Source: Acidobacteria bacterium RIFCSPLOWO2_12_FULL_68_19 (GTDB taxonomy: Bacteria > Acidobacteriota > Vicinamibacteria > Vicinamibacterales > UBA2999). From it: a stretch of DNA of 64,000 nucleotides. The notes beneath the pieces were generated by a model. It did no database searches. It was given only the letters and a program-made list of their open reading frames with translations, and was not told the DNA's origin. Positions within the stretch are counted from its first letter, which is position 1; each line of letters begins with the position of its first letter. Where the stretch lies: positions 19,779 to 83,778 of the forward strand of contig MELF01000017.1 of NCBI GenBank assembly GCA_001767525.1, in the 5' to 3' direction. Shown piece by piece: positions 1 to 64,000 of the stretch. The translations under genes and the position numbers were made by a program.

Positions 1-108
1 ATACGGTCACGCTGGAGGCGTTGAACCACGGCGTGCGCCTGGCGATCGTTTCTGTTTGCAGCGGCTCGGACATAGGTCAGAATCAGAGGACGCGGGGCCC
101 TCATCTCT
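1..108. other. Window edge, unresolved short segment
   Basis: This 108-base leader before pntAA has no assignable gene. On the minus strand an ATG at 73 opens a frame that runs off the window edge (24 codons, beginning MSEPLQTET), which could be the start of a divergent gene. It has no clear Shine-Dalgarno sequence. A plus-strand frame is also open across the edge. Neither can be chosen from what is visible. Confidence 0.3.
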
Positions 109-1251
109 ATGCGCATCGGCGTGCCAGGGGAAATCCGGACGGGCGAGACGCGCGTTGCCGCCACGCCGGAGACGGTTAGGAAGCTCATCCAGTCGGGACA
201 CCATACGTGCCTCGTGCAGGCAAGCGCCGGGACGGCCGCAGCCATTCCGGATGCCGAGTTCGAGGCGGCCGGCGCCGACGTCACGGCGCGCGCGGCCGAT
301 GTGTACGCCCAGACCGACATCGTGCTGAAGGTGCGCTCGCCCGAGCCGGTGGAACTGCCGATGCTGCGGCGCGGCTCCGTCCTCGTCGGCCTCCTGAACC
401 CGCACGACGAGGACGCGATCGAGAAGCTCGCCGAGACGGGCGTCACCGCGTTCGCCATGGAAGCGCTGCCGCGGATCACCCGCGCGCAGACGATGGACGT
501 GCTGTCGTCGCAGGCGAACGTCGCCGGGTACAAGGCGGTGCTGCTCGCCGCCAACGAGTACCGGCGGTTCATGCCGATGCTGATGACGGCCGCGGGGACG
601 GTCAAAGCGGCGCGCGTCCTGGTGCTCGGCGCCGGCGTCGCGGGGCTCCAGGCGATTGCGACGGCCCGGCGGCTCGGCGCCGTCGTCGAGGCGTTCGACG
701 TACGTCCGGCGGTGAAGGAGCAGGTGGAGTCGCTCGGGGCACGATTCGTCGAAGTGCCGGTGCCGGAGAGCGAGCGCGCCGCGGCGGAAACCTCCGGCGG
801 CTACGCCCGCGAGATGAGCGACGACTACCGGCGGCAGCAGGCGGCCCTCATCGACGAGCGGGCCAGGCTGGCCGACATCGTCATCACCACCGCCCTCGTT
901 CCCGGCCGTGCGGCGCCGATCCTGGTGCGTGAAGACACGGTCCGGCAGATGAGGCCCGGCTCGGTCGTCGTCGACCTCGCCGTCGAACAGGGCGGCAACT
1001 GCGCGCTGACCGAGCGCGATCGGACGGTCGTGGCGCACGGGGTGCGCATCGTCGGCTGCAGCAACCTGCCCGCGCTCGTCGCCGCCGACGCCAGCGCCCT
1101 CTACGCGCGCAACCTGCTGAGCTTCGTCAACCTGCTCGTCGATCCGAAGGCGGGTACGCTGACGCTCGACCGATCCGACGAGATCATTGCGGCGACGCTC
1201 GTCTGCATCGACGGCGCGCCGACGCGCCGACGCGAACGGTCCCTCGCATGA
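109..1251 (+). CDS. pntAA: NAD(P) transhydrogenase subunit alpha, part 1 (NAD-binding)
   Basis: This is the soluble domain-I subunit of proton-translocating transhydrogenase, which binds NAD(H) and exchanges hydride with NADP(H) on PntB, usually to make NADPH at the expense of the proton gradient. The 380-aa product begins MRIGVPGE, the standard AlaDH/PNT N-terminus. It has a Rossmann loop G174-A-G-V-A-G179 followed by the typical acidic/hydrophobic nucleotide-binding strand (VEAFDVRP). The length matches the split-alpha form in which the membrane part of alpha is a separate gene. Its last codons overlap the start of pntAB by 4 bp, so the three pnt genes form one operon. The family is certain; direction of flux in vivo is inference. 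Confidence 0.96.
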
Positions 1252-1556
1252 CCGGCATGGTCGATCCCATCGTCGTCAACATCACCGTGTTCGTGCTGGC
1301 GGTGTTCGTGGGCTATCACGTCGTCTGGAACGTGACGCCGGCGCTGCACACGCCGCTCATGAGCGTCACCAACGCCATCAGCTCCGTCGTCATCGTCGGC
1401 GCGATCCTCGCCGCCGGGTCTGGCACGACGGGGTTCGGTCCCCTCGTCGGCGCCATTGCCGTCGCGCTCGTGGCCGTCAACACCTTCGGCGGATTCCTGG
1501 TCACCGAGCGCATGCTCGACATGTTCAAGAAGAAGGAACCGCGGGGGCGCAAATAG
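1248..1556 (+). CDS. pntAB: NAD(P) transhydrogenase subunit alpha, part 2 (membrane)
   Basis: Small membrane subunit (102 aa) carrying the first helices of the transhydrogenase proton channel, which in E. coli are fused to the NAD-binding domain. Three hydrophobic stretches are visible, including the family signature [18 protein letters not shown] around residues 29-46, and a charged KKKE-rich cytoplasmic tail. It starts within the pntAA stop (ATGA overlap) and ends 3 bp before pntB, so translation of the three is probably coupled. Confidence 0.94.
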
Positions 1557-1559
1557 CGC

Positions 1560-2960
1560 ATGTCCGCGAACCTCATCGCGATCTCCTATCTGATCGCGAG
1601 CGTGCTCTTCATCCTGTCGCTTCGCGGCCTGTCGCATCCCCGCTTCGCGCGGCGCGGCAACATCGCCGGCATGGTCGGGATGACCATCGCGGTGCTCGCG
1701 ACGCTCGCCGTCACGCCGCGCGTCGGCGCCGGGCTGGCGATGCTCGCCGTCGGCGGCGCCGTCGGCGTGATCGTCTCCCGGCGCGTACAGATGACGCAGA
1801 TGCCGGAGCTCGTCGCCGCGATGCACTCGCTGGTCGGCATGGCGGCGGTGCTGATCGCGATCGCCATCGTCAGCAATCCGCCCGCGTTCGGCGTCGCGTT
1901 CCCGATGCCCGCCGGCAACCGGGTCGAGCTCTTCCTCGGCACGGTGGTCGGTGCGGTCACGTTCTCCGGCTCCGTCATCGCATTCGGCAAGCTCGCGGGG
2001 CTCGGCCGGTACGGGCGCCTGTTCTCCAGCGCACCGGTGACGTTTCGCGGGCAGCACGCCGTGAACCTGGCGCTGGCGGCGGTCATGGTCGGCTACGGCG
2101 TGGCGTTCGTGAACGCCGCGCCCGACGCGGCATGGCCGCCGTTCCTGACAATGACCGCGCTGGCGTTCCTGCTGGGGGTGCTGATCATCATCCCGATCGG
2201 CGGCGCCGACATGCCGGTCGTCATCTCGATGCTCAACAGCTACTCCGGCTGGGCGGCGGCGGGCATCGGGTTCTCGCTCAACAACTCGATGCTCATCATC
2301 GCCGGCTCGCTCGTCGGCTCCTCCGGCGCCATCCTCTCCTACATCATGTGCCGCGCGATGAACCGCTCGTTCTTCAGCGTCATCCTCGGCGGTTTCGGCG
2401 GCGCCGAGGGGACCGTCGCCGCCGGGGTCGAGCAGAAGGCCGTCAAGTCCGGCTCGCCCGAGGACGCGGCCTTCCTGCTCCGCAATGCCGAGAGCGTCAT
2501 CATCGTGCCTGGCTACGGGCTGGCGGTCGGCCGCGCCCAGCATGCCGTGAAGGAGATGGCCGACAAGCTCATCGCGCACGGCGTGAACGTGCGGTACGCC
2601 ATCCACCCGGTCGCCGGCCGGATGCCGGGGCACATGAACGTGCTCCTCGCGGAGGCGGAGGTGCCGTACGACCAGGTGGTGGAGCTCGAGGACATCAACG
2701 CCGACTTCCCCGCCACCGATGTGGCGTTCGTCCTGGGCGCCAACGACGTCGTCAACCCGCTCGCCGAGCAGCCGGGCAGCCCGATCTACGGGATGCCGAT
2801 TCTCGAGGCGCACAAGGCGCGGACGGTGCTCGTCAACAAACGTTCGATGGCCGCCGGCTACGCGGGCGTCGACAACCCGCTCTTCTACATGGACCGGACG
2901 ATGATGGTGTTCGGCGACGCCAAGAAGGTGATCGAGGAGATCGTCAAGGCGCTGGACTGA
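1560..2960 (+). CDS. pntB: NAD(P) transhydrogenase subunit beta
   Basis: Integral-membrane, NADP(H)-binding subunit of the proton-pumping transhydrogenase. The 466-aa product has many transmembrane helices in its first ~280 residues, with conserved stretches such as MPVVISMLNSYSGWAAA. The C-terminal domain III contains the NADP-binding motif VPGYGLAVGRAQ at roughly residues 315-326 and the VLGANDVVNP motif. It completes the pntAA-pntAB-pntB operon. Its TGA ends at 2960 and the convergent cystathionine beta-synthase stop begins at 2961, so the two genes meet with no spacer and no room for a terminator between them. Confidence 0.96.
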   Translation: MSANLIAISYLIASVLFILSLRGLSHPRFARRGNIAGMVGMTIAVLATLAVTPRVGAGLAMLAVGGAVGVIVSRRVQMTQMPELVAAMHSLVGMAAVLIAIAIVSNPPAFGVAFPMPAGNRVELFLGTVVGAVTFSGSVIAFGKLAGLGRYGRLFSSAPVTFRGQHAVNLALAAVMVGYGVAFVNAAPDAAWPPFLTMTALAFLLGVLIIIPIGGADMPVVISMLNSYSGWAAAGIGFSLNNSMLIIAGSLVGSSGAILSYIMCRAMNRSFFSVILGGFGGAEGTVAAGVEQKAVKSGSPEDAAFLLRNAESVIIVPGYGLAVGRAQHAVKEMADKLIAHGVNVRYAIHPVAGRMPGHMNVLLAEAEVPYDQVVELEDINADFPATDVAFVLGANDVVNPLAEQPGSPIYGMPILEAHKARTVLVNKRSMAAGYAGVDNPLFYMDRTMMVFGDAKKVIEEIVKALD

Positions 2961-4376
2961 CTACATCAGCACGCGGATGATGTCGGATCTGGTGATGATG
3001 AACGTCTTCTCCGTCTTGAAGTCGCGGACGAGGACCGCCGGGTTCTCCGGCGTGATCATCTTCGAGAGCAGCTCTACCGGCGTCGAGACGTCGGCGAAGG
3101 GGAACGCCGGCTGCATGATCGTCTCGATCGGCTGCCGCTTGATGTCCGGGTTGCGCACGAACTCGTTGTAGAGATGTGATTCGTTGAGCGATCCGACGAC
3201 GCGGCCGTCGCGCGTGACCGACACCTGCGAGAAGTCGCGGTCGCTCATGATTCGGATCGCGTCTTCGACGGGCCTGGCCGCCTCGACCGCGTAGAGCTCC
3301 CCCGACACGCCCATGGCGACGAGATCGCGCGCGGTGAGGCCGCTCGTCTCGATGAACCCCTTCGCGCGCATCCACTCGTCGTTGAACATCTTGCCGAGGT
3401 ACCGCGAGCCGTGGTCGTGGACGATGACGACTACGACGTCGTCTCTCGTGAAGTGGTGCCGCAACTGCAGCAGTCCCGCCATGGCGGACCCGGCGGAGTT
3501 GCCCGCGAAGATCCCCTCCTCGCGCGCGATGCGCCGCGTCATGACGGCGGCGTCCTTGTCGGTCACCTTCTCGAAGTGGTCGATGATGGCGAAGTCGACG
3601 TTCGCCGGCAGGAAGTCCTCGCCAATGCCTTCGGTGACGTACGGGTAGATCTCGTTCTTGTCGAAGATGCCGGTCTCCTTGTACTTCTTGAAGACCGATC
3701 CGTAGGTGTCGATCCCCCACACGGTGACGCGCGGGTTCCGCTCCTTGAGGTACCGGCCGACGCCGCTGATCGTGCCGCCGGTCCCGACGCCGCACACCAG
3801 GTGCGTGACCCGGCCGCCGGTCTGTTGCCAGATCTCCGGACCCGTCTGCTCGTAGTGCGCCTGCGTGTTCGACAGGTTGTCGTACTGGTTCGCCTTCCAG
3901 GCGTTCGGGACCTCCCGAGCCAGGCGCGACGAGACCGAGTAGTACGACCGCGGATCCTCGGGGTCGACGTCGGTCGGGCACACAATCACCTCGGCGCCGA
4001 ACGCCCGGAGCGCGTCGATCTTCTCCTTCGACTGCTTGTCCGTGGTGGTGAAGATGCACCGGTAGCCCTTCACGACGGCCACGATGGCCAGGCCCATACC
4101 CGTGTTGCCGGACGTCCCCTCGACGATCGTGCCGCCCGGCTTCAGCAGCCCCGCCTTCTCGGCGTCCTCGATCATCTTGACCGCCATCCGGTCCTTGATC
4201 GAATTGCCGGGATTGAACGTCTCGAGCTTGACGAGCACCTCGGCCTCGATGAGCCCCCGCGTGATCGCGTGGACGCGCACCATCGGCGTGTTCCCGATGG
4301 CGTCGAGGATCGTGTCGCAGATTCTCGGTCCGGTCGAATCGGTCACCGCCTGATCATGACAGGGGCGAGGGGTCAC
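2961..4376 (-). CDS. cbs: Cystathionine beta-synthase (PLP domain plus tandem CBS domains)
   Basis: PLP enzyme that condenses serine with homocysteine in transsulfuration, or works as an O-acetylserine-type cysteine synthase. The N-terminal fold-type II domain shows the PLP lysine K61 in NPGNSIKDR, the substrate loop EGTSGNTG and the phosphate-binding GVGTGGTISG. The C-terminal ~130 residues form two CBS domains, the typical allosteric module. The 471-aa length fits bacterial CBS with tandem CBS domains. The GTG at 4376 gives the longest frame; a second in-frame GTG at 4346 is an equally plausible start because neither has a strong Shine-Dalgarno. A threonine/cysteine-synthase-like activity cannot be excluded from sequence alone. 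Confidence 0.9.
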   Translation of the reverse strand: MTPRPCHDQAVTDSTGPRICDTILDAIGNTPMVRVHAITRGLIEAEVLVKLETFNPGNSIKDRMAVKMIEDAEKAGLLKPGGTIVEGTSGNTGMGLAIVAVVKGYRCIFTTTDKQSKEKIDALRAFGAEVIVCPTDVDPEDPRSYYSVSSRLAREVPNAWKANQYDNLSNTQAHYEQTGPEIWQQTGGRVTHLVCGVGTGGTISGVGRYLKERNPRVTVWGIDTYGSVFKKYKETGIFDKNEIYPYVTEGIGEDFLPANVDFAIIDHFEKVTDKDAAVMTRRIAREEGIFAGNSAGSAMAGLLQLRHHFTRDDVVVVIVHDHGSRYLGKMFNDEWMRAKGFIETSGLTARDLVAMGVSGELYAVEAARPVEDAIRIMSDRDFSQVSVTRDGRVVGSLNESHLYNEFVRNPDIKRQPIETIMQPAFPFADVSTPVELLSKMITPENPAVLVRDFKTEKTFIITRSDIIRVLM

Positions 4377-4448
4377 GGGAAAGAGGGGAACCGAGCCGAG
4401 CCGAACCGAGCGGCGGGGAACGCCGAAGGGAGCACGACGGCTCCCGGT

Positions 4449-5192
4449 TCAGTGCGTCATCGCATAGACGATGTAGTTCACGCCGAGCCGGTACGCGTCG
4501 TTGGTGGGGTCGGTGCCGTAGAGCCCCTCGGCCGACCACTCCCAGTAATCGCCGAGATCGTTGTTCCAGTTGGCGAGCGCGAGCATGCGGCCCGCAGGGT
4601 CGTTCCCGTCGAACATTCCCCAGAACGACGGCGGCACGTTGACCGTGGGATGCGGCACGTCGAGGTGCTTGATGTTGAAGAACGACTGGAACACCGGATG
4701 CGTCACGTCCAGCCGGATGAAGCGGTGGTCGGGCAGCGCGCGCCTCATCTGCGCCACCAGGTTGCGCCAGTGCCCGTCCCCCTCGAAGTCGTCGAAGATG
4801 ATGAGTCCGCCCTTGAGGAGGTACGTGCGCAGGTTCTTCGCCTCGGCGTCGTTGGTCGTCCAGTAGCCCGGCTCCGACATGTAGATCACCGGGTTCTCGA
4901 AGATGCGCGGATCGTCGAGGTCCAGGATGTTGCTGCCGTCCATCCGCACGCGCATGTTGGTGATGTAGTCGAGAATCGCCGCGAAGTTGCGCTCCGCGGT
5001 GGGATAGTCGTGCTCCCAGCCGCCGGAGAAGCGTCCGAGGCTCGCGCCGTACCGGATGCGCGTGAACACGAAGTGGCTGTCGTAGGGCACCGTCGCCGGC
5101 GCCGGACGGGACCGGCGGAACTGCCCGGCGGCCACGAGCGGCGCGAGCAGGAGCGCGACGAGCAGCCCGGCGATCGCAGGCGTCAGTCGCAT
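4449..5192 (-). CDS. DUF4159 domain secreted protein (copy 1)
   Basis: A 247-aa exported protein with an N-terminal signal peptide (MRLTPAIAGLLVALLLAPLVAAGQ) followed by one DUF4159 domain. Conserved features shared with the two paralogs in this window are a GGWxxDYP motif, LRTYLLKGGLIIFDDF in the middle, a D-HPVF segment and a C-terminal LGVNYIVYAMTH end. DUF4159 has a class-I glutamine-amidotransferase-like fold according to family knowledge, with unknown activity. It is 7 bp downstream of a second DUF4159 gene and at the 3' end of the Bat-like operon. It is the most divergent of the three copies, lacking the FCRxxYTS stretch seen in the other two. Confidence 0.85.
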   Translation of the reverse strand: MRLTPAIAGLLVALLLAPLVAAGQFRRSRPAPATVPYDSHFVFTRIRYGASLGRFSGGWEHDYPTAERNFAAILDYITNMRVRMDGSNILDLDDPRIFENPVIYMSEPGYWTTNDAEAKNLRTYLLKGGLIIFDDFEGDGHWRNLVAQMRRALPDHRFIRLDVTHPVFQSFFNIKHLDVPHPTVNVPPSFWGMFDGNDPAGRMLALANWNNDLGDYWEWSAEGLYGTDPTNDAYRLGVNYIVYAMTH

Positions 5193-5199
5193 GACAGCC

Positions 5200-6027
5200 T
5201 CAGTGCGTCAGCGCGTACAGGATGACGTTGATGCCGACGGCATACCCGTCCGGCGAGAACCGGTAGAAGAATCGCGGATCCTCGCCCTCGCGCTCCCACG
5301 CGTCGGAGATGTCGGTGTTGTGCGTCATCAGCACCATCAGGTTGCCGTGGCGATCGGACACCCCCCGGATCGCCGGCGTGGCGCTGTCTCCGCCGCGCTC
5401 GGATGTGCCGCCTCCGCTCGTCCGCCAGAACTGGATCGACGGGATCTGCGGCAGCGTCTTCACCTCGAACATCGTGCGGAAGATCGGATGATCCAGCGTG
5501 ATCTCCTCGATCGGGTATTCCGACGGCGGCAGCACGCGCGCCAACTGGGAGACCCAGTTGTGCCAGGCGTACGTGCCCCAATAGTCGTCCGCCCAGACGA
5601 ATCCGCCCTTCAGCAGGTAAGTGCGCAGGCCGGCGACCTCCGCGTCGGTGAAGGCGGCGGTGCCGACGTCCTCCATGTGGAGGTACGGACACTGATAGAG
5701 CGCCTCCTCGGTGAGCCGGACGACGACGTGGTCGGGCGCGCCCTGCGCATCCCTGGTCACGCGCGTCTTGGTCAGCTCGGACAGGCGAATCGAGAAGTTC
5801 AGCTCGGCGTCCGGGTAGTCGGTCGACCACCCCTGACCGCCGGCCTCGCGGCGGCCGCTCGTGTACACCGCCCGGCAGAAGTTGAACCCACGGCCGAAGG
5901 TCTCCGGCTGGGCGAACCTTGCGGGATACCCGCGCGGCCCGAACCCGCGGAACTGGCGCCCGAACTGGGCGAAGGTCGAGGTCGCGAGGCAGACGACCAG
6001 GACGATCGCGACCGCGGCTGCCTTCAT
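5200..6027 (-). CDS. DUF4159 domain secreted protein (copy 2)
   Basis: A 275-aa protein with a clean signal peptide (residues 1-20, cleavage near TFA-QF) and a DUF4159 domain. It shares with copy 3 (18429-19292) the segments FCRxxYTSxRRE, LSELTKT, DVGT, LLKGGFVWADDYWGT, and MTHNTDISDAWEREGEDPRFFYRFSP-like ends, so copies 2 and 3 are close paralogs. Its ATG overlaps the stop of the upstream DUF4175 gene by 4 bp, so it is co-transcribed and probably translationally coupled with it. The function is unknown; export and its place beside VWA and MoxR proteins suggest a role in the cell envelope. Confidence 0.87.
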   Translation of the reverse strand: MKAAAVAIVLVVCLATSTFAQFGRQFRGFGPRGYPARFAQPETFGRGFNFCRAVYTSGRREAGGQGWSTDYPDAELNFSIRLSELTKTRVTRDAQGAPDHVVVRLTEEALYQCPYLHMEDVGTAAFTDAEVAGLRTYLLKGGFVWADDYWGTYAWHNWVSQLARVLPPSEYPIEEITLDHPIFRTMFEVKTLPQIPSIQFWRTSGGGTSERGGDSATPAIRGVSDRHGNLMVLMTHNTDISDAWEREGEDPRFFYRFSPDGYAVGINVILYALTH

Positions 6028-9000
6028 CGCGTCCGCGCGAGCGATCGGTAGTACTCCTGCACGAGCTTGCGGAACGCCTCCGGCACCTCGTCCGACCCGG
6101 ACAACGCGATGCTGCTCTCGTCGGCGTCCACACGGCGCCGGAGCCCGAACTCGAACCGCTTCAGTCCTTCGGCGATCGTCGATTGGAGGCGCGCGAGCTC
6201 GGACACGTCCTGGTAGACCCGGGGATCGTCCAGGCGCCGGAGCGCGCGGAGGATCTCGTCGAGCTCGCGCGGGTCGATGTTCTCGGCCGCCAGATCACGC
6301 CGCAGCTGCTGCGCCTCGTTCGTCCACTCGCGGATCTCGCCGCGCAGCTGCCGGATGTCGTCCGGCGACAGCCGCCAATCGCGGCCCCACTCCCAGCCGT
6401 ACCCGCCGCTCCAGCCGCCGCCGTTCCAGGCGCCGCGGGCGGCGCCGCCGGCGTCCCCACCGCCACCCGCCTGCGCCCCGTCGGCCGCCCCGCCACCTTC
6501 CGACGCCTGCGCGCCGTCGGCGCCCTGCGATCCCTGCGCACCCTCTGAACCCTGTGACCCTTGCGAACCCTGCTGGTTCCGCGCCTGCTGGCCTTGTTGT
6601 CCCTGCTGGCCTTGCTGCCCCTGCTGCCCTTCCTGCCCCTGCTGGGCGCCACGCTGCGCGCGCTCGCGCGTCCGCTCCTGGAGCGACTCGGCCGCGCGCG
6701 CCAGCCGGCGCGCGCGCTCGAGCGCGGTTTCCATCCGATTCGCCGCGTTCTCGCCACCCTCCCCGAGCGCCGTGGCCGCCTCGCCGAGGCGCTTCCGCAG
6801 TTCCTCGATGCCTCCGGCAATCTCGTTCTCGGCAGCCTCGACCACCTGCGGCGTCGCGCCGCGGTTGACGAGGTTCTGCGAGTACCGCAGCTTGTCGGCC
6901 AGCCGGTTGTCGCGGATCGACCCGGCCGCTTCGGCCATCTTGCGCGCGGCGGCGCGCTCGTTGGCGGCGGCGTCGCGGGCCGCGCGGTCGAGCTGCTGCT
7001 CGAGCGAGTTCAGCCGGTTCTCGAGATCCGTCTTCTGATCGTTCACCTGCCGCGCCTCGTCGCGCCTCGCCTGGCTGTTCGGCACGGCGGCGAGCTCCCG
7101 GGCATCGTCGGCGACCTCCTCCTGGCGCCGGGCGATCTCGTCGGCCTGGCGCATGGCGTCCTTGATGTCACGCTCGGCGCGCGCCGCCTGGTTCTGCTGC
7201 AGCCGGCGCTCGGTCTCGCGCAGCCGCTCCAGCGCGGCCGCCGCCTGCCCGGCGGCGCCGGCGTCGCCGCCGGCCGCGGCGCGCCGCATCGCATCGGCGG
7301 CCTGCTGCATCTGGCGCGCCGCCTCCATGAGGTCGGGCCGGTTCTCCTCGCGGGCGAGCCGCTCGAGCCGGCGTGCCGCCTCCTCGGCCTGCTCGGCCAG
7401 CGCACGCTGCTGGGCCGCGCCGCCCGAGGACGACGACCCGCCCTGCTCCAGCGCCCGAAGCCGCTGCCGCGCCGCTTCCTGCTCCTGCCGGCGCGCCAGC
7501 TCCTTCAGCTTTTCGAGCAGCTCGTCGATCTCGCGGTCGCCGGTCTGCTGCTGCGCCTGATTGGCCGTCTCGTACCGGCTCGCCATCTTCTCGAGCTCCT
7601 GCTCGAAGATCTCGGCGAGCTCCTGCTGCTGTGCGCTCCCGCCGCCGCCACCGCCGCCGGCATTCTGCTGGACGCTGATCTGGTACTCGTACTCTTCTTC
7701 CGCCTTCTGGAGAATCTGCAGCGCCTTGTGCTCGGGCGGCAGCGCGCCCTCGGGACTCACCTCGGCGAGCTTCGTCTCGGCGTCCTTCATCGCCTGCACG
7801 GCCTGCGGCAGCAGTTCGCCGATCTTCTCGAAGGCCGGATCCCGCTGCACCAGCTGGCTGTTCAGCCGCGTCACCAGCCCTTCCACCTGCTCGCGCAGCC
7901 GCGACTGCGAGAGCGACACGACCGTTGCCGCCTCGCGCAGTTTGGCCGGCGTGTACTTGCGGCGATCGCGCTGCACATTGAAGGTCGCCGAGATGATCTG
8001 CCGCTGCTGCTCCGAAAGCGCTTCCACCTGGCCGCCGCCGGCGCCGCCCATCCCGCCGCCGCCCCCGGCCATCGACGCGGCCTGGCGAAAATCGCGCCGA
8101 AACGGCCGGATGCGCAGGAAGTACAGATCGCTCGTCGCCTGCTGTCCCTGGCGGCCGGAACTGTCGAGCGCCCTCGCGTAGTAGGACACCGCGTCGCCCG
8201 GCTCGACGCCGAGCTCCTCGAGGAAGAACGTGTGGCCGGCACTCACCTCCGGCAGGCGGCTCCGCCCGCCGAACAGCTTCACCGTCTTCTCGGACCCGCC
8301 GTTGACGGAATAGACCAGCTCGAGGTCGCGGACGCCGAAGTCGTCTTCGGCCTGCGCCTCGACGTACACCTCCTCGATCGCGGACACCGAGGTGTCGCGT
8401 CCCGGCTTGGCAAACGACACGGTCGGCGGCTGGTCGGCGAGCACGTCGATCGTGTACTGCGGCGAGGCGGCCGCCCGCTCGCCCGCCGGCGAATCGAGCT
8501 CGACGCGGTAGAAGCCGTCGCGTTCGACCAGAAACGACGTCGTCAGCGACTGGTCCGCCTGCGGCGCCAAGGCGGCCGATTCCTTGTCGTTGAGCGCGAT
8601 GCGCCCGCCGGGGGATTTCATCGTCGGCACGACGCGGACGCGCACCTCGGTGCCGGCGAGCACGGCGATGTCGCCGCCGTCCTCGACCTTCTGCGGCTCC
8701 AAGCCCGTGTACGCCGGGAAGTGATACTCGAGCTCCAGTCGCTGCACGTACGGGACGTCGACGACGGTGAGCGTGAAGAGCGTCGAGCGCACGCCCTCGG
8801 CATCGACGTAGTACTGGAGCGGGGCGGCGACGTCGAAGATCATCCCCTCGTACCGGCCATCCTCGTTGCGGACGAGCGGGTGCTCTTCGAACGGGCCGTC
8901 GGCCGCGCGCCGCACCCAGAGCGACGCGTCGTCGGAGCCAAATCCCAAGAGCCGCGCGGCGATCGTCTGGTCGGCCCCCTTGGGAACGGTCGCGTTGCCC

Positions 9001-9623
9001 GGCGTCACCTCGACACGATAGGGCGCCGCCGCCTCGACGCCGCGCTGGACGAGCAGGATGGCCGAGAGCGCGTTGCGCATGAAGGCGGGACCGAGCAGCA
9101 CGACGAGGACGGCGCCGGCCGAGACGCCCGCCAGGAGCAGCCCCCATCGCTTGAGCGGCACTTCTTCGACGCGACGGGCGGCGTTGGTCGCGGCGCACGT
9201 CTCGAGCGCCTGCTCGACGAGCCGCCGCACCAGGGCCGCCGAGACCGAGTCGGTCCCGCGCCCGCTGGCTTCCACCGCGCTCACGAGCGTCGCCTGGAGC
9301 GACGGCTCGTTCTCCTCGAGGTACAGCGCCACCTGCTCGTCGGTCACGCGACGGCGCAGCGGACGGACGAGGAAATAGAGGACCGACGCGACCACCGCTG
9401 CGGCCAGGAGCAGCCGCGCGGCGATGATGGAGGCGGGGATGAAGCGCGCCCACTCCATGCCGTAGGCGGCGACGAGGAAGAGCCCGACGGCGATCCCAAG
9501 GCTGCGGACCACGCCGCGAAGCGCGAGCTTCAGGCGCCACCGCGATCGGACTTCCGTGATGACGGCCGTCAGGTCCGAGGGGGAAGTGGACCGGCGCCGC
9601 AGGTACTCAGTGTAGTCGCGCAT
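6024..9623 (-). CDS. DUF4175 family giant membrane protein
   Basis: A 1199-aa protein of the DUF4175 type found in Bat-like operons. The N-terminus has two close transmembrane segments (about residues 40-90), then a further one near residue 175, then Ig-like extracytoplasmic domains (about 200-500). A long Gln/Glu/Arg/Ala-rich coiled coil follows (about 530-1000). A Gly/Gln/Ser/Ala low-complexity zone (about 990-1075) then leads to a folded C-terminal segment rich in Trp and Gly (WSGGYGWEWG) and an Arg-rich helix region. It overlaps the next gene (DUF4159) by 4 bp. The function is unknown; the architecture suggests a membrane-anchored periplasmic scaffold. The low-complexity zone is encoded by 9-bp tandem units (6593-6646). 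Confidence 0.88.
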   Translation of the reverse strand: MRDYTEYLRRRSTSPSDLTAVITEVRSRWRLKLALRGVVRSLGIAVGLFLVAAYGMEWARFIPASIIAARLLLAAAVVASVLYFLVRPLRRRVTDEQVALYLEENEPSLQATLVSAVEASGRGTDSVSAALVRRLVEQALETCAATNAARRVEEVPLKRWGLLLAGVSAGAVLVVLLGPAFMRNALSAILLVQRGVEAAAPYRVEVTPGNATVPKGADQTIAARLLGFGSDDASLWVRRAADGPFEEHPLVRNEDGRYEGMIFDVAAPLQYYVDAEGVRSTLFTLTVVDVPYVQRLELEYHFPAYTGLEPQKVEDGGDIAVLAGTEVRVRVVPTMKSPGGRIALNDKESAALAPQADQSLTTSFLVERDGFYRVELDSPAGERAAASPQYTIDVLADQPPTVSFAKPGRDTSVSAIEEVYVEAQAEDDFGVRDLELVYSVNGGSEKTVKLFGGRSRLPEVSAGHTFFLEELGVEPGDAVSYYARALDSSGRQGQQATSDLYFLRIRPFRRDFRQAASMAGGGGGMGGAGGGQVEALSEQQRQIISATFNVQRDRRKYTPAKLREAATVVSLSQSRLREQVEGLVTRLNSQLVQRDPAFEKIGELLPQAVQAMKDAETKLAEVSPEGALPPEHKALQILQKAEEEYEYQISVQQNAGGGGGGGSAQQQELAEIFEQELEKMASRYETANQAQQQTGDREIDELLEKLKELARRQEQEAARQRLRALEQGGSSSSGGAAQQRALAEQAEEAARRLERLAREENRPDLMEAARQMQQAADAMRRAAAGGDAGAAGQAAAALERLRETERRLQQNQAARAERDIKDAMRQADEIARRQEEVADDARELAAVPNSQARRDEARQVNDQKTDLENRLNSLEQQLDRAARDAAANERAAARKMAEAAGSIRDNRLADKLRYSQNLVNRGATPQVVEAAENEIAGGIEELRKRLGEAATALGEGGENAANRMETALERARRLARAAESLQERTRERAQRGAQQGQEGQQGQQGQQGQQGQQARNQQGSQGSQGSEGAQGSQGADGAQASEGGGAADGAQAGGGGDAGGAARGAWNGGGWSGGYGWEWGRDWRLSPDDIRQLRGEIREWTNEAQQLRRDLAAENIDPRELDEILRALRRLDDPRVYQDVSELARLQSTIAEGLKRFEFGLRRRVDADESSIALSGSDEVPEAFRKLVQEYYRSLARTR
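6593..6646 (-). repeat. Six 9-bp tandem units coding a Gly-Gln-Gln run
   Basis: Six imperfect 9-bp units (plus-strand form ccctgctgg and variants such as ccttgctgc) lie head to tail inside the DUF4175 gene and encode repeated Gln-Gly-Gln triplets. They are likely to vary in copy number between strains by slippage. Confidence 0.8.
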
Positions 9624-9675
9624 GCAACCCTCTCCGATGTCTTGCCTCAGGATACGCCCAACCGCCGGCGGTCGT

Positions 9676-11715
9676 TCAGGTTTTCGACAGCCGATTCGAA
9701 ATCACGGTATCCGCCCCGAGCAGGAGAATCCCGACGCACAGCAGATACCACCACAGCCGCTGCGACCGCTCCTGCGCTTCGGGCGTCAGCGCCCGGCCCG
9801 TCGCCCCCGCCTGCCGCACCGTCTCAGGCAGGGCGGTCGTCGCCGCGATGATTTCCTTCGGATCCATGGCGGTGAGATCCGACTCCGCCGTGTCGACGTT
9901 GCTCGCCACGACGGCCGTCACCGTATCGCCCGTCCGGCTCCGCAGCTCGTAGAACCCCTGCTCGGTCAGTTCGAGCACCTCGGCGCCCTCTTCGTCGATG
10001 CCGACCCGGCGGCCCGACGGGGTGAGCACCACGCCGCTCGCCTGCGGCGACGCGGCCCCGCCCACTGACGGGTCGAGCACCTGGCCGACGGTGAGCCACG
10101 GCGCCGGTTCCGCGTACGCGGCCAGATGGCGGACGGCCTGGTGGACGAAGGGGAGGTAGACCGGCTTGAGCGGGAAATCGCTCCAGGCCAGATCGAGCGT
10201 CGACGACCACAGCAGGACGCGCCCCGCGCCCACGCGCCGCTCGAGCAGCGCCGGCGCACCCGCGTCGAAGCGCGCGAGCACCTCGGCGCCGGTGACCGGC
10301 TGGACGGTGCGGTACCCGTAGATGCGCGCCGCCGTGAAGTCGCCGCTGCGCGGCGTGCGGAACGGCTCGAACACGGGGTGTCCGAACTCGAGCGCCCCGA
10401 CGCGCGCCGCCTCGCCCCGGCTCCGATCGACGGGCGCCTCCACCGCCGCCGGCAGCAGATCGACGTCCGAGGCCCACGTGGCGCGCGCGCCGGTCGCGAT
10501 GAAGAACCCCCCACCGCCCTCGACGAAGCGCTGCAGGCGACGACCGAGCGACGCCGGCACGGCGACGTCGTTGGCCACGACCACCGAGGCCCGCCGCAGA
10601 TCCTCATCGGAGACCGCATCCGGCTGGCGGAGGGTCGCCTCGAAGCGCGGCGCGTCGCCGATCGCCAGCGCACGCGTCACGTAGAGCGCGCCGCCGGCGG
10701 CGCCGCCGCGGTCGAGGACGAGCACGCGCACGGGCTGGACGGGCGAGACGACGAAGTGGAACACGTTGTCGGCCGCGAGCGCGTCGTCGCCGGCGCGCAC
10801 CGTGCCGCGCATGAAGTTGCCCGCCAGCGTGACCGGCGCAAACGTGATCGACACCGAGCTGTTCGCCTCGACTTCGAGCCGTTCGGTCTGGATCGGCCGG
10901 CCGCCGATCTCGAGCGCGACCTGTCCGTTCCCTAGCGAGCGCGCGCTCCGGTTGACCACGACAGCGGTGACCGCGACGCGCTCCTGGTTCGAGAACGTCG
11001 ACCGCGCCAGCGACACGGCGGTGACCGAGACGTTCGGCCGATCGGCGTCGCCCGTGAGCGCCACCGGACGCAGCGTCGTCGCCGGCGGCAGCCGCGCCCC
11101 TTCCTCGCCGCGCCACCCGGCGCGTTGGAAATCGCTGATGAGCACCACCTCGCGGCGCGGCAGCGACGACTCGGCGAGGATGCTGCCGGCGACCTTGAGC
11201 GCCGGCGCGTAGCGCGTCGCGGCTGCCGACGGCCGGGCGGCGGCCACGGCCGCACGCAGCCGCTGGCGCTCGCCCGCCGGAGCGGACCGCATCGCGATTT
11301 CCGCGCCCGACGAGAAGAGCACGACGGAGCCGCGGTCGTCGGGACCGAGCCCGTCGATCGCCTCCGACGCCGCGGCGCGGGCGCGATCCCAGCGGTCGCC
11401 GAACGTCACGCTGTAGCTCTGGTCGAGCAGCACGACGACCTCTCGCGCGCCGCCGGCGGCGACACCGAGCTCGTCGCGCTCGACGAAGGGGCGCGAGAAC
11501 GCCAGCACGATGAGCGCCAGCGCCGTCAGCCGCACCATGAGCAGGAACCAGTTGTGTATCCGGCGCCGGCGCACCGACTTGTACGGAACGCGCTGGATGA
11601 ACATCAGTGACGGGAAGCGCACGACCTGCTTCTTCTCGCGCTGAATCAGGTGGATCAGCACCGGAATCGCCAGAGCGGCGAGGGCGACGAAGAAGAGCGG
11701 AGCGAGGAAAGACAT
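9676..11715 (-). CDS. BatA-type membrane protein with VWA domain
   Basis: A 679-aa protein with the BatA N-terminal region: two transmembrane helices around a conserved loop (FLAPLFFVALAALAIPVLIHL, then RFPSLMFI...RRRIHNWFLL). A von Willebrand A-like domain follows, whose metal site reads D-Q-S-Y-S (LLDQSYSVTF), matching DxSxS. After it come Ig/CARDB-like repeats, a GATase-like segment (~330-500) and a final transmembrane helix near the C-terminus (WWYLLCVGILLLGAD). It lies between DUF58/MoxR and DUF4175 in the same orientation, the classic Bat order. A 249-bp spacer with a long inverted repeat separates it from the DUF58 gene upstream, unlike the overlapping neighbours. Confidence 0.88.
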   Translation of the reverse strand: MSFLAPLFFVALAALAIPVLIHLIQREKKQVVRFPSLMFIQRVPYKSVRRRRIHNWFLLMVRLTALALIVLAFSRPFVERDELGVAAGGAREVVVLLDQSYSVTFGDRWDRARAAASEAIDGLGPDDRGSVVLFSSGAEIAMRSAPAGERQRLRAAVAAARPSAAATRYAPALKVAGSILAESSLPRREVVLISDFQRAGWRGEEGARLPPATTLRPVALTGDADRPNVSVTAVSLARSTFSNQERVAVTAVVVNRSARSLGNGQVALEIGGRPIQTERLEVEANSSVSITFAPVTLAGNFMRGTVRAGDDALAADNVFHFVVSPVQPVRVLVLDRGGAAGGALYVTRALAIGDAPRFEATLRQPDAVSDEDLRRASVVVANDVAVPASLGRRLQRFVEGGGGFFIATGARATWASDVDLLPAAVEAPVDRSRGEAARVGALEFGHPVFEPFRTPRSGDFTAARIYGYRTVQPVTGAEVLARFDAGAPALLERRVGAGRVLLWSSTLDLAWSDFPLKPVYLPFVHQAVRHLAAYAEPAPWLTVGQVLDPSVGGAASPQASGVVLTPSGRRVGIDEEGAEVLELTEQGFYELRSRTGDTVTAVVASNVDTAESDLTAMDPKEIIAATTALPETVRQAGATGRALTPEAQERSQRLWWYLLCVGILLLGADTVISNRLSKT

Positions 11716-11735
11716 TACTTGGACCTAGACGTCAG

Positions 11736-11934
11736 GTGACAAGTGGACAAGTGGACAAGTGGAGAAGTGGAAAGAAGTAGAAAAGTACGTGTGAAGTACT
11801 GTCGTGTCGGTTCGGCGGCCGTCCGTAGGATCCGACCTGCCGTACTCTGCCACTTATTCTTCCTCTCTCTTTCCACTGTCCCACTCTTCCACTTTTCCAC
11901 TTGTCCACTTGTCCACTTTTCCACTTGTCCACTT
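11736..11934. repeat. Inverted arrays of an 8-bp tandem unit (AAGTGGAC / GTCCACTT)
   Basis: The left arm has four units of the type aagtggac (11741-11772). The right arm has eight units in the opposite orientation (11871-11934), alternating gtccactt and ttccactt. Between the arms is about 100 bp of non-repeated sequence. Transcribed or single-stranded, the arms could pair into a long hairpin. The element fills most of the only large gap (11716-11964) inside an otherwise tightly packed operon; no gene is visible in that gap. Confidence 0.85.
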
Positions 11935-11964
11935 TCTCCGCTTGTGTGTCCTCCTGGCCCGCGG

Positions 11965-12891
11965 TCACCTGAGTCTCAGCTTCTTCTCACGGCCCGTGAG
12001 GTACCTGAACAGCGCGTGATCGAGCGGTTTGGAGGTGTCGAGCAGCGTGTAATCGACCCGCACCTCCGAGAAGCGCTGCTGCAGCGCGTCGATGTGCGCC
12101 CGCACCAGCGACATGTAGTCCCGGCGCATCGCCTCGGGAACCACCGGGATCTGCTCGCCGCTCTCGAGGTCCTCGAACGCCGACGCGCTCGAGAATCCGA
12201 ACTCGATCTCCGCCGGATCGAGGACGTGGAAGACGACGAGATCGTTGCCCCGAAAGCGGAGCGGCGTCACCGCGTCGACCACCGTCTCGGGATCCTCGTA
12301 GAAGTCCGAGATGACGACGAGCACGCCACGCCGGCCGAAGTGCTCCGCCAGCTTGTGGAGCGGCCTCCGGAGGCTGCCCGGCCGCCCCGGCTTCAGCCGG
12401 TCGAGGACGTGCAGCACCGTCTCCATGTGCTTGGCCGAGGGCGGCACGAATTCCACGACGTCGTCGTCGAAGGCGACGAACCCGACGCGGTCGCGCTGGT
12501 GGTGCACCAGGTTCGTCAGGCACGCCGTCAGGATCCGCGCGTAGTCGAGCTTGGTGATGCCGATCGTGCCGTAGTCCATCGACTTCGACACGTCGAGCAG
12601 CACCGAGAAGTTCATGTTCGACTCGGCTTCGTACTCCTTGACGTAGTACCGGTCGGTCCGCGCCCAGAGCCGCCAGTCGACGCGGCGGATGTCGTCGCCC
12701 GGCACGTAGCCGCGGTGCTCGGCGAAGTCGACCGACGCGCCGAAATAGGGCGCCTTGTGCAAGCCGTTGATGAAGCCGTCGACGACCGCGCGCGCCACGA
12801 GCGACAGGTTTCCGATGCGTGCGAGCACGACCGGATCCATGAAGCGCGCGCCGGGAACGGCGCTCGGGCTGTGCGCGTCGAGGAGGCTCAC
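11965..12891 (-). CDS. DUF58 domain protein (VWA-like, Bat cluster)
   Basis: A 308-aa protein. The DUF58 signature is present (PGDDIRRVDWRLWARTDRYY around residues 64-83), leading into a VWA-type fold with an intact metal site D100-V-S102-K-S104. In Bat-like operons such proteins work with the MoxR AAA+ ATPase, probably as its substrate or adaptor. The start is placed at the GTG at 12891 because it overlaps the moxR TGA in a GTGA junction and begins at family-like sequence; the longer open frame upstream is only moxR read in another phase. The gene ends just before the 8-bp repeat element. Confidence 0.9.
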   Translation of the reverse strand: MSLLDAHSPSAVPGARFMDPVVLARIGNLSLVARAVVDGFINGLHKAPYFGASVDFAEHRGYVPGDDIRRVDWRLWARTDRYYVKEYEAESNMNFSVLLDVSKSMDYGTIGITKLDYARILTACLTNLVHHQRDRVGFVAFDDDVVEFVPPSAKHMETVLHVLDRLKPGRPGSLRRPLHKLAEHFGRRGVLVVISDFYEDPETVVDAVTPLRFRGNDLVVFHVLDPAEIEFGFSSASAFEDLESGEQIPVVPEAMRRDYMSLVRAHIDALQQRFSEVRVDYTLLDTSKPLDHALFRYLTGREKKLRLR

Positions 12892-13940
12892 ATCCCGCTC
12901 CGCGGCAGCGGCACCGCCTCGAGCAGGCGGTCCGTCAGCACGTCGGTCGTAAGACCTTCCGACTGCGCGTGGAAGTTGGTGATGATCCGGTGCCGCATCA
13001 CCGGGTGCGCCAGGGCGCGGATGTCCTCGAAGCTGACGTGGTACCGGCCGCTCGTGAGCGCGCGCGCCTTGCCGCCGAGCACGAGGTACTGGGCGGCGCG
13101 GACGCTGGCGCCGAAGGCCACCCACTTCCGCACGTTCTCGGGGCACGTGTCGGACTTCGGCCGGCTCGCCCGCACCAGGTCGAGGGCGTGCCGCATGACC
13201 GGTTCGGCCACCGGCACCTTGCGCACCAGCCGCTGGAACGCGATGAGATCGTCCCCTGTCACCGGGCGCGCCAGCTGCGGATCCTGGAGGGCCGTGGTCG
13301 TGCGCACCACGTCGTACTCCTCGCCGTAGGGCGGGTGGTCGATGACGATGTGGTACATGAAGCGATCGAGCTGCGCCTCCGGCAGCGGATACGTCCCTTC
13401 GAGCTCGATCGGGTTCTGCGTCGCGAACACGTAGAACGGCTCGTCGAGCTTGTAGGTCCGTCCCTGGATCGTCACGCGATGCTCCTGCATCGCCTCGAGC
13501 AGCGCCGACTGCGTCTTCGGCGGCGTCCGGTTGATCTCGTCCGCCAGGACGATGTTCGCGAAGATCGGCCCGGGCGCGAACACCATCTGGCGCCGGCCCG
13601 TCGTCGGGTCTTCCTGCACGAGGTCGGTGCCGGTGATGTCGGACGGCATCAGATCCGGCGTGAACTGGATGCGCGAGAACTTGAGGTCGAGCACGCGCGC
13701 CATCGTGTGGATGAGCAGCGTCTTGGCGAGCCCCGGGGCGCCGACGATCAGACTGTTGCCTCCGACGAACAGGGTGTTCAGCACCTGCGAGATGACTTCG
13801 TCCTGCCCGACGATCACCTTGCGCAGCTCGGCCACGATCTGATTGCGCCCCGCCTTCATCTTGTCGGCGAGCGCGAGGTCATCCGGCGACTCGAGGTCGA
13901 CGAGGTCGCTCAACGTATCGGTCAGCACGCGATCGGTCAT
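12888..13940 (-). CDS. MoxR family AAA+ ATPase
   Basis: A 350-aa AAA+ ATPase of the MoxR family, chaperone-like proteins that act with VWA proteins on metal centres or envelope complexes. Walker A is G67-APGLAK-T74, Walker B is VLADEINR, followed by the MoxR-typical RTPPKTQSALLEAMQE, and sensor motif FATQNP. It overlaps the caspase-like gene upstream by 4 bp (ATGA) and the DUF58 gene downstream by 4 bp (GTGA), so the three are translationally coupled. Cytoplasmic. Confidence 0.95.
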   Translation of the reverse strand: MTDRVLTDTLSDLVDLESPDDLALADKMKAGRNQIVAELRKVIVGQDEVISQVLNTLFVGGNSLIVGAPGLAKTLLIHTMARVLDLKFSRIQFTPDLMPSDITGTDLVQEDPTTGRRQMVFAPGPIFANIVLADEINRTPPKTQSALLEAMQEHRVTIQGRTYKLDEPFYVFATQNPIELEGTYPLPEAQLDRFMYHIVIDHPPYGEEYDVVRTTTALQDPQLARPVTGDDLIAFQRLVRKVPVAEPVMRHALDLVRASRPKSDTCPENVRKWVAFGASVRAAQYLVLGGKARALTSGRYHVSFEDIRALAHPVMRHRIITNFHAQSEGLTTDVLTDRLLEAVPLPRSGM

Positions 13941-14869
13941 GGTGTGGGGTCTCCCTCGAGTGTGCGGATGTCGCGCGTCTTGAGCGCAAGCTCGGTCACG
14001 AGCCGCTCGAGCTCACTGGCGTACCTGGCGGGCGGCATGCTCTCCTTCAGCAACCGCAGCGACTCGACGCGGCGCTCGAGGTCCCGCCGCTCCAGATGGA
14101 GCGCCCGGAGCCGCGGGTCCGCGGGCAGCGGCGCCGCATCGGCCGCCGAGCCGAGCGACAGCCCCGCCGCGAGCTTCCCGTCGCCGCCGGTCGGCGACGG
14201 CGTCTGGCTGCCGTTTCCGTCGCCGTTGTCGTCGAGCATCGCGTGCTCGGTCGCCAGCAGCCCTTCCTGCTCGTAGGCGCGGGCCACCTCCGTGCGCGCG
14301 TACTGGAACGCCTCGAGCATGCTGATTCGCCCGTTCTTGTCGGCATCGGCCGACTCCGACGACAACGCCTCGACGAAATACCCGCCGAAGAGCGTCGTGA
14401 ACTGCTCGGCGCCGCTGCGCGTCGCCGTGATGACGGTCCGCCCCGGCGCCGAGAGCCCCTCGAGGAACGGCCCGCTGGAGCTCGACGTGTTCACGAACAC
14501 CACGTTCCGTGCCGGCAGCCTGCGGAGGAGTGCGTTGAAGTCGGCCGGCGTCATGTCGCGGCCGGGCAGATTGAACCGCGCGGTCTGCCCGTCGTAGCTG
14601 CCGTGGCCGAACAGGACGACGTACACGACGTCCTCGGCGGCCGCGGCGCTCGCAAACGACGCGAGCGCCTTCTCGACCTCCTCGCGCGTGGCGCGGCCGT
14701 CGAGGCGCCCCCCCTCCTCCTTGGCGTCGGCCAGATAGACCAGCCGCTCGCGCGCGACGCCGACCTTCCCGGACGCCTCCGCCAGGGCGGTTCCCCACTT
14801 GTGGAACAGCTCACCGTGCTCGGGATCGCCCGCGAGGCCGACGACGATGAGGAGAAAGGCCCTGAGCAT
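13937..14869 (-). CDS. Caspase/C13-like protein lacking the catalytic cysteine
   Basis: A 310-aa protein with a hydrophobic N-terminus (MLRAFLLIVVGLAG, possible signal). Its middle looks like the caspase/legumain fold: a hydrophobic strand VVYVVLFGHGSYDG with the expected catalytic His at H89, then a second strand VVFVNTSSSSGPFLEG where the family has the Cys-containing D/E-A-C-x-S-G. Here the Cys position is serine (about S130), so it is either a pseudo-protease or uses serine. An EF-hand-like loop (DADKNGRISMLE) and a second Asp-rich stretch (DDNGDGNG) suggest calcium binding. The C-terminus is a charged helix. It sits directly before moxR with a 4-bp overlap. The fold assignment rests on motifs only. 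Confidence 0.65.
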   Translation of the reverse strand: MLRAFLLIVVGLAGDPEHGELFHKWGTALAEASGKVGVARERLVYLADAKEEGGRLDGRATREEVEKALASFASAAAAEDVVYVVLFGHGSYDGQTARFNLPGRDMTPADFNALLRRLPARNVVFVNTSSSSGPFLEGLSAPGRTVITATRSGAEQFTTLFGGYFVEALSSESADADKNGRISMLEAFQYARTEVARAYEQEGLLATEHAMLDDNGDGNGSQTPSPTGGDGKLAAGLSLGSAADAAPLPADPRLRALHLERRDLERRVESLRLLKESMPPARYASELERLVTELALKTRDIRTLEGDPTP

Positions 14870-14875
14870 GAAGCC

Positions 14876-17164
14876 TTACGAGAGCCCTACCGCGCGCCGA
14901 TAGGCCCATTCCGCCGAGATCAGCCCCACCAGCGCGATGAGGATGATCGGCATGTTCCAGAGCTCGCGTTCTTCCACGGACGTGACGCCGCGTCCGGCGT
15001 AGCGCACGTCCTCGGCCATCCCCGCTGCCGTCTCCGGCGTGTAGAAGCGGCCGCCGGTGTCCTCCGCGATCCGCCGCAGCGGCCCTTCGTGCATCGTCGG
15101 GTCGAAGTACTCCGCGTCGCTCGGGCCGGCGCGCACGTACGCCACGCCGCTGCCGAGGATCGCCGACGAACGGGACGAATCGACGGCCACTTCGTAGGTC
15201 CCCGCCTCGGTGCTGACGAAGGTGCCCCGGTAGAGGCCGTCGCGCTCTCCCGTCCACTCGAGCGGTACGTCGAGCGTGGCCCCGTTCGGCCTCGTCACCC
15301 GCGCGGTGACGCTGGCGTCGTTGAGCTCGACGTACGACTTGTCGACGATCGTCGCCTCGACCGTCACCGGCTCGCCCGGTTCGACGCGCTCGGTGGTCGT
15401 CCGCGCCTCGACCACCCCGGGCACGCCGTCGACGAGCCAGCGCAGCATCTGCCGCCAGAAGTTCTCGTGGGTCTGATCGTCGAGCGGGACGCTGGCGTGC
15501 ATCTGCCACTGCCACGTGTCCTGCAGCGTGAGCGCCACCACCTTGCCGCGCCCGTACTGGTGCCAGGCGAGCACCGGCTGCGAGCGGCCGCGCTCGTCGG
15601 TGCCGGTCAGGAGCACCGTGGCCGCCGGCTTCGGCCCGAGCGGCGCGTTGACGCTGGTGACCTGCGGCAGTTCGCGCCAGCGGTTCGCCGAGGCCGCTTC
15701 GCTGGCGGCAATCTGCGTGGCCGCGTGCGTCTGGCCGGCGCGGGTGGGCGCGAGCAGCATCCGCGCCAGATCCGACGGCTCGGTGGCGCGGGTGCGCGGA
15801 TCGATCGCGAGCGGCAGCGCATCGGCCACCGGCGTTCCGCCGTAGCCCCCCTCGGCGAACGACCGCGCGCCGCCGAGCATCAGCAGGCCGCCGCCCCGCC
15901 GATCGGCGAACTCGGCGATCATCTGGAGCTGGTCGCCGGTGAACGCGCCGGCTTCGATGCTTCCCAGGACGAGGGCGCGGTACGAGAAGAGGTCCTCCCG
16001 CGTCTTCGGGAAGCCGCCGAACAGCTCGTCCGGGCCGTCCACGCCGAGGCGCAGGAACTTGTTGTCCGCCGTTCGCTGCAGGACGACGAGCTGCAGGTTC
16101 TGGTCGTCGGCCACGGCGCGCCGCACGAACTTCATCTCGAATCGCGGCTCGCCCTCGAAGTACAGGATCTTCTCGTGCACGTCGCGCACCTGGATGAGCG
16201 CCTCGCGCACGTTGTTCTGCGCGACCACTTCGTCCGGCTGGGGGGCCACGCGGAACTTGAACAGCCGGGGCCCCGCCTCGGAGGCGGCCGCGCGGACGTG
16301 CACGGTCGCCGGCGTGCCGTCGGCCGGCAACCGGACCTGCTCGGAGCCGATGATCCGCCCCTCGTCCTCGACGTCAACCGTGACGGTACGTCCCGCGTAG
16401 CCGGTGTGGGTCACCACGACGTCGAGCAGCAGCGACGCGTCCTTGAGCACGCTGCGCGGCGTGCTCACGCGGTCGATCTGCACGTCCCGCGGCAGCCGCG
16501 CGCTCCCGACGCCCACCGTATAGACGGGGAGCTTGTCCGCCTTCAGAGGGAGCAGGGCGTCCGAGAGGGACGCCTCGCTCGTGTCCGCGCCGTCGGACAC
16601 GAGCACGATGCCCGACACCGGCAGCCCCGCCAGCTCCTCGCGTGCGCCGTCGAGCGCGGCGCCGAGCCGCGTCTGCGACCCGTTGAACGTGAGCCCGCCG
16701 GCCGATTCCAGACGGCCGGCCGTCGACGAGAACCTGAAGACACGAACGAGGAAGCGGTCCGACAGTGCCTTCAGCAGCGCGCTCTCCGGCGCGCCGAACT
16801 GCTGCTTGATGAACTCGCCCCGCGGGCGTCCATCCCAGTCGGGAATCTGCATACTGCGCGAGTCGTCCAGCAGCACGGCGACAACGTTCTGCTGCGGCAC
16901 GGCCGCCCGGACGACGAGCGTCGGGCGGAAGAGGCAGAAGAGGACGACCGCCAGTGCGGCCATCCGGAGAACGGTCAGGACGAGCCGATCGCGCAGCCGT
17001 CCCTTCGCCCGGACGCTGCGATAGGTGACGATGGCCGCCACCATGACCGCCGCGGCGAGCCCGGCGGCAACCAGCGCGCCGACGCCGGCGTCGAAGCGAA
17101 GTTCGCCTTGCTGAAAGACGACCGGCCGGTAGCCGAAGAGCGCCTGAAAAATCGCGTCCAGCAC
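14876..17164 (-). CDS. Membrane VWA / glutamine-amidotransferase-like protein
   Basis: A 762-aa protein with two N-terminal transmembrane helices (about residues 30-50 and 63-82) and a VWA domain whose metal site is L-D-D-S-R-S-M (DxSxS intact). Then come Ig/CARDB-like repeats (MQIDRV... and VVAQNNVREA), and a class-I GATase-like domain (RALVLGSIEAGAFTGDQ ... GGGLLMLGGARSFAEGG) with no evident amidotransferase triad. Further beta-rich domains and a last transmembrane helix (IILIALVGLISAEWAYR) complete it. It is 6 bp upstream of the caspase-like gene and in the same direction, so it is part of the Bat-like operon. It is a larger relative of the BatA-type protein at 9676-11715. Confidence 0.85.
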   Translation of the reverse strand: MLDAIFQALFGYRPVVFQQGELRFDAGVGALVAAGLAAAVMVAAIVTYRSVRAKGRLRDRLVLTVLRMAALAVVLFCLFRPTLVVRAAVPQQNVVAVLLDDSRSMQIPDWDGRPRGEFIKQQFGAPESALLKALSDRFLVRVFRFSSTAGRLESAGGLTFNGSQTRLGAALDGAREELAGLPVSGIVLVSDGADTSEASLSDALLPLKADKLPVYTVGVGSARLPRDVQIDRVSTPRSVLKDASLLLDVVVTHTGYAGRTVTVDVEDEGRIIGSEQVRLPADGTPATVHVRAAASEAGPRLFKFRVAPQPDEVVAQNNVREALIQVRDVHEKILYFEGEPRFEMKFVRRAVADDQNLQLVVLQRTADNKFLRLGVDGPDELFGGFPKTREDLFSYRALVLGSIEAGAFTGDQLQMIAEFADRRGGGLLMLGGARSFAEGGYGGTPVADALPLAIDPRTRATEPSDLARMLLAPTRAGQTHAATQIAASEAASANRWRELPQVTSVNAPLGPKPAATVLLTGTDERGRSQPVLAWHQYGRGKVVALTLQDTWQWQMHASVPLDDQTHENFWRQMLRWLVDGVPGVVEARTTTERVEPGEPVTVEATIVDKSYVELNDASVTARVTRPNGATLDVPLEWTGERDGLYRGTFVSTEAGTYEVAVDSSRSSAILGSGVAYVRAGPSDAEYFDPTMHEGPLRRIAEDTGGRFYTPETAAGMAEDVRYAGRGVTSVEERELWNMPIILIALVGLISAEWAYRRAVGLS

Positions 17165-17188
17165 GGCAACTCCCCTTCGAACTAGAGA

Positions 17189-17263
17189 AGGCCCCAGGCC
17201 CAGGGCATCAGAACGGCCCGGGCGTCGGCCCGGGACGGCCCCGGGACCGGGGGCCTGAGGCCT
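17189..17263. repeat. GC-rich imperfect palindrome between two genes
   Basis: The outer arms aggccccaggccc (17189-17201) and gggcctgaggcct (17251-17263) pair with one mismatch. The interior is a run of cggcccggg-type pieces that can fold further. There is no T-run on either side, so a REP-like element is more likely than a factor-independent terminator. No gene lies in the 17165-17301 spacer. Confidence 0.6.
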
Positions 17264-17301
17264 GTTTCGAGCGCATCATACCTTCTGCCCGCGCGGAGAC
17301 A

Positions 17302-18402
17302 CTAGATCAAACGGGCGACGAGCACGACCCCCGCCCCGACCGAAATCCACCGCGCCGCGACCGGCCGTACGTGCTTGAGCCTGTTCCAGTGCCAGGCCAA
17401 CGCGACCATGACGGCGACGACGGCGACCGCCATCAGCGCGGTGCCGGTGAGCGGGAGCGCCTCGCCGTACACCCGCGCGAGGCCGGGGTTCCAGATCGAG
17501 CCGTACACCACGCACAGGTGCACGAAGTAGACGACGAGCGATTCCTGCGCGACGGCGCCGAACACGTGCGGCAACTGCGTGAGCGAGCGGCTCACGTGCG
17601 CGATGACCCCGAGCACGAGCAGACATGTCCCGGTTCGGATGGCCACGTCGGAGGGGAGGCTGCCGCCGCCGATCGCCAGGCCCACGGCCACGAGCGCGCC
17701 GCCCGGGACGAGCATCGCCCACGTGGCGTACCCCGAAAGGTGCGCCGCGCCCCACCGCGCGTACAACTGGCCGGCGCCGGCCCCGACGAACACGTACGCC
17801 GCCCACGGGAACAGCGGAAAAAGGGACCCGGTCGCCGGCGAGAGGTACGCTCCCATCACGAGCGGCAGCTCCGCGATCCAGTCCGCGCGCCAGGCCGCCG
17901 GCGCGGCGGCGACGACCGCGAACGCCACGGCGAAGTTGACGACCATGAAGGCGGGCCGCGACCGCAGCAGGAGCACGAGCGCCTGCAGCGCCAGGAGCGT
18001 GACGCCAATCAGTTGGAGCACGTCGACGGCGAGAAACGACCGCCATTGCGCCTCGCTGGCGACGGCCAGCTCGGCGACGTCGAGCACCGGATAGTGCAGG
18101 CCGTAGCCGAGGATGACGAACAGCAGGAAGCGGCGGGCGCGCCTGAGCACCGGCCCGGAGAGGCTGAGATGCGACGTCCAGTGGCGCGTCGTCGCAAGGC
18201 TGAACGCGAACCCGGAGAGGAGCAGGAACAACCCGGAAGTGAGCCCTCGCTGGAAGGTCCAGGCGTCGAACCACGGCCCCGAGCGGTAGTCGGAGGCCAG
18301 CAGCGCGCTGGAGGTGTGGCCGGCGACCATCAGCACGACCGCGAGCGCGCGGGCCAGATCGACGAAGACGACGCGGTGACGGTGCTGAACGGTGTCGTTC
18401 AC
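17302..18402 (-). CDS. HGSNAT/DUF1624-like membrane acyltransferase
   Basis: A 366-aa polytopic membrane protein with about 9-10 hydrophobic helices. It begins with the family signature VFVDLARALAVVLMVAGHT (residues 12-30), where the D-L-A-R and the following His match the heparan-alpha-glucosaminide N-acetyltransferase / DUF1624 group. That family transfers acetyl groups across the membrane from acetyl-CoA to a sugar or envelope acceptor. The substrate here is unknown. It lies between a DUF4159 gene and the VWA/GATase gene, all on the minus strand, but separated from the latter by a GC palindrome. Confidence 0.8.
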   Translation of the reverse strand: MNDTVQHRHRVVFVDLARALAVVLMVAGHTSSALLASDYRSGPWFDAWTFQRGLTSGLFLLLSGFAFSLATTRHWTSHLSLSGPVLRRARRFLLFVILGYGLHYPVLDVAELAVASEAQWRSFLAVDVLQLIGVTLLALQALVLLLRSRPAFMVVNFAVAFAVVAAAPAAWRADWIAELPLVMGAYLSPATGSLFPLFPWAAYVFVGAGAGQLYARWGAAHLSGYATWAMLVPGGALVAVGLAIGGGSLPSDVAIRTGTCLLVLGVIAHVSRSLTQLPHVFGAVAQESLVVYFVHLCVVYGSIWNPGLARVYGEALPLTGTALMAVAVVAVMVALAWHWNRLKHVRPVAARWISVGAGVVLVARLI

Positions 18403-18428
18403 GCCTTGGGAAGTTCCCGCTTCACGGT

Positions 18429-19292
18429 TCAGTGCGTCATCGCGTACAGGAGCACGTTGATCCCGAGCGCGTAGCCATTGGGCGAGAACTGGTAGAAGAA
18501 CCCGGGATCCTCACCCTCGCGCTCCCAGGAATCGGCCACGTCGGTGTTGTGCGTCATCGCGACCATGATCCGGCCGTGGCCGTCCCGGATCGCCCGGAAA
18601 TGGGCGTCGCGGCTGTCGGCGCCCCGCTCGGACGTCTCGCGCCCGCCGGTCCGGCGCCAGAAGCCGATATTGGTGATCTGTGGAACGCCGGTCACGACGA
18701 ACTGGCTGCTGAAGATCGGGTCGGTCAGCGGCACGTCCTCGACCGGATAGTCGGCGGGCGGCAGCACCTTGGCGAGCTCGCGGGTCCAGTGGTCCCACGC
18801 GCGGGTGCCCCAGAAGTCGTCGACCCAGAGGAACCCGCCCTTCAGCAGGTACAGCCGGAGCCGCTCCGCCTCGGCGGGGCTCAGGCCGATCGTGCCGACG
18901 TCGGACGCCATGGTGAACGGACACTCGAACAGCGCATCGCTGGTCAGCCGCACGACGTAATGCATCGGCTGCCGATTCCCCTCGAACGGCACCGGCGTCT
19001 TGGTGAGCTCCGACAGGCGGATCATCAGGTTGATCTCGCCGTACGGATAGTCGGTCCGCCACCCGCCGCCCGACGGCTCGCGCCGGACGCTCGTGTACAG
19101 GAGCCGGCAGAAGGAAAACGCGCGGTCGGCCCGCAGCGCCGGCGGAAAGCGCGGCGCGAAGAAGCCGTCGCCGCGGAAGACATCGACCTGCGCAAAGACG
19201 CCGGCCGCCGTCGCCACGACGGCAGCAGCGAGCGCCGCGCACGCCTTCGCGCGTCGAGCGGTGTGTGAACCGTCAGCCACCGACCCGGTCAT
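18429..19292 (-). CDS. DUF4159 domain secreted protein (copy 3)
   Basis: A 287-aa protein with a signal peptide (hydrophobic stretch about residues 18-34, cleavage near VFA-QV) and a DUF4159 domain. It is very similar to copy 2: LSELTKTPVPF, the DVGT segment, LLKGGFLWVDDFWGTRAWDHW and MTHNTDVADSWEREGEDP, ending GINVLLYAMTH. It is 26 bp upstream of the HGSNAT-like gene, the 5'-most minus-strand gene of the Bat-like cluster, and divergent from the M49 peptidase with a 55-bp spacer. Two in-frame start choices exist near the N-terminus; the ATG used gives an n-region with Arg residues as expected for export. Confidence 0.88.
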   Translation of the reverse strand: MTGSVADGSHTARRAKACAALAAAVVATAAGVFAQVDVFRGDGFFAPRFPPALRADRAFSFCRLLYTSVRREPSGGGWRTDYPYGEINLMIRLSELTKTPVPFEGNRQPMHYVVRLTSDALFECPFTMASDVGTIGLSPAEAERLRLYLLKGGFLWVDDFWGTRAWDHWTRELAKVLPPADYPVEDVPLTDPIFSSQFVVTGVPQITNIGFWRRTGGRETSERGADSRDAHFRAIRDGHGRIMVAMTHNTDVADSWEREGEDPGFFYQFSPNGYALGINVLLYAMTH

Positions 19293-19347
19293 CGTACCGC
19301 GTGCCCGCCCGCGTTACCACCCCGGAACCACATGCTAGGCTACATCC

Positions 19348-21399
19348 ATGCGCATGCTGCGCCGACCTCTTGCCGCCGGCTTCGCCGCCGCCCTACTTGC
19401 GGCCGGCTGCTCCGACACCCCACGGCGCGACGCCGCGGCGGGACCTCCCGCGGCGGGAGCCCCGGAGGTCGCCTCCGGAGTGGGCGATCGCCGCTATCTG
19501 CTCGAGCGCGTCGACGACGCGGCGGTCGTGCAGCTCTACGCGGACGGGTTCGCGTCGCTGCCGCTGCGGGAGAAGACCCTCATCTGGCATCTCTATCAGG
19601 CGGCGCTCGCCGGGCGCGACATCTTCATCGATCAGAAGCACCGCGACGCGCTCGAGATGCGGGGCGTCCTCGAGCAGATCGTGGCGCGCCCGCACGGCGT
19701 CGACGTCGCCGCGATCGGGGAGATCCAACGTTATACGAAGCTCTTCTGGCTCAACAACGGGCCGTACAACAATCTCACCGCCCGCAAGTTCGTGCTCCCT
19801 CTGACGCCGGAGGAGCTCGCCTCCGCCGCCAGGGCCGCCGCGGCGGCCGGCGCGAGGTTCACGACCCGCCCCGGCGAATCGCTCGACGCGATGCTGGCGC
19901 GGCTCGGACCGATGTTCTTCGACCCGAACGTCGATCCGATCGTCACCAACAAGAATCCGCCTCCGGGCAGCGACATCCTGACCGCCAGCGCCAACAATCT
20001 GTATGCCGGCGCGCGCATGGCGGATCTCACGGGGTTCACGGAGAAGTACGGCCTGAACTCACGCCTCGCCAAACGCGACGGGCGGCTCGTCGAGGAGGTG
20101 TACCGGGTGAACGGCCGCTATGGCAGGCAGATCGCCGGCATCGTCACCCATCTCGAGGCGGCGATGCCATTTGCCAGCGAGCCGATGGCCGCTGCGCTTC
20201 GCGCGCTGGTCCAGTGGTACCGCACCGGCGAGGATGCCGACCGCGCGACGTACGACATCGCCTGGGTGCAGGACCGGAATTCTTCCGTGGACACCATCAA
20301 CGGCTTCATCGAGGTGTACCTGGATCCCCGCGGCATCAAGGGCTCCTGGGAGGGGCTCGTCTTCTACGTCAATCAGGAGAAGACAGCGCGGATCCGCACG
20401 CTGGCGGCCAATGCGCAGTGGTTCGAGGACCGCCTGCCGGTCGACCCGGACTACCGCAAGCCGAGCGTCACCGGCATCATCGCCAACGCCATCGAGGTCG
20501 TCGTCGAGGTGGGCGATTCCGGACCGGTGACACCGGTCGGCATCAACCTGCCGAACGACCAGCGGATCCGCGAGCAGTACGGCAGCAAGTCGATTTCGCT
20601 CTCGAACGTCCGCGAGGCCGCCGACCAGGCGACGCCCGACTCGATGCGCAGTGAGTTCGCCTGGGCCCAGGAGGAGATCGATCGCGGCACGAAGCACGGC
20701 GCGCTCGCCGCCGAGCTCACCACCGACCTGCACGAAGTGCTGGGGCATGCGTCCGGCCGACAGAAGCCCGGCCTCGCGGGCACGCCGCAGGCGCTCATCA
20801 AGGAGCACTTCTCCGCGCTCGAGGAAGGGCGCGCCGATCTGGTCGCGCTGTACTTCCTGGCCGACCCGAAGCTGGTGGATCTCGGCATCGTTCCCGCCGC
20901 CGACCACGAGGCGCTCGCGCGCGCCGCGTACGAGTCGTACACGCGGAACGCACTCGTGCAACTGCGCCGCATCCGCAAAGGGACCACCATCGAAGACGAC
21001 CACATGCGCAACCGGCAGATGGTGGTCCGATGGCTCATGGCGAACACGAAGGCGATCGAGGAGCGGACGCGCGGCGGCAAGCGCTACCTCGTGATGGTGG
21101 ACCCCGCGGCGTTCCGCGAGGGCGTGGGCCGCCTGCTCGGCGAGGTGCAGCGAGTCAAGTCGGAGGGAGACGCGGCGGCCGCCGGCCGGCTGTTCCAGAC
21201 CTACGGCATCCACTTCGATCCGGCCGTACGCGACGAAGTGATGAAGCGGGTCGACGCGCTGGAGCTGCCGTCCTACATGGGATTCGTCATGCCGAAGCTG
21301 ACGCCGGTCGTCGGCCCGGACGGCGCGATCACCGATGTCACGATTTCCTACCCGATGGACCTGACGGCGCAGATGCTCGAGTACTCAGGCGTGCGATGA
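19348..21399 (+). CDS. M49 family (dipeptidyl-peptidase III-like) lipoprotein
   Basis: A 683-aa zinc metallopeptidase. The M49 zinc motif HExxGH is present as H462-E-V-L-G-H467, followed about 25 residues later by the glutamate ligand region E492-E-G-R-A-D, matching the shorter spacing of bacterial DPP III-like enzymes. The N-terminus is a lipoprotein signal (LLAAGC lipobox at about residues 20-25), so the enzyme is probably membrane-anchored outside the cytoplasm rather than cytosolic as classic DPP III. Such proteins probably clip dipeptides from peptides. It stands alone on the plus strand and overlaps the convergent Uma2 gene by 15 bp. Confidence 0.88.
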   Translation: MRMLRRPLAAGFAAALLAAGCSDTPRRDAAAGPPAAGAPEVASGVGDRRYLLERVDDAAVVQLYADGFASLPLREKTLIWHLYQAALAGRDIFIDQKHRDALEMRGVLEQIVARPHGVDVAAIGEIQRYTKLFWLNNGPYNNLTARKFVLPLTPEELASAARAAAAAGARFTTRPGESLDAMLARLGPMFFDPNVDPIVTNKNPPPGSDILTASANNLYAGARMADLTGFTEKYGLNSRLAKRDGRLVEEVYRVNGRYGRQIAGIVTHLEAAMPFASEPMAAALRALVQWYRTGEDADRATYDIAWVQDRNSSVDTINGFIEVYLDPRGIKGSWEGLVFYVNQEKTARIRTLAANAQWFEDRLPVDPDYRKPSVTGIIANAIEVVVEVGDSGPVTPVGINLPNDQRIREQYGSKSISLSNVREAADQATPDSMRSEFAWAQEEIDRGTKHGALAAELTTDLHEVLGHASGRQKPGLAGTPQALIKEHFSALEEGRADLVALYFLADPKLVDLGIVPAADHEALARAAYESYTRNALVQLRRIRKGTTIEDDHMRNRQMVVRWLMANTKAIEERTRGGKRYLVMVDPAAFREGVGRLLGEVQRVKSEGDAAAAGRLFQTYGIHFDPAVRDEVMKRVDALELPSYMGFVMPKLTPVVGPDGAITDVTISYPMDLTAQMLEYSGVR

Positions 21400-21954
21400 T
21401 GAGCGCCCGTCGAACAGGTCCGTCGGCCTGAGCCGCAGTCTGGGCAGCACCCGCGAGTGGACGATCGCCCGCCCTTCGAAGACGTGCGGGGCGGCGTTCT
21501 TCGACGTCAGGTCGAGCACCTCGACGTGGCCCGCGATGAGATCCACCAGCCAGTACTCGTGCACACCGTACCGGCGGTACCACTTCGCTTTGACGATGCG
21601 GTCGTGGCGCTGGTTGCCCTGTGACAGCACTTCGATCGTGAGGTCGGGCGCACCCCAGATGCGGTCCGTGCAGATCGCCTGGCGCTCGGTCGAGACGAAC
21701 AGCACGTCCGGCTGCACCACCAGATGCCGTTTGCCATCGAGAATCACGTCCATGGGCGAAAGCACGACGCGACCGAGCCGGTGCTTCCGAACGTGACGGC
21801 TGAGGCGCTCATAGATGGCGCCGACAATGACCTGATGCGCGAAGGTGGGCGTCGGCGGCTCGCGCAGCACCCCATAGGCGAGTTCCTGCGGCCGGTTCGT
21901 TTCCTCACCCGCCAGGTATTCCGCGACGGTCATCCGACGGTAGCTCGCCTCCAC
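21385..21954 (-). CDS. Uma2 family (DUF820) putative endonuclease
   Basis: A 189-aa protein with the restriction-endonuclease-like Uma2 fold. Conserved elements are QPDVLFV, DLTIEVLS and KAKWYRRYGVHEYWLVD, giving the PD-(D/E)xK-like core (D of QPD, E of IEV, K of the following helix). The family is abundant in cyanobacteria and some other phyla and its role is not established. It is a single gene convergent with and overlapping the M49 gene by 15 bp; no transposase or partner is beside it. Confidence 0.88.
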   Translation of the reverse strand: MEASYRRMTVAEYLAGEETNRPQELAYGVLREPPTPTFAHQVIVGAIYERLSRHVRKHRLGRVVLSPMDVILDGKRHLVVQPDVLFVSTERQAICTDRIWGAPDLTIEVLSQGNQRHDRIVKAKWYRRYGVHEYWLVDLIAGHVEVLDLTSKNAAPHVFEGRAIVHSRVLPRLRLRPTDLFDGRSSSHA

Positions 21955-21991
21955 TCAGGACGACGATGCCATCGTCGTGACGAAAACGCAA

Positions 21992-22288
21992 TCAGGCGAT
22001 CGACGCTTCAGCGCCCGCGCCGACGACGGTGTTCCACTCGCGCACCCACCAGCGCGTGACGAGTCCGTTCGTCACGTAGGGATCCTGTCGCGCAAACGCC
22101 TCCGCCACCGCCGACGAGGACCCGCGAAACAGGAGCAGCGCGCCGTCGGGCGGAGTCGCGAAGGCGCCGCCCAGTACGAGTTCGCCCCGCGCGGCCGCGT
22201 CTTGCGCCAGCCCGAGATGCGCCGCGCGGTACGGCGCGCGCCGGGTCACGTAGTCGTCGACGACCTCATAGAAGAGGAGATAGTGCAT
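21992..22288 (-). CDS. YciI-like protein
   Basis: A 98-aa protein of the YciI/dimeric ferredoxin-like fold. It begins MHYLLFYEVVDDYVTRR and ends with the typical DPYVTNGLVTRWWVREWN, with the H in RAAHL as in the family. Function is not established; relatives include chlorohydrolase-like and PhnB-like small enzymes. It is 1 bp from the DUF411 gene and likely co-transcribed with it. Confidence 0.88.
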   Translation of the reverse strand: MHYLLFYEVVDDYVTRRAPYRAAHLGLAQDAAARGELVLGGAFATPPDGALLLFRGSSSAVAEAFARQDPYVTNGLVTRWWVREWNTVVGAGAEASIA

Positions 22289-22289
22289 C

Positions 22290-22742
22290 TCAGTGCGACG
22301 CGAAGACCTTCAGTTGCCCTTCCTTGTCGAAGGCCATCACGTCGTACTTCTGCGGATTCATGTTCGGCACTTCCATCCCGGGCGATCCGATCGGCATACC
22401 CGGCACGGCGAGGCCCACGATTGCCGGCTTCTCGCGGAGCAGCCGCTGCACGTCGGCCGCCGGCACGTGCCCCTCGATCACGTAGCCGCCGACGACGGCC
22501 GTGTGGCACGACTGCACCCTGGCCGGGATGTTGTGCCGCGCCTTGATCTCGGCGATGTTCTCGGTGTCGGTCACCTGCGTCGTAAAGCCACGCTCCTGCA
22601 GATGCTTCACCCAGTTGGCGCAGCAGCCGCATGTCGGCGCCTTGTACACCTGGACCGTCGGTCCCGGACGCTGCGCCAGCGCCGGTCCGTTCACTGTCGC
22701 GAGCGCTGCCACGAGCGCCCCCGCGCATAGACGACTCACCAT
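22290..22742 (-). CDS. Secreted DUF411 metal-binding protein
   Basis: A 150-aa exported protein (signal peptide residues 1-23) with a DUF411 domain. The thioredoxin-like start VQVYKAPTCGCCANWVKHL contains the C-G-C-C metal-binding motif, followed by SCHTAVVGGYVIEGHVP and GLAVPGMPIGSPGME, the conserved Cys/His and Met-rich pieces. Family members are linked with copper handling, so periplasmic copper binding is a reasonable inference. An AGGGGG Shine-Dalgarno lies 4 bp before ATG; a 25-bp perfect palindrome is immediately upstream. It shares a transcript with the YciI-like gene. Confidence 0.87.
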   Translation of the reverse strand: MVSRLCAGALVAALATVNGPALAQRPGPTVQVYKAPTCGCCANWVKHLQERGFTTQVTDTENIAEIKARHNIPARVQSCHTAVVGGYVIEGHVPAADVQRLLREKPAIVGLAVPGMPIGSPGMEVPNMNPQKYDVMAFDKEGQLKVFASH

Positions 22743-22755
22743 CTGGTCCCCCTAC

Positions 22756-22780
22756 GGCCGGGTCCAGGAAGGACCCGGCC
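22756..22780. repeat. Perfect 10-bp-stem palindrome GGCCGGGTCC-aggaa-GGACCCGGCC
   Basis: The 25-bp element sits between the DUF411 start and the M28 peptidase stop codon. A near-identical palindrome (loop agaa) is inside the accC 3' end at 61739-61760, so this is a dispersed REP-like family. It may act as a weak transcription barrier or mRNA stabiliser between the two minus-strand genes. Confidence 0.8.
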
Positions 22781-24427
22781 TTACTGTGCCGTCCCGGCCG
22801 TGGTCGGCGGAGCCGGCGTCGTCTGCGGCTGCGGCAGCGGCTGCTGCTGAGGCCGGCGCGGCATGTCCTCCGCGCTGAACCGTGGCAGCTGCGCCTCACG
22901 CACGGCAAGGTGGTACACCGTGGCGGCAATCGCAATCGCCGACTTCTTCACATCATCTTCGACGATCCGCTCGTAGGTGTCGAGGTTCGTATGCCAGGTA
23001 TACGACTGGTACTGGACGGGATCCTGGATGACATTGACGCCAGGAAGCCCCGCCTCGTTGAACGAGGTGTGATCGGTGCCGCCGCGTTGCCGGCTGCGCG
23101 TCGCCATGGCACCCAGGACGCCGAGGTCCTCGAGCGGCGCCAGGATCTCCTTCAGGACGGCCGCGGCCGGCCCGGGGCCGAACACCGTCATTGCGCGGGC
23201 GCGCCCCGTGCCGGTGTCGATGTTGACGTAGCCGGCAAACTTCGAGAACGCCGGCCTGGGGTCCTCGAAGGTGCCGAAATGCTCGCGCACGTACGCCTGC
23301 GACCCGAGCAGCCCCTGCTCCTCCCCGCTCCAGAGCGCCAACCGGATGGTGCGGCGCGGCCTCGCCCCGATCGCCGTCAGGATGCGGACCGCTTCCATCG
23401 TCACCGCGCACCCGACGGCGTTGTCGGTCGCGCCCGTGCCGGCGTGCCACGAATCGAGATGCCCCCCGAGCATCACCACCTCGTCGGCTCTGTCGGTGCC
23501 GGGGATTTCGGCGACCACGTTGTAGCTGGTGCGCCCCCCTTCATGGAAGCGGTTGACGATGTCGAACTCGAGCTCGACGGCGCGGCCGTCGGCGAGCAGG
23601 CGCCAGATGCGGCCGTAATCCTCGTTGCGCATCACCACGATCGGCGGCGCCTTCGGCACGGGTCCGGTGTTCGCACCTCCGGGCCCGAACGCCCGAATCT
23701 GGCCGTGATCGCGGCCGGCGTCGTTCACCCTGACCAGCGCGCCGGAGGCGACCAGGAACTCGTTGACCTGCTGCTGAATCTGCCCGTTCGTGAGCGGCGG
23801 CGGCTGCGGCGGCGGCTGCTGTGGCGACGGTGGCTGCGGCGGCGCCGGCGGCGTCTCGAGCTGCCGCAGCACATCGGCATCGTCGCGCCGCAGCGGTGCG
23901 GGACTGAAAGTCACGCGCACCTGCTGCGGAACGCCCACCAGGACGATTCGGCCCTTCACGCGTTCCCTGAGTCCGTCGAGATGCGCCGTGAGCACGTCGC
24001 GCGTCGGACGTTCGGGCAGCGTGACCTGCACGGCCTCGGCGCGGACGATCCCGTCGGTACCCGGCGTCCAGGCGGCCGCCTCCGCGACGAGCGCATCCCT
24101 CACCGGCGAGACGATGTGCGCCGAGAGCCGTTCGTTGGTCCATCCGGGCCGGCCGAAATCCCACGGCTCCAGCCGTCCGTTCTGAAGTCCCCAGCCCTGC
24201 ACCTGCTCGAGCACCCACTCGCCCGCCGCCCTCAGATTCGGCGATCCGGTCAGCCGCGGTCCGTACACGTCGGTGAGAACGTGCAGCGTGCGGAGAATCT
24301 GGGAGTTGCTCGTCGCCTCCTGGCGGATCTTCCAGACGATCGCCTGATCGACCCTTTCCTCGGTCGACACCGGCCGGACAGCGGCCAGCGCAACGATGGC
24401 GAGCGCCAGGCAGACAGGCTTTCGCAT
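22781..24427 (-). CDS. Secreted M28 family zinc peptidase (carboxypeptidase Q-like)
   Basis: A 548-aa exported peptidase (signal peptide residues 1-22). The M28 metal ligands are visible in [19 protein letters not shown] (His, Asp), [14 protein letters not shown] (catalytic Glu and Glu ligand) and [13 protein letters not shown] (His ligand). A PA-like insert precedes the catalytic core, with a Pro/Gln-rich stretch inside it ([19 protein letters not shown]). The C-terminus has another low-complexity tail of Pro/Gln/Thr. It likely degrades peptides in the periplasm or outside. The gene is transcribed away from the S9 peptidase in the same direction with a 53-bp gap. Confidence 0.9.
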
Positions 24428-24480
24428 CGGCTGTCGTTACTGTCCGCGCATGCTAACACGGTCCGGCCCCGGAGGAAGGC

Positions 24481-26457
24481 TCAGCGGTCCAGATTGGCGA
24501 TCGGCACCGACTCGATGCGATCGGCCGGCAGGAATCCAAAGACCCGTCCGTAGAAATACAGCTCCGCCTCGAGGCTGCGGATGATGGTGTCGGCCTTGCG
24601 AAAACCGTGCTGCTCTCCCTCGAAGGCCAGGTAGGCGACCGGCAGCCCCTTGGCGCGCACGGCATCGGCCATCATCTCCGACTGGTTCGGCGGCACCACC
24701 TTGTCCTCGAGTCCCTGGAACAGGATCAGCGGACACGCGAGGCGGTCGATGGCATGGATTGGCGAGCGCGCGCGATAGACCGCCCGGGCCTCCGGATAGG
24801 GCCCGATCAAGCTATGCGAATAGCGCGACTCGAACTTGTGCGTGTCGAGCTCCAGCGCTTCGAGGTCGCTGACCCCGTAGTAGCTGGCGCCCGCCTGGAA
24901 GACCCCGGGATGAAACGTCAGCGCGGCCAGCGTCGTGTAGCCGCCGGCGCTCCCGCCCCGGATGATCAGCCGATCGGGATCGGCACGACCGGCGGCGCCG
25001 AGGAAGCGCGCGGCGTGGATGACGTCGGCCACGTCGACAACACCCCATCGGCCGTTCAGACGCTCGCGGTACGCGCGCCCGTAGCCCGAGCTGCCGCGGT
25101 AGTTGACGTCGACGACGGCAAAGCCGCGGCTGGTCCAGAACTGGATCTCGAGGTGGAAGGTGGGCTCGGTCGCCGCCGTCGGCCCGCCGTGCGTGATCAC
25201 GATGAGCGGCGGCGTCTCATCGACAGGCGCACGGACGTCGCGGTTGCAGGGCGCGTAGAAGAACGCGTGCGCCGTGTCGTGGTCGCTCGTGGGGAACTCG
25301 ATCGCGTCGGCCGCGGAGACCAGTCCGGACTCCGGCGGCGGCGCCGCGGCCTCGCGAATCGTGTCAATGCGGCCGCTCGCGAGATCGACCCGCACCACCG
25401 CATCGGGTGCCGTCTCGAAGCCGGCGACGAGCACGGCGTGCGTGGCGCTCGCGGCCAGCCAGTCATGCGGCTGCAGATCTGGCACGAGGTCGGTCAGCAG
25501 ACCCGTGGCGACATCGACGGTGGCCAGGCGCCACCGCCCCTTGCGCGTGTACGCCACGACGAGCCGCGACGCTCCGGCGAACCGCCATGAGGCGGTGCCG
25601 AATATCCATGCCGGACGCCCGAATTCGGCGTCAGGCGGCGCGTTGCGCACGACCGGTTCAATCGAACGATCCGAACGTCCCGAACGATAGAGCCTCCACC
25701 AGCCATCACGATCGCTGACGAAGTACAGCGTCCCATCGGGCGCCCACCCGGGCTGGTAGACCGACTCCCGCGCACCGCCGGCAACGAGCGTCGCGTTCAC
25801 GAGCGCGCCGGTGTCGCCCAGATCGGCCACCCACAGCTCGGTGCCGTCCCACGGCATCAGCGGATGGCGCCACGACAGCCACGCGAGCCGGGATCCGTCC
25901 GGACTCAGGCGTGGTGATGAGTAGAAGTCGTATCCCGACGCAAGGATCTCGCCCGCACTCGGCGGCGCGTCGTCGTGTCCGGGTCTACCGGGACCGAGCG
26001 GAATCGCGACGAGCGTGTTGATCGGCTCGTGGCCCGGTTCTGTGTGGTCTTCCCGCACCGAGATCAGGCGATCGCGGCGGCTGTCGATTTCGAAATCGGC
26101 GTAGAACCAGGCGCCCTCCGGCGTGAGGGGCACGGGTGGCGCGGATCCCGCCACACAGTACACGCGCTCGTCGGAGAAGTTCGCGCAGTACGCCACCCCT
26201 CCGCCAGCGACGTACGCGCCGCCGCCGTATTCGTGAACGCGTGTCCGGACGTTGAACTCCGGCGGGACAACGTCGGAGGGCGAGCCGCCGCCGCGCCGCC
26301 GGACGAGCACGTAGCGCCCGCCCTCCTGCGGCCGCCCCTCCACCCAGTAGAGATCGGCGCCGTCGATCGCGACGGCGCCGAGCCGCAAGCCGCCCGCCGC
26401 CACCGCCGCAGCCGAGATCGGCGATCGCCACGTTCCGTATGGCGCGATATCCACCAC
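24481..26457 (-). CDS. S9 family prolyl-oligopeptidase-type serine peptidase
   Basis: A 658-aa protein with an N-terminal beta-propeller (WD40-like/PD40 segments such as SPDGSRLAWLSWRHPLMPW) and a C-terminal alpha/beta-hydrolase domain. The nucleophile is S503 in RGGSAGGY, the acid lies in LEDKVVPPNQS and the His in EGEQHGFRK. No clear signal peptide is present, so it may be cytoplasmic, acting on oligopeptides imported or produced by the neighbouring M28 and M49 enzymes. Its start is 49 bp from a divergent GMC-module gene. Confidence 0.92.
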   Translation of the reverse strand: MVDIAPYGTWRSPISAAAVAAGGLRLGAVAIDGADLYWVEGRPQEGGRYVLVRRRGGGSPSDVVPPEFNVRTRVHEYGGGAYVAGGGVAYCANFSDERVYCVAGSAPPVPLTPEGAWFYADFEIDSRRDRLISVREDHTEPGHEPINTLVAIPLGPGRPGHDDAPPSAGEILASGYDFYSSPRLSPDGSRLAWLSWRHPLMPWDGTELWVADLGDTGALVNATLVAGGARESVYQPGWAPDGTLYFVSDRDGWWRLYRSGRSDRSIEPVVRNAPPDAEFGRPAWIFGTASWRFAGASRLVVAYTRKGRWRLATVDVATGLLTDLVPDLQPHDWLAASATHAVLVAGFETAPDAVVRVDLASGRIDTIREAAAPPPESGLVSAADAIEFPTSDHDTAHAFFYAPCNRDVRAPVDETPPLIVITHGGPTAATEPTFHLEIQFWTSRGFAVVDVNYRGSSGYGRAYRERLNGRWGVVDVADVIHAARFLGAAGRADPDRLIIRGGSAGGYTTLAALTFHPGVFQAGASYYGVSDLEALELDTHKFESRYSHSLIGPYPEARAVYRARSPIHAIDRLACPLILFQGLEDKVVPPNQSEMMADAVRAKGLPVAYLAFEGEQHGFRKADTIIRSLEAELYFYGRVFGFLPADRIESVPIANLDR

Positions 26458-26506
26458 CCTGACCCGACTATACCGCCGTGCGGGAAATTGTTATCCTTCC
26501 CGCCGC

Positions 26507-27184
26507 ATGGCCAAGCACGATGCGGCGCGCCGCACGTTTCTGGTCCGCGCCGCCGCCGGCGCCGGGGCCGTGGCCGGAGCGGGGCTGGCGCCGGAGGCGA
26601 GCGCCGAGCCTGCACAGCGCGAGACCGCACGCACCCAGGCCGCGACCGAGCCCCGTCCCGGCGACAGCGGGCACGGCGCGTTCTTCAACCACGCCGATGC
26701 CGCCTCTGTCGCGGCGTTCACCGAGCGGCTCATGCCTGGTGCGCCGGGCTCACCCGGCGCGCGCGACGCGGGCGTGCTCAACTACATCGACCTGGCGCTC
26801 GCCGGTGCGTATGCCGATCTGCAGGACGTCTACCGGCGAGGGCTGGCACAGCTCGACACGTACTGCCGCACGGCCCACAACGCGCCGTTCGCCCGGCTCG
26901 ACGCCGCGAGGCAGGACCTGGTCATCGCGGCGCTCGAGGACGGCACCGCGCCGGGCTTCGTCTGGCCGACGGCTCAGGAGTTCTTCAACATCCTTCGCAC
27001 GCACACGGTGGAAGGCATGTTCGCCGACCCGATCTACGGGGGCAACAGGGACTTCGCCGGCTGGCGCCTGGTGGGCTTCCCCGGGGCGCAGGCCGTCTTC
27101 ACGGCGGCCGACATGCAGAGCCGTCAGGCGTTCACCCGGGCGCCCATCGTCGGGCTGCAACTGCAGGCCCGCCGGTCGTCATAG
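26507..27184 (+). CDS. Gluconate 2-dehydrogenase subunit 3-like, Tat-exported
   Basis: A 225-aa protein with a twin-arginine-type signal (RRTFLVRAAAGAGAVAGAG at residues 8-26) and the gluconate 2-dehydrogenase subunit 3 domain (FTERLMPG...GVLNYIDLALAG and EGMFADPIYGGNRDFAGWRLVGFPGAQ). In known complexes this small subunit carries the flavin subunit (GMC protein) through the Tat system. The GMC gene follows after 3 bp, so the pair is one operon. The third, cytochrome c subunit of typical complexes is absent here. Confidence 0.9.
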   Translation: MAKHDAARRTFLVRAAAGAGAVAGAGLAPEASAEPAQRETARTQAATEPRPGDSGHGAFFNHADAASVAAFTERLMPGAPGSPGARDAGVLNYIDLALAGAYADLQDVYRRGLAQLDTYCRTAHNAPFARLDAARQDLVIAALEDGTAPGFVWPTAQEFFNILRTHTVEGMFADPIYGGNRDFAGWRLVGFPGAQAVFTAADMQSRQAFTRAPIVGLQLQARRSS

Positions 27185-27187
27185 CCG

Positions 27188-28909
27188 ATGGCCACCGACA
27201 GGACCGACGTCGTCATTGTCGGCATGGGGGCCGCGGGCGGAATCCTCGCGGCCGAACTCGGCAAAGCGGGGCTGCGGGTCATCGGCCTCGAGCGCGGCCC
27301 GCGCCTGACCACGGCGGATTTCTCCCCGCACGACGAACTGCGCTACTTCCAGCGGCAGGATCTGCGCCCGAACGCCAGACGTCAACCCGTCACCTGGCGC
27401 CCGAAGGCCGGCGTGCGCGCCACGCCGCTCCCGGTGCTGAACTACGGCAATCAGGCGGGCGGCGGAACGGTCCACTACGGCGCGGTCTCCTGGCGGCTGC
27501 ACGAAGACGACTTCCGCGTGCGCTCGCAGACGATCGAGCGCTACGGCGCACGGGCAATCCCGGAGGAGTCGTCAGTGGTCGACTGGCCGCTGGCCTACGC
27601 CGATCTGGAGCCCTTCTACGACCGCGCCGAGTACGAGCTCGGCGTGTCCGGCAAGGCGGGCAATCTCCAGGGACGGACGATCGAGGGAGGGAACGTGTTC
27701 GAGGCGCCCCGGCGCCGCGAGTATCCGCTGCCGCCGCTCGTCGCCGATCAGTCGGGCGTCCTGTTCGACGCCGGCGCCCGCAAGCTTGGCTATCACCCAT
27801 TCTCGACCCCCCGGGCGATTCTCTCGCGCCCGTATCAGGGACGGCCGGGGTGCAGCTACTGCGGCTTCTGCCAGGCGTTCGGCTGTCACATCGGCGCCAA
27901 GTCGGCGATCCTCGTGACGAAGCTGCCCGAGGCCGACGCCACAGGCAACTTCAGGCTGATCACCGGCGCCATGTGCTCCCGCGTGAACAGCGACGCGAGC
28001 GGCCGTGCGACCGGCGTGTCTTACTACGGCGCCGACGGCTCGGACAACGCGATCGAGGCGGAACTGGTGATCCTGGCGCCCTTCATCTACGACAACACCC
28101 GCCTGCTGCTGCTGTCACGGACGGCGACGTTCCCGAACGGACTCGCCAACTCGAGCGGCCACGTGGGCAAGCACCTGATGGCCCACATCAGCCCGCGCGC
28201 CTTCGCCATTTTCGACGACCGGTTCGTCAACATCTACATGGGGCCGAGCGCGCAGAAGCACAGTCTCGACGATTTCAACGCCGACAATTTCGACCACAGC
28301 GGGCTCCCCTTCATCCGGGGCGCGCAAATCTCGGTCACGCCGGCGGATCTGGAGGCCGGCCCGATCGGCGCGGCTCTGAGCATGAACCCGCCGCCCGGCG
28401 TCCCACGGTGGGGGGCGGCGTATCGGGACTTCCTCGCACAGTACTTCGCGCGGCATGCCGCGCTCGTCGCGCAGACCGAGAACCTGCCGTACGCCGACCA
28501 GACGATCGATCTCGATCCGGATGTGCGCGACCAGTGGGGACTGCCGGCGCCGCGTCTCACCTATGACTGGCGGCGCCCGAACGAGCTGGCGCGGACCGAA
28601 TTCGTGCACCGGAAGCTGGAGGACGTGGGACGCGCGATGGGAGCGTCCAGCGTGTGGCGCGCGCCTCTCGGCCCGGGCACGCCGGGCGCGCACCACGAGG
28701 GCGGCACGCGCATGGGGAGCGATCCGGCGACATCGGTGGTCAACCGGTACGGCCAGAGCTGGGACATCCCGAACCTGTTCATCGTCGGCAGCTCGACGTT
28801 CCCGACCATGAGCGGCTTCAACCCGACGCTGACGATCCAGGCGCTCGCCTACATGAGCGCCGACGCGATTGTCACTCGCTACCTGAAGAGCCCCGGTCCG
28901 CTCGCGTAA
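27188..28909 (+). CDS. GMC family FAD-dependent oxidoreductase (large subunit)
   Basis: A 573-aa flavoprotein of the GMC type related to gluconate/2-keto-gluconate dehydrogenase large subunits. The FAD-binding loop is G12-M-G-A-A-G17, the second FAD region is NYGNQAGGGTVHYG, and the catalytic His region is HHEGGTRMGSDP. A cluster CSYCGFCQAFGCHIGAK around residues 218-234 has four cysteines and could bind an Fe-S-like cofactor, as reported for FeS-containing GMC-type dehydrogenases. It has no signal of its own; export with the Tat partner upstream is inference. The DoxX-like gene 17 bp downstream may receive its electrons. Confidence 0.92.
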   Translation: MATDRTDVVIVGMGAAGGILAAELGKAGLRVIGLERGPRLTTADFSPHDELRYFQRQDLRPNARRQPVTWRPKAGVRATPLPVLNYGNQAGGGTVHYGAVSWRLHEDDFRVRSQTIERYGARAIPEESSVVDWPLAYADLEPFYDRAEYELGVSGKAGNLQGRTIEGGNVFEAPRRREYPLPPLVADQSGVLFDAGARKLGYHPFSTPRAILSRPYQGRPGCSYCGFCQAFGCHIGAKSAILVTKLPEADATGNFRLITGAMCSRVNSDASGRATGVSYYGADGSDNAIEAELVILAPFIYDNTRLLLLSRTATFPNGLANSSGHVGKHLMAHISPRAFAIFDDRFVNIYMGPSAQKHSLDDFNADNFDHSGLPFIRGAQISVTPADLEAGPIGAALSMNPPPGVPRWGAAYRDFLAQYFARHAALVAQTENLPYADQTIDLDPDVRDQWGLPAPRLTYDWRRPNELARTEFVHRKLEDVGRAMGASSVWRAPLGPGTPGAHHEGGTRMGSDPATSVVNRYGQSWDIPNLFIVGSSTFPTMSGFNPTLTIQALAYMSADAIVTRYLKSPGPLA

Positions 28910-28926
28910 GCGGTACAATCCGGCGG

Positions 28927-29403
28927 ATGCCTGCATTCAAGGACGACAGCAACTGGCGGGAGACGCTCCTGCGCCGAGACCTGCCGGTTGCCTATCTGCT
29001 GCTGCGCCTGACAATGGGCTTTCACATGGTCGCCCACGGCGGCGTGCGGCTGCCGATCCTCCAGAAATTTGCCTCCGAGACGGCCACCGAATTCGCCGCC
29101 CTCAGACTCATCGGCCTTCCGCTGTTTCCCGCATGGTTCGTCTACCCGTTCAGCTTCAGCGTCCCTCCAGTGGAATTCGCGATCGGCGTGCTGCTCGTCC
29201 TGGGACTGAAGACGCGGCTCGCCAGCATTGTCGGCGGCGTCACGATTCTGCTGCTGATGTTCGGCAACGTGTCTCGGGTCAACTTCCAGGTCGCCCATCT
29301 CATGTGGCTCTACGTGCTGGTGTTCGTGCTGCTCGTCGCGGTCAACTTCGCCGACCGCTATTCTCTCGACCGCGTCGCGTTCTCCGACACACCGGAGCCG
29401 TGA
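28927..29403 (+). CDS. DoxX-like membrane protein
   Basis: A 158-aa protein with four hydrophobic helices. The DoxX family look is given by AYLLLRLTMGFHMVAHGGVRL (residues 16-36), PVEFAIGVLLVLGLKTRLAS and VAHLMWLYVLVFVLLVAV. The ATG at 28927 is chosen because the preceding frame overlaps the GMC gene. Adjacent to a GMC dehydrogenase, it may serve as membrane electron-acceptor component, since DoxX proteins are quinone-oxidase subunits in some archaea; this is inference. Confidence 0.82.
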   Translation: MPAFKDDSNWRETLLRRDLPVAYLLLRLTMGFHMVAHGGVRLPILQKFASETATEFAALRLIGLPLFPAWFVYPFSFSVPPVEFAIGVLLVLGLKTRLASIVGGVTILLLMFGNVSRVNFQVAHLMWLYVLVFVLLVAVNFADRYSLDRVAFSDTPEP

Positions 29404-29453
29404 GTCGGCGCCGGTCCCTCTGACGCCGGCCCCTCCGTCCACCGGGAACAGCG

Positions 29454-30959
29454 TCAACTGCCGTCTCGGATCACGCGGCAGGTTTCGATGTCGAAGGTGA
29501 CCTCGCCGAGGGCCAGGCGCGCTTGATCGCGGAGCTCCGTCACGAACTGCACGAACCGGTACACGTCGGCGAAATTGCTGGCGATCCCGAGCGACACGCG
29601 GATGGCGCCGGCGCTCTTGCCGCCGCGGTGCGTGACGGCGTGCAGGAAGCGCGGCAGCGTCATCTCCGGGCTCTGCTCCAGCGCCGCGGCGATGTCCTCC
29701 TCGCTCAATCCCTCGGCCGCCTCGCCGGCGCCGGGGTTGCAGAAGCAGCCCGTGCGGAGCGAGATGCGCCGCTCGGTCGCCAACTGCTCCACCCGGCGGT
29801 AATCGAGAAGGTGCCCGTCGGGATCGTAGAGGTTCATCGTCACGGTGCCGCCCCGGTCCGAGGTCGTCACCGGCCCGTAGATGCGAGCCATGTGGCGCCC
29901 GTTGCCGTGCCGCAGGGCGACGAGCTCGGCCAGGAGCCAGTCCGTCAGACAGCGCACGCGCGTCTGGATCGTCTCCATGCCGACCGCCGCGAGGTGGCGC
30001 AGCCCGATCTCGACGGCGGGAATCGCCAGGTAGTCGAGCGTGCCGTCCTCGAAGCCGGCCTCGCCAGGCGCCAGAATGTGCCGCCGGGCCTGCACGGTGG
30101 CGAAGTTCACGGTGCCGCCGGCGAACCACGGCCGGCGCAGTTTCTCGAGCGCGCGCCGCCGGACGAGCAGGCAGCCGACGCCGGTCGGATAACCGAACAT
30201 CTTGTAGAACGACACGCACAGGAAGTCCGGCTGGACGCGGCCGAGGTCGAGACGGTTCGACGGGACGAACGCCGCCGCGTCGAGGAGGACGTCCCACCCG
30301 TCGGCGTGCGCCTCCTCCACCAGATCCAGCGGGTGCCTCACGCCGGAGAAGTTCGATTGGGCGGGAAAGGCGAACAGCCTCGGCTCGGACGATCCCGCGG
30401 CGCCGCCGAGCAGTGCCGACATCCGCCGGCGATCGACCCGCAACTCCGGGGTCGTGAGCGGCGCATACGTGACAGTCGCCCCTCGGGCGATCGCGAACTC
30501 GCGGATGCCGTTGACCGAATTGTGGTTGTCGAAGGTCAGCAGGTAGTGGCCGCCGGAGCGGAACGGATACGACTCCCCGACGAGCTTGAGGGCGGCCGTC
30601 GCGTTCTGGGTGAAGACGGCCGTGTAGTCGGTTCCCGCATTGAACCACGCCAGCACCGCCCGCCTGCTCTGTTCGACCAGCGCCGTCGTCGCCGACGACG
30701 TCAGGCTGGCCGAGTGCGGGTTGCCGAGGACCTCGGCGTCGAGCAGCGCCGCATGCGCGCGGACCTGCGAGCCCGCGTACAGGCTGCCGCCCGTGTAGTC
30801 GAGGTACACGTGCTCCTGATCGTCGAGCCGCCGGTAGTCGGAGGCGCGCAGCGCATCCAGGATGGCGGTGCTCGCGTAGTCGGGACAGGCCCGCAGGAAG
30901 TCGTCGTACGCGCGAGACCGTGCCGCGTTGCCCGGAATCGGATTCGACGAGCGACTCAC
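29454..30959 (-). CDS. Aminotransferase class V / molybdenum cofactor sulfurase-like enzyme
   Basis: A 501-aa PLP enzyme of the NifS family. The PLP lysine sits in SFYKMFGYPTGVGCLL, and a cysteine-rich motif RTGCFCNPGAGE appears at about residue 390. Both motifs match the NifS-like domain of molybdenum cofactor sulfurases (MOCOS) better than they match IscS or SufS. The C-terminal MOSC domain of eukaryotic MOCOS is missing, so it is a stand-alone sulfurase-type domain. It could provide sulfur to a molybdoenzyme such as xanthine-dehydrogenase-type proteins elsewhere in the genome; no such gene is in this window. It stands alone on the minus strand. Confidence 0.82.
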   Translation of the reverse strand: MSRSSNPIPGNAARSRAYDDFLRACPDYASTAILDALRASDYRRLDDQEHVYLDYTGGSLYAGSQVRAHAALLDAEVLGNPHSASLTSSATTALVEQSRRAVLAWFNAGTDYTAVFTQNATAALKLVGESYPFRSGGHYLLTFDNHNSVNGIREFAIARGATVTYAPLTTPELRVDRRRMSALLGGAAGSSEPRLFAFPAQSNFSGVRHPLDLVEEAHADGWDVLLDAAAFVPSNRLDLGRVQPDFLCVSFYKMFGYPTGVGCLLVRRRALEKLRRPWFAGGTVNFATVQARRHILAPGEAGFEDGTLDYLAIPAVEIGLRHLAAVGMETIQTRVRCLTDWLLAELVALRHGNGRHMARIYGPVTTSDRGGTVTMNLYDPDGHLLDYRRVEQLATERRISLRTGCFCNPGAGEAAEGLSEEDIAAALEQSPEMTLPRFLHAVTHRGGKSAGAIRVSLGIASNFADVYRFVQFVTELRDQARLALGEVTFDIETCRVIRDGS

Positions 30960-31094
30960 CCGTTCATTATGACGGGTTCAGCAGGAGCGCACCTGCGGCA
31001 CAACGCGCGCCATCGAGCGCAGCCGGACGAGGACTGGCTGTCGGCGTCGCGGTTCCTGACTGGCTGCGGCCGTCTCCCTGGCGCCGTCGGCACG

Positions 31095-31760
31095 TCAGGG
31101 TGAACCGTCCCGCGGCGTGTCCTCACGCGTGCGGTCGATCCAGGCCGCCCACACGACAAGCAGCCACAACGCGAGCGCAACTCCGGCGACCGCGCCCTCG
31201 CCCGGCGGCGGTGGTCCCCACGGACCGGCGATCCAGATCGCGGTCGTGCACAGCATCAGGCTCCAGAACGCCCAGACGCCAGACGCGCGGCGCGCGCGCG
31301 TGCCTCGCGCGTAGATCACGACCGCGGCCGCGAAGAGCGCACCTTCGACCAGGAGCGTACCGGGGATCGACTGCCAGAGTCCGAACCCCATACGCGGACC
31401 GCCCGGCCACAACGGGAGATCCGGCCGGTGCGCGAGTACGTCGAGCAGCCAGTGGCTGACGACCACCAGGCCAATCGCGAGGCCGGAGCCGGCGTGCTTC
31501 AGCGGGATGACGGCGAGCCGGCCCGCGACGACACCCCAGATCACCGCCATGCTGAGGCTGTGGGACCAGGGATAGTGCTCGAAATCGAGCGGCGTGAAGG
31601 CGGTCGTTCCCGGCGCGATCCGCACGCGTTCCACGCCGGCGAGGAGCAGCACCGGCCACAGCAGATCGAGTGCGAAGGTCGCCGCCACCAGCGCGGCGAG
31701 CGGCGTCGGCGGCGAGGCGCGTCTGGCGGCGAGCGCGACCGCAAGGTGGCCGACGAACAT
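31095..31760 (-). CDS. DUF457-like multi-pass membrane protein
   Basis: A 221-aa protein with about six transmembrane helices. It has the LexA-induced/DUF457-type membrane motifs: MFVGHLAVALAARR at the N-terminus, and the charged loop FEHYPWSHSL followed by HWLLDVLAHRPDLPL, with two His/Asp pairs that probably bind metal. Its function is unknown. It is transcribed on the minus strand after the GT2 gene with 21 bp between them. Confidence 0.7.
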   Translation of the reverse strand: MFVGHLAVALAARRASPPTPLAALVAATFALDLLWPVLLLAGVERVRIAPGTTAFTPLDFEHYPWSHSLSMAVIWGVVAGRLAVIPLKHAGSGLAIGLVVVSHWLLDVLAHRPDLPLWPGGPRMGFGLWQSIPGTLLVEGALFAAAVVIYARGTRARRASGVWAFWSLMLCTTAIWIAGPWGPPPPGEGAVAGVALALWLLVVWAAWIDRTREDTPRDGSP

Positions 31761-31781
31761 GCCGGTTGCTCCCAGCCTCGC

Positions 31782-32507
31782 CTAGCGCCTGCCGTCGTAC
31801 CACTGGTAGCAGTCGGCCGGGTTCCGCAGCGGCCGGCCGCCGAGCACGACGGTCTTCAGCAGGAACCCGAACGCCTCCCGCGCCGTGTACAGCCGCGCCT
31901 TGCGCGCGCTCGTCTCGAGCGGATGGCGGTGCAGGATCGCGATCGTGCGCCGCCGCTGCAGGGCGACGCGCTTCAATCGCCGGAACAGCTCGATCTCCTC
32001 GGCGGCGTACAGCTCGAGACTGAAGCCGCCGAGCTCGCGGAACACATGGGCCTCGCAGAAGATGAACGATCCTGCCGCCCAGTGCATGATCCGGCTGACC
32101 GCGTTCCAGCCGGCCACCACGAGCGACGAGAGGGGGTCGGACTGGTCGAGTCGAACCGTGCTGCCGCCCGCCAGACAGCGTCCCTCCTCGATGACCCCGG
32201 CCATCTCCGCGAACAGCGCCCGGCTCGGGTGCGAGTCGGCGTCAACGAACACCAGCCAGTCGCCCCTCGCCCGCCCGGCGCCGGCATTGCGGGCCCGTGA
32301 AATCTGGTTGATCGGCTCGAAGACGACGGCGGCGCCGTGCTCCCGCGCGACGGCGGCGGTACAGTCGGTCGAGTTGTTGTCGCAGACGATGAGCTCCGAC
32401 CACCATCCGCGGTCCTCCAGCGTCGTCATCCCGGCGCGGATGGCCCGGAGCGACGCCGCCAGTCCGCGCTCCTCGTTGAACGCCGGCACGACCACCGACA
32501 CGTTCAC
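31782..32507 (-). CDS. Family 2 glycosyltransferase
   Basis: A 241-aa GT-A glycosyltransferase. The N-terminus is VNVSVVVPAFNEERGLAASL, with the ENNST-like CDNNSTDCT and the DxD-type metal motif V-D-A-D (WLVFVDADSHPSRA), then the AGSFIFCEAHVFRELGGF acceptor segment. No transmembrane helices, so a soluble or peripheral enzyme; the acceptor is unknown. The start is put at the GTG at 32507, which overlaps the holin-like gene's stop in a GTGA junction. The longer open frame upstream of it is the holin-like gene in another phase. Confidence 0.85.
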   Translation of the reverse strand: MNVSVVVPAFNEERGLAASLRAIRAGMTTLEDRGWWSELIVCDNNSTDCTAAVAREHGAAVVFEPINQISRARNAGAGRARGDWLVFVDADSHPSRALFAEMAGVIEEGRCLAGGSTVRLDQSDPLSSLVVAGWNAVSRIMHWAAGSFIFCEAHVFRELGGFSLELYAAEEIELFRRLKRVALQRRRTIAILHRHPLETSARKARLYTAREAFGFLLKTVVLGGRPLRNPADCYQWYDGRR

Positions 32508-32887
32508 GGCCGGCGCTCCCGGACCTCGTGCAGGGCGGAGCCGACGAGGAGCGATACCATGAAGCTCACGATGCTGACGACGAGCGCGCCGAGCAATGCG
32601 GCGCCGAAGCCGGCGACGTGAAACCCGAGCCCGAGCGCATCGGACACCACTGAGGTCAGCCAGAGCATGACCGCGTTCAGCACGAACGTGAAGAGGCCGA
32701 GGGTCACGAGCAGCAGCGGCAGCGTCATCACCCAGAGCACCGGGCGCACCGATAGGTTCAGCACGCCGAAGACGAGCGCCACCACGAAGAGCAGCCGCCA
32801 GTCCCCGGTGAAGGAAATGCCCGGCACGAGGCGCGTTGCCGCCCAGAGGGCGGCGGCGTTGGCGAGCAGGCGCAGCAGGATCTGCAC
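32504..32887 (-). CDS. Phage_holin_4_2-like small membrane protein
   Basis: A 127-aa protein with four hydrophobic helices, typical of the Phage_holin_4_2 (DUF360-like) membrane family: MQILLRLLANAAALWAATRLVPGI at the N-terminus, and FGVLNLSVRPVLWVMTLPLLLVTLGLF in the middle. Despite the family name these are usually ordinary chromosomal membrane proteins, and no phage gene is near. It overlaps the GT2 gene by 4 bp. Confidence 0.85.
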   Translation of the reverse strand: MQILLRLLANAAALWAATRLVPGISFTGDWRLLFVVALVFGVLNLSVRPVLWVMTLPLLLVTLGLFTFVLNAVMLWLTSVVSDALGLGFHVAGFGAALLGALVVSIVSFMVSLLVGSALHEVRERRP

Positions 32888-32894
32888 GCCGCAC

Positions 32895-33008
32895 CTACCA
32901 CGCGGCCGGGCCGTAGTCCTTCAGGAACTGGCCCCAGACGTGCGTCCCCGTGTTGAAGCCGCCGATGATCGGGTCGAGGAGGCGGACGGCGCCGTGGAAC
33001 GGGGACAT
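32895..33008 (-). CDS. Possible 37-aa small protein or gene remnant
   Basis: A short minus-strand frame (ATG to TAG) encodes [18 protein letters not shown] and a further 19 residues ending in GPAAW. The composition is protein-like (Gly, aromatic and charged residues in a plausible order) and it ends 8 bp before the holin-like gene's start, in the same direction. No Shine-Dalgarno is obvious. It is too short to assign; it may be a real small protein or the decayed end of an enzyme. Confidence 0.35.
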
Positions 33009-33067
33009 TGATTCAGCGTAACCTATTGCGCCTACCGATCACTACCAACCCCGAAGAAAGGGACGAC

Positions 33068-33952
33068 ATGGCACACCTCGGATACGTCGGGCTCGGCACG
33101 ATGGGCGGCCAGATGGTGAAGCGTCTGCTCGACAAGGGCCACACGGTCACCGGCTACAACCGCACGCGATCGAAGGCGGAGTGGCTCGTGCAGGCGGGCA
33201 TGCACTGGGCCGGCACGCCGCGCGAGGTCGCGACATCGGCCGATGTGATCTTCACCATGCTCGCCAACAGCAAGGCGGTGAAGGCGGTCGTCGAGGGGCC
33301 CGACGGCATCCTCGCCGGACTGGCGCCGGGCAAGCTCCTCATCGACATGAGCACGATCAGCCCGGCGGCCAACCGGGAGATGGCCGAGCTCGTGGCGAAG
33401 GCCGGCGCGCAGATGCTCGACGCGCCGGTGTCGGGCAGCGTGATCACGCTGCAGCAGGGAAAGCTCTCGGTGATGGTCGGCGGCTCGAAAGAGGCGTTCG
33501 AGCGGGCGCTCCCGGTCCTCCAGGACATCGGACCCAAGGTGACGCACGTGGGCGACCACGGCCTGGCGCTCGTCCTGAAGATCGCCACCAACCTGAGCCT
33601 CGCCGTCCAGATGCTCGCCTTCAGCGAGGGCGTGCTGCTCGCCGAGAAGAGCGGCATCAGGCGGGAGACCGCCGTCGACGTGCTGCTCCACAGCGTCATC
33701 GCATCGCCGATGGTGCAGTACCGCGGCCCGTTCGTGCTGAAGATGCCCGATGAAGCCTGGTTCAACGTCGACATGATGCAGAAGGACATGAACCTGGCGA
33801 TCGAGATGGGCGAGCGACTGGGCGTGCCGCTGCCGACGACGACCCTCACCAACACCTTCCTGACCGCGGCGCGGGGAATGGGACTGAACGCCCAGGACTT
33901 CGCCGTGCTGTTCGACGTGCTGGCCGAGATGTCGGGCGTCGAGCCCAGGTAG
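33068..33952 (+). CDS. Beta-hydroxyacid dehydrogenase (3-hydroxyisobutyrate dehydrogenase-like)
   Basis: A 294-aa NAD(P)-dependent dehydrogenase. It has the N-terminal GLGTMGGQM nucleotide loop, the substrate-binding DAPVSGSVITLQQGKLSVMVGG, and the catalytic Lys in VLKIATNLSL, all in family order. Likely substrates are 3-hydroxyisobutyrate, tartronate semialdehyde or related compounds. The ATG at 33068 is preferred because it has a Shine-Dalgarno-like ggac region; a frame extending upstream uses a TTG and contains low-complexity leader sequence. It is a single plus-strand gene. Confidence 0.9.
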   Translation: MAHLGYVGLGTMGGQMVKRLLDKGHTVTGYNRTRSKAEWLVQAGMHWAGTPREVATSADVIFTMLANSKAVKAVVEGPDGILAGLAPGKLLIDMSTISPAANREMAELVAKAGAQMLDAPVSGSVITLQQGKLSVMVGGSKEAFERALPVLQDIGPKVTHVGDHGLALVLKIATNLSLAVQMLAFSEGVLLAEKSGIRRETAVDVLLHSVIASPMVQYRGPFVLKMPDEAWFNVDMMQKDMNLAIEMGERLGVPLPTTTLTNTFLTAARGMGLNAQDFAVLFDVLAEMSGVEPR

Positions 33953-33995
33953 GACGCCCCGCCGCGCGCCATCGGCGCGTTGGGGCCGCCGCCGA

Positions 33996-35297
33996 CTACG
34001 TCAGCGACGCGAGGTTGGCGCGAAGCGTGTCGCGGTCGATCTCGTTCTCCCACCTCGCCACCACGACGGCCGCGACGCCGTTGCACAGCATGTTCATGGT
34101 CGCCCGGCACATGCTCATGAACCGGTCGATGCCGAGGATGAGCGCCATCCCCGCGACCGGAATGGTCGGGACGACCATGAGCGTGCCGACGAGCGCGATG
34201 AAGGCGGCGCCCTGCACACCCGCGGCCCCCTTGTGCGTCAGCGCGCCCACGGCCAACAGCGTGACGTAGTCGGTCGCCGTGAGCGACGTGTTGGTCGCCT
34301 GGGCGACGAAGACGGCGGCCAGCATCATGTAGATGCAGCTGCCTTCGGGGTTGAACATGTAGCCGGTCGGCGTCACCAGGCCGACCACCCCCTTCGAGCA
34401 GCCGAGCCGCTCCAGCTTCGTCATGAGCGACGGGAGCGCGGGATCGGAGGAGCTGAGCGACAGCACCAGCACGATCTCCTCCCGGATGTACTTGAGGAAC
34501 CGGATGATGCTGAATCCGGCCAGCGCCGCCACCGTTCCAAGGACGACGAGCACGAAGAGCAGGCTCGTCACCCAGAACGTCACGATCAGCTGCGCGAGCG
34601 GACCGAGCGAGCTGAGGCCGTAGCGCCCAACGGTGAATGCCATCGCGCCGAACGCGCCGATCGGCGCAAAGCGCATGACGATGTTGATCACCCCGAAGAC
34701 CATGTGCGTGAGGCTGTCGAGCAGCTCCACCATCGGCTTGCCCTTCGGTCCGAGCGCCGAGAGCGCGAAGCCGAACAGCAGCGACACGAGGACGACGCTC
34801 AGGATGTTGCCGCGGGCGAACGCGTCGGTCACCGTGGTCGGGATGATCTGGATGAGGAAATCGGTGACCGTCTGCGCCTTGGCCGCGCCGGCGTAGTTGG
34901 CGACGGCGTCGGCGTCGAGCGCCGCCGCGTCGGCATTGAAGCCGCCGCCGGGCGCCGTCAGGATCCCGACCGCGAGCCCGACCACGAGCGCAATCGTCGT
35001 CATCACCTCGAAGTAGACGAGCGCCTTGCCGCCCACGCGGCCCACCTTCTTCATGCTGTCCATCCCGGCAATCCCGGTCACGATGGTGCTGAAGATGACG
35101 AGCGTAATCACCATCGTGATGAGCCGGATGAACGCGTTGCCGAGCGGCTGCATCGCCACCCCCGTGGTCGGCCACACGTATCCGACGACGATGGCGATGG
35201 CGACGCCGATGAGAACCTGTCCCCAGAGCGTGCGGTAGAACGGCTTGGGACGGACGGCGGTGGTGGCGGGCGAACGGGTCGCAACGGTGGCTTCCAT
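33996..35297 (-). CDS. Dicarboxylate/amino acid:cation symporter (SDF family, DctA-like)
   Basis: A 433-aa Na+/H+-coupled transporter of the glutamate/dicarboxylate (DAACS) family with about 8 helices plus re-entrant hairpins. The serine-rich HP1 loop is SLSSSDPALPSL, the signature between helices is VVGLVTPTGYMFNPEGSCIYM (replacing the usual NLDGT by NPEGS), and the last helix contains MNMLCNGVAAVVVARWE. This supports C4-dicarboxylate or amino-acid uptake; exact specificity is unknown. Divergent from the sorbosone-dehydrogenase-like gene with a 40-bp spacer. Confidence 0.9.
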   Translation of the reverse strand: MEATVATRSPATTAVRPKPFYRTLWGQVLIGVAIAIVVGYVWPTTGVAMQPLGNAFIRLITMVITLVIFSTIVTGIAGMDSMKKVGRVGGKALVYFEVMTTIALVVGLAVGILTAPGGGFNADAAALDADAVANYAGAAKAQTVTDFLIQIIPTTVTDAFARGNILSVVLVSLLFGFALSALGPKGKPMVELLDSLTHMVFGVINIVMRFAPIGAFGAMAFTVGRYGLSSLGPLAQLIVTFWVTSLLFVLVVLGTVAALAGFSIIRFLKYIREEIVLVLSLSSSDPALPSLMTKLERLGCSKGVVGLVTPTGYMFNPEGSCIYMMLAAVFVAQATNTSLTATDYVTLLAVGALTHKGAAGVQGAAFIALVGTLMVVPTIPVAGMALILGIDRFMSMCRATMNMLCNGVAAVVVARWENEIDRDTLRANLASLT

Positions 35298-35337
35298 ACG
35301 CCGCGGAGGATATCATGGCGGCCACAGGAGTGAACTC

Positions 35338-36717
35338 ATGACGTCTGCGCCGAAAACTCTCAGCATGCTTGCCGTCGGGGTGCTCTGCGCTTCCGGCCTT
35401 CTCCTCGCCCAGCGGAGCGGCGGTCCGCCGCAGCCGCAGGCAGGGCGCCTGTCGGCGATCGGACCGGCGACGCCGAATCGCGGCGCGCTCGTGGAGAAAC
35501 CGGCGGGGGTGATGCCCGCGGTGCCCGCCGGCTTCACCGTCAGCGTCTACGCGGAGCTGCCGGCGCCCCGGATGATGGTCTATGCGCCCAACGGCGACCT
35601 CTTCGTCAGCTCCCCCGCGACCAACAGCATCACGGTGCTGCGCGACGCGAACCAGGACGGCATGTTCGAGGAGCGCAGCGTCTACGCGCAGGGTGAGCCA
35701 CCCGCGGGCCGCGGCGCGCCGCCGCCCGCCGGCCGGCTCGCCGGCCCTCCGCCGCCGATCAATCCGCAGATCAACGGCCCGATTCTGGGCGCGTCGGCGC
35801 CGGCCTGCGTTCCCCCGCCCCCCTTCAACACCCGCGGGCCGGGCACCGTCGCCGCGCCGTTCGGGATGGCGTTTCACGACGGGTATCTGTATGTCGGCAA
35901 CACCGGGTCGCTCGTGCGATTCACGTACACGAACGGCGATCTGAAGGCGCAGGGTGACCCCGAAAAGCTCCTCGACCTGCCGGTGGGCGGCCATTCGACA
36001 CGCAACATCATCTTCAACCGCGCCGGCACGAAGCTCTACCTCTCGGTGGGATCGCAGTCGAACAACAACGCGGGCGAGGACTGCCGCCGCGCCGCCATCC
36101 TCGAGTTCAACCCCGACGGCTCCGGCTATCGGGTGTTCGCGTCGGGCATCCGCAATCCCGTGGGGCTGGCGCTGCAGCCGGGAACCGACATCCTCTGGAC
36201 GGCGATGAACGAACGCGACAACCTGGGCGACGACCTGGTGCCCGATTACGCCACCTCGGTCAAGGACGGCGGCTTCTACGGATGGCCGTACTCCTACATC
36301 GGACAGCACTACGACCCGCGGTACGAGGGCGCCTTTCCCGAGCTGGTCAAGCGCGCCATCGTCCCCGACGTCCTGATCCCGGCGCATTCGGCGGCGCTCG
36401 GCATCACCTTCTATACCGGCACGCGGTTCCCGGAGCGGTACCGCAACGGCGGCTTCGTGGCGCTGCACGGATCGTGGAACCGATCGGTCGCCTCCGGCTA
36501 CAGGGTCGCGTTCTTCCCGATGACCAAGGGGAGACCGGGGCCGCTCGAAGACTTCATGACCGGCTTCATCGTCAGTGACGGCTCCGGGGGCGAGCAGGTC
36601 TCGCGCTGGGGGCGGCCGGTCGGGGTGACCGTCGCGCCAGACGGGAGCCTCCTCGTCTCCGACGACGGCAGCAACCGGATCTGGAAGGTCAGCGCCTCGC
36701 GCGCCGGCACGCGGTAG
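35338..36717 (+). CDS. Secreted PQQ-dependent sugar dehydrogenase-like protein (sorbosone dehydrogenase family)
   Basis: A 459-aa exported protein (signal peptide ending around LLLAQ) with a six-bladed propeller: FGMAFHDGYLYVGN, GGHSTRNIIFNRAGTKLYLSVGSQSN, ASGIRNPVGLALQP, and ALGITFYTGTRFPERYRNGGFVALHGSWNR motifs match the glucose/sorbosone dehydrogenase family that binds PQQ. A Gly/Pro-rich insert (about 115-145) is non-conserved. It would oxidise sugars or polyols in the periplasm if PQQ is present; that is inference. The start at 35338 has an AGGAG site 7 bp upstream. Confidence 0.87.
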   Translation: MTSAPKTLSMLAVGVLCASGLLLAQRSGGPPQPQAGRLSAIGPATPNRGALVEKPAGVMPAVPAGFTVSVYAELPAPRMMVYAPNGDLFVSSPATNSITVLRDANQDGMFEERSVYAQGEPPAGRGAPPPAGRLAGPPPPINPQINGPILGASAPACVPPPPFNTRGPGTVAAPFGMAFHDGYLYVGNTGSLVRFTYTNGDLKAQGDPEKLLDLPVGGHSTRNIIFNRAGTKLYLSVGSQSNNNAGEDCRRAAILEFNPDGSGYRVFASGIRNPVGLALQPGTDILWTAMNERDNLGDDLVPDYATSVKDGGFYGWPYSYIGQHYDPRYEGAFPELVKRAIVPDVLIPAHSAALGITFYTGTRFPERYRNGGFVALHGSWNRSVASGYRVAFFPMTKGRPGPLEDFMTGFIVSDGSGGEQVSRWGRPVGVTVAPDGSLLVSDDGSNRIWKVSASRAGTR

Positions 36718-36735
36718 GCGTCGGGCGGGCGGCGG

Positions 36736-38013
36736 CTACACCCGCGCCTGGGCCGCCGCCACCTGCGGATCCGCGAACGGCCGCTCCGGGTGCATGAACG
36801 GCGCGAGCGTCGCGCCGACGAGCAGCAGGCCGAGCGATCCGACGAACGGCAGGATCCAGCTGCCCGTCAGGTCGGCGACGATCCCGAAGGTGAGCGGCGA
36901 CAGAATGGCGGCCGCCGCCGACCCGGTATTCATCAGGCCGCTGGCGGTGCCGGAGTACTTGCCGGCGATGTCCATGGGGATCGACCACATCGGGCCGATC
37001 ACCAGTTCCGCGCAGAAGAACGCGGCGCCAAGCGCCAGGGCGATCAGGTTCAGGTTCGTCGTCAGGAAGATCGGCAGCAGGCAGACGAACGAGCCGAGGA
37101 AGCCCGCCACCACGACGTTCCGGCGGGCGCGCTTGAGGTCGCCCGTCGTGCGCAGGATGTGGTCGCTGACTTCACCGCCGGCGATGTCGCCGACGACCCC
37201 GGCGAAGAAGACCGCCGAGGCGAAGAGCGCCGACTGCCGGATGTCGAGCTGGTACTCGTTGAGGAAGAACGACGGCAGCCAGTTCAGATACAGCCAGAGC
37301 GTCCACCCGTAGCAGAAGTACACGATCGTGACCGGCATCATGCGGCGGGTGAGCGGGCCCCAGGGCACCTTCGGCCGCTCGACGTGGAGCGGGTGTCCCT
37401 GGTTCGGCAGCACGGCGAGCAGTTCGGGCGTCATCGATTTGTGCTCGGCCGGCACGTCGCGGAAGTACCACAGCCAGGCAATGACCCACAGCACGCTGAT
37501 GAGGCCGAGCGTCACAAACGATCCGCGCCACGTGACGAGCGCGATGAGCCAGGCGACGAGCGGCGGCGTGACGGCGTTGCCGAAGCGGGCGAACGCGTGC
37601 GTGATCCCCTGGGCGAAGCCGCGCCGCGAGGCGGGCGTCCAGCTCTGCATGGCGCGGGTCGCCACCGGGAACGTCGCGCCTTCGCCGACGCCGAGCAGCA
37701 CGCGGACCAGGAACAGCGTGAGGACGGTGCCGGCCAGCCCCGTCAGGATCGTGGCGGCCGCCCAGATCAGGCCGCAGACGAAGAGCGTCTTGCGCGGGCC
37801 GAAACGGTCGCCCACCCAGCCGCCGAACACCTGGAAGAGCAGGTACGGATAGGCGAAGGCCGAGAAGATCAGCCCGAGCTGGGTGTTGGTGAGCGACAGC
37901 TCCCGCCGGATCTCGGGCGCCGCCGTCGCCACGTTGACCCGATCGATGTACGTAATGAGGTACATCAGGCACAGCAGGAACAGGACGTTGCCGCTCGGGG
38001 TGAGTCGCTTCAT
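36736..38013 (-). CDS. MFS transporter (ACS / hexuronate-type)
   Basis: A 425-aa major-facilitator transporter with 12 predicted helices. Cues are YIDRVNVATAAPEIRRELSL and GDRFGPRKTLFVCGLIW (the motif-A loop), and the QGITHAFARFGNAVTPPLVAWL helix, as in anion:cation symporters for sugar acids. The start is set at 38013 where AGGGAGA precedes the ATG; a longer frame starting at 38034 is possible. It is convergent with the sorbosone-dehydrogenase-like gene (18-bp gap), so sugar-acid uptake may be linked in function, but this is inference. Confidence 0.9.
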   Translation of the reverse strand: MKRLTPSGNVLFLLCLMYLITYIDRVNVATAAPEIRRELSLTNTQLGLIFSAFAYPYLLFQVFGGWVGDRFGPRKTLFVCGLIWAAATILTGLAGTVLTLFLVRVLLGVGEGATFPVATRAMQSWTPASRRGFAQGITHAFARFGNAVTPPLVAWLIALVTWRGSFVTLGLISVLWVIAWLWYFRDVPAEHKSMTPELLAVLPNQGHPLHVERPKVPWGPLTRRMMPVTIVYFCYGWTLWLYLNWLPSFFLNEYQLDIRQSALFASAVFFAGVVGDIAGGEVSDHILRTTGDLKRARRNVVVAGFLGSFVCLLPIFLTTNLNLIALALGAAFFCAELVIGPMWSIPMDIAGKYSGTASGLMNTGSAAAAILSPLTFGIVADLTGSWILPFVGSLGLLLVGATLAPFMHPERPFADPQVAAAQARV

Positions 38014-38248
38014 GGATCTCCCTGCCGGCCACAACGGGTCCGGCGGTCACGGACCGGCGCAGATCTGAGGGCCGCTCAGTCTATCGCACTCCACCGGGCC
38101 GGGGAAGGCCGAGGGCGCGCGGGTAGTGGTCAAGTTTCAAATCCGACCGTTGTTGGCCATTCTGACGAATGCTTCCAAAGTGACGACTCGGACGAGCTGC
38201 GCGTGAATATCGCTTCGAGCACGCCGCCGGTATTCGTGTTGCGAGGCG
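38014..38248. other. Intergenic patch, no gene recognised
   Basis: About 235 bp, visibly richer in A and T than its surroundings in the half next to the dam-like gene. A minus-strand open stretch without a start codon continues from the dam stop for about 33 codons and ends in TGA near 38143. Its predicted peptide matches nothing I recognise. The stretch may be a remnant of sequence that arrived with the methylase. Confidence 0.35.
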
Positions 38249-39046
38249 TCACAGATTACGCGTCGCGATGATCTCGCTGGCCGGTGTCCGATCACCCGTG
38301 CAGCTGATGCGCCGCGGGGCTTCGAGGAACCTCACATCGTAGCCGAGCCGCCGATACAGCTTCTCAACTCGTTTCGTTGCCTGATTCACGAGCACGACGG
38401 GTCCCCGATGCTTCGACAGCCATCTTGCCGTGCGCTCTTGATCTTCCCACGCAAAACCATCCTTTGCGTAGTGAGTGAACTCCACGTCGTACGGTGGATC
38501 GGCGTAGACGAAGTCGTTGGGGTGGAGCGGAACGGCTTCAACATCGGTGCAGGTGAACGTCCAGGCCGAGAATACGTCGCGATACGGCGTGAAATCCCGC
38601 GTGTAGCCGATCCGGGCGTACCGGCCGAACGGCACGTTGAACTCTCCAGTGCGATTGAAGCGGCACAACCCGTTGAATCCCGTCCGGTTCAGGTAGTAGA
38701 AAATCGCCGCGGCTTCTCGGCTCGTGCCTTTTCGGCTCGTTAGGAGTGCATTGAAACGGTCACGGTGCTCGTAGAACAGCGAGTCGTCATTCTCCATCTG
38801 GAGATCGATGCGAAGCCCCTTCTGAAGCCAACGATAAAAGTTGATGAGGTGTGGGTTGGCATCGTTCAGAAGTGCCCGAGTCGGCATCAGGCCAAGCGTG
38901 ACGGCCAGTCCGCCACAGAACGGCTCAACCAACCGCCGATGCGAGTGCGATTCCCAAACAGGCTGAAGACGCGGCACCTGCCATCGCTTACCGCCGGCCC
39001 ACTTGAGGGGCGGGCGAAACGTGGCCGGACGTTCAATTGTCGGCAT
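38249..39046 (-). CDS. dam: Dam/M.DpnII-type DNA adenine-N6 methyltransferase (orphan)
   Basis: A 265-aa class D12 adenine methyltransferase. Motif I is PPLKWAGGK at the N-terminus (SAM binding), with the FCGG motif, and the catalytic motif IV D-P-P-Y (FVYADPPYDVEF) about two-thirds along. This group methylates adenine, often in GATC-like sites. No restriction endonuclease or mismatch-repair partner lies next to it, so it is an orphan. Base composition is clearly lower in GC than adjacent genes and a transposase tail remnant lies just upstream, so recent horizontal gain is likely. The ATG at 39046 is favoured over one at 39088, which would overlap the remnant. Confidence 0.85.
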   Translation of the reverse strand: MPTIERPATFRPPLKWAGGKRWQVPRLQPVWESHSHRRLVEPFCGGLAVTLGLMPTRALLNDANPHLINFYRWLQKGLRIDLQMENDDSLFYEHRDRFNALLTSRKGTSREAAAIFYYLNRTGFNGLCRFNRTGEFNVPFGRYARIGYTRDFTPYRDVFSAWTFTCTDVEAVPLHPNDFVYADPPYDVEFTHYAKDGFAWEDQERTARWLSKHRGPVVLVNQATKRVEKLYRRLGYDVRFLEAPRRISCTGDRTPASEIIATRNL

Positions 39047-39084
39047 GCGTGCCGACAGTTTACCGGAGTCAGTGTCAGGGCAGG

Positions 39085-39180
39085 TCACGCCGCAGATCTC
39101 GCTTCGTCAGCGTCGGGCAGGCCGACAATATCACCAAGGGACCACACACGATCGGACACGCCAGCCTGCATCGCAGGCGT
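39085..39180 (-). pseudogene. C-terminal remnant of a transposase (IS1-like tail)
   Basis: On the minus strand, reading from 39180 to the TGA at 39085, the frame gives TPAMQAGVSDRVWSLGDIV and a short tail. From memory, transposases of the IS1-like group end with the pattern TPAM-x-AG-x-x-D-x-VWS(L)-x-x-(L/I)V, and this agrees closely. Upstream the frame soon meets a stop codon (39199-39201 on the minus strand) and no catalytic core remains, so this is a decayed fragment. Confidence 0.6.
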
Positions 39181-39284
39181 CAGTGGAAATGGGTTTCGGG
39201 TCCGGCTCGCCTCTTATAGCCTCCGAGCGCACGCCGATGATGCCATCTGAATTGCCAAGGTCTTATTCGCCGGGACGTCGGCAT

Positions 39285-39312
39285 GAAACGAAAAGGCCGG
39301 CCGCGGCCGGCC
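39285..39312 (-). terminator. Factor-independent terminator of nrdJ
   Basis: A perfect 18-bp palindrome GGCCGGCCGCGGCCGGCC (39295-39312) is followed, in the nrdJ direction, by TTTTCGTTTC. It lies about 100 bp after the nrdJ stop. Two smaller hairpins (39332-39344 and 39366-39380) lie between. Together these explain most of the 39181-39414 gap, in which no gene is seen. Confidence 0.8.
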
Positions 39313-39414
39313 CTGACATCTCAGATTACCCGTGCCTGAGGCACCCCAGTCGCACGCGCGGCTACGGGCTGAGACAGCCCTGTGCCCCGAGGCCTGGCCT
39401 GCAGGGGAGCGCCG

Positions 39415-42345
39415 TCAGGCGCAGCCGCTCGTCGTCCCGCAGTTGGGGCACTTGTAGCACGACCCGCTGCGGATCATGATCGAGCCGCAGGTCGAGCACG
39501 GCGGCGCATCCTCCTGCGACTGGATGGCCGCGAACTCGATGGCCCTCGACGAGGCCTTCGAGTCGGCGGAGGGCCGGCTGCCGCCGTCGCTCGTGCCAGG
39601 CTTCAGCGAACCCGGCAGGCCTGACGCCGCGGTTGACGACGAGGCGCGCCCCTCGGAGCCCGCATTCCGGATCCCGGATCCGGGATCCACCGGCCCTTCC
39701 CGCAGATTCACGCCGGCGCGGAACTGCGCCTCCGGCGACAGGAACTTCGTCGCCAGCCAGCGGAAGATGTAGTCGACGATCGACTTGGCGAACCGGATCT
39801 CGGGGTTCTTCGTCATCCCGGACGGCTCGAACCGGGCGTGGCTGAACTTGTCGACCAGCACCTGCAGCGGCACGCCGTACTGCAGCGCGTAGGAGATGGC
39901 CTGGGCGAACGCATCGGCAAAGCCCGAGATCGTGGACCCTTCCTTCGCCATCGTCAGGAAGATCTCGCCCGGCTGGCCGTCCTCGAAGAGGCCGACGGTG
40001 ATGTAGCCCTCGTGGCCGGCGATGTCGAACTTGTGGGTGATCGACGGCCGCTCGTCGGGCAGCTTCCGCCGCCTCGGCCGCTCCACGACCTTGACGACCT
40101 CCTTCACCACCTCGCGGACGTTGTCGCCGATGTTGCGCGTGTCGGCAACCTGCGCCTTGGAGGTATTGAGCGGCTGGGTCCGCTTGCTGCCGTCGCGATA
40201 GATCGAGATCGCCTTGGCGCCGAGCCGCCACGCCTCGAGATACGCCTTCTCGATCTCCTCGACGGTCGCTTCACGCGGCACGTTGACGGTCTTGCTGATG
40301 GCGCCGGAGATGAACGGCTGCGCGGCGCCCATCATGCGGATGTGCCCCATGTAGTGGATCGACCGCTGTCCCTTCGCCGGCTTGAAGGCGCAGTCGAACA
40401 CCGCCAGGTGCTCCTCCTCGAGGAACGGCGCCCCTTCGATCGTCTCGTGCTCGTCGATGTAGTGGACGATCGCCTCGATCTCGGGCCCGGTGTAGCCGAG
40501 GCGCTCGAGCGCCATCGGCACCGTTCCGTTGACGATCTTCATCAGCCCGCCGCCCACCAGCTTCTTGTACTTGACGAGCGCGATGTCGGGCTCGACGCCC
40601 GTCGTGTCGCAGTCCATCATGAAGCCGATGGTGCCCGTCGGCGCGAGCACGGTCGCCTGGGCGTTCCGGTAGCCGTGCTGCTCGCCGAGCGCCACCGCCT
40701 CGTCCCACGCCTGCCTGGCGGCCGCGTACAGATCCGCCGGCACCAGCTTCGGGTTGATCTCTCCCACCGCGTCGCGATGCTTCCGCATCACCCGCAGGAA
40801 CGGCTCGCGGTTCTTCTCGTAACCGGCACACGGCCCGCCGTCGTCGCGGGCGATCCGCGCCGACTGCGCGTACGCCTCCCCCGTCATCACGGCGGTAATG
40901 GCCGCCGCATACGCCCGCCCCTCGTCGCTGTCGTACGGCAGGCCGCGCGACATCAGCAGGGCGCCGAGATTCGCGTACCCGAGACCGAGCGGCCGGAAGT
41001 CGTGGCTGTTCTTCTCGATCGCCCTGGTCGGATAGCTCGAGTTCGAGACGAGGATCTCCTGTGCGGTCATCATCGTGCGGCACGCCGCGCGGAAGGCCGC
41101 CACGTCGAACTCGCCGTCTTCGCGGAGGAACTTCATCAGGTTGATCGACGCCAGGTTGCACGCCGAGTCGTCCAGGAACATGTACTCCGAGCACGGATTG
41201 CTCGCGTTGATCCGGCCGGTCTCGGGGCAGGTGTGCCACTCGTTGACGGTCGTGTCGAACTGCATGCCCGGATCGCCGCAGGTCCAGGTCCCCCCGGCAA
41301 TCATCCGCATCAGGTCGCGCGCCTTGTAGGTGTCCATCACCTCGCCGGTCGTGACCGCGTGGGTCTGCCACGCACCGTCGTCGAGCACCGCGCGCATGAA
41401 GTCGTCGGTGACGCGCACGCTGTTGTTCGAGTTCTGGAAGAAGATCGAATTGTAGGCGACGCCCGTGAACGAGCCGTCGTAGCCGGCGTCGATGAGCGCC
41501 CACGCCTTCTTCTCTTCCTGCACCTTGCAGTTGATGAACTCGACGATGTCGGGATGGTCGGCATTGAGGATCACCATCTTGGCGGCGCGGCGCGTCTTGC
41601 CGCCGGACTTGATCACCCCGGCGAACGCGTCGTACCCCTTCATGAACGACACGGGGCCGCTCGCGGTGCCGCCCCCCGCCAGCAACTCCCGGGCCGACCG
41701 GATCGGCGACAGATTGCTGCCGGTGCCGGAGCCGAACTTGAAGAGCATCCCCTCGGTCTTGGCGAGCGTCAGGATCGAGTCCATCGTGTCCTGGACCGAG
41801 TTGATGAAGCAGGCCGAACACTGCGGCGCCTTCTCGAAGCCGCAGTTGAACCAGACGGGGCTGTTGAACGCCGCCTTCTGATAGACGAGCAGGTGCTTCA
41901 ATTCGGCGGAGAACGCCTGCAGCGCGTCATCGCTCGCGAAATACTTGTCATCGCGCGCCCAGCCGGTAATCGTGTCGACCACGCGGCCGACCAGCGCCTT
42001 GACGCTCCGCTCGCGCCCGGGCGTGCCGAGCTGCCCGCGGAAGTACTTCGACACGACGATGTTGGTCGCCTGCTGGGACCAGAACCGCGGAATCTCGACG
42101 TCGCGCTGCTCGAAGACGACCTTGCCCTTCTCGTTGCCAATCACCGCCGAGCGGACTTCCCATTCGATCTCGTCGTACGGGTCGACGCCGGGCAGCGTGA
42201 AGTAACGAGCGAACTCCATCCCCGGCGCGGGCGGCTTCGCCTCCACGCTCTTGCGGGCGCGCACCGACGAATCCGCATGGGCGGATCCCGCCGGCTCGAC
42301 CTGCTGACCGGATGGTGCAGCTTCGCGGGCAGGGCCTCTTTCCAT
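39415..42345 (-). CDS. nrdJ: Vitamin B12-dependent ribonucleoside-diphosphate reductase (class II)
   Basis: A 976-aa enzyme that reduces ribonucleotides to deoxyribonucleotides with an adenosylcobalamin radical, independent of oxygen. Family pieces are GSGTGSNLSPIR, NPCSEYMFLDDSACNLASINL, GLGYANLGALLMSRGLPYDS, TGTIGFMMDCDTTGVEPD, and the C-terminal cysteine tail CSTCGSIMIRSGSCYKCPNCG, which passes electrons to the active site. A ~60-aa Ser/Gly/Pro linker before that tail contains a palindromic repeat. Start ATG at 42345 has GGAGGAGAC just upstream. A sigma70-like promoter and two NrdR-like boxes lie 140-230 bp upstream; the leader contains a 7-bp stem (cggatgc/gcatccg, 42361-42390), but no cobalamin-riboswitch B12 box was seen. 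Confidence 0.95.
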   Translation of the reverse strand: MERGPAREAAPSGQQVEPAGSAHADSSVRARKSVEAKPPAPGMEFARYFTLPGVDPYDEIEWEVRSAVIGNEKGKVVFEQRDVEIPRFWSQQATNIVVSKYFRGQLGTPGRERSVKALVGRVVDTITGWARDDKYFASDDALQAFSAELKHLLVYQKAAFNSPVWFNCGFEKAPQCSACFINSVQDTMDSILTLAKTEGMLFKFGSGTGSNLSPIRSARELLAGGGTASGPVSFMKGYDAFAGVIKSGGKTRRAAKMVILNADHPDIVEFINCKVQEEKKAWALIDAGYDGSFTGVAYNSIFFQNSNNSVRVTDDFMRAVLDDGAWQTHAVTTGEVMDTYKARDLMRMIAGGTWTCGDPGMQFDTTVNEWHTCPETGRINASNPCSEYMFLDDSACNLASINLMKFLREDGEFDVAAFRAACRTMMTAQEILVSNSSYPTRAIEKNSHDFRPLGLGYANLGALLMSRGLPYDSDEGRAYAAAITAVMTGEAYAQSARIARDDGGPCAGYEKNREPFLRVMRKHRDAVGEINPKLVPADLYAAARQAWDEAVALGEQHGYRNAQATVLAPTGTIGFMMDCDTTGVEPDIALVKYKKLVGGGLMKIVNGTVPMALERLGYTGPEIEAIVHYIDEHETIEGAPFLEEEHLAVFDCAFKPAKGQRSIHYMGHIRMMGAAQPFISGAISKTVNVPREATVEEIEKAYLEAWRLGAKAISIYRDGSKRTQPLNTSKAQVADTRNIGDNVREVVKEVVKVVERPRRRKLPDERPSITHKFDIAGHEGYITVGLFEDGQPGEIFLTMAKEGSTISGFADAFAQAISYALQYGVPLQVLVDKFSHARFEPSGMTKNPEIRFAKSIVDYIFRWLATKFLSPEAQFRAGVNLREGPVDPGSGIRNAGSEGRASSSTAASGLPGSLKPGTSDGGSRPSADSKASSRAIEFAAIQSQEDAPPCSTCGSIMIRSGSCYKCPNCGTTSGCA
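39669..39688. repeat. 20-bp perfect palindrome inside the nrdJ linker
   Basis: The sequence ggatcccggatccgggatcc equals its own reverse complement. It lies in the variable linker of nrdJ, encoding DPGSGIR-like residues between the catalytic body and the Cys-rich tail. It looks like a REP-like element tolerated in frame. Confidence 0.8.
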
Positions 42346-42485
42346 GTCTCCTCCGAACGACGGATGCCTTCACCCCTCAGAACGCATCCGGGACGCTTGT
42401 TGTGAAGTTGCGCGTCGGACGACCCGAGGTTTCCAACCGGAAGCTGGGAGGATCCGGCCTTTCACCCCGCTCGAGCGCGAGCGCC

Positions 42486-42515
42486 ACTATGCGCCCACGC
42501 AATCGCCCTTGTCAA
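42486..42515 (-). promoter_or_regulatory. Sigma70-like promoter for nrdJ
   Basis: On the minus strand a perfect -35 TTGACA (42515-42510) is followed after 18 bp by CATAGT (42491-42486), 4 of 6 matches to TATAAT. Transcription would begin near 42479, giving a leader of about 134 nt before the nrdJ ATG. The NrdR-like boxes lie just upstream of the -35. Confidence 0.55.
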
Positions 42516-42523
42516 TAACAAAA

Positions 42524-42571
42524 CCACAACATCTAGCGCCCGTTTCTTAGGGCAAGCGCAATATCTGGCTC
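42524..42571. promoter_or_regulatory. Pair of NrdR-box-like sites, 32 bp apart
   Basis: Two sites resemble the palindromic NrdR consensus (acaCwAtATaTwGtgt): ccaCAACATCTAGcgc at 42524-42539 and gcgCAATATCTGGctc at 42556-42571. Their core cytosines are 32 bp apart, three helical turns, as is usual for paired NrdR boxes. NrdR is the bacterial repressor of ribonucleotide reductase genes, and nrdJ is the adjacent gene. The divergent phosphorelay operon starts 53 bp to the other side. Confidence 0.65.
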
Positions 42572-42624
42572 ATTTTCGCATACCCTCGGGCTCACGATTC
42601 GTCTATCCTGAACCGTAGATTCCC

Positions 42625-44154
42625 GTGGCGGAACCGCCCGTCGAACCGTTCGGCGACGACCCGGAAGCGGCCCTCCGGGCCACGCGCGAGCGCTTCATCA
42701 CCGAGTTCCCCACGCGTTGCGAGTCGTTCGCGCGGCTGCTGGACCACGCGCCCGCTGCTCCGCCGGCAGCCGAGCGGGAATCGGCTCGACATCTGGCCCA
42801 CCGCATGGCCGGGCTGGCCGGGATGATCGGCCTGCCGGCGGTGACCTCTCGCGCTCGCGAGCTCGAGGAGTTGCTGTCACCCGAGGCGGCCGACCTTGGC
42901 GGCGCGGCCACGGCACTGGATCGGCTGCGGGAGGCGTTTGCGGAGGACCTGCGCCGGCCCGTGCCGTCCTGGGCGGTTGCCGCGCCAACAGAGGGCGGCG
43001 CCCCTCGTGTGCTCCTGGTCGAAGACGACCCCGAACAGCGGATGCTGCTCGGAGCAGGACTGCGGCAGGCCGGCTATCCCGTGACCGAGGTCGCGCGCGG
43101 CGATGAGGCGGTCGGCGCCATCCGCGTGACCCGGCCGCAACTGGTCTTGCTCGACGTCGACCTGCCGGGACTCGACGGCCTCCAGATCTGCCGCCTCCTG
43201 CGCACCGATCCGGAACTGCACGACACGCCGATCATCTTTCTGACCGGCCGGTCGTCGCCGGCCGACCGCGTCGCGGGTCTCGCCATCGGCGGAGATGACT
43301 ATCTCCTCAAGCCGGTCGACCTGCCGGAGCTGCGGCTCCGCATCGGCCTCGTGTTGCGCCGCCGCGCGGCGCCGTTGCCCCTCGCGACGGGCGTGCTGGC
43401 GTACGACGCGTTTCTCCAGGCGGCTGGCGAGCAGTTGGCGCGAAGCAGCGCGGCGCTCGCGCTGGTGCGCCTGCCGCAGGACCATGCCGCCGAGGTGGCG
43501 ACGACGCTGGCAGAGGAAGTCCGCCGGCGCGACCTCGTCGGCCGGTACGACGAGCGACACGCGCTCGTCCTGCTGCTCGAGGCAACGGCCGCCGAGGCTG
43601 CGCAGCAGCTGACCTCCCTCGCCGACACGCTCGAACGGCGGGGGATGACGATCGTCAGCGGGGTGGCGGGGGGGACCAGGGGCGCAGCATTCCGCGCGCT
43701 CCTCGAACAGAGCGACGAAGCGCTGGCGGCCGCACGGTTCCAGCGCAAGTCCGTCGCCCTCTACGGCGAGCGATCCGAGGCAGCCGCCGCGGCCCCGCTC
43801 ACCGTGCTCGTGGTCGACGACGATCCGGATGTGGCGCGCGTGCTCGACAGCCGGTTGAGAGCGGCGGGCTATCGCACCGTGCTCGCCTTCGACGGCCAGC
43901 AGGCGCTCGACGCGATGGCCGCGTCGCCGCCCGACGTGGTTCTGCTGGACCTGATGCTGCCGAGACTGACGGGGTTCGAGGTGCTCGCCGCGATGAAGCA
44001 GACGGGCGCACGACGGCCCAAGACCGTTGTCGTCTCCGCCCGCGGGCGCGAGGCCGACGTCACGCGGGCGTTCGAGCTCGGCGCCGACGACTACGTCACC
44101 AAGCCGTTCGGCCCCGAGGAACTGCTCGCGCGGCTCGCGCGGCTCCTGAGGTGA
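42625..44154 (+). CDS. Hpt-REC-(degenerate GGDEF)-REC response regulator
   Basis: A 509-aa phosphorelay protein with four parts. Residues ~1-110 are an Hpt domain with the phosphoryl-accepting H59 in AHRMAGLAGMIG. REC1 (about 127-245) has D177 in LLDVDLPGLDG. A GGDEF-like domain (about 255-380) has GRYDE in place of GGDEF, so diguanylate cyclase activity is unlikely. REC2 (about 393-509) has D442 in LLDLMLPRLTG and the conserved K in VTKPF. The GTG at 42625 is the start. It opens the eight-gene 42625-52527 operon and overlaps the next gene by 4 bp. Likely a relay hub or output protein for the exopolysaccharide genes that follow. Confidence 0.87.
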   Translation: MAEPPVEPFGDDPEAALRATRERFITEFPTRCESFARLLDHAPAAPPAAERESARHLAHRMAGLAGMIGLPAVTSRARELEELLSPEAADLGGAATALDRLREAFAEDLRRPVPSWAVAAPTEGGAPRVLLVEDDPEQRMLLGAGLRQAGYPVTEVARGDEAVGAIRVTRPQLVLLDVDLPGLDGLQICRLLRTDPELHDTPIIFLTGRSSPADRVAGLAIGGDDYLLKPVDLPELRLRIGLVLRRRAAPLPLATGVLAYDAFLQAAGEQLARSSAALALVRLPQDHAAEVATTLAEEVRRRDLVGRYDERHALVLLLEATAAEAAQQLTSLADTLERRGMTIVSGVAGGTRGAAFRALLEQSDEALAAARFQRKSVALYGERSEAAAAAPLTVLVVDDDPDVARVLDSRLRAAGYRTVLAFDGQQALDAMAASPPDVVLLDLMLPRLTGFEVLAAMKQTGARRPKTVVVSARGREADVTRAFELGADDYVTKPFGPEELLARLARLLR

Positions 44155-45368
44155 CCATGCTGCCGGCGCTGCTGCTGGCGAGCGCGCTGCTGGGAACACC
44201 TGCGCCGCAGGCGGCCCCGCCGCCAACCTATGAAGAAGCCGTGGCGCTGGCCCGGCGCGGTGAGTTTCGTGAGGCCCTCGATCTGTTCCGCCGGATCGTC
44301 GCCGCCGCGCCCGGCGACCATGACTCCCGCGTCTGGCTGGCGCGGTTGCTGGGCTTCCTCGGTCGGAGTTCGGAGGCAGAGGCCGCCTACCGCGGTGTGC
44401 TCGGCGAAAACCCGAAGCACGTCGACGCCATGGTCGGACTCGGCGGCACACTGGTGAACCGGGGCCGGTATGCGGAAGCGCTCGAGGTGCTCGCGAGCGC
44501 AGAATCGCTGGCGCCCGCCAACCCCGACGTGCTCGGCGCGCTCGCCCGGGCGTACCGGATCCTCGGCCGCACCTCGCTCGCCGTGCAGTACATCGAACGC
44601 GCGGTCGCGATCGCGCCGACCGGCGAGCAGCGCCTCGCACGCGAGCAGATCCTCCGGGCGCATGCCCACCGGGTCGAGAGCACCGGGTTCCTCGAGCGCT
44701 TCACCTTTGCGGTGCCGCAGGCCTGGAACGGCGATGTCGCCGTCAATCTGCGGGTGCACGATCGGATGCGGATCTCGGCACGCGGGCAGTGGCAGGACAA
44801 GTTCCACGCACGGGAAACGCGCGCCGGCGGCGGCATCGAATGGCGGTGGCCGCCCCGAACGACGCTCGCGGCGTCGGTGCTGACCGGTCCCGGCAACACG
44901 GTGCTGCCGCGCACCGACGTCAATGTGGAGGCCTCGCACGCCCGCGGGCGCGCCGAGTGGCTCGCCGGATACCGGTACATCGGCTTCCCCGGCGTCAGCG
45001 CCTCGGTCGTGTCGCCCGGCATGACGTTCGCGATCCGCGATACGATCCAGATCTGGGGACGCTACTACCTGGCAAGTACGTCCTATGCCGGACCGGACGA
45101 GCGCCGGACCAGCCACTCGGGCGCGGTGCGCGGCTCGGTGGCGGCCACGACGCGACTCTGGCTGAGCGGCGGCTACGCGCGCGGCACCGAATCGTTCGAG
45201 ACGCTGTCGCCGGATCGCATCGGCGAGTTCGACGCGGATACGGTGTTCTGGAGCGTCCGCGTCGATCTGCCCGGCCTGACCTCGCTCGCCGCGGGCCACG
45301 AGCACCAGTGGCGATCAACCGGCACCGGCATGGATCGGGTGACTCTGTCCCTGGTGCAGCGCTTCTAG
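44151..45368 (+). CDS. TPR plus YaiO-like outer-membrane beta-barrel protein
   Basis: A 405-aa exported protein. A short signal peptide (MTMLPALLLASALLGTPAPQAA) is followed by TPR repeats (about 26-170; e.g. ALARRGEFREALDLFRRIVAAAPGD and ALEVLASAESLAPANPDVL). The C-terminal ~225 residues (about 178-405) are alternating polar/hydrophobic beta strands, ending in VTLSLVQRF with a C-terminal aromatic residue typical of outer-membrane proteins; the family match is YaiO-like. TPR plus barrel is the layout of polysaccharide exporters such as PgaA and BcsC. It overlaps the first regulator gene by 4 bp. Confidence 0.85.
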   Translation: MTMLPALLLASALLGTPAPQAAPPPTYEEAVALARRGEFREALDLFRRIVAAAPGDHDSRVWLARLLGFLGRSSEAEAAYRGVLGENPKHVDAMVGLGGTLVNRGRYAEALEVLASAESLAPANPDVLGALARAYRILGRTSLAVQYIERAVAIAPTGEQRLAREQILRAHAHRVESTGFLERFTFAVPQAWNGDVAVNLRVHDRMRISARGQWQDKFHARETRAGGGIEWRWPPRTTLAASVLTGPGNTVLPRTDVNVEASHARGRAEWLAGYRYIGFPGVSASVVSPGMTFAIRDTIQIWGRYYLASTSYAGPDERRTSHSGAVRGSVAATTRLWLSGGYARGTESFETLSPDRIGEFDADTVFWSVRVDLPGLTSLAAGHEHQWRSTGTGMDRVTLSLVQRF

Positions 45369-45383
45369 TCGACAAGCCCTGCC

Positions 45384-46439
45384 ATGCCCTGGGCCGCTGA
45401 AGCGCTTCGTGCGGCGCTCATCCCCTTCATCCTGACGACGGGCGGCCTGCTCCTGGTTCTGCTGCTCGCGCTGGCCGTCCAGCGCGGCGTGCGCGGCGTC
45501 GTATGGCGGCTGGCCGGACGCCGCCGGCGGCGGTGCCAGCCGCTCGTCGACGCCTGGATAGCGCCCGGCGCGGACGCGGCGGCGCTCGACGACCTTGTAC
45601 GATTCTGCGGCGGCCGCCGCCGCTCCGGCGCAGCGGATCTGTTGCTGGCGCCGCTCCGGTCCGTGCGGGGCGAGCTCGTGGACCGCGCCCGCGAGGCGCT
45701 CACGCGGCTGGGACTCCGAGACCGGTGGCTTGCCGATCTCGGCGATCGCCGCTGGTGGCGCCGGGCGCAGGCCGCGACGGCGCTCGGGCTGATGGCCGAG
45801 CGGTCGGCTGCCGGCGCGCTCGTGACGCGCCTCGAAGACATGTACGACGAGGTTCGCGCCGCGGCAGTCGACGCGCTCGGACGCATCGGCGATCCCGCGA
45901 CGCTCCCGGCGCTCGTGGCCTCGCTCGCCGATCCGCGGCAGCAGCGCGTACGGGTCGTGGCGACGCTGCGCGCCTTCGGTCCCGCGGCGGCCGAGGAGAT
46001 CATCCGCCGCTGCCTCGCCTACCCGGCCGACCGCGTGGCGGTGGCCGAGGTGCTCGGGCACGTTGGAAGCGCCGCCGGACTCGAGGCCCTCACCGGGTGG
46101 ATCGAGGCAGACGAGGCGGCCGTCCGGGCTGCCGCGTTCCGCGCCATCGGCGACATCGGGCCGGACGAGCGCGCCTATTACTTCGCGCTGCGCGCGCTCG
46201 GCGATCCCGATCCCGACGTGCGCGCGATGGCGGCGCGCGTCATCGGCCGCAGCGGCCGGGCGGACGCGGCCTCGTATCTCGCGCCCCGCCTGGGAGACGT
46301 CTGGCTCGTCGCGGCCCACGCGGCCGCTGCGCTGAAGCAGCTCGGCGAGGCGGGCCGGCGGCAACTGGCGACCGCCGCCTCCTCCGACGGCCCCGGCGCG
46401 GAGCTGGCGCGGCAGATGATGTGGGAGCTGGGGGGATGA
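45384..46439 (+). CDS. Membrane-anchored HEAT-repeat protein
   Basis: A 351-aa protein with one N-terminal transmembrane segment (about residues 12-35) and then an array of HEAT-like helical repeats, such as RAQAATALGLMAERSAAGALVTRLED and AAAVDALGRIGDPATLPALVASLAD, covering nearly the whole rest. HEAT repeats bind other proteins, so it may be a scaffold for the synthase. It overlaps the next gene (GT2) by 4 bp (ATGA) and follows the barrel gene by 15 bp. Confidence 0.85.
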   Translation: MPWAAEALRAALIPFILTTGGLLLVLLLALAVQRGVRGVVWRLAGRRRRRCQPLVDAWIAPGADAAALDDLVRFCGGRRRSGAADLLLAPLRSVRGELVDRAREALTRLGLRDRWLADLGDRRWWRRAQAATALGLMAERSAAGALVTRLEDMYDEVRAAAVDALGRIGDPATLPALVASLADPRQQRVRVVATLRAFGPAAAEEIIRRCLAYPADRVAVAEVLGHVGSAAGLEALTGWIEADEAAVRAAAFRAIGDIGPDERAYYFALRALGDPDPDVRAMAARVIGRSGRADAASYLAPRLGDVWLVAAHAAAALKQLGEAGRRQLATAASSDGPGAELARQMMWELGG

Positions 46440-47848
46440 CCGCCGCCCGTCTGACCGCGGCGCTGCAGGCGTGGGAAGTGGTCATCCTCTTCTACTTCGT
46501 CGCGCTCAACTCGATCTACCTGCTCTACTGCGGCATCGCACTGGTGCGGCTCATCGAGCATCGCCGCCGCTGGACGCCTCGCCGGCTCGAAGCGGTGCTC
46601 CGGTCGCCGGCGACCCCGGGAATCTCGGTGATTGCTCCCGCGTACAACGAGGAAGCCACCATCCGCGAGAGCGTCAGGTCGCTCCTCCTGCTGCACTATC
46701 CGCAGTTCGAGGTCCTCGTCGTGAACGACGGGTCGAAGGATCGCACGCTGGCGGAGCTGACGGCTGCCTTCGGCCTGATCCCGGCGCCCGCCGGCTACGC
46801 CCAGCCGCTCGAGACGCAGCCGGTTCGCGGCGTGTACCGGTCGCTCGCCAACCCCGATCTCGTGGTCATCGACAAGGTCAACGGGGGCAAGGCGGACGCC
46901 ATCAACGCGGGCATCAATGCGGCGCGCCATCCCCTGGTCTGCGTGATCGACGCCGACTCGCTGCTCGAGGACAACGCCCTTACCCGCGCGGTGCTGCCGT
47001 TCATCGAGGACCCGTCCACCCTGGCCTCCGGCGGCATCATCCGGATTGCCAACGGCTGCACCGTGGAGTCGGGACGCGTCGTGCGGGTCGGGCTGCCGCG
47101 TTCCTGGCTCGCACGCTTCCAGGTGGTGGAGTACCTGCGGGCCTTCCTGGCCGGCCGCGTCGCGCAGTCGGCCATGAACGGGCTCCTCATCATCTCCGGG
47201 GCTTTCGGCCTGTTCCGGCGCGAGCCGGTCGTCGAAACCGGTGGATTCCTGCACGGCACGGTGGGCGAGGACATGGAAATCGTGACGCGGCTGCACCGCC
47301 ACGCGCGCGAGGCCGGCCGGCCTTATCGGATCACCTTTCAGCCCGACCCGGTGTGCTGGACCGAGGTGCCGGAGAAGATGCGCGTCCTCCGGACGCAGCG
47401 CAACCGCTGGCAGCGCGGCACGCTCCAGGTCCTCGACCACCACCGAGCGATGATCGGCCGCCCGCGCTACGGCGTGGTGGGGATGGTGACGATGCCATAC
47501 TACGTGGTGTTCGAGGCGGCCGGTCCGGTGATCGAGCTGAGCGGCTACCTGCTCACCGCCGCGGCGATCGCCGTCGGGGTGCTCGACTGGCGCTTTGCCG
47601 AACTGCTGTTCCTGGCGGCCGTGCTGTACGGCGCGCTCATCTCGCTGGCGGCCGTGCTGCTCGAGGAGGTGTCGTTCCGGCGCTACCCGCGGCTGCGGGA
47701 TCTGCTCCTGCTCGCATCGATCGGCGTCATCGAGAACTTCGGCTACCGGCAGCTCACCACCTGGTGGCGGATGAGGGGCGTCATCGACTTCTTCCTGAAC
47801 CGGCGCGGCTGGGGAGCGATGCCGCGAAAGGGGTTCGCTCGCGTATGA
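46436..47848 (+). CDS. Processive membrane GT2 synthase (PgaC/BcsA-like)
   Basis: A 470-aa membrane glycosyltransferase. One transmembrane helix (about 17-40) precedes the GT-A catalytic domain: ISVIAPAYNEE, VVNDGSKDRT, the DxD site CVIDADSLL, the G-E-D motif TVGEDMEI (TED in most), and the product-binding Q-R-N-R-W motif that marks processive polymer synthases. Three or four C-terminal helices follow. PilZ domains are absent, so c-di-GMP is not bound in the usual way. The ATG at 46436 is the true start; the upstream open frame is the HEAT gene read out of phase. This is the probable polymerase of the operon. Confidence 0.9.
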   Translation: MTAARLTAALQAWEVVILFYFVALNSIYLLYCGIALVRLIEHRRRWTPRRLEAVLRSPATPGISVIAPAYNEEATIRESVRSLLLLHYPQFEVLVVNDGSKDRTLAELTAAFGLIPAPAGYAQPLETQPVRGVYRSLANPDLVVIDKVNGGKADAINAGINAARHPLVCVIDADSLLEDNALTRAVLPFIEDPSTLASGGIIRIANGCTVESGRVVRVGLPRSWLARFQVVEYLRAFLAGRVAQSAMNGLLIISGAFGLFRREPVVETGGFLHGTVGEDMEIVTRLHRHAREAGRPYRITFQPDPVCWTEVPEKMRVLRTQRNRWQRGTLQVLDHHRAMIGRPRYGVVGMVTMPYYVVFEAAGPVIELSGYLLTAAAIAVGVLDWRFAELLFLAAVLYGALISLAAVLLEEVSFRRYPRLRDLLLLASIGVIENFGYRQLTTWWRMRGVIDFFLNRRGWGAMPRKGFARV

Positions 47849-48207
47849 AGGTGCTCCTCGTCGACGACGACCCGGACATCCGGCTCGTGGCGCGACTGGC
47901 GCTCACGCGCGCCGGGCTCGAGGTGGCGGTGGCGGCGAGCGGGGCCGAGGCGCTCGAGCAGGCGCGCCGCGATCGTCCGGATGCCATCCTGCTCGACTGG
48001 ATGATGCCCGAGATGGACGGCCCGGAGGTGTGCCGTCGGCTCAAGCAGGACCCGGTCTTCAGCGCCATTCCGGTGATCTTCCTCACGGCGCGCTCGCAGA
48101 ACGCCGAAGTGGCGCGGGGGCTTGCCCCTGGGGCAGCGGGGTACATCGTCAAGCCCTTTGACGCCCTCACGCTGGGCGACGAAGTGCGGAAGCTGCTGGC
48201 CCCATGA
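47845..48207 (+). CDS. Single-domain response regulator (REC)
   Basis: A 120-aa receiver with the acidic pair D7/D8/D9, phosphoacceptor D51 in LLDWMMPEMDG, and the K in IVKPF; no output domain, so CheY-like. Its ATG overlaps the GT2 stop by 4 bp and it overlaps the next gene's start by 4 bp. It probably shuttles phosphate between the hybrid kinase and an Hpt protein, or acts on the synthase directly; this is inference. Confidence 0.92.
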   Translation: MKVLLVDDDPDIRLVARLALTRAGLEVAVAASGAEALEQARRDRPDAILLDWMMPEMDGPEVCRRLKQDPVFSAIPVIFLTARSQNAEVARGLAPGAAGYIVKPFDALTLGDEVRKLLAP

Positions 48208-50834
48208 GACGGCTCCCGCTTCGCGCCCGCATCACGGCAGCCTTCGCACTGCTCATCACGATGGCCCTCGTCGAGGCGGCAATCGTGCTGTACGTACAGC
48301 GTGAGAGCAGCCTCGCGCTCGACGAGACGCTGCGCACGCAGAAGATCCTGCTGGACGAAGCGTTGATTCGGGCGTCGCTGGGCGCCATGCAGGCGGCCCT
48401 GCGCGGCTTCGTGCTGATGGAGGGCGCAGACGAACTGACGATCTACCGGGAGCAACGGGCGACCTACGACCGTCTGGCCCGCGAGACGGCGGGCCTGATT
48501 CGCGACGGCACCGAGTCCGACCGATTCGACCGGATTACCGAGCTCGCGGGACTGTGGCACGAAGCAGCCGATACCGTCATCGCCGAGACCCAGGCGGGCA
48601 GGGACGTCACAGGAGGGGTGGCATCACTGGCGCTCCAGCGGTTCGCGCAGCTGCAGCGCGAGCTCGATAGGTTCGTGGCGCGGCAACAGGGCCTGAGCCG
48701 GACGGCTGACGAGAATGCCCGTCTACGAATCAGGAACGCCACGATCATTCTGACCGCCATTCCGCTCCTCGCCGTGGTGTTCATGTTCGGACTGCTGGTC
48801 GCGAGCCGGCGATCCCTCAGGCCCCTTGGGGCGGTCGTGGAGTCGGCCCTGCGGCTGGCGCGCGGCGACTACGACGCGCCGCTGCCGCGAACGGGCACGC
48901 ACGAGATCGGCGCTCTGATCGGCGCGTTCTCCCACATGCGCGCCGCCGTGCAGGAGCGAGCCGCCGAGGCGGCGGCGGCGCGCCAGCGCGCGCACAAGGC
49001 CCACGCGGAGCTGCTCGGCGTGCTCGATACGGCGCCCGTCGCCCTGGCGGTGTTGAACGTGGACGGCTCGATTCGCCTCCAGAACCGGGCGGCCGATCAT
49101 CTGATCGGCGAGCGACGAGCCGGCACCGACGCGTCGTCCTTCTGGCAGCGCTTCACCATCCGTGATTCGTCGGGCCGCGTGGTGGCGTATCCCGATCTGC
49201 CTGGCGCCCGCGCGCTGGCCGGCGTCGAAGTGGTCGGCGAGGAGATCGACCTCCAGCGGCCGGACGGCCGCCGCCTCGACGCGCTGGTCGGCGCCGTGCC
49301 ACTTCGTGATGAAGAAGGGCGCATTACCGGCGCGGTGGCCAGCCTCCAGGACATCACCCGCCTGCGTGAGCTCGATCGCCTCAAGGACGAGTTCGTCGCC
49401 ATCGTCAGCCATGAGCTCCGCACGCCGCTCTCGGCGATTCGCGGAGCGCTGCAGCTCCTGTTCGCCGAGCAGGCGGTCCGCGAGGCCGAGCATCGTGAAC
49501 TGCTGCAGGTGGCCGTCAACAGCTGCGAGCGCCTGGTGCGCATCGTCAACGACATGCTCGACCTCTCGAAGATCGAGGCGGGGCTGCAGCTCCGCCTTGG
49601 CCCGCAGGCGGTGGACGCGCTCGTGCGCCAGGCGACCCAGGGCGTCCAGACGCTGGCCACGAGCGGCGACGTAGAGATTCGCCTGAACCTCGCACCGAAC
49701 CTGCCGCCGGTTCGCGGCGACGCGGACCGACTGATACAGGTGCTGGTGAACCTGTTGTCGAACGCCATCAAGTTCGCGCCACGGGGAACGGCCCTGACGG
49801 TCACGGCGGCGCCGGTGGAGCAGGCCGTCGCCTTCAGCGTCGCGGACCGCGGGCCGGGCATCGCACCGGCCGACCTGCCGCGCCTCTTTCAGAAGTTCCA
49901 GCAGCTCGACACGCCCGGCACGCGCCGAGTCGGCGGGACCGGTCTGGGACTCGTCATCACGAAGGCCATCATCGAGGAGCACGGGGGAACGATCTCGGTC
50001 GAGAGCGTCGTCGGCGAGGGGACGACGTTCACGTTCACGGTGCCGGCAGAGGTCGGCGGCGCGCGCCCCGGCGCGCCGGCGCCCGAGGCCCGGGCGCTCA
50101 CCGGCACCGAGCACGCCCCGGCGGTGCTCATCATCGACGACCGGGACGCGAGCCGCGCTTCCCTCGCCCATGCTCTCCACGCAGCGGGGCTGCGGCCGGT
50201 CGAGTCCGGCGTCGGCTCGGCGGCGCTGGAGATCGCCCAGCGCGAGCGACCGGCCGCGATCATCTTGTCGGTCACTTCGCGCAGTCCCGTGGAGGAGCAG
50301 ATTGTCGCGGCGCTCGGCCGCGATCCGGCGACGCGACACATCCCCCTCCTGATCGCGTTCGACGGAGACGACCTCTCGTCGGTCGGCGTGGCGGCGCTCG
50401 AGGGGCAGGCCGCGGATCTCGCGGCCCGCGTGGCACGGTTGCTCGAGGACGGCGCGCACCGCCGGATCCTCGTCGCAGACGACGACGCGGACGCACGCGC
50501 GGTGCTGCGCAAGGTCCTCGAACGCCATGGGTTTCAGGTCATCGAGGCCGCCGATGGCGCCGAAGCGCTCGACCTGGCGTCACGGCAGCGGCCCGACCTC
50601 GTCGTGCTGGATCTCCGCATGCCGCGCGTCCACGGCCACGACGTCATCCGCACCCTGCGCCTCGACGCCGCCACCGCGGGGGTGCCGATCGTGGTCTTGT
50701 CGGGCAGCGGCGGCGAGCGGCAGTCGCTGTACTCCCTCGTCCTCGGCGCCAATGCGTTCATGACCAAGCCGACCGAGCCTTCGGCGCTGGTCCGTGAAAT
50801 CGATCGGCTCATCCGGCGCGAGGAGCGGGCATGA
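48204..50834 (+). CDS. Hybrid sensor histidine kinase with a pseudo-receiver
   Basis: An 876-aa inner-membrane kinase. Two helices (about 12-32 and 175-200) frame a CHASE3-like periplasmic region, then HAMP-like and PAS-like segments. The HisKA phospho-acceptor is H403 in VSHELRTPL, with the ATP-binding domain (NLLSNAIKF, DRGPGIAP, GTGLGLVITKAI). Two receivers follow. In the first, the phospho-acceptor position is S689 (AIILSVTS), so it is inactive. The second has D803 in VLDLRMPRV. The gene is linked by 4-bp overlaps on both sides. It is the probable sensor of the operon's phosphorelay. Confidence 0.9.
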   Translation: MRRLPLRARITAAFALLITMALVEAAIVLYVQRESSLALDETLRTQKILLDEALIRASLGAMQAALRGFVLMEGADELTIYREQRATYDRLARETAGLIRDGTESDRFDRITELAGLWHEAADTVIAETQAGRDVTGGVASLALQRFAQLQRELDRFVARQQGLSRTADENARLRIRNATIILTAIPLLAVVFMFGLLVASRRSLRPLGAVVESALRLARGDYDAPLPRTGTHEIGALIGAFSHMRAAVQERAAEAAAARQRAHKAHAELLGVLDTAPVALAVLNVDGSIRLQNRAADHLIGERRAGTDASSFWQRFTIRDSSGRVVAYPDLPGARALAGVEVVGEEIDLQRPDGRRLDALVGAVPLRDEEGRITGAVASLQDITRLRELDRLKDEFVAIVSHELRTPLSAIRGALQLLFAEQAVREAEHRELLQVAVNSCERLVRIVNDMLDLSKIEAGLQLRLGPQAVDALVRQATQGVQTLATSGDVEIRLNLAPNLPPVRGDADRLIQVLVNLLSNAIKFAPRGTALTVTAAPVEQAVAFSVADRGPGIAPADLPRLFQKFQQLDTPGTRRVGGTGLGLVITKAIIEEHGGTISVESVVGEGTTFTFTVPAEVGGARPGAPAPEARALTGTEHAPAVLIIDDRDASRASLAHALHAAGLRPVESGVGSAALEIAQRERPAAIILSVTSRSPVEEQIVAALGRDPATRHIPLLIAFDGDDLSSVGVAALEGQAADLAARVARLLEDGAHRRILVADDDADARAVLRKVLERHGFQVIEAADGAEALDLASRQRPDLVVLDLRMPRVHGHDVIRTLRLDAATAGVPIVVLSGSGGERQSLYSLVLGANAFMTKPTEPSALVREIDRLIRREERA

Positions 50835-52201
50835 CCGGCCGCACGCGCGCGGTGCTGGCCTGCGCCGCCGGCGCGGCGTTCGCGCTCGGGTGCGCCACCC
50901 TGCGCTTCCCGGCCGCGCCCGCAGACGGTACGCTCACGCGCGGCATGTGGGTGTGGTCGTCGGCCGCGCTGCTGCAGGATCCCGCGGCGCAGCGCGCGCT
51001 CATGGCGTTCAGCCGCACGCACGGCATCGACAGTCTCTGGATGCAGGTCACCACCGCGCGCGTCGGCGACCGGACGGCGCCGTTCGAGCTCGAAGTCAGC
51101 TCGGCGTCGGCCTGGCGGGGACTCGTCGCCGCCGCACACGCCACCGGTCTGACGGTCGAGGCGCTCGACGGCGATCCGACCTACGCCGATCGGGCGTTCC
51201 ACTACGTGCCTCTTGCGATCGCCGACGCCGTCCTCGCGTTCAACCGTGACAGCGCACCGCCCGAGCGATTCGACGGACTGCACTTCGACAACGAGCCGTA
51301 CCTGCTGCCCGGGTGGCACGACCGCGCGACGCGGGAGCGTCTGCTGGCCGATTACCTCGCGCTCAACGACGAGATTCAGCGGCGTGTCCGCCGGCAGCCG
51401 CCGATGACGTACGCCGTGGATCTCCCGTTCTGGTGGAGCGCCCTCGATCTCGTGACTGGCGAGCCCGTGGCGGCCGTCACCTACAACGGCGTCCGGCGGT
51501 CCGCTGCCGCACACAGCCTCGAGCGGCTCGATTCGGTCACGGTGATGAACTACCGGAACCACACCGCGGGTCCCGACGGGCTGGTGGCAATCGCCACGCC
51601 GGTGCTCGTCGAGGCCGCGCGGATTCCAGGCGCCACCGTCCGGATTGGCATCGAAACCTCGCGCTTCCTCCAATCGCCAGTCTGGTTCGCCATTGGACCG
51701 CCCGCCGCACAGGTTGGCGGCACGCTCGGTCAAACGTGGCGCCTCACCTATCCCGGCGACGGCTTTTCGCTCCGGACCTTCGACGACGGCCTGCGCATCC
51801 ATCTCGGGACGGCCGTACCGGACACGGTCGCTGGACAACCGCCCCCGACCGCCCTGATCGACATCGCGGCTCGGTTCTCTCCCCGCCGGGAGAGCGCGGA
51901 CATCGACATCGCCGCGGCGCTGCGGGCGTTCGACCGGAGCCCGGAATGGCGCGACGCGCGCCCCGCACCGATCCGCGATCCGGAGACCGGCATCGAATAC
52001 GCCGGGGTGACGGCGGTCCACGTCCCGCTGCCGACGCTCACCTTTGCCACGCGCGCCGAGGTGCTCGACGACGAGATCCGGGCGGCCGAACGGGCGTTCC
52101 GGCAGTTCCCGGCGTACCGCGGCCTGGCCGTTCATGATTACGATGCATTTCGCGATCTGCCGCGCGGCGCCTGGCCGACCAGACGCTCGGAGGGCCGATG
52201 A
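50831..52201 (+). CDS. Probable lipoprotein with TIM-barrel glycosidase-like fold
   Basis: A 456-aa protein with a lipoprotein-like N-terminus (hydrophobic stretch then L-G-C at about residues 18-20). The rest looks like a (beta/alpha)8 barrel: GMWVWSSAALL and SLWMQV near the N-terminus, an acidic motif FDGLHFDNEPYLLPGW (Asp and Glu possibly catalytic), then VTVMNYRNHT and IGIETSRF. The layout recalls the hydrolase part of PgaB-type or PelA-type exopolysaccharide proteins, but no polysaccharide deacetylase domain is present. It overlaps both neighbours by 4 bp. Family assignment is tentative; the presence of an acid pair supports a glycan substrate. Confidence 0.6.
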   Translation: MTGRTRAVLACAAGAAFALGCATLRFPAAPADGTLTRGMWVWSSAALLQDPAAQRALMAFSRTHGIDSLWMQVTTARVGDRTAPFELEVSSASAWRGLVAAAHATGLTVEALDGDPTYADRAFHYVPLAIADAVLAFNRDSAPPERFDGLHFDNEPYLLPGWHDRATRERLLADYLALNDEIQRRVRRQPPMTYAVDLPFWWSALDLVTGEPVAAVTYNGVRRSAAAHSLERLDSVTVMNYRNHTAGPDGLVAIATPVLVEAARIPGATVRIGIETSRFLQSPVWFAIGPPAAQVGGTLGQTWRLTYPGDGFSLRTFDDGLRIHLGTAVPDTVAGQPPPTALIDIAARFSPRRESADIDIAAALRAFDRSPEWRDARPAPIRDPETGIEYAGVTAVHVPLPTLTFATRAEVLDDEIRAAERAFRQFPAYRGLAVHDYDAFRDLPRGAWPTRRSEGR

Positions 52202-52527
52202 CTGACTGGGACAGTGCGATGAAGGAGCTGCGGCGCGAGTACGCGCGCACGACGCCGGCGCAGCTCGACCGTCTTGCCGGTCTGGTCGAGGGGCTGCAGC
52301 AGAATCCGGACGATCGCGCGGCTCTTTCGGAGTTGCATCGTGGCTTCCACACCCTGGCCGGGTCGGGCGCGATATTCGGATTCCCTGAAGTGAGCCGGCT
52401 CTGCCGGCAGGCCGAGGACGAATGTGCCACGCTGGGGGACGAGCCGAGGTCCGGGTCCGCCGACCTCGGCCGTCTGAAGGGCGTCATCGACGCCGTGCGC
52501 GAGCAACTGGTCGGACACGTCGAATGA
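52198..52527 (+). CDS. Stand-alone Hpt phosphotransfer protein
   Basis: A 109-aa helical protein with the Hpt signature F-H51-T-L-A-G-S-G-A-I-F-G-F, where H51 is the phospho-accepting histidine. It overlaps the lipoprotein gene by 4 bp and ends the operon. It can pass phosphate from the hybrid kinase's second receiver (D803) to the single-domain REC or to the triple-domain regulator (inference). Confidence 0.88.
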   Translation: MTDWDSAMKELRREYARTTPAQLDRLAGLVEGLQQNPDDRAALSELHRGFHTLAGSGAIFGFPEVSRLCRQAEDECATLGDEPRSGSADLGRLKGVIDAVREQLVGHVE

Positions 52528-52559
52528 CGTGAGCCGATTGAGGTGGGTTCCTGTTGTGG

Positions 52560-52570
52560 GGGTCAGACCC
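52560..52570. repeat. GGGTC-A-GACCC palindrome at the CPBP gene start
   Basis: An 11-bp perfect inverted repeat (GGGTCAGACCC, preceded by ggg) stands at the 5' edge of the CPBP gene. Similar GGGGTCAGACCCC elements are widespread in some genomes as REP-type repeats, from general knowledge. It makes the upstream GTG at 52554 an unlikely start for the CPBP gene. Confidence 0.55.
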
Positions 52571-52574
52571 TCGA

Positions 52575-53300
52575 ATGGTACTCTGTGTCCGGCCAGTGGA
52601 GCGGTCTCACCAGCGCATCGTCGCCGTCACGGAAGTCGCCTTGTGCTCGAGCGTGCCGACGCAGATCCTGCTCGGCGCACTCCTGCGCCTCGGCGGGGTC
52701 GCGCCGATCGACGACACCGGCCAGTTGTCGCTCACGTTCGTGTTCACCCTCTCGGTCGCCGACACCGGACTGCTCATCGGCCTGATGACGGCGCTCACGT
52801 GGGTGCGCCGCGAGCGCGTGGCCGCCCTCTGGCTCGGCGGTCGGCCCGTCGGGCGCGAGGCGCGTCTGGGCGCTCTACTCGTACCGCTCGTCTTCCTCCT
52901 CGTCGTAGTCCTGCTGAACGTGCTGCACGTCGCAGCGCCATGGCTGCACAACGTCCCGACCAATCCGCTCGAGCAGCTGGCGGCGACGCCGGGTCGGGCC
53001 GCCGTCTTCGCGGTCGTGGCCGTCCTCGCGGGCGGCGTGCGGGAGGAACTCCAGCGGGCGTTCCTCCTCCAGCGGTTCGAACAGCATCTCGGCGGCGCAA
53101 CGGCCGGCGTGGTGCTCCTGAGCGCCGGATTCGGGGCGGGACACTTCGTGCAGGGGTGGGACGCGGTCGTCACGACGGCGCTGCTCGGCGCGTTCTGGGC
53201 GGTGCTCTACCTGTGGCGTCGGAGCAGCGTCGCGCCGCTCGTCTGCCACGCCGGGTTCAATACGCTCGAGGTGCTCCGGGTGGCGGCGTTCGGGGTATGA
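52575..53300 (+). CDS. CPBP family intramembrane metalloprotease
   Basis: A 241-aa membrane protein with 6-7 helices. The CPBP (Abi) motifs are present: REELQRAFLLQRFE (Glu-Glu), FGAGHFVQGWDA (His) and CHAGFN (His/Asn). These are the catalytic residues of the Rce1-like type II CAAX prenyl endopeptidase fold. Function in bacteria varies (toxin or bacteriocin immunity, processing); unknown here. The ATG at 52575 is preferred because a GTG at 52554 lies inside a REP-like palindrome. It ends overlapping the convergent SurA-N-like gene by 44 bp. Confidence 0.82.
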   Translation: MVLCVRPVERSHQRIVAVTEVALCSSVPTQILLGALLRLGGVAPIDDTGQLSLTFVFTLSVADTGLLIGLMTALTWVRRERVAALWLGGRPVGREARLGALLVPLVFLLVVVLLNVLHVAAPWLHNVPTNPLEQLAATPGRAAVFAVVAVLAGGVREELQRAFLLQRFEQHLGGATAGVVLLSAGFGAGHFVQGWDAVVTTALLGAFWAVLYLWRRSSVAPLVCHAGFNTLEVLRVAAFGV

Positions 53301-53889
53301 CGATGTCGGCGCGGCCGCGCAGGTCGCGCATCCACTGCGCGATGGTGGCGGCGCGCCGCTCGGCGCCCGCCCGCTCCCGGGCGAGATCGTCCGCGTCGAC
53401 AAACGGCATCAGCCGCCCGCCGCGGGTGAACTCCTCGGGGTGCATGCGGTAGTACTGCAGCACTTCTTCTTCCGCGAGCTGGACCGCCGACCCGAAGCGC
53501 TGATCGAGGTATGCCGCGATGCGCAGGTTGTCGCGCGCCATCTCGCGCAGGCGCGCGTCGTCGAGGCCGGTGGACTCCATGACAGCGGCCAGGCGCCCGC
53601 CGGTCCGCTCGCTGATCGCCGCGACTTCGCGCGCCACCGCCGCAGGCGACGGCTCCGGCGGCGCGAACCGCGCGACCTCCGCAAGCACGAGCTGCCGGTC
53701 GACGAGCCGCTCGACGGCGGTCTGCTCGGCCGCGCCCTCCGGCACCTCCACCAGGCCGAGCGCGACCGCCGCCGTCACGTCCGAGAGCGTGATGGCGAAC
53801 CCGTTGACGCGGGCGGCCACCCGATCGAGGAGCTGTTGCGCGCCCAGGGACGGCCCACACCCCATGAGCGTCGCGACAACCAGATACAT
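53257..53889 (-). CDS. SurA N-terminal-like exported chaperone
   Basis: A 210-aa exported protein (signal peptide about residues 1-20, MYLVVATLMGCGPSLGA) whose core matches the SurA/PpiC N-terminal chaperone region: VAARVNGFAITLSDV near the mature N-terminus, then the long helical ERLVDRQLVLAEVARFAP. The parvulin isomerase domain is absent, so it is chaperone-only or a shortened family member. It follows the TamA-like gene on the same strand after a hairpin repeat, consistent with outer-membrane protein assembly. The longer frame beginning upstream includes the repeat and is not used; the chosen ATG has GGAGGTG 11 bp upstream. Confidence 0.78.
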   Translation of the reverse strand: MYLVVATLMGCGPSLGAQQLLDRVAARVNGFAITLSDVTAAVALGLVEVPEGAAEQTAVERLVDRQLVLAEVARFAPPEPSPAAVAREVAAISERTGGRLAAVMESTGLDDARLREMARDNLRIAAYLDQRFGSAVQLAEEEVLQYYRMHPEEFTRGGRLMPFVDADDLARERAGAERRAATIAQWMRDLRGRADIVIPRTPPPGAPRAY

Positions 53890-53912
53890 CCAGCGCGGTT
53901 CACCTCCACGAC

Positions 53913-53986
53913 ACACCGAGACACCGAGACACCGAGACGTGCTGGTCTTGAAAGGAATTCGGCTCGGTGCCTCGGTGTCTCGGTGT
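53913..53986. repeat. Inverted arrays of an 8-bp tandem unit (ACACCGAG / CTCGGTGT)
   Basis: Three 8-bp units acaccgag (53913-53936) are followed by a 26-bp spacer and three units ctcggtgc/ctcggtgt (53963-53986) in reverse orientation, giving a 24-bp stem with one mismatch. The architecture repeats that at 11741-11934, with another 8-mer. It fills the spacer between the tamA-like and SurA-N-like genes. Confidence 0.88.
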
Positions 53987-54011
53987 TCCGTTGGGGCGAA
54001 GTGGGTCCTCA

Positions 54012-56984
54012 TCAGAACGCCTGCCCGAACGAGATGTGCAGCACGCTCCGCCGTTCGAGACGCCCCGGCGCCAGCTCGCGGCGATCCAGCTTGAACCCGA
54101 GATCCACCCGGATCGGCCCGATGGGCGAGCGGTAGAAGAAGCCGAATCCTGCCGCTGCCCGGAGCTTGCCGAGGTCGAGATCGGTTGCGCGCTGGAAGAC
54201 GTTGCCTGCGTCGAGGAACCCGACCGCGCCGAGCCCGCCGACGAGCGCGACGCGCAGCTCGCCGTTGAGGACGACCAGACCGTTGCCACCGGTCGGAAAC
54301 CCGGTCGGACTGATAGTGGCCTCGGTGCCGAGCCGGTCGAGCGAGAAGCCACGCACGGTCGTGTCGCCGCCGGCGAAGAACCGCTCGCTCGCGGGCAGAT
54401 CCTGCACGACGTCGACGATCGGGCGACCCTCCTCGTCGGAAATCGGCTGGCCGTTCGGAGCGATCCGCGGCACGGATCGGCGGAGGCCGTGCGCGGCGCC
54501 CAGGCGCGCCCCGAGCGCGACCACCGTCCGCCGCGCGGCCGGCAGCCGATGGTACGTGAACCCCTGCAGGAACGTCTTCACGAAGCCGACCTCGGACCCG
54601 ACCAGGCGCGCAGCCAGCTCGGTATCGGCGATGAGGAACGTTCCGCGGTCGGCGTCGATGATGTCGTTGCGGCTGTCGCGAATGAGCGACGCCGAGAACT
54701 TCGACAGGCGCACCTGCGGGAACACGCGGTCGATGAGCGGCTTCTCCGCGTCGGTGAAGCGTTCGTTGAAGAGCCGCGTATGCTCGTACGAATACCGTCC
54801 CGCGACGGTATACCGCGCGCCCAGACGCAGCCCCGCTTCGGCGCGCGCCTCACGCGTGATGAAATTGAAGCTCGAGCGGATTGCCTGGTCCAGGATGCCG
54901 GTCACCATCACGTCCGCCGGGCTGGCGAACGCCCTCGGCTCGCGATAGGTGGCCAGCACACGGTACTCGTTGAACCCGTAGTTCCCCTCGAAGGCGCGGT
55001 CGGCGCGCCCGCTGCCGTCGGCCACGATCGTGTCGCGCGCGCGCAGGCTGACGCGCGTGAACAGGTTGACGGCGCGGTTCTTGCCGCCGAGATTGCGGCG
55101 GCCGATCTGAAAGAACCCGCGCGGCGCCAGCTCGAACCGCTCCTCCGCCTGCCCGCTCTCGCCGGTCGGCCGCAGCCGCGTGCCTCCCTCGACGCCGCCG
55201 CCGTAATCGACCGTCGTCGGCGGCGCCTCCTCGACCTGCACGAGCACGTCGCGACGCGGCTCGCCCCCCTGTCCCAGCTCTTCGATCACGACGCGGCGAA
55301 AGAGGCCGAGGGCCGCCAGGCGCCGCTGACTCTCGATACGGGCCGACAAGCCGAGCGGCTGGCCCGGCGCGAGCAGGACCTCGCGCTCGATGATCTCCGT
55401 GCTGGTTCGCTCGTTGCCGACGATGATCACGTCGTCGACCAGCACCTGGACACCCTCGCGGATGTCGAAGCGGATGTCGGCGCGCGTGCCGTTGTCCGTG
55501 AACGACACGACCGGCTCGACGGCGACGCTCTCGTATCCGTGGTTGCGGTACTCGAGGTCGACGCGGTCGCGCGCGGTGGCGACGTCGATCTCCGAATAGG
55601 GCCGTCCGGCCGCCATGGTCATCAGCGCGTGCAGCTGTGCGTCCGACAGCACGCTGTTGCCCGCGAAGGCGAGCGATGAGACGACCGTCTGCGGCCCCTC
55701 GGCGATGACGAAGCGCACGGCAACCGGCCGATCGCCGCCACCCGGGGCGCCAAGCTCGGTCACCGCGATCTGCACGGCCGTCCGTGTGAAACCGCGCGCC
55801 CGGTAGGCGTCGCGGACGGCCGTCGCCGCGGCGGCGACGGAGGTCTGGACGTAGGGCTGTCCGCGCGCTACTTGCACGAGCCGCTGCAGATCGGGCAGCG
55901 GGATCGACGTGTTGCCGGCGATCTCGACGCTGTCAACGAGGTACCGAGCCCCCCGCGCGATCGTGAACGTGATGATGAGCGCCTCTTCGCGCTCGTCGCG
56001 AGCGTAGTCGACGTTGGCCTCGCGGTAGCCGCGGGCTTGCAGGTACGTCTCGATGGCGAAGGTGGCGTCCTCGAGCAGATCCTCGTCGGCGGACCCTTCC
56101 GCGCGCACCGGCACCAGCCGCTCGCGGTCGGCCTCGGGGAGCGGGTCGCCCGCGAATGCAATCGAGACGAGCGGGCCGCGATCGACGGTGACCCGGATCG
56201 TGGCGCTGCCGTCAGGTTCAAAGACCGCCGTGTGGACGGCGCGGGCCTCGTAGAAGCCGCGGGCGCGCTGCAACGCCGTGTAGCGGTCGAGCGCCTCGGC
56301 GATGGCCGCGTTGTCGTACGGGTCGCCGGCGCGGATGCCGATGTCGCCGCCCGTCACGCGCCCGTCGCCGGCGTCGAGGTTGTCCACCTCGATGCGCCCG
56401 ATGGCCGCGCGCCCGCCGGCGGCGACGTCGAACACCATCGTCGCGCGATCGGGCGCATGGGTTTCCTCGACGCGCGGGGCCACGCGCGCGGCCGGATAGC
56501 CTCGATCGCGATAGAGCGCCAGGAGCGCCTCGGCGACCTCCGCCGCCCGCCCCGCGGGCGGTGCGGCGCCGAAGCGCTCGGTGATGAGGCGGCGAATCTC
56601 GCGCTCGGGCAGGCCGAGCACGCCGCGCAGCTCGACGCGGTCCACCGGATGCAGCGGAAAGAGCACGTACCGCAGCCGGACGCCGCCGGCGGCGGGTTCC
56701 TGCAGCACCTGCACGTCCTCGAAGCGGTTGAGGCTCGTCAGGTGCGAGAGCGTCTCGCGCACCTCCTGCATCGACAACCGCTCGCCCGCTGTGGTTTCGA
56801 TGAGGCGGACAATCAGGCGGTCGTCCACGGGCCGCCCTTCCTGCTCGATACGCACCTCGGCGATGAGGGGGCCGGTCTGCGCAAACGCGGAGCCGACGCA
56901 GGTCGACACGCACAACGCCAGGCTCGAGAGCCGCAGCGCCCTGCTTGCTGCGTCCCGGGGCTCGAGTCTCGAGTCACCCGTCAT
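54012..56984 (-). CDS. BamA/TamA family outer-membrane protein
   Basis: A 990-aa protein with a signal peptide (about residues 18-38), a series of POTRA-like repeats (about 40-600; segments such as VDRVELRGVLGLPEREIRRLI and SLAFAGNSVLSDAQLHALM), and a C-terminal Omp85 barrel. The signature VRGFSLDRLG (about residue 880) is the RGF/Y-type motif, and the end is HISFGQAF with a terminal aromatic residue. It starts directly at the TamB-like stop (TGATG, 1-bp overlap), so it works with TamB. It is likely a TamA-type translocation/assembly component. Confidence 0.9.
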   Translation of the reverse strand: MTGDSRLEPRDAASRALRLSSLALCVSTCVGSAFAQTGPLIAEVRIEQEGRPVDDRLIVRLIETTAGERLSMQEVRETLSHLTSLNRFEDVQVLQEPAAGGVRLRYVLFPLHPVDRVELRGVLGLPEREIRRLITERFGAAPPAGRAAEVAEALLALYRDRGYPAARVAPRVEETHAPDRATMVFDVAAGGRAAIGRIEVDNLDAGDGRVTGGDIGIRAGDPYDNAAIAEALDRYTALQRARGFYEARAVHTAVFEPDGSATIRVTVDRGPLVSIAFAGDPLPEADRERLVPVRAEGSADEDLLEDATFAIETYLQARGYREANVDYARDEREEALIITFTIARGARYLVDSVEIAGNTSIPLPDLQRLVQVARGQPYVQTSVAAAATAVRDAYRARGFTRTAVQIAVTELGAPGGGDRPVAVRFVIAEGPQTVVSSLAFAGNSVLSDAQLHALMTMAAGRPYSEIDVATARDRVDLEYRNHGYESVAVEPVVSFTDNGTRADIRFDIREGVQVLVDDVIIVGNERTSTEIIEREVLLAPGQPLGLSARIESQRRLAALGLFRRVVIEELGQGGEPRRDVLVQVEEAPPTTVDYGGGVEGGTRLRPTGESGQAEERFELAPRGFFQIGRRNLGGKNRAVNLFTRVSLRARDTIVADGSGRADRAFEGNYGFNEYRVLATYREPRAFASPADVMVTGILDQAIRSSFNFITREARAEAGLRLGARYTVAGRYSYEHTRLFNERFTDAEKPLIDRVFPQVRLSKFSASLIRDSRNDIIDADRGTFLIADTELAARLVGSEVGFVKTFLQGFTYHRLPAARRTVVALGARLGAAHGLRRSVPRIAPNGQPISDEEGRPIVDVVQDLPASERFFAGGDTTVRGFSLDRLGTEATISPTGFPTGGNGLVVLNGELRVALVGGLGAVGFLDAGNVFQRATDLDLGKLRAAAGFGFFYRSPIGPIRVDLGFKLDRRELAPGRLERRSVLHISFGQAF

Positions 56985-59900
56985 CAGAATGCGTGTCGTA
57001 CTCGGACATCGAGCGCGTAGGTCCGGTCCTCGTTGCGGGACAGGATCCACGAGAACCGATCCGTCTGGTCGTATTCGAGCAGAATGATCTGATCGCGCGT
57101 GGACGAGGAGAGGCTGCGGGAGTACGTGAGGTAGATCCGTTCCGAGAGCCGCTTGCCGATCGTCACCCGCGCCGCCGGGTCGAGGCGCGACGACTGCGCG
57201 TTCGGATCGACGAGCGACGGCGTCAACTGGAACGTGTCGACGCCGAAGGTCTGCTCGACGACCCGTCCGACCTCCGAGGAGAAGGCGCCGGTCAGCGCGC
57301 GCGTCGCGCGCTCGCGGAGCAGTTGCTGCTGCGGCGTGATGTTCGTGCTGTACTGCCGGAACTCCACGTCCTGTCCGGGGGCCACGTCGCCGAACAGCAG
57401 GCTGAGCACCTCCACCTCGGGCAGCGGCGGATCGGCCTCGAAGGACGGCGTCAGCCGGTCCAGCGTCCCCACGGCCAGCGCCCGCACCCGATAGGTTTGT
57501 CCTGGCACGCGCACCCGCGTTTCCGTCTCGATGTCGAAGAACGGCTGGATGCGCGTCGGGTTGTTGAAGTCGATCGTCCCGCGGGCGATCTGATAGCGCC
57601 GGCCCTCGAAACTGAACTCGCCGCGGTCGATGTCGACGCGGCCGGCGAGCAGCGGCCGATCGAACGTGCCGCGCAGCTGGAGATCGGCGTTGGCGAACAC
57701 CCGCGCCACGCTGTTCCGAATCTCCAGCGTCGAGGGAGCGACGATGCGGACGTCGTAGCGGAGCGGCAGAGGTGTCTCGCGAGATCCCGCCGTGCCGGCG
57801 ATCGCGTTGGCAGTGAAGTCGAACAGTCCGCCGTCTTCGTCGAACGGACGCGTGTAGACCGCGTTGCGGACCATCACCGTGCCCGCGAGCGTCGGCGCGT
57901 CGATCATCCCCTGAACGGTCAGGTTCGCGTCGACCAGCGACCGCATCCCTTCCGGGAATCGCAGCCGCATCACCTCGCCGGCCATCGTCATGTCGATGCG
58001 CGCCGGCCGGTAGCGCTCGATGTCGAGACGGCCGCCGAACCGGACGAGCCCGCCGCCGAGCCGCGCGGTCACCTCGTCGAGTCGGATGCTGCGCGTGTCG
58101 AACCGCACCGGTCCCGAGATGTTCTCGAGCGCGTGAGGGAGCTCGAAGTGACGGATGCGTCCGTTCTCCACGGTCATCGTGCCGGTCACGATCGGGTCGC
58201 GCATCGGTCCTTCGAAGACCGCCTCGAGCGAGGCGCGTCCCGAGCTGCGGATGTTCGGCGCGACGCCCTGCAGCAGGCCGAGACCGGCGTCGCCGGTGGC
58301 CCGCAGGGCGATCCGCTCGTCGTGCAGGTTGACGAGCCCGGTGAGGTCGAGCTGGGTGTCCTCGCCGACGAGCCGCATCTCGTCGATGCGCATCGTGTGG
58401 CGATCGAGCGCGAGGCGGATCGGGGCGACGTTGCGGAGCCGGTAGTCGAAGAACCGCAGGTCGAGACGATCGACCAGCGCCTCGACGAGCAGCGCATCGA
58501 CGTCCGCCAGTTGTCCGAGCAGACGCACGTTGCCGCTCGCGACGGCGATCGTGTAGGGCGACAGCCGTGGATTGAACGCCCGCAGATACGGGTCGAGCGA
58601 CGTGTCGGCGACGCTGAACGACAGATCGGCCTCGAGTCCCGGCGTGAGCGCGATTCGCCCGGAGCCCGAGATCGCCAGCCGCGGCGACGCCGCCTCCAGC
58701 TTCACCGTCATCATGTCGTTGTCGATGTTCAGCTCGGCGAGCACCTGGCCGATCCCTTCGTCGCCGACGAACAGGTCGCTCATCGTCAGGCGCACGTCGT
58801 AGCGCGGATGCGCGAAGGTGGCGCTGCCGCCGGTGGTGAAATCGAGCCGCCCCGAGAGCGGCGGGGTAGTGTTCGAGGTCGTGAACGCGACGTGCTCGAC
58901 CGGCACGCCGCGCCCGACGAGGTTGAACGAGTACGTCCCGTTCAGGCCCACGTAGGCGGCACCGGCGGCGCGCCCTCCCGACTTCGTCATCTGCAGCGAG
59001 TCGAGCCGCACGCCCTCGCCTTCCAGGCGCACGCCGGACGAGGCGGTCTCGAACGACTCGCCGTACGCCACGCCGCCGGTGATCGTCATCTGCCCGAAGC
59101 CGAACGGCCTGAGATACGGACCGTAGGCGTGGAACTCGCCCGAGAACGTGCCGTCGACGTCGTACTCGTCGAGGTCGAATGCGTGGCGCAGGTCGACGAG
59201 CGGGCGGCGCTCCACGCGGATGCGCGCGTTCATCTCCTCGCCGCCGTCGCGCCGGGGAAAGCCGAGCGAGAAGCGCCCGTCCACGCGCATCTCGGATTCC
59301 CCCGCGCGCACCACCACGCTCGCCACGTCGGCGTACGCGTTCTCGACCGTGACGCGGCCGGCGACCGCGCCCCAGACGACGTCGAACGCGCGGATACGTT
59401 CGCCGGCAAACGTCCCTTCGATGCGCGGCTGGCGGAAGCTGTTCACCATGACGCCGTCGAACGTGCCGGTGCCGCCGACGTCGATCACGCGCGTACGCGC
59501 ACCGAAGGTCGTCAACACCCCGGCGAAAAGGCGATCGCTCTCCTGCCAGTCGGCACTCGTCACGTGGAAGGCGATCCGCGAGCGATCGCCGTACGCGGTA
59601 CGCCCTTCGAAGGCGACAAAGGCGTCTGGGGTCGCCAGGTGGCTCGACCCGATGTCGACCCATTCGGGCCCGTACGCGTAGGCCAGCTCGCCCCGGACGG
59701 GCACCGGCTCACCCGGGAGGTGGTTGCTGAACGGACCCCATTGGCGAGCGCGCCGCTCGGCCGCCTCGATTTGTCCGGGCGCCAGCTCGCGGGCGATCGT
59801 CTCGACGCCCGGCGGCGGCTCGACCCGAACCGCGCCGTCGCCGCGATGGTCCGAGAATCGGCCGAGCGGCCACTCGAGCAGGTTCCGCCCGGTCGCGCGG

Positions 59901-61078
59901 CCGGCGAGCCGAAGCCCGTCGAGCTCGAGGAAGTTCGTGAACCGGGTGAGGTCGACGTTCTCGTACGCCACGTCGAAGCGCGCCAAGGTCGGAACGTCCC
60001 GCTGGCCGAGCGGCGCGATCCGGTACTCGAAGCGCGAGGTGCCGCCGTACACGGTGGCCGAGGCGTCGGTCACGTCGAACCGCTCCGGCACCCACAGGAG
60101 CGATCCGCGCAGGTCGCCGAAGGTATACGCGTTGACGCCCAGGACGGGGCTCGAGAAGGTGCCCTCGAGCTCGCGGCCGACGCGCGAGCGGCCGTTCACC
60201 ACCTCCCGGAACAGCTGGAACGTCCCGGTGAAGTCGCCCCGGCCGACGAGCGTGAAGTGGTCGTCGGCGAAGAAGATCTCCCGCATGCGCGGGAAGTCGA
60301 CGCGCGAGCGGACGCGGTAGGACTGATTCGGCCAGCGCCCGAGGTCCACCTCGCCCGTCAGCTGCGACTCGGCGCCGTCGGTCACCAGATCGATGCGCTC
60401 GAGCACGACCCGGCCGCCCTCGATCCGGAACGACGTGCTCATGTCGGCGCGCATCGGAACGTAGTGCTGAATGGCGATGGTGCCGTTCCAGAACTTCGCC
60501 TGGCCCCGATACTGGGCGTTCGGACGCGTGACCACCACATCGAGGTTGCGCGTGACCACGCTCCAGGGCGTGCCGTGGTCGACGTAGGTGAACTCGCCGC
60601 GATCGGCCCGCACGTACTGCAGCGTGGTCGTCCAGGCGCTCGGCCCGCGCCGCTCGCGCGTGAAGCGCGGGAAGTTGTGGCGGCCGTCCGGGAACATCTC
60701 GACGTACATCCGCCAGTCGGTCATCTCGATCTCGTCGAAGACCACCCGGCGGTCGACGAGCGTGCTCCACGGCATCGACACGGTGATCCGCCGCGCCGTC
60801 AGGAACGGGCGCGAGTCCGGCGTGAGCCCGTCGATCACGAGATCCTCGAAGACGAACTGTCCGCGCCAGAGGTGCACCGACATCCGGCCGATATGCATCG
60901 GACGACCCATGAACCCGGTCGCCGCCGCCTCGGCCCGGCCCCTGAGGGAGGGCCCCAGATCGATGCTCAGCGTCGTGACGAACGCCACCGCGATGATGAC
61001 CGCACACGTCACCACGATCCGGCGCAGCAGCCGGCGCGTCTTCTGGGTGACGGGGTGGTTAAGAAGTCTGAAGGTCAA
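56984..61078 (-). CDS. tamB: TamB-like translocation and assembly module protein (DUF490)
   Basis: A 1364-aa protein with one N-terminal transmembrane helix (about residues 21-41) and a long beta-helix/beta-taco body typical of AsmA/TamB proteins, such as VTGGRAAGAAYVGL... and many short beta segments. The C-terminal DUF490 region is visible at VDIDRGEFSFEGRRYQIARGTIDFNNPTRIQP, about residue 1140-1170. It spans inner and outer membranes and works with TamA, likely moving phospholipid or assembling outer-membrane proteins. The TTG at 61078 gives the longest frame; a GTG at 61051 is an alternative start. Gap of 63 bp to the upstream biotin carrier gene. Confidence 0.88.
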   Translation of the reverse strand: MTFRLLNHPVTQKTRRLLRRIVVTCAVIIAVAFVTTLSIDLGPSLRGRAEAAATGFMGRPMHIGRMSVHLWRGQFVFEDLVIDGLTPDSRPFLTARRITVSMPWSTLVDRRVVFDEIEMTDWRMYVEMFPDGRHNFPRFTRERRGPSAWTTTLQYVRADRGEFTYVDHGTPWSVVTRNLDVVVTRPNAQYRGQAKFWNGTIAIQHYVPMRADMSTSFRIEGGRVVLERIDLVTDGAESQLTGEVDLGRWPNQSYRVRSRVDFPRMREIFFADDHFTLVGRGDFTGTFQLFREVVNGRSRVGRELEGTFSSPVLGVNAYTFGDLRGSLLWVPERFDVTDASATVYGGTSRFEYRIAPLGQRDVPTLARFDVAYENVDLTRFTNFLELDGLRLAGRATGRNLLEWPLGRFSDHRGDGAVRVEPPPGVETIARELAPGQIEAAERRARQWGPFSNHLPGEPVPVRGELAYAYGPEWVDIGSSHLATPDAFVAFEGRTAYGDRSRIAFHVTSADWQESDRLFAGVLTTFGARTRVIDVGGTGTFDGVMVNSFRQPRIEGTFAGERIRAFDVVWGAVAGRVTVENAYADVASVVVRAGESEMRVDGRFSLGFPRRDGGEEMNARIRVERRPLVDLRHAFDLDEYDVDGTFSGEFHAYGPYLRPFGFGQMTITGGVAYGESFETASSGVRLEGEGVRLDSLQMTKSGGRAAGAAYVGLNGTYSFNLVGRGVPVEHVAFTTSNTTPPLSGRLDFTTGGSATFAHPRYDVRLTMSDLFVGDEGIGQVLAELNIDNDMMTVKLEAASPRLAISGSGRIALTPGLEADLSFSVADTSLDPYLRAFNPRLSPYTIAVASGNVRLLGQLADVDALLVEALVDRLDLRFFDYRLRNVAPIRLALDRHTMRIDEMRLVGEDTQLDLTGLVNLHDERIALRATGDAGLGLLQGVAPNIRSSGRASLEAVFEGPMRDPIVTGTMTVENGRIRHFELPHALENISGPVRFDTRSIRLDEVTARLGGGLVRFGGRLDIERYRPARIDMTMAGEVMRLRFPEGMRSLVDANLTVQGMIDAPTLAGTVMVRNAVYTRPFDEDGGLFDFTANAIAGTAGSRETPLPLRYDVRIVAPSTLEIRNSVARVFANADLQLRGTFDRPLLAGRVDIDRGEFSFEGRRYQIARGTIDFNNPTRIQPFFDIETETRVRVPGQTYRVRALAVGTLDRLTPSFEADPPLPEVEVLSLLFGDVAPGQDVEFRQYSTNITPQQQLLRERATRALTGAFSSEVGRVVEQTFGVDTFQLTPSLVDPNAQSSRLDPAARVTIGKRLSERIYLTYSRSLSSSTRDQIILLEYDQTDRFSWILSRNEDRTYALDVRVRHAF

Positions 61079-61141
61079 AGCTCAAGACGCACAACTCGAG
61101 AAAAGGCCCCAACACTCAGCGTGAACCACGACTCGCGAGCG

Positions 61142-61654
61142 CTACTCGATGACCACCAGCACGGTGCCCGCCTCGACGGAGGCGCCTTCGGCGACGCGCA
61201 CCTCCCTGACGGTGCCGGCGTGTATCGCCCGGAGCTCGTTCTCCATCTTCATCGCTTCCACGACGACGAGGCCCTGACGGGCCTCTACGGCATCACCGGC
61301 CTTGACCAGCACGTTGATGACGCGGCCCGACATCGGCGCCACGATCCGCTGCGGCCCGCTCGGGGCGCCGGCGGCAGTCGCGCCTCGGCGCCGCAGCCGA
61401 AACCGGCCGCCGACCGTGACGGGCACCAGCCGGCCCCGGACGTATACCACCAGCTCGCCCGGGGCGGACTCGGCAATCGCTACCTCGTAACTCCGCGCCA
61501 CGGGGTGTCCGATCAACAGCGACCACGCCCCGCCGCCGACCCGAACGGCGTCGACCGGCCGGGAGGCGCCGTCGATCCTCACCCTGAGGCGCCCCTCGGC
61601 TCGGACAATCTGTACCACCCGCGCGCGCGACGGCGTCCCGATCTCGAGCGTCAC
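61142..61654 (-). CDS. Biotin/lipoyl attachment protein (carboxylase carrier subunit)
   Basis: A 170-aa biotin carboxyl-carrier-like protein. The biotin-accepting lysine is K136 in VEAMKMENE, within the biotinyl domain PMSGRVINVLVKAGDAVE. The N-terminal half is beta-rich with no strong family match, as in acyl-CoA carboxylase alpha-subunit tails. It overlaps the biotin carboxylase stop by 4 bp (GTGA at 61651-61654). The pair would make the alpha part of an acetyl-, propionyl- or methylcrotonyl-CoA-type carboxylase; no carboxyltransferase gene is in the window. Confidence 0.9.
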   Translation of the reverse strand: MTLEIGTPSRARVVQIVRAEGRLRVRIDGASRPVDAVRVGGGAWSLLIGHPVARSYEVAIAESAPGELVVYVRGRLVPVTVGGRFRLRRRGATAAGAPSGPQRIVAPMSGRVINVLVKAGDAVEARQGLVVVEAMKMENELRAIHAGTVREVRVAEGASVEAGTVLVVIE

Positions 61655-63201
61655 GAGCGCAGCGCCTCGACTCGGGCCTGACGCTTCCACCCGCCCCGCG
61701 GGGCCACGTAGGGCGGGTCCTGTCGGACCCACCGGGCCGCCGGGTCCAGAAGGACCCGGCCCGCACGCGACGCGTCTTCGTGGAGCGCCGCCGCAATCGC
61801 CGCCACTTCCTCCTCCTCTTCGTTCGGCGTCGAAAAGGATTCCCCCTGGCGCTGCTGCAAGAGCTCGTCCAGCGTCGAGGTGTGGAATGCGGCGGCTTCA
61901 AACGACGGCTCCGCGAGCATCCAGCGGAAGAAGGGGACAGTCGTCCGAATCCCCCGCACGTCGTACTCGCCGAGCGCCCGCTGCATCCGACCAATCGCCT
62001 GCCGCCGGTCGGCGCCCCACGCCGACAGCTTCGAAATCATCGGGTCGTAGAAGATCGGCACGTCGGACCCCGCCTCGGCGCCGCTGTCATCGCGAACGAA
62101 CGGCCCTGCCGGGGCGCCGATCGCCGTGATGCGACCGGGCGACGGCATGAAGCCCGCGTCCGGGTCCTCCGCATAGATCCGGCACTCGATGGCATGGCCG
62201 CGCGGCGTCAGCGCCACCGCCGGGTCCAGGTCGAGGCGGTCCCCGCGGGCGATCCGGATCTGCCATTCGACCAGATCGACGCCGGTCACGAGCTCCGTAA
62301 TCGGATGTTCCACTTGCAGGCGGGTGTTCATCTCGAGGAAATAGAACCGTCCGTCTTCGTCCAGGAGGAACTCGATGGTGCCGGCGCTCGAATAGCCGAC
62401 CGAGCGCGCAACGGCTGCCGCGGCGCTCGTGATCCGGGCGCGCAACTCGGCGGAGACGACGGGCGACGGCGTTTCTTCGATGACCTTCTGATGGCGCCGC
62501 TGGATCGAGCACTCGCGCTCGACAAACGGCTGCACGGTGCCGTGCAGGTCGCCAAGGAGCTGCACTTCGACGTGCCGCGGCCGCGCGAGCCGGCGCTCGA
62601 GGTAGATCGCCGCGTCGCCGAACGCCGCGCCCGCTTCCGACCGCGCCGCCCGGGTGGCGCTCGCCAGGTCGCCTGGCGCCGCGACCAGCCGCATTCCCTT
62701 GCCGCCGCCTCCCGCCACCGCCTTGATGAGCACCGGGTACCCGAGACGGGCCGCCTCGTCGGCAATCGCGGCCTCCGGTGCGTCTGGCGCAAACGGCTGC
62801 GCGGTTCCCGGCACGACCGGCACGCCAGCCGCCATGGCCGCATGGCGCGCGGACGTCTTGCTGCCCATCAGCGCAATCACCTCGGGCGCCGGACCGATGA
62901 ACGTCAGCCCGGCGTCACGACAGGCGGCGGCAAACACCTCGTTCTCGGCGAGGAACCCGTAGCCAGGATGGACGGCGTCGGCGCCGCTCGTGCGCGCCGC
63001 GTCAATCAGCCGGTCGATCCGAAGGTAGCTGTCGGTCGGCGCGCTCGGGCCGATGGCGAACGCTTCATCGGCGAGGCGGACGTGACGGGCTCCGCGATCG
63101 CACTCCGAGTACACCGCGACGGAGGCGAGTCCCATGTCGCGACACGCCCGGATGACGCGCACCGCAATCTCGCCGCGGTTGGCGACCAGAATCTTCCGCA
63201 A
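61651..63201 (-). CDS. accC: Biotin carboxylase subunit
   Basis: A 516-aa ATP-grasp biotin carboxylase that uses ATP and bicarbonate to carboxylate biotin. It begins MRKILVANRGEIAVRVIRACRDMG, with the ATP-binding KAVAGGGGKGMR, ERECSIQRRHQK, EMNTRLQVEHPITE and RIYAEDP motifs in order. The body fits the usual family; the last ~40 residues are not conserved and carry an in-frame copy of the GGCCGGGTCC palindrome found at 22756. It is co-transcribed with the biotin carrier. Confidence 0.94.
   Translation of the reverse strand: MRKILVANRGEIAVRVIRACRDMGLASVAVYSECDRGARHVRLADEAFAIGPSAPTDSYLRIDRLIDAARTSGADAVHPGYGFLAENEVFAAACRDAGLTFIGPAPEVIALMGSKTSARHAAMAAGVPVVPGTAQPFAPDAPEAAIADEAARLGYPVLIKAVAGGGGKGMRLVAAPGDLASATRAARSEAGAAFGDAAIYLERRLARPRHVEVQLLGDLHGTVQPFVERECSIQRRHQKVIEETPSPVVSAELRARITSAAAAVARSVGYSSAGTIEFLLDEDGRFYFLEMNTRLQVEHPITELVTGVDLVEWQIRIARGDRLDLDPAVALTPRGHAIECRIYAEDPDAGFMPSPGRITAIGAPAGPFVRDDSGAEAGSDVPIFYDPMISKLSAWGADRRQAIGRMQRALGEYDVRGIRTTVPFFRWMLAEPSFEAAAFHTSTLDELLQQRQGESFSTPNEEEEEVAAIAAALHEDASRAGRVLLDPAARWVRQDPPYVAPRGGWKRQARVEALRS
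61711..61760. repeat. Two adjacent GGGTCC/GGACCC palindromes inside accC
   Basis: A first inverted repeat (GGGTCC-tgtc-GGACCC, 61715-61730) is followed by GCCGGGTCC-agaa-GGACCCGGC (61739-61760). The second matches the intergenic palindrome at 22756-22780. Both are translated as part of the accC C-terminal tail (residues such as VLLDPAARWVRQDPPY). Confidence 0.8.
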
Positions 63202-63226
63202 AACCTGATAATTCTAGCACTTAGGG

Positions 63227-63877
63227 CTAGCGGACGATCCCTTTGCGGACGGCGTAGAGCACGATCTCGGCGGCACTGTGGAGATCGAGCTTCTCCATGA
63301 TGCGCGCCCGGTGGGTTTCGACGGTGCTCGGGCTGATGGAGAGAAGCGTCGCGATCTCCTTGTTGGCCTTTCCTTCGGCAATGAGCTGGAAGATCTCGCG
63401 CTCGCGCTCGGAGAGCAGATCGTACCGATCGGTCACGCCGCGGTCGGCGACCTGGCGGACGTAGTCATCGAGCATCATGCGCGCAATAGCCGGGCTGAAG
63501 AACGACTTCCCCTTCGACACGGCGCTGACGGCCTGGATCAGATCGACGTCGGCGGAGTCCTTGAGCAGGTAGCCGGTGGCGCCCGCCTGCAGGATCTGAT
63601 TCACGTACGCCTCGTCGGCGTGCATGGTGAGGACGAGGACCCGGGTGGAGGGCGATCGCCTGACGATCTGACGCGTCGCCTCGACGCCGTTCAGCAGCGG
63701 CATCGTGATGTCGAGAATCGCGACGTCGGGCTCGAGCTCCTCGGCCTGACGGACCGCCTCGCGGCCGTCGCCGGCCTCGGCGACGACCTCCCAGTCGGGG
63801 CGTACTTCGAGCACCTTTCGAAGACCTTGCCGGACGACGGTGTGATCGTCGGCAAGGAGGATCCGCAGCTTGGCCAC
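63227..63877 (-). CDS. NarL/FixJ-type LuxR response regulator
   Basis: A 216-aa DNA-binding response regulator. The receiver has the acidic pair D10/D11, phosphoacceptor D56 in AILDITMPLLNG and K in YLLKDSADV. The C-terminal LuxR-type helix-turn-helix is LSEREREIFQLIAEGKANKEIATLLSISPSTVETHRARIMEKL. The GTG at 63877 starts 4 bp after the stop of the sensor kinase at the window edge, so the pair is one two-component operon. The target genes are unknown. Confidence 0.94.
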   Translation of the reverse strand: MAKLRILLADDHTVVRQGLRKVLEVRPDWEVVAEAGDGREAVRQAEELEPDVAILDITMPLLNGVEATRQIVRRSPSTRVLVLTMHADEAYVNQILQAGATGYLLKDSADVDLIQAVSAVSKGKSFFSPAIARMMLDDYVRQVADRGVTDRYDLLSEREREIFQLIAEGKANKEIATLLSISPSTVETHRARIMEKLDLHSAAEIVLYAVRKGIVR

Positions 63878-63881
63878 AGGC

Positions 63882-64000
63882 TTACCCGGCGAGCTGCCGC
63901 TGCTTCCGCCGCGCCATGACTGCGAGCTCGAACGGGCTGGGGAGCGGCAGCGTCACGCTCACGCGCGTGCCACCGTCGCGGCGGTTCTCGATGACGAAGC
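63882..64000 (-). CDS. Sensor histidine kinase, C-terminal end only
   Basis: The window edge cuts this gene; its last ~39 codons are visible, reading FVIENRRDGGTRVSVTLPLP and a short Arg/Gln-rich tail to TAA at 63882. The G-T-x-V-x-V-T-L-P-L-P pattern is the usual last strand of a kinase ATPase domain. It lies 4 bp upstream of the NarL-type regulator, its likely partner. Confidence 0.75.
   Translation of the reverse strand, partial: FVIENRRDGGTRVSVTLPLPSPFELAVMARRKQRQLAG

Follow-up and report, generated by a model that had tools for sequence, protein, structure and literature searches.

An inverted octamer array between DUF58 and BatA genes as a probable gene-less relative of S23-carrying elements

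The spacer between the DUF58 and BatA genes

The window, that is the whole 64,000-nt stretch of Acidobacteria bacterium RIFCSPLOWO2_12_FULL_68_19 DNA that was analysed, contains a run of minus-strand genes in which the DUF58 stop (at 11965) and the BatA start (at 11715) are separated by a 249-bp spacer (11716–11964). The remaining gaps in the same run are 52 bp, 6 bp and one overlap, bearing out the earlier note, made from this DNA alone, in its claim that a repeat array splits an otherwise tight operon. The features are, in window positions:

9676–11715, minus strand: BatA gene, next after the element in operon order (domain confirmed)
11716–11964, no strand assigned: whole spacer, filled by the gene-less element, predicted by folding to form one long hairpin on either strand
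11736–11787, plus strand: purine-rich arm of AAGTGGAC/AAGTGGAG units, then AAGTGGAA and AAGTAGAA (sequence, tandem repeats, pattern search)
11788–11869, no strand assigned: loop or core and the degenerate inner part of the right arm (DNA search of the source genome)
11870–11935, plus strand: pyrimidine-rich arm of TTCCACTT/GTCCACTT units, the word of the first arm inverted (sequence, tandem repeats, pattern search)
11965–12855, minus strand: DUF58 gene, last before the element in operon order (domain confirmed; 5′ end approximate)
12888–13940, minus strand: MoxR-type AAA_3 ATPase gene, first of the tight run, given for context (domain confirmed)

The inverted octamer arrays described previously were recovered by a tandem-repeat search (TRF) as (GACAAGTG)×4.2 at 11738–11771 and, inverted, (TTTCCACT)×8.2 at 11870–11935. 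That the two arms carry the same 8-mer holds loosely: by exact 8-mer count, GTCCACTT occurs 6 times in the window (expected 0.8), with 5 of these occurrences inside the spacer, but many array units are variants such as TTCCACTT and CTCCACTT. The arms, word arrays of ∼50–66 bp, enclose a loop of ∼89 bp without a gene, and the long stem that had been proposed is borne out by folding, since the spacer folds better than all 200 shuffles both as RNA (z = −6.64) and as DNA (z = −6.99). Matches to two plant microRNA models of Rfam, at 38.4 bits against a cut-off of 96 and 22.1 bits against 62, were dismissed as long-hairpin matches.

A strong fold on both strands is what would be expected of a regulatory hairpin (attenuator, terminator or mRNA stabiliser) kept by the host between DUF58 and BatA and unrelated to mobile DNA. 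A transcription attenuator had been considered in the earlier note, but a conserved one is argued against by two observations. No intrinsic-terminator-like site (a short GC-rich stem-loop followed by a T run) was found in 11400–12300, and the DUF58/BatA junction is, by our own reading, tight (from overlap to ∼37 bp) in 20 of 30 sampled loci among relatives, the absence at most sites that the same note had named as one half of what would count against its proposal. Short-word arrays, mostly of other words, fill the junction in 8 of the 30 loci (source genome included) and a palindrome in 2, so most of the filled junctions carry unrelated words. The junction of genome G027 holds a short hairpin made of the window's own word.

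The palindrome seen at the DUF58/BatA junction in G013 and G001 (L110, L111) is REP-like, of the GCGGACCTGAAGGTCCGCC type. Other word arrays were also noted in the spacer downstream of glnS in two relatives (L095 of G056 and L098 of G007), with a GTTTGAC inverted pair and AGATC-type words.

Dispersal of the word and its occurrence around S23 genes

A strict 20-mer search of relatives had made the element appear rare, and this was overturned by a pattern search. The genome-wide count proposed in the earlier note, made with AAGTRGA-N{1,2}-AAGTRGA and with the reversed pattern as control, gave 99 matches at 16 loci of the source genome and 0 for the control, and the element is thus not private to this spacer. 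The presence of the word at 15 other loci, in unrelated places, also argues against a host-kept regulatory hairpin, which we consider unlikely. Both arms are present at 12 of the 16 loci, with the purine arm first in all 12, and the other four loci are one-armed. The loops of the 12 paired loci span 0–89 bp, all too small for an S23 gene. A DNA search of the source genome with the spacer as query yielded 53 matches with E ≤ 10, and many of these form paired arms. Cores differ between copies, except at C17:6379–6499, which matches the window element at 80% over ∼120 nt and has in common with it the stretch with GTCGTGTCGGTTCGGCGGCCG (in 11788–11869). Across the 12 paired loci, arms match their own partners better than permuted ones, the observed sum being reached in 31 of 20 000 permutations, with the own partner ranked top in just 3 of 12 rows. 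Among the 43 family genomes, 18 contain the window's word.

Arrays of other words were seen as well. A (CCAACTC)×4.7 heptamer array (L003, 1196–1228) lies on contig C17 of the source genome near the element's second copy, ∼25 kb from the window element. At 53890–53995 the window has a second inverted word array, of ACACCGAG-type words in ∼3.8 and 3 copies, which has a strong predicted fold on each strand (z = −5.2 and −5.9) and whose first arm is C-rich, the minority polarity.

Arrays of the window's word enclose a TIGR02436/PF05635 (S23) gene in three relatives: at G041:C65 (arms 29612–29645 and 30126–30157, gene 29755–30063), at G027:C350 (gene 5230–5538, with one internal stop) and at G008:C184 (gene 2457–2759). 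The G041 protein matches PF05635 at E = 4e-12 and TIGR02436 at E = 6e-18, and the G041 element folds with its arms paired (z = −5.8). The contig G041:C65 (L196, L344) may be misbinned or a contaminant in the G041 bin, because its pheA shares 93% identity with the G001 pheA whilst the bin's second pheA is only 37% identical; the former is close to the window's genus and the latter distant. In Bacteroidales, two S23 genes occur with the window's exact word, GTCCACTT (2 of 31 word loci). The four S23 genes of the source genome are flanked by other words, except for L247, which lacks inverted arms. A conserved inner-end motif shared by gene-less and S23 elements is suggestive only.

An alternative is that these are ordinary short tandem repeats that arose by replication slippage, with the inverted pairing as a by-product and the S23 genes inserted later into repeat-rich spacers. 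Units do vary both in sequence and in how often they are repeated, four of the 16 loci have one arm only, and for this word the gene-less arrays outnumber the S23-bearing ones. Slippage is harder to reconcile with the consistent polarity of the paired loci (12/12), or with the G008 arms, where two different words stand in the same mirrored order over ∼110 bp.

The reading of gene-less arrays as remains of S23 elements finds its most direct support at the pheA/trmH junction (trmH being named by our own reading). There is nearly no gap at this junction in L358, an empty site, whereas L344 has an S23-carrying element of the window's word. In L351 the junction holds a related-word element with a decayed S23 match (E = 1e-5), and in L349 a short hairpin that has no gene and is made of the window's word, its array supplying the pheA stop codon. 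These states could be independent insertions.

Inverted word arrays at S23 loci in general

Of the 43 family genomes, 31 contain TIGR02436 matches, with as many as 17 in one genome, whereas the 14 control genomes contain none. The family test covered 90 S23 loci (the best of each of 30 genomes and 60 chosen from the list), of which 87 had enough flank, and a locus passed if its two 400-bp flanks showed inverted similarity above the 99th percentile of 354 control windows. For inverted similarity 70 of 87 passed and 17 failed; for direct similarity 10 passed, and for the reversed but not complemented comparison 1. Gene controls treated by the same flank method gave 0/26 for DUF58 and 0/23 for pheA. 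Outside the family 36 of 37 loci passed for inverted and 10 of 37 for direct similarity (99th percentile of 310 controls), in a non-random sample of genomes picked for the word, with two loci known beforehand. These outside loci comprise the S23 loci of 14 of the 22 genomes to which the word search had led and eight plasmid loci of named organisms (Gloeocapsa, Bernardetia, Planktothrix, Candidatus Chlorohelix twice, Pseudanabaena, Treponema saccharophilum and Nostoc), and they belong to Bacteroidota, Chloroflexota, Cyanobacteriota and Spirochaetota.

The arms are tandem (autocorrelation ≥ 0.6) at 61 of the 70 passing family loci and 33 of the 36 outside, compared with 2 of 295 random 50-mers. 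Their period is mostly 7, 8, 9 or a multiple, and the words vary between loci. G exceeds C in the 5′ arm at 62/70 family and 31/36 outside loci (93 of 106), the exceptions being C-rich arms in 8 family and 4 outside loci and one tie. The prevalence of inverted over direct similarity in the family and of G-rich 5′ arms both argue against slippage, which on balance seems improbable.

A G-rich 5′ strand whatever the word would also result if a reverse-transcriptase or telomerase-like activity had produced the words by extending the ends at a break from a template, with the G-rich strands running inward from both sides. PF05635 has been linked to, and described as resembling, the DGR protein Avd (PMC10053308). 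However, RVT_1 matches occur in 13 of the 43 genomes and show no correlation with S23 number (rho = 0.13), leaving RVT_1 unsupported as a mobiliser, and Avd was not among the PDB sequences reached by the S23 profile, which were 2gsc and 2rld. Templated extension thus appears very improbable.

As a further possibility, the elements could be REP-like hairpins mobilised in trans by Y1 transposases (IS200/IS605 or RAYT-type). The S23 copy number tracks the number of Y1_Tnp matches (rho = 0.67, or 0.60 as a partial correlation controlling for genome size and 0.70 when genus means are used), a lead only, since the correlation may merely reflect mobile-element load. The source genome is the richest in the word yet has one Y1_Tnp, and the long arms, with words specific to each locus, do not resemble REP palindromes. 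Mobilisation by Y1 transposases is given little credence.

Gene context was also compared. Family S23 loci often lie between convergent genes (22 of the 49 contexts with both neighbours called), an arrangement that speaks for the regulatory hairpin. Between tandem genes they show no sense bias (9 versus 11). Family neighbours on the same and opposite strand to S23 number 34 and 22 upstream (4 uncalled) and 17 and 36 downstream (7 uncalled), and in the outside genomes 17 and 2 upstream (10 uncalled) and 16 and 5 downstream (8 uncalled), as read by a strand caller that was correct in 42/42 test windows, all from genes of this window. At the eight plasmid loci all 14 annotated neighbours share the S23 direction. 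A general sense-orientation (intron-like) rule was suggested by the plasmids and other genomes but not borne out by the family counts: an intron-like role is not general because S23 genes of the family are often between convergent genes and without sense bias.

At four of the plasmid loci the S23 genes lie inside operons that resemble defence systems, always in the direction of the annotated neighbours: DUF1156-S23-Swt1 HEPN in L336 and L340, helicase-S23-N-6 methylase in L339 and S23-cas1 in L341.

A candidate class of S23-type elements

The combined sequence comparisons point to an inserted, dispersed and S23-related element rather than a conserved attenuator. Full members of the proposed class would carry a four helix bundle gene (TIGR02436/PF05635, S23, the 23S rRNA intervening-sequence protein) between inverted short-word arrays. 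The window element has inverted arrays of one word with the G-rich, purine arm first, but it is filed as a gene-less derivative only, because no TIGR02436 gene lies between its arms; same-word elements in relatives do have the gene there. Counting against the S23 reading are the too-small loops of the window's word in the source genome, the different words at that genome's own S23 genes, the 17 failing family loci, the exceptions in polarity, the low rank of most own partner arms, and the loci where direct similarity passed as well (10 of 87 and 10 of 37). Its identity as a gene-less S23-type element is probable, and the explanation as a whole, that the spacer holds a MITE-like element without a gene, belonging to a class of small S23-type insertions, is adopted with moderate confidence.

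According to this explanation, the element would insert and survive in tolerant intergenic gaps, and its gene could be lost while the arms remain complementary. With tandem words, the arms could pair whatever their register, and slippage would leave the stem intact. Once transcribed, the element would form a long double-stranded stem that may be open to cleavage by RNase III, as happens in rRNA intervening sequences, and such a cut would separate the DUF58 and BatA messages. RNase III is reported to excise the S23-carrying intervening sequence (IVS) of Coxiella in vitro (PMC4990558); by analogy, the same step at the DUF58/BatA element is proposed tentatively, as somewhat doubtful. Effects of the element on DUF58/BatA transcripts are possible.

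A close parallel is the 23S rRNA IVS with an S23 ORF of Coxiella burnetii, a selfish element of sporadic distribution in which the S23/IVP gene likewise lies in the loop of a long terminal-inverted-repeat stem (PMC4990558). That IVS is inside rRNA genes and has a fixed stem (28 bp in Coxiella; PMC4990558), whereas the elements described here are between protein genes and have locus-specific tandem-word arms; the window copy shares the inverted-repeat stem, is located between DUF58 and BatA rather than in an rRNA gene, and is gene-less. MITEs, including the minisatellite-bearing MITE of Porphyromonas gingivalis (PMC4596501), are similarly short, dispersed, intergenic and gene-less with inverted ends, and the window element likewise has dispersed gene-less copies with inverted ends (16 loci, 12 two-armed). 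The ends of MITEs are fixed sequences that match a transposon, whereas here the ends consist of word arrays, and full elements carry S23 rather than a transposase gene; the window's word matches S23-bearing elements in relatives, and S23 is not a known transposase. REP/BIME sequences with RAYT transposases are also extragenic hairpins in many copies but are short fixed palindromes of 20–40 bp with a tag rather than locus-specific word arrays (PMC3733652). The window element, with word-array arms of ∼50–66 bp and a ∼89-bp loop, is no such palindrome.

Tandem 7–8-bp units in a spacer are a feature that the window element has in common with STRR-type repeats. Cyanobacterial STRRs are tandem 7–8-bp words in spacers, described as direct repeats without inverted arms or S23. 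The TAACTGA heptamer repeats are likewise 7–8-bp tandem words in spacers across distant phyla; they are direct repeats apart from one inverted pair, and neither a four-helix-bundle nor an intervening-sequence protein was found mentioned in the accessible part of that paper (PMC4679880). Among the open papers searched none was found on inverted word arrays around S23 genes, though others may exist.

Some genomes have S23/IVP genes in high copy number, and heptamer and octamer repeats have been recorded between genes without being traced to a source. Genes annotated 23S_rRNA_IVP have been recorded in cas loci, once between cmr3 and cmr2 (PMC3936711), as a CRISPR-linked domain (PMC10910872) and in rRNA insertions of CPR (PMC11270868). 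There is perhaps an even chance that S23/IVP genes, in at least four phyla besides the lineage of the source genome, mark a class of mobile elements whose ends are locus-specific inverted word arrays with a G-rich 5′ strand, and that gene-less remains of such elements are a main source of intergenic 7–8-bp tandem repeats in bacteria. If S23 elements and their gene-less remains do make intergenic repeats, two puzzles would become one testable question. The class would be a DNA element with locus-specific word ends, unlike known transposons, and it could explain the presence of 23S_rRNA_IVP genes in cas loci (PMC3936711) and in CRISPR-linked lists (PMC10910872).

What the first reader, a model, noticed from the sequence alone, without database searches (positions are those of the whole stretch)
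53913..53986. Second inverted 8-bp tandem array with the same architecture but another unit
Three ACACCGAG units and three CTCGGTG(T/C) units face each other across 26 bp. Like the array at 11736-11934, the unit is exactly 8 bp and the arms are in opposite orientation. Two unrelated unit sequences with the same unit length and geometry suggest one mechanism that makes them, for example replication-linked or hairpin-guided expansion.
Basis: seen in the sequence. Interest (0 to 1): 0.6.

Follow-up and report, generated by a model that had tools for sequence, protein, structure and literature searches.

The report
Widespread inverted octamer repeat between genes
The DNA between two outer-membrane-biogenesis genes holds a hairpin-shaped repeat of three 8-letter words on each side, one copy of a little-noticed repeat element that occurs with the same three-plus-three design in at least ten bacterial phyla and one archaeon and that comes and goes quickly between related species.

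Summary
In detail: three ACACCGAG units face three CTCGGTG(C/T) units across 26 bp (53913-53986), inside a longer inverted repeat (53899-54000) that fills the gap between bamA and the next gene of its operon. It is far beyond chance and not local: it is one copy of a dispersed palindromic element (arm CCAC-N-GAG-R-CAC-N-GAG-R-CAC-N-GAG), about 12 strict copies in this genome, with the same geometry in at least ten bacterial phyla and an archaeon. 86% of arms have exactly three units; loops are unrelated between copies. An unbiased scan of 1.23 Mb found 30 inverted tandem arrays, unit 7 (11) or 8 (15), a few 9/13/14, none in simulated sequence. Between sister species 7 of 12 sites differ (no array, or another word). 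Closest known: REPINs and the paired GGGAATC heptamers of Xanthomonas. Best explanation: a REPIN/MITE-like intergenic element moved or maintained by an unidentified factor; linkage to RAYT and IVP genes was tested and not found.

The parts
53899..54000 (.). whole palindromic element (inverted repeat, 41-nt arms, 20 nt between)
   Evidence: lies about 12 bp from the bamA stop codon and about 10 bp from the next start codon
53913..53936 (+). left arm: three ACACCGAG octamers
53937..53962 (.). loop/spacer of 26 bp, not shared with other copies
53963..53986 (-). right arm: three octamers in opposite orientation (CTCGGTGC CTCGGTGT CTCGGTGT)
54012..56930 (-). bamA (POTRA + Omp85), upstream gene of the operon; stop codon 54012-54014 (5' end of the gene not determined)
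   Evidence: Pfam POTRA E 1.9e-51, Omp85 E 3.6e-34
53257..53889 (-). downstream gene of the operon, SurA-like N-terminal region by eye, no Pfam match; its GGAGG ribosome-binding site lies in the base of the hairpin
11738..11934 (.). second inverted octamer array (GACAAGTG / CACTTGTC), same class, other word

Best explanation
It is one copy of a dispersed, non-coding, palindromic intergenic element of about 75-100 bp: three CACNGAGR octamers facing three inverted ones, closed outside by CCAC.../...GTGG and a subfamily-specific extension, with a loop of mostly 10-40 nt. It works like a REPIN or MITE: the two arms are the recognised and conserved part, and copies are spread in trans into gaps between genes, where they fill the gap, are lost, are split by other insertions or are replaced by arrays of another word. 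Shown: sequence, architecture, dispersal, breadth, fixed 3+3 unit number, turnover between sister species, nesting of other palindromes in the loop. Inferred: that a trans-acting enzyme moves or rebuilds the arms; that the element spreads between phyla; any effect on expression. The enzyme is not identified.
For: About 12 strict inverted copies in this genome and 0 for the reversed control; same architecture in Acidobacteriota, Verrucomicrobiota, Planctomycetota, Chloroflexota, Gemmatimonadota, Pseudomonadota, Desulfuromonadales, Myxococcota, Bacteroidota, Actinomycetota and an archaeon; 71 of 94 elements are 3+3 units, 161 of 188 arms have three; bases outside the arms covary between the two sides (position -2: 0.93 vs 0.47 expected); patchy among relatives, 11 of 59 genomes; presence, absence or replacement at orthologous sites; the sister copy at the same bamA site carries nested palindromes inside its loop; between genes in 28 of 35 placed cases although only about 12% of the sequence is non-coding (rough gene caller).
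Against: Loops of copies in one genome are unrelated, which plain copy-and-paste of the whole element would not give. No target-site duplication could be defined. No transposase is linked: 1 of 30 IVP loci and 0 of 30 Y1 transposase loci carry a real array; the single RAYT gene here is flanked by a different palindrome. Positions 4 and 8 of the unit do not pair preferentially.
Confidence: 0.5

Rival explanations
1. The hairpin is selected as an intercistronic RNA signal: it folds in the bamA-surA-like transcript, occludes the ribosome-binding site or stabilises the upstream mRNA, as REP elements in operons can.
For: RNA of the transcribed strand folds at -66 kcal/mol, z -6.1, 0 of 200 shuffles as good, with GGAGG in the stem base; several relatives keep an octamer hairpin and others another hairpin at the same site.
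Against: The transcribed strand is not the more stable one more often than chance (11 of 20); N positions mismatch freely; many relatives have no hairpin there (L274, L278, L280, L281); no terminator-like U tract.
Confidence: 0.2
2. Mutational product: tandem slippage plus hairpin template switching creates facing arrays of whatever short word is present.
For: Many different words of 7-8 nt share the geometry; heptamer arrays do differ in copy number.
Against: The same word recurs across phyla; unit number is fixed at three for the octamer family; neighbouring units in an arm are no more alike than other units of the same element.
Confidence: 0.12
3. Arrays of binding sites for a conserved DNA- or RNA-binding protein that reads CAC-N-GAG, with the free positions 4 and 8 typical of a binding motif.
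For: CAC and GAG blocks are invariant while positions 4 and 8 are free (invariance is partly imposed by the search pattern).
Against: Rapid loss between sister species; many words in one genome; strict pattern in only 11 of 59 relatives.
Confidence: 0.1
4. A telomerase-like reverse transcriptase adds octamers to both 3' ends at a break, which would give two facing arrays around an unrelated centre.
For: Geometry and unrelated loops; DRT10 reverse transcriptases make 9-nt tandem repeats (PMC12632851).
Against: One of the two reverse transcriptases of this genome is of the group II intron type and the other has the same YADDF context; presence of RVT_1 only weakly tracks the elements (7 of 11 vs 15 of 48 genomes, counted).
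Confidence: 0.05

Closest known systems
GGGAATC heptamer repeats of Xanthomonas (Rehm et al. 2015, PMC4692102)
   Same: Short words in tandem, intergenic, close to the 3' side of the upstream gene; 70-75 cases per genome of two arrays facing each other; mostly kept but partly lost between species
   Different: 7-mer, variable copy number (2-26), one word, discussed as G-quadruplexes; here 8-mer, three units per arm, many words and many phyla
REPINs / REP elements with RAYT transposases (PMC3116915)
   Same: Extragenic inverted pair of conserved arms around a variable spacer, hairpin, dispersed copies
   Different: Arms here are three octamers without the GTAG/CGTC tag; not linked to RAYT genes
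TAACTGA heptamer repeats of Beggiatoaceae, Cyanobacteria and Bacteroidetes (PMC4679880), and cyanobacterial STRR repeats (own knowledge)
   Same: Intergenic short-word arrays shared by distant phyla, mechanism unknown
   Different: Direct repeats, almost never inverted (one case), 7-mer
MITEs
   Same: Short palindromic non-autonomous insertions, nesting
   Different: No target-site duplication or parent transposon found; inner sequence not conserved

Membership tests
REPIN / REP | Extragenic, dispersed, two conserved inverted arms with a spacer, able to form a hairpin | tested here: met
REPIN / REP | Arm is one 20-40 nt imperfect palindrome tagged GTAG or CGTC | tested here: not met
   arms are three octamers; no such tag in the window element by reading
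REPIN / REP | Genomic linkage to a RAYT (Y1 transposase) gene | tested here: not met
   0 of 30 Y1 loci in element-bearing genomes carry a real array within 1.5 kb; own RAYT is flanked by GGGTCNGACCC pairs instead
MITE | Terminal inverted repeats | tested here: met
MITE | Target-site duplication at precise empty sites | tested here: inconclusive
   empty sites seen but flanks too diverged to align at base level
Intergenic heptamer/STRR simple sequence repeats | Unit of 7 nt in tandem with variable copy number | tested here: not met
   unit 8, 86% of arms have three units; 7-mer arrays coexist in the genome
Intrinsic transcription terminator | GC-rich stem followed by a U tract | tested here: not met
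Known structured RNA (Rfam 15) | Match at gathering score | tested here: not met
   0 matches in the window

The most novel reading that the evidence does not exclude
A single sequence-specific system, unknown and shared by bacteria and archaea, writes or recognises facing arrays of short words (exactly three octamers per arm in this family) around unrelated centres, so that the arms and not the whole element are what is copied.
Probability: 0.15. Interest if true: 0.85.

Novelty: new variant of a known kind. Interest (0 to 1): 0.55.

Why it matters
In this genome and its sister, gaps between genes are often filled by such facing short-word arrays, and the same kind turns up in loci from many other phyla, yet only single cases have been described. 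A fixed three-plus-three octamer palindrome shared by distant phyla, with identical arms but unrelated loops, is hard to explain by slippage or by simple transposition and gives a precise motif with which to look for the responsible enzyme or binding protein.

Tried and rejected
IVP (PF05635) genes as carriers, recalled from memory as a lead: 1 of 30 loci, about what chance would give. RAYT/Y1 transposase: no adjacency and no clear co-occurrence among relatives (9 of 11 genomes with elements, 33 of 48 without, counted). Reverse transcriptase: weak co-occurrence only, group II intron type. Phage carriage: only 6 of 2.9 million viral contigs have the strict pattern. RNA-strand selection: no sense bias. 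Pairing-driven covariation inside units: none specific to the paired units. Literature search for the word itself: no relevant paper.

Full report
Observation. The sequence reads as described: three ACACCGAG units (53913-53936), 26 bp, then CTCGGTGC CTCGGTGT CTCGGTGT (53963-53986) (TRF). The inverted repeat extends outward to 53899-54000 and ranks first in the window. On the transcribed (minus) strand it folds into a 24-bp stem plus an imperfect base, -66.1 kcal/mol, z -6.1. It sits between bamA (POTRA/Omp85; stop codon 54012-54014) and the next gene of the operon (start codon 53887-53889), that is, it makes up nearly the whole gap.

Is it more than chance, and is it alone? In 1.23 Mb of the same genome (29%, taken as stretches, plus the window) a scan for facing tandem arrays with no assumption about the word found 30, with unit lengths 8 (15), 7 (11), 13 (2), 9 (1), 14 (1), and none in 444 kb of Markov-3 sequence (an earlier scan with another method agrees). 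Words include CACNGAGR, GGAMAAGT and GGTGCGAS (8) and GTAGCCG/GTAGGTG, GAACCGA, TTGGGAG and CGGGATC (7). In loci from other phyla, fetched for the CACNGAG motif, arrays of other words again had unit 7 (6), 8 (3) or 9 (1), and in the sister species 7 (16), 8 (4), 9 (2).

Breadth of this family. Many are metagenome-assembled, so single assignments may be contamination, but isolates (Sorangium, Thiobacillus, Endozoicomonas, Bacteroides) are among them. Consensus: (A/G)CCAC-N-GAG-R-CAC-N-GAG-R-CAC-N-GAG, loop, inverse. Counting units loosely in 94 elements, 161 of 188 arms have exactly three and 71 elements are 3+3.

Anatomy. The base two positions outside the arms pairs across the element in 93% of cases against 47% after shuffling (85% vs 43% in a larger set); this could partly reflect genome-specific subfamilies. 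Inside the units, positions 4 and 8 show no pair-specific covariation: at position 4 paired units across the arms agree in 47%, unpaired ones in 50%, neighbours in 45%, units of other elements in 33%. The CAC and GAG blocks are invariant partly because the search pattern demands them. Loops of copies within one genome are unrelated, although arms can be identical letter for letter between copies and between sister species.

Turnover. At the orthologous bamA site of relatives the gap holds the octamer palindrome (own, L273, L277, L279, L287), the octamer arms with other sequence between them (L272, sister), other facing words (GTCAAAG in L275, TGCAAAAT in L284, CAAATCC in L294), other direct words (ATTGACG in L288) or nothing (L274, L278, L280, L281, L283, L289-L293). 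In the sister species the loop holds nested palindromes of other kinds. Of 12 sites comparable between the two sister species, 5 keep the word, 5 have no array and 2 have another array (one of the two, opposite L346, I recognised by eye as a heptamer-type palindrome although the script called it 'no array', so the script's own tally is 5 same, 1 other, 6 none). At the L073/L334 site the own species has a TTGGGAG heptamer pair where the sister has the octamer palindrome, with GGTGTTCCGTGG, which looks like the outer end of an octamer element, left beside it.

Linked genes. 23 of 24 tested element-bearing genomes have Y1 transposases and 19 of 24 have IVP genes, but neither lies next to the arrays. 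The single RAYT of this genome is flanked on both sides by GGGTCNGACCC palindromes that are also dispersed, which shows that the test would have seen such a linkage. Pattern hits in viral contigs are rare (6).

Function. No terminator or promoter signature, no Rfam family. The transcribed strand is not preferentially the more stable one (11 of 20). A rough gene caller places 28 of 35 elements between genes, mostly filling the gap, with no strong preference for gene orientation (the caller misjudged the window's own case, so these numbers are approximate).

Comparison. Facing heptamer arrays were described in Xanthomonas (PMC4692102: 70-75 pairs per genome), direct heptamers in Beggiatoaceae (PMC4679880), and inverted conserved arms around variable spacers in REPINs (PMC3116915). 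The present family has the architecture of a REPIN but neither its tag nor its RAYT linkage, so I do not file it as one; it is a new variant of a known kind. The octamer word itself was not found in the literature library, which lacks most subscription papers.

Mechanism. I favour a REPIN/MITE-like element whose arms are recognised in trans (0.5). The unrelated loops are the main difficulty: either loops diverge fast while arms are held by recognition, or the arms are added or converted without copying the loop. That second possibility is the most novel reading and is not excluded.

Noticed in passing
L043:1219-1869 (G000:C5:36744-37079); L085:16458 and 17245; window 52559: RAYT-type Y1 transposase gene flanked on both sides by GGGGTCAGACCC..GGGTCTGACCCC palindromes that are dispersed elsewhere (13 half-sites in the sample, one in the window at 52559): a classic REPIN-like system, separate from the octamer arrays.
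   Followed up: partly
L347:15410-15900: The sister species' bamA-surA gap holds palindromes nested in palindromes (octamer arms, then CACGAAG arms, then two other hairpins).
   Followed up: partly
L079:6341-6836, L095:12748-13080, L072:12622-12871: Large facing arrays of GGTGCGAS octamers, 200-330 bp.
   Followed up: no
L080:4790-5015, L093:15320-15521, L065:18878-19068: Facing arrays of GAACCGA/GAACCCG words bounded by GTTCACACTTCT / AGAAGTGTGAAC-like outer ends, which look like a defined element with conserved termini.
   Followed up: no
L084:202-1632 and L397: Two reverse transcriptase genes in the genome, at least one with a group II intron maturase domain.
   Followed up: partly
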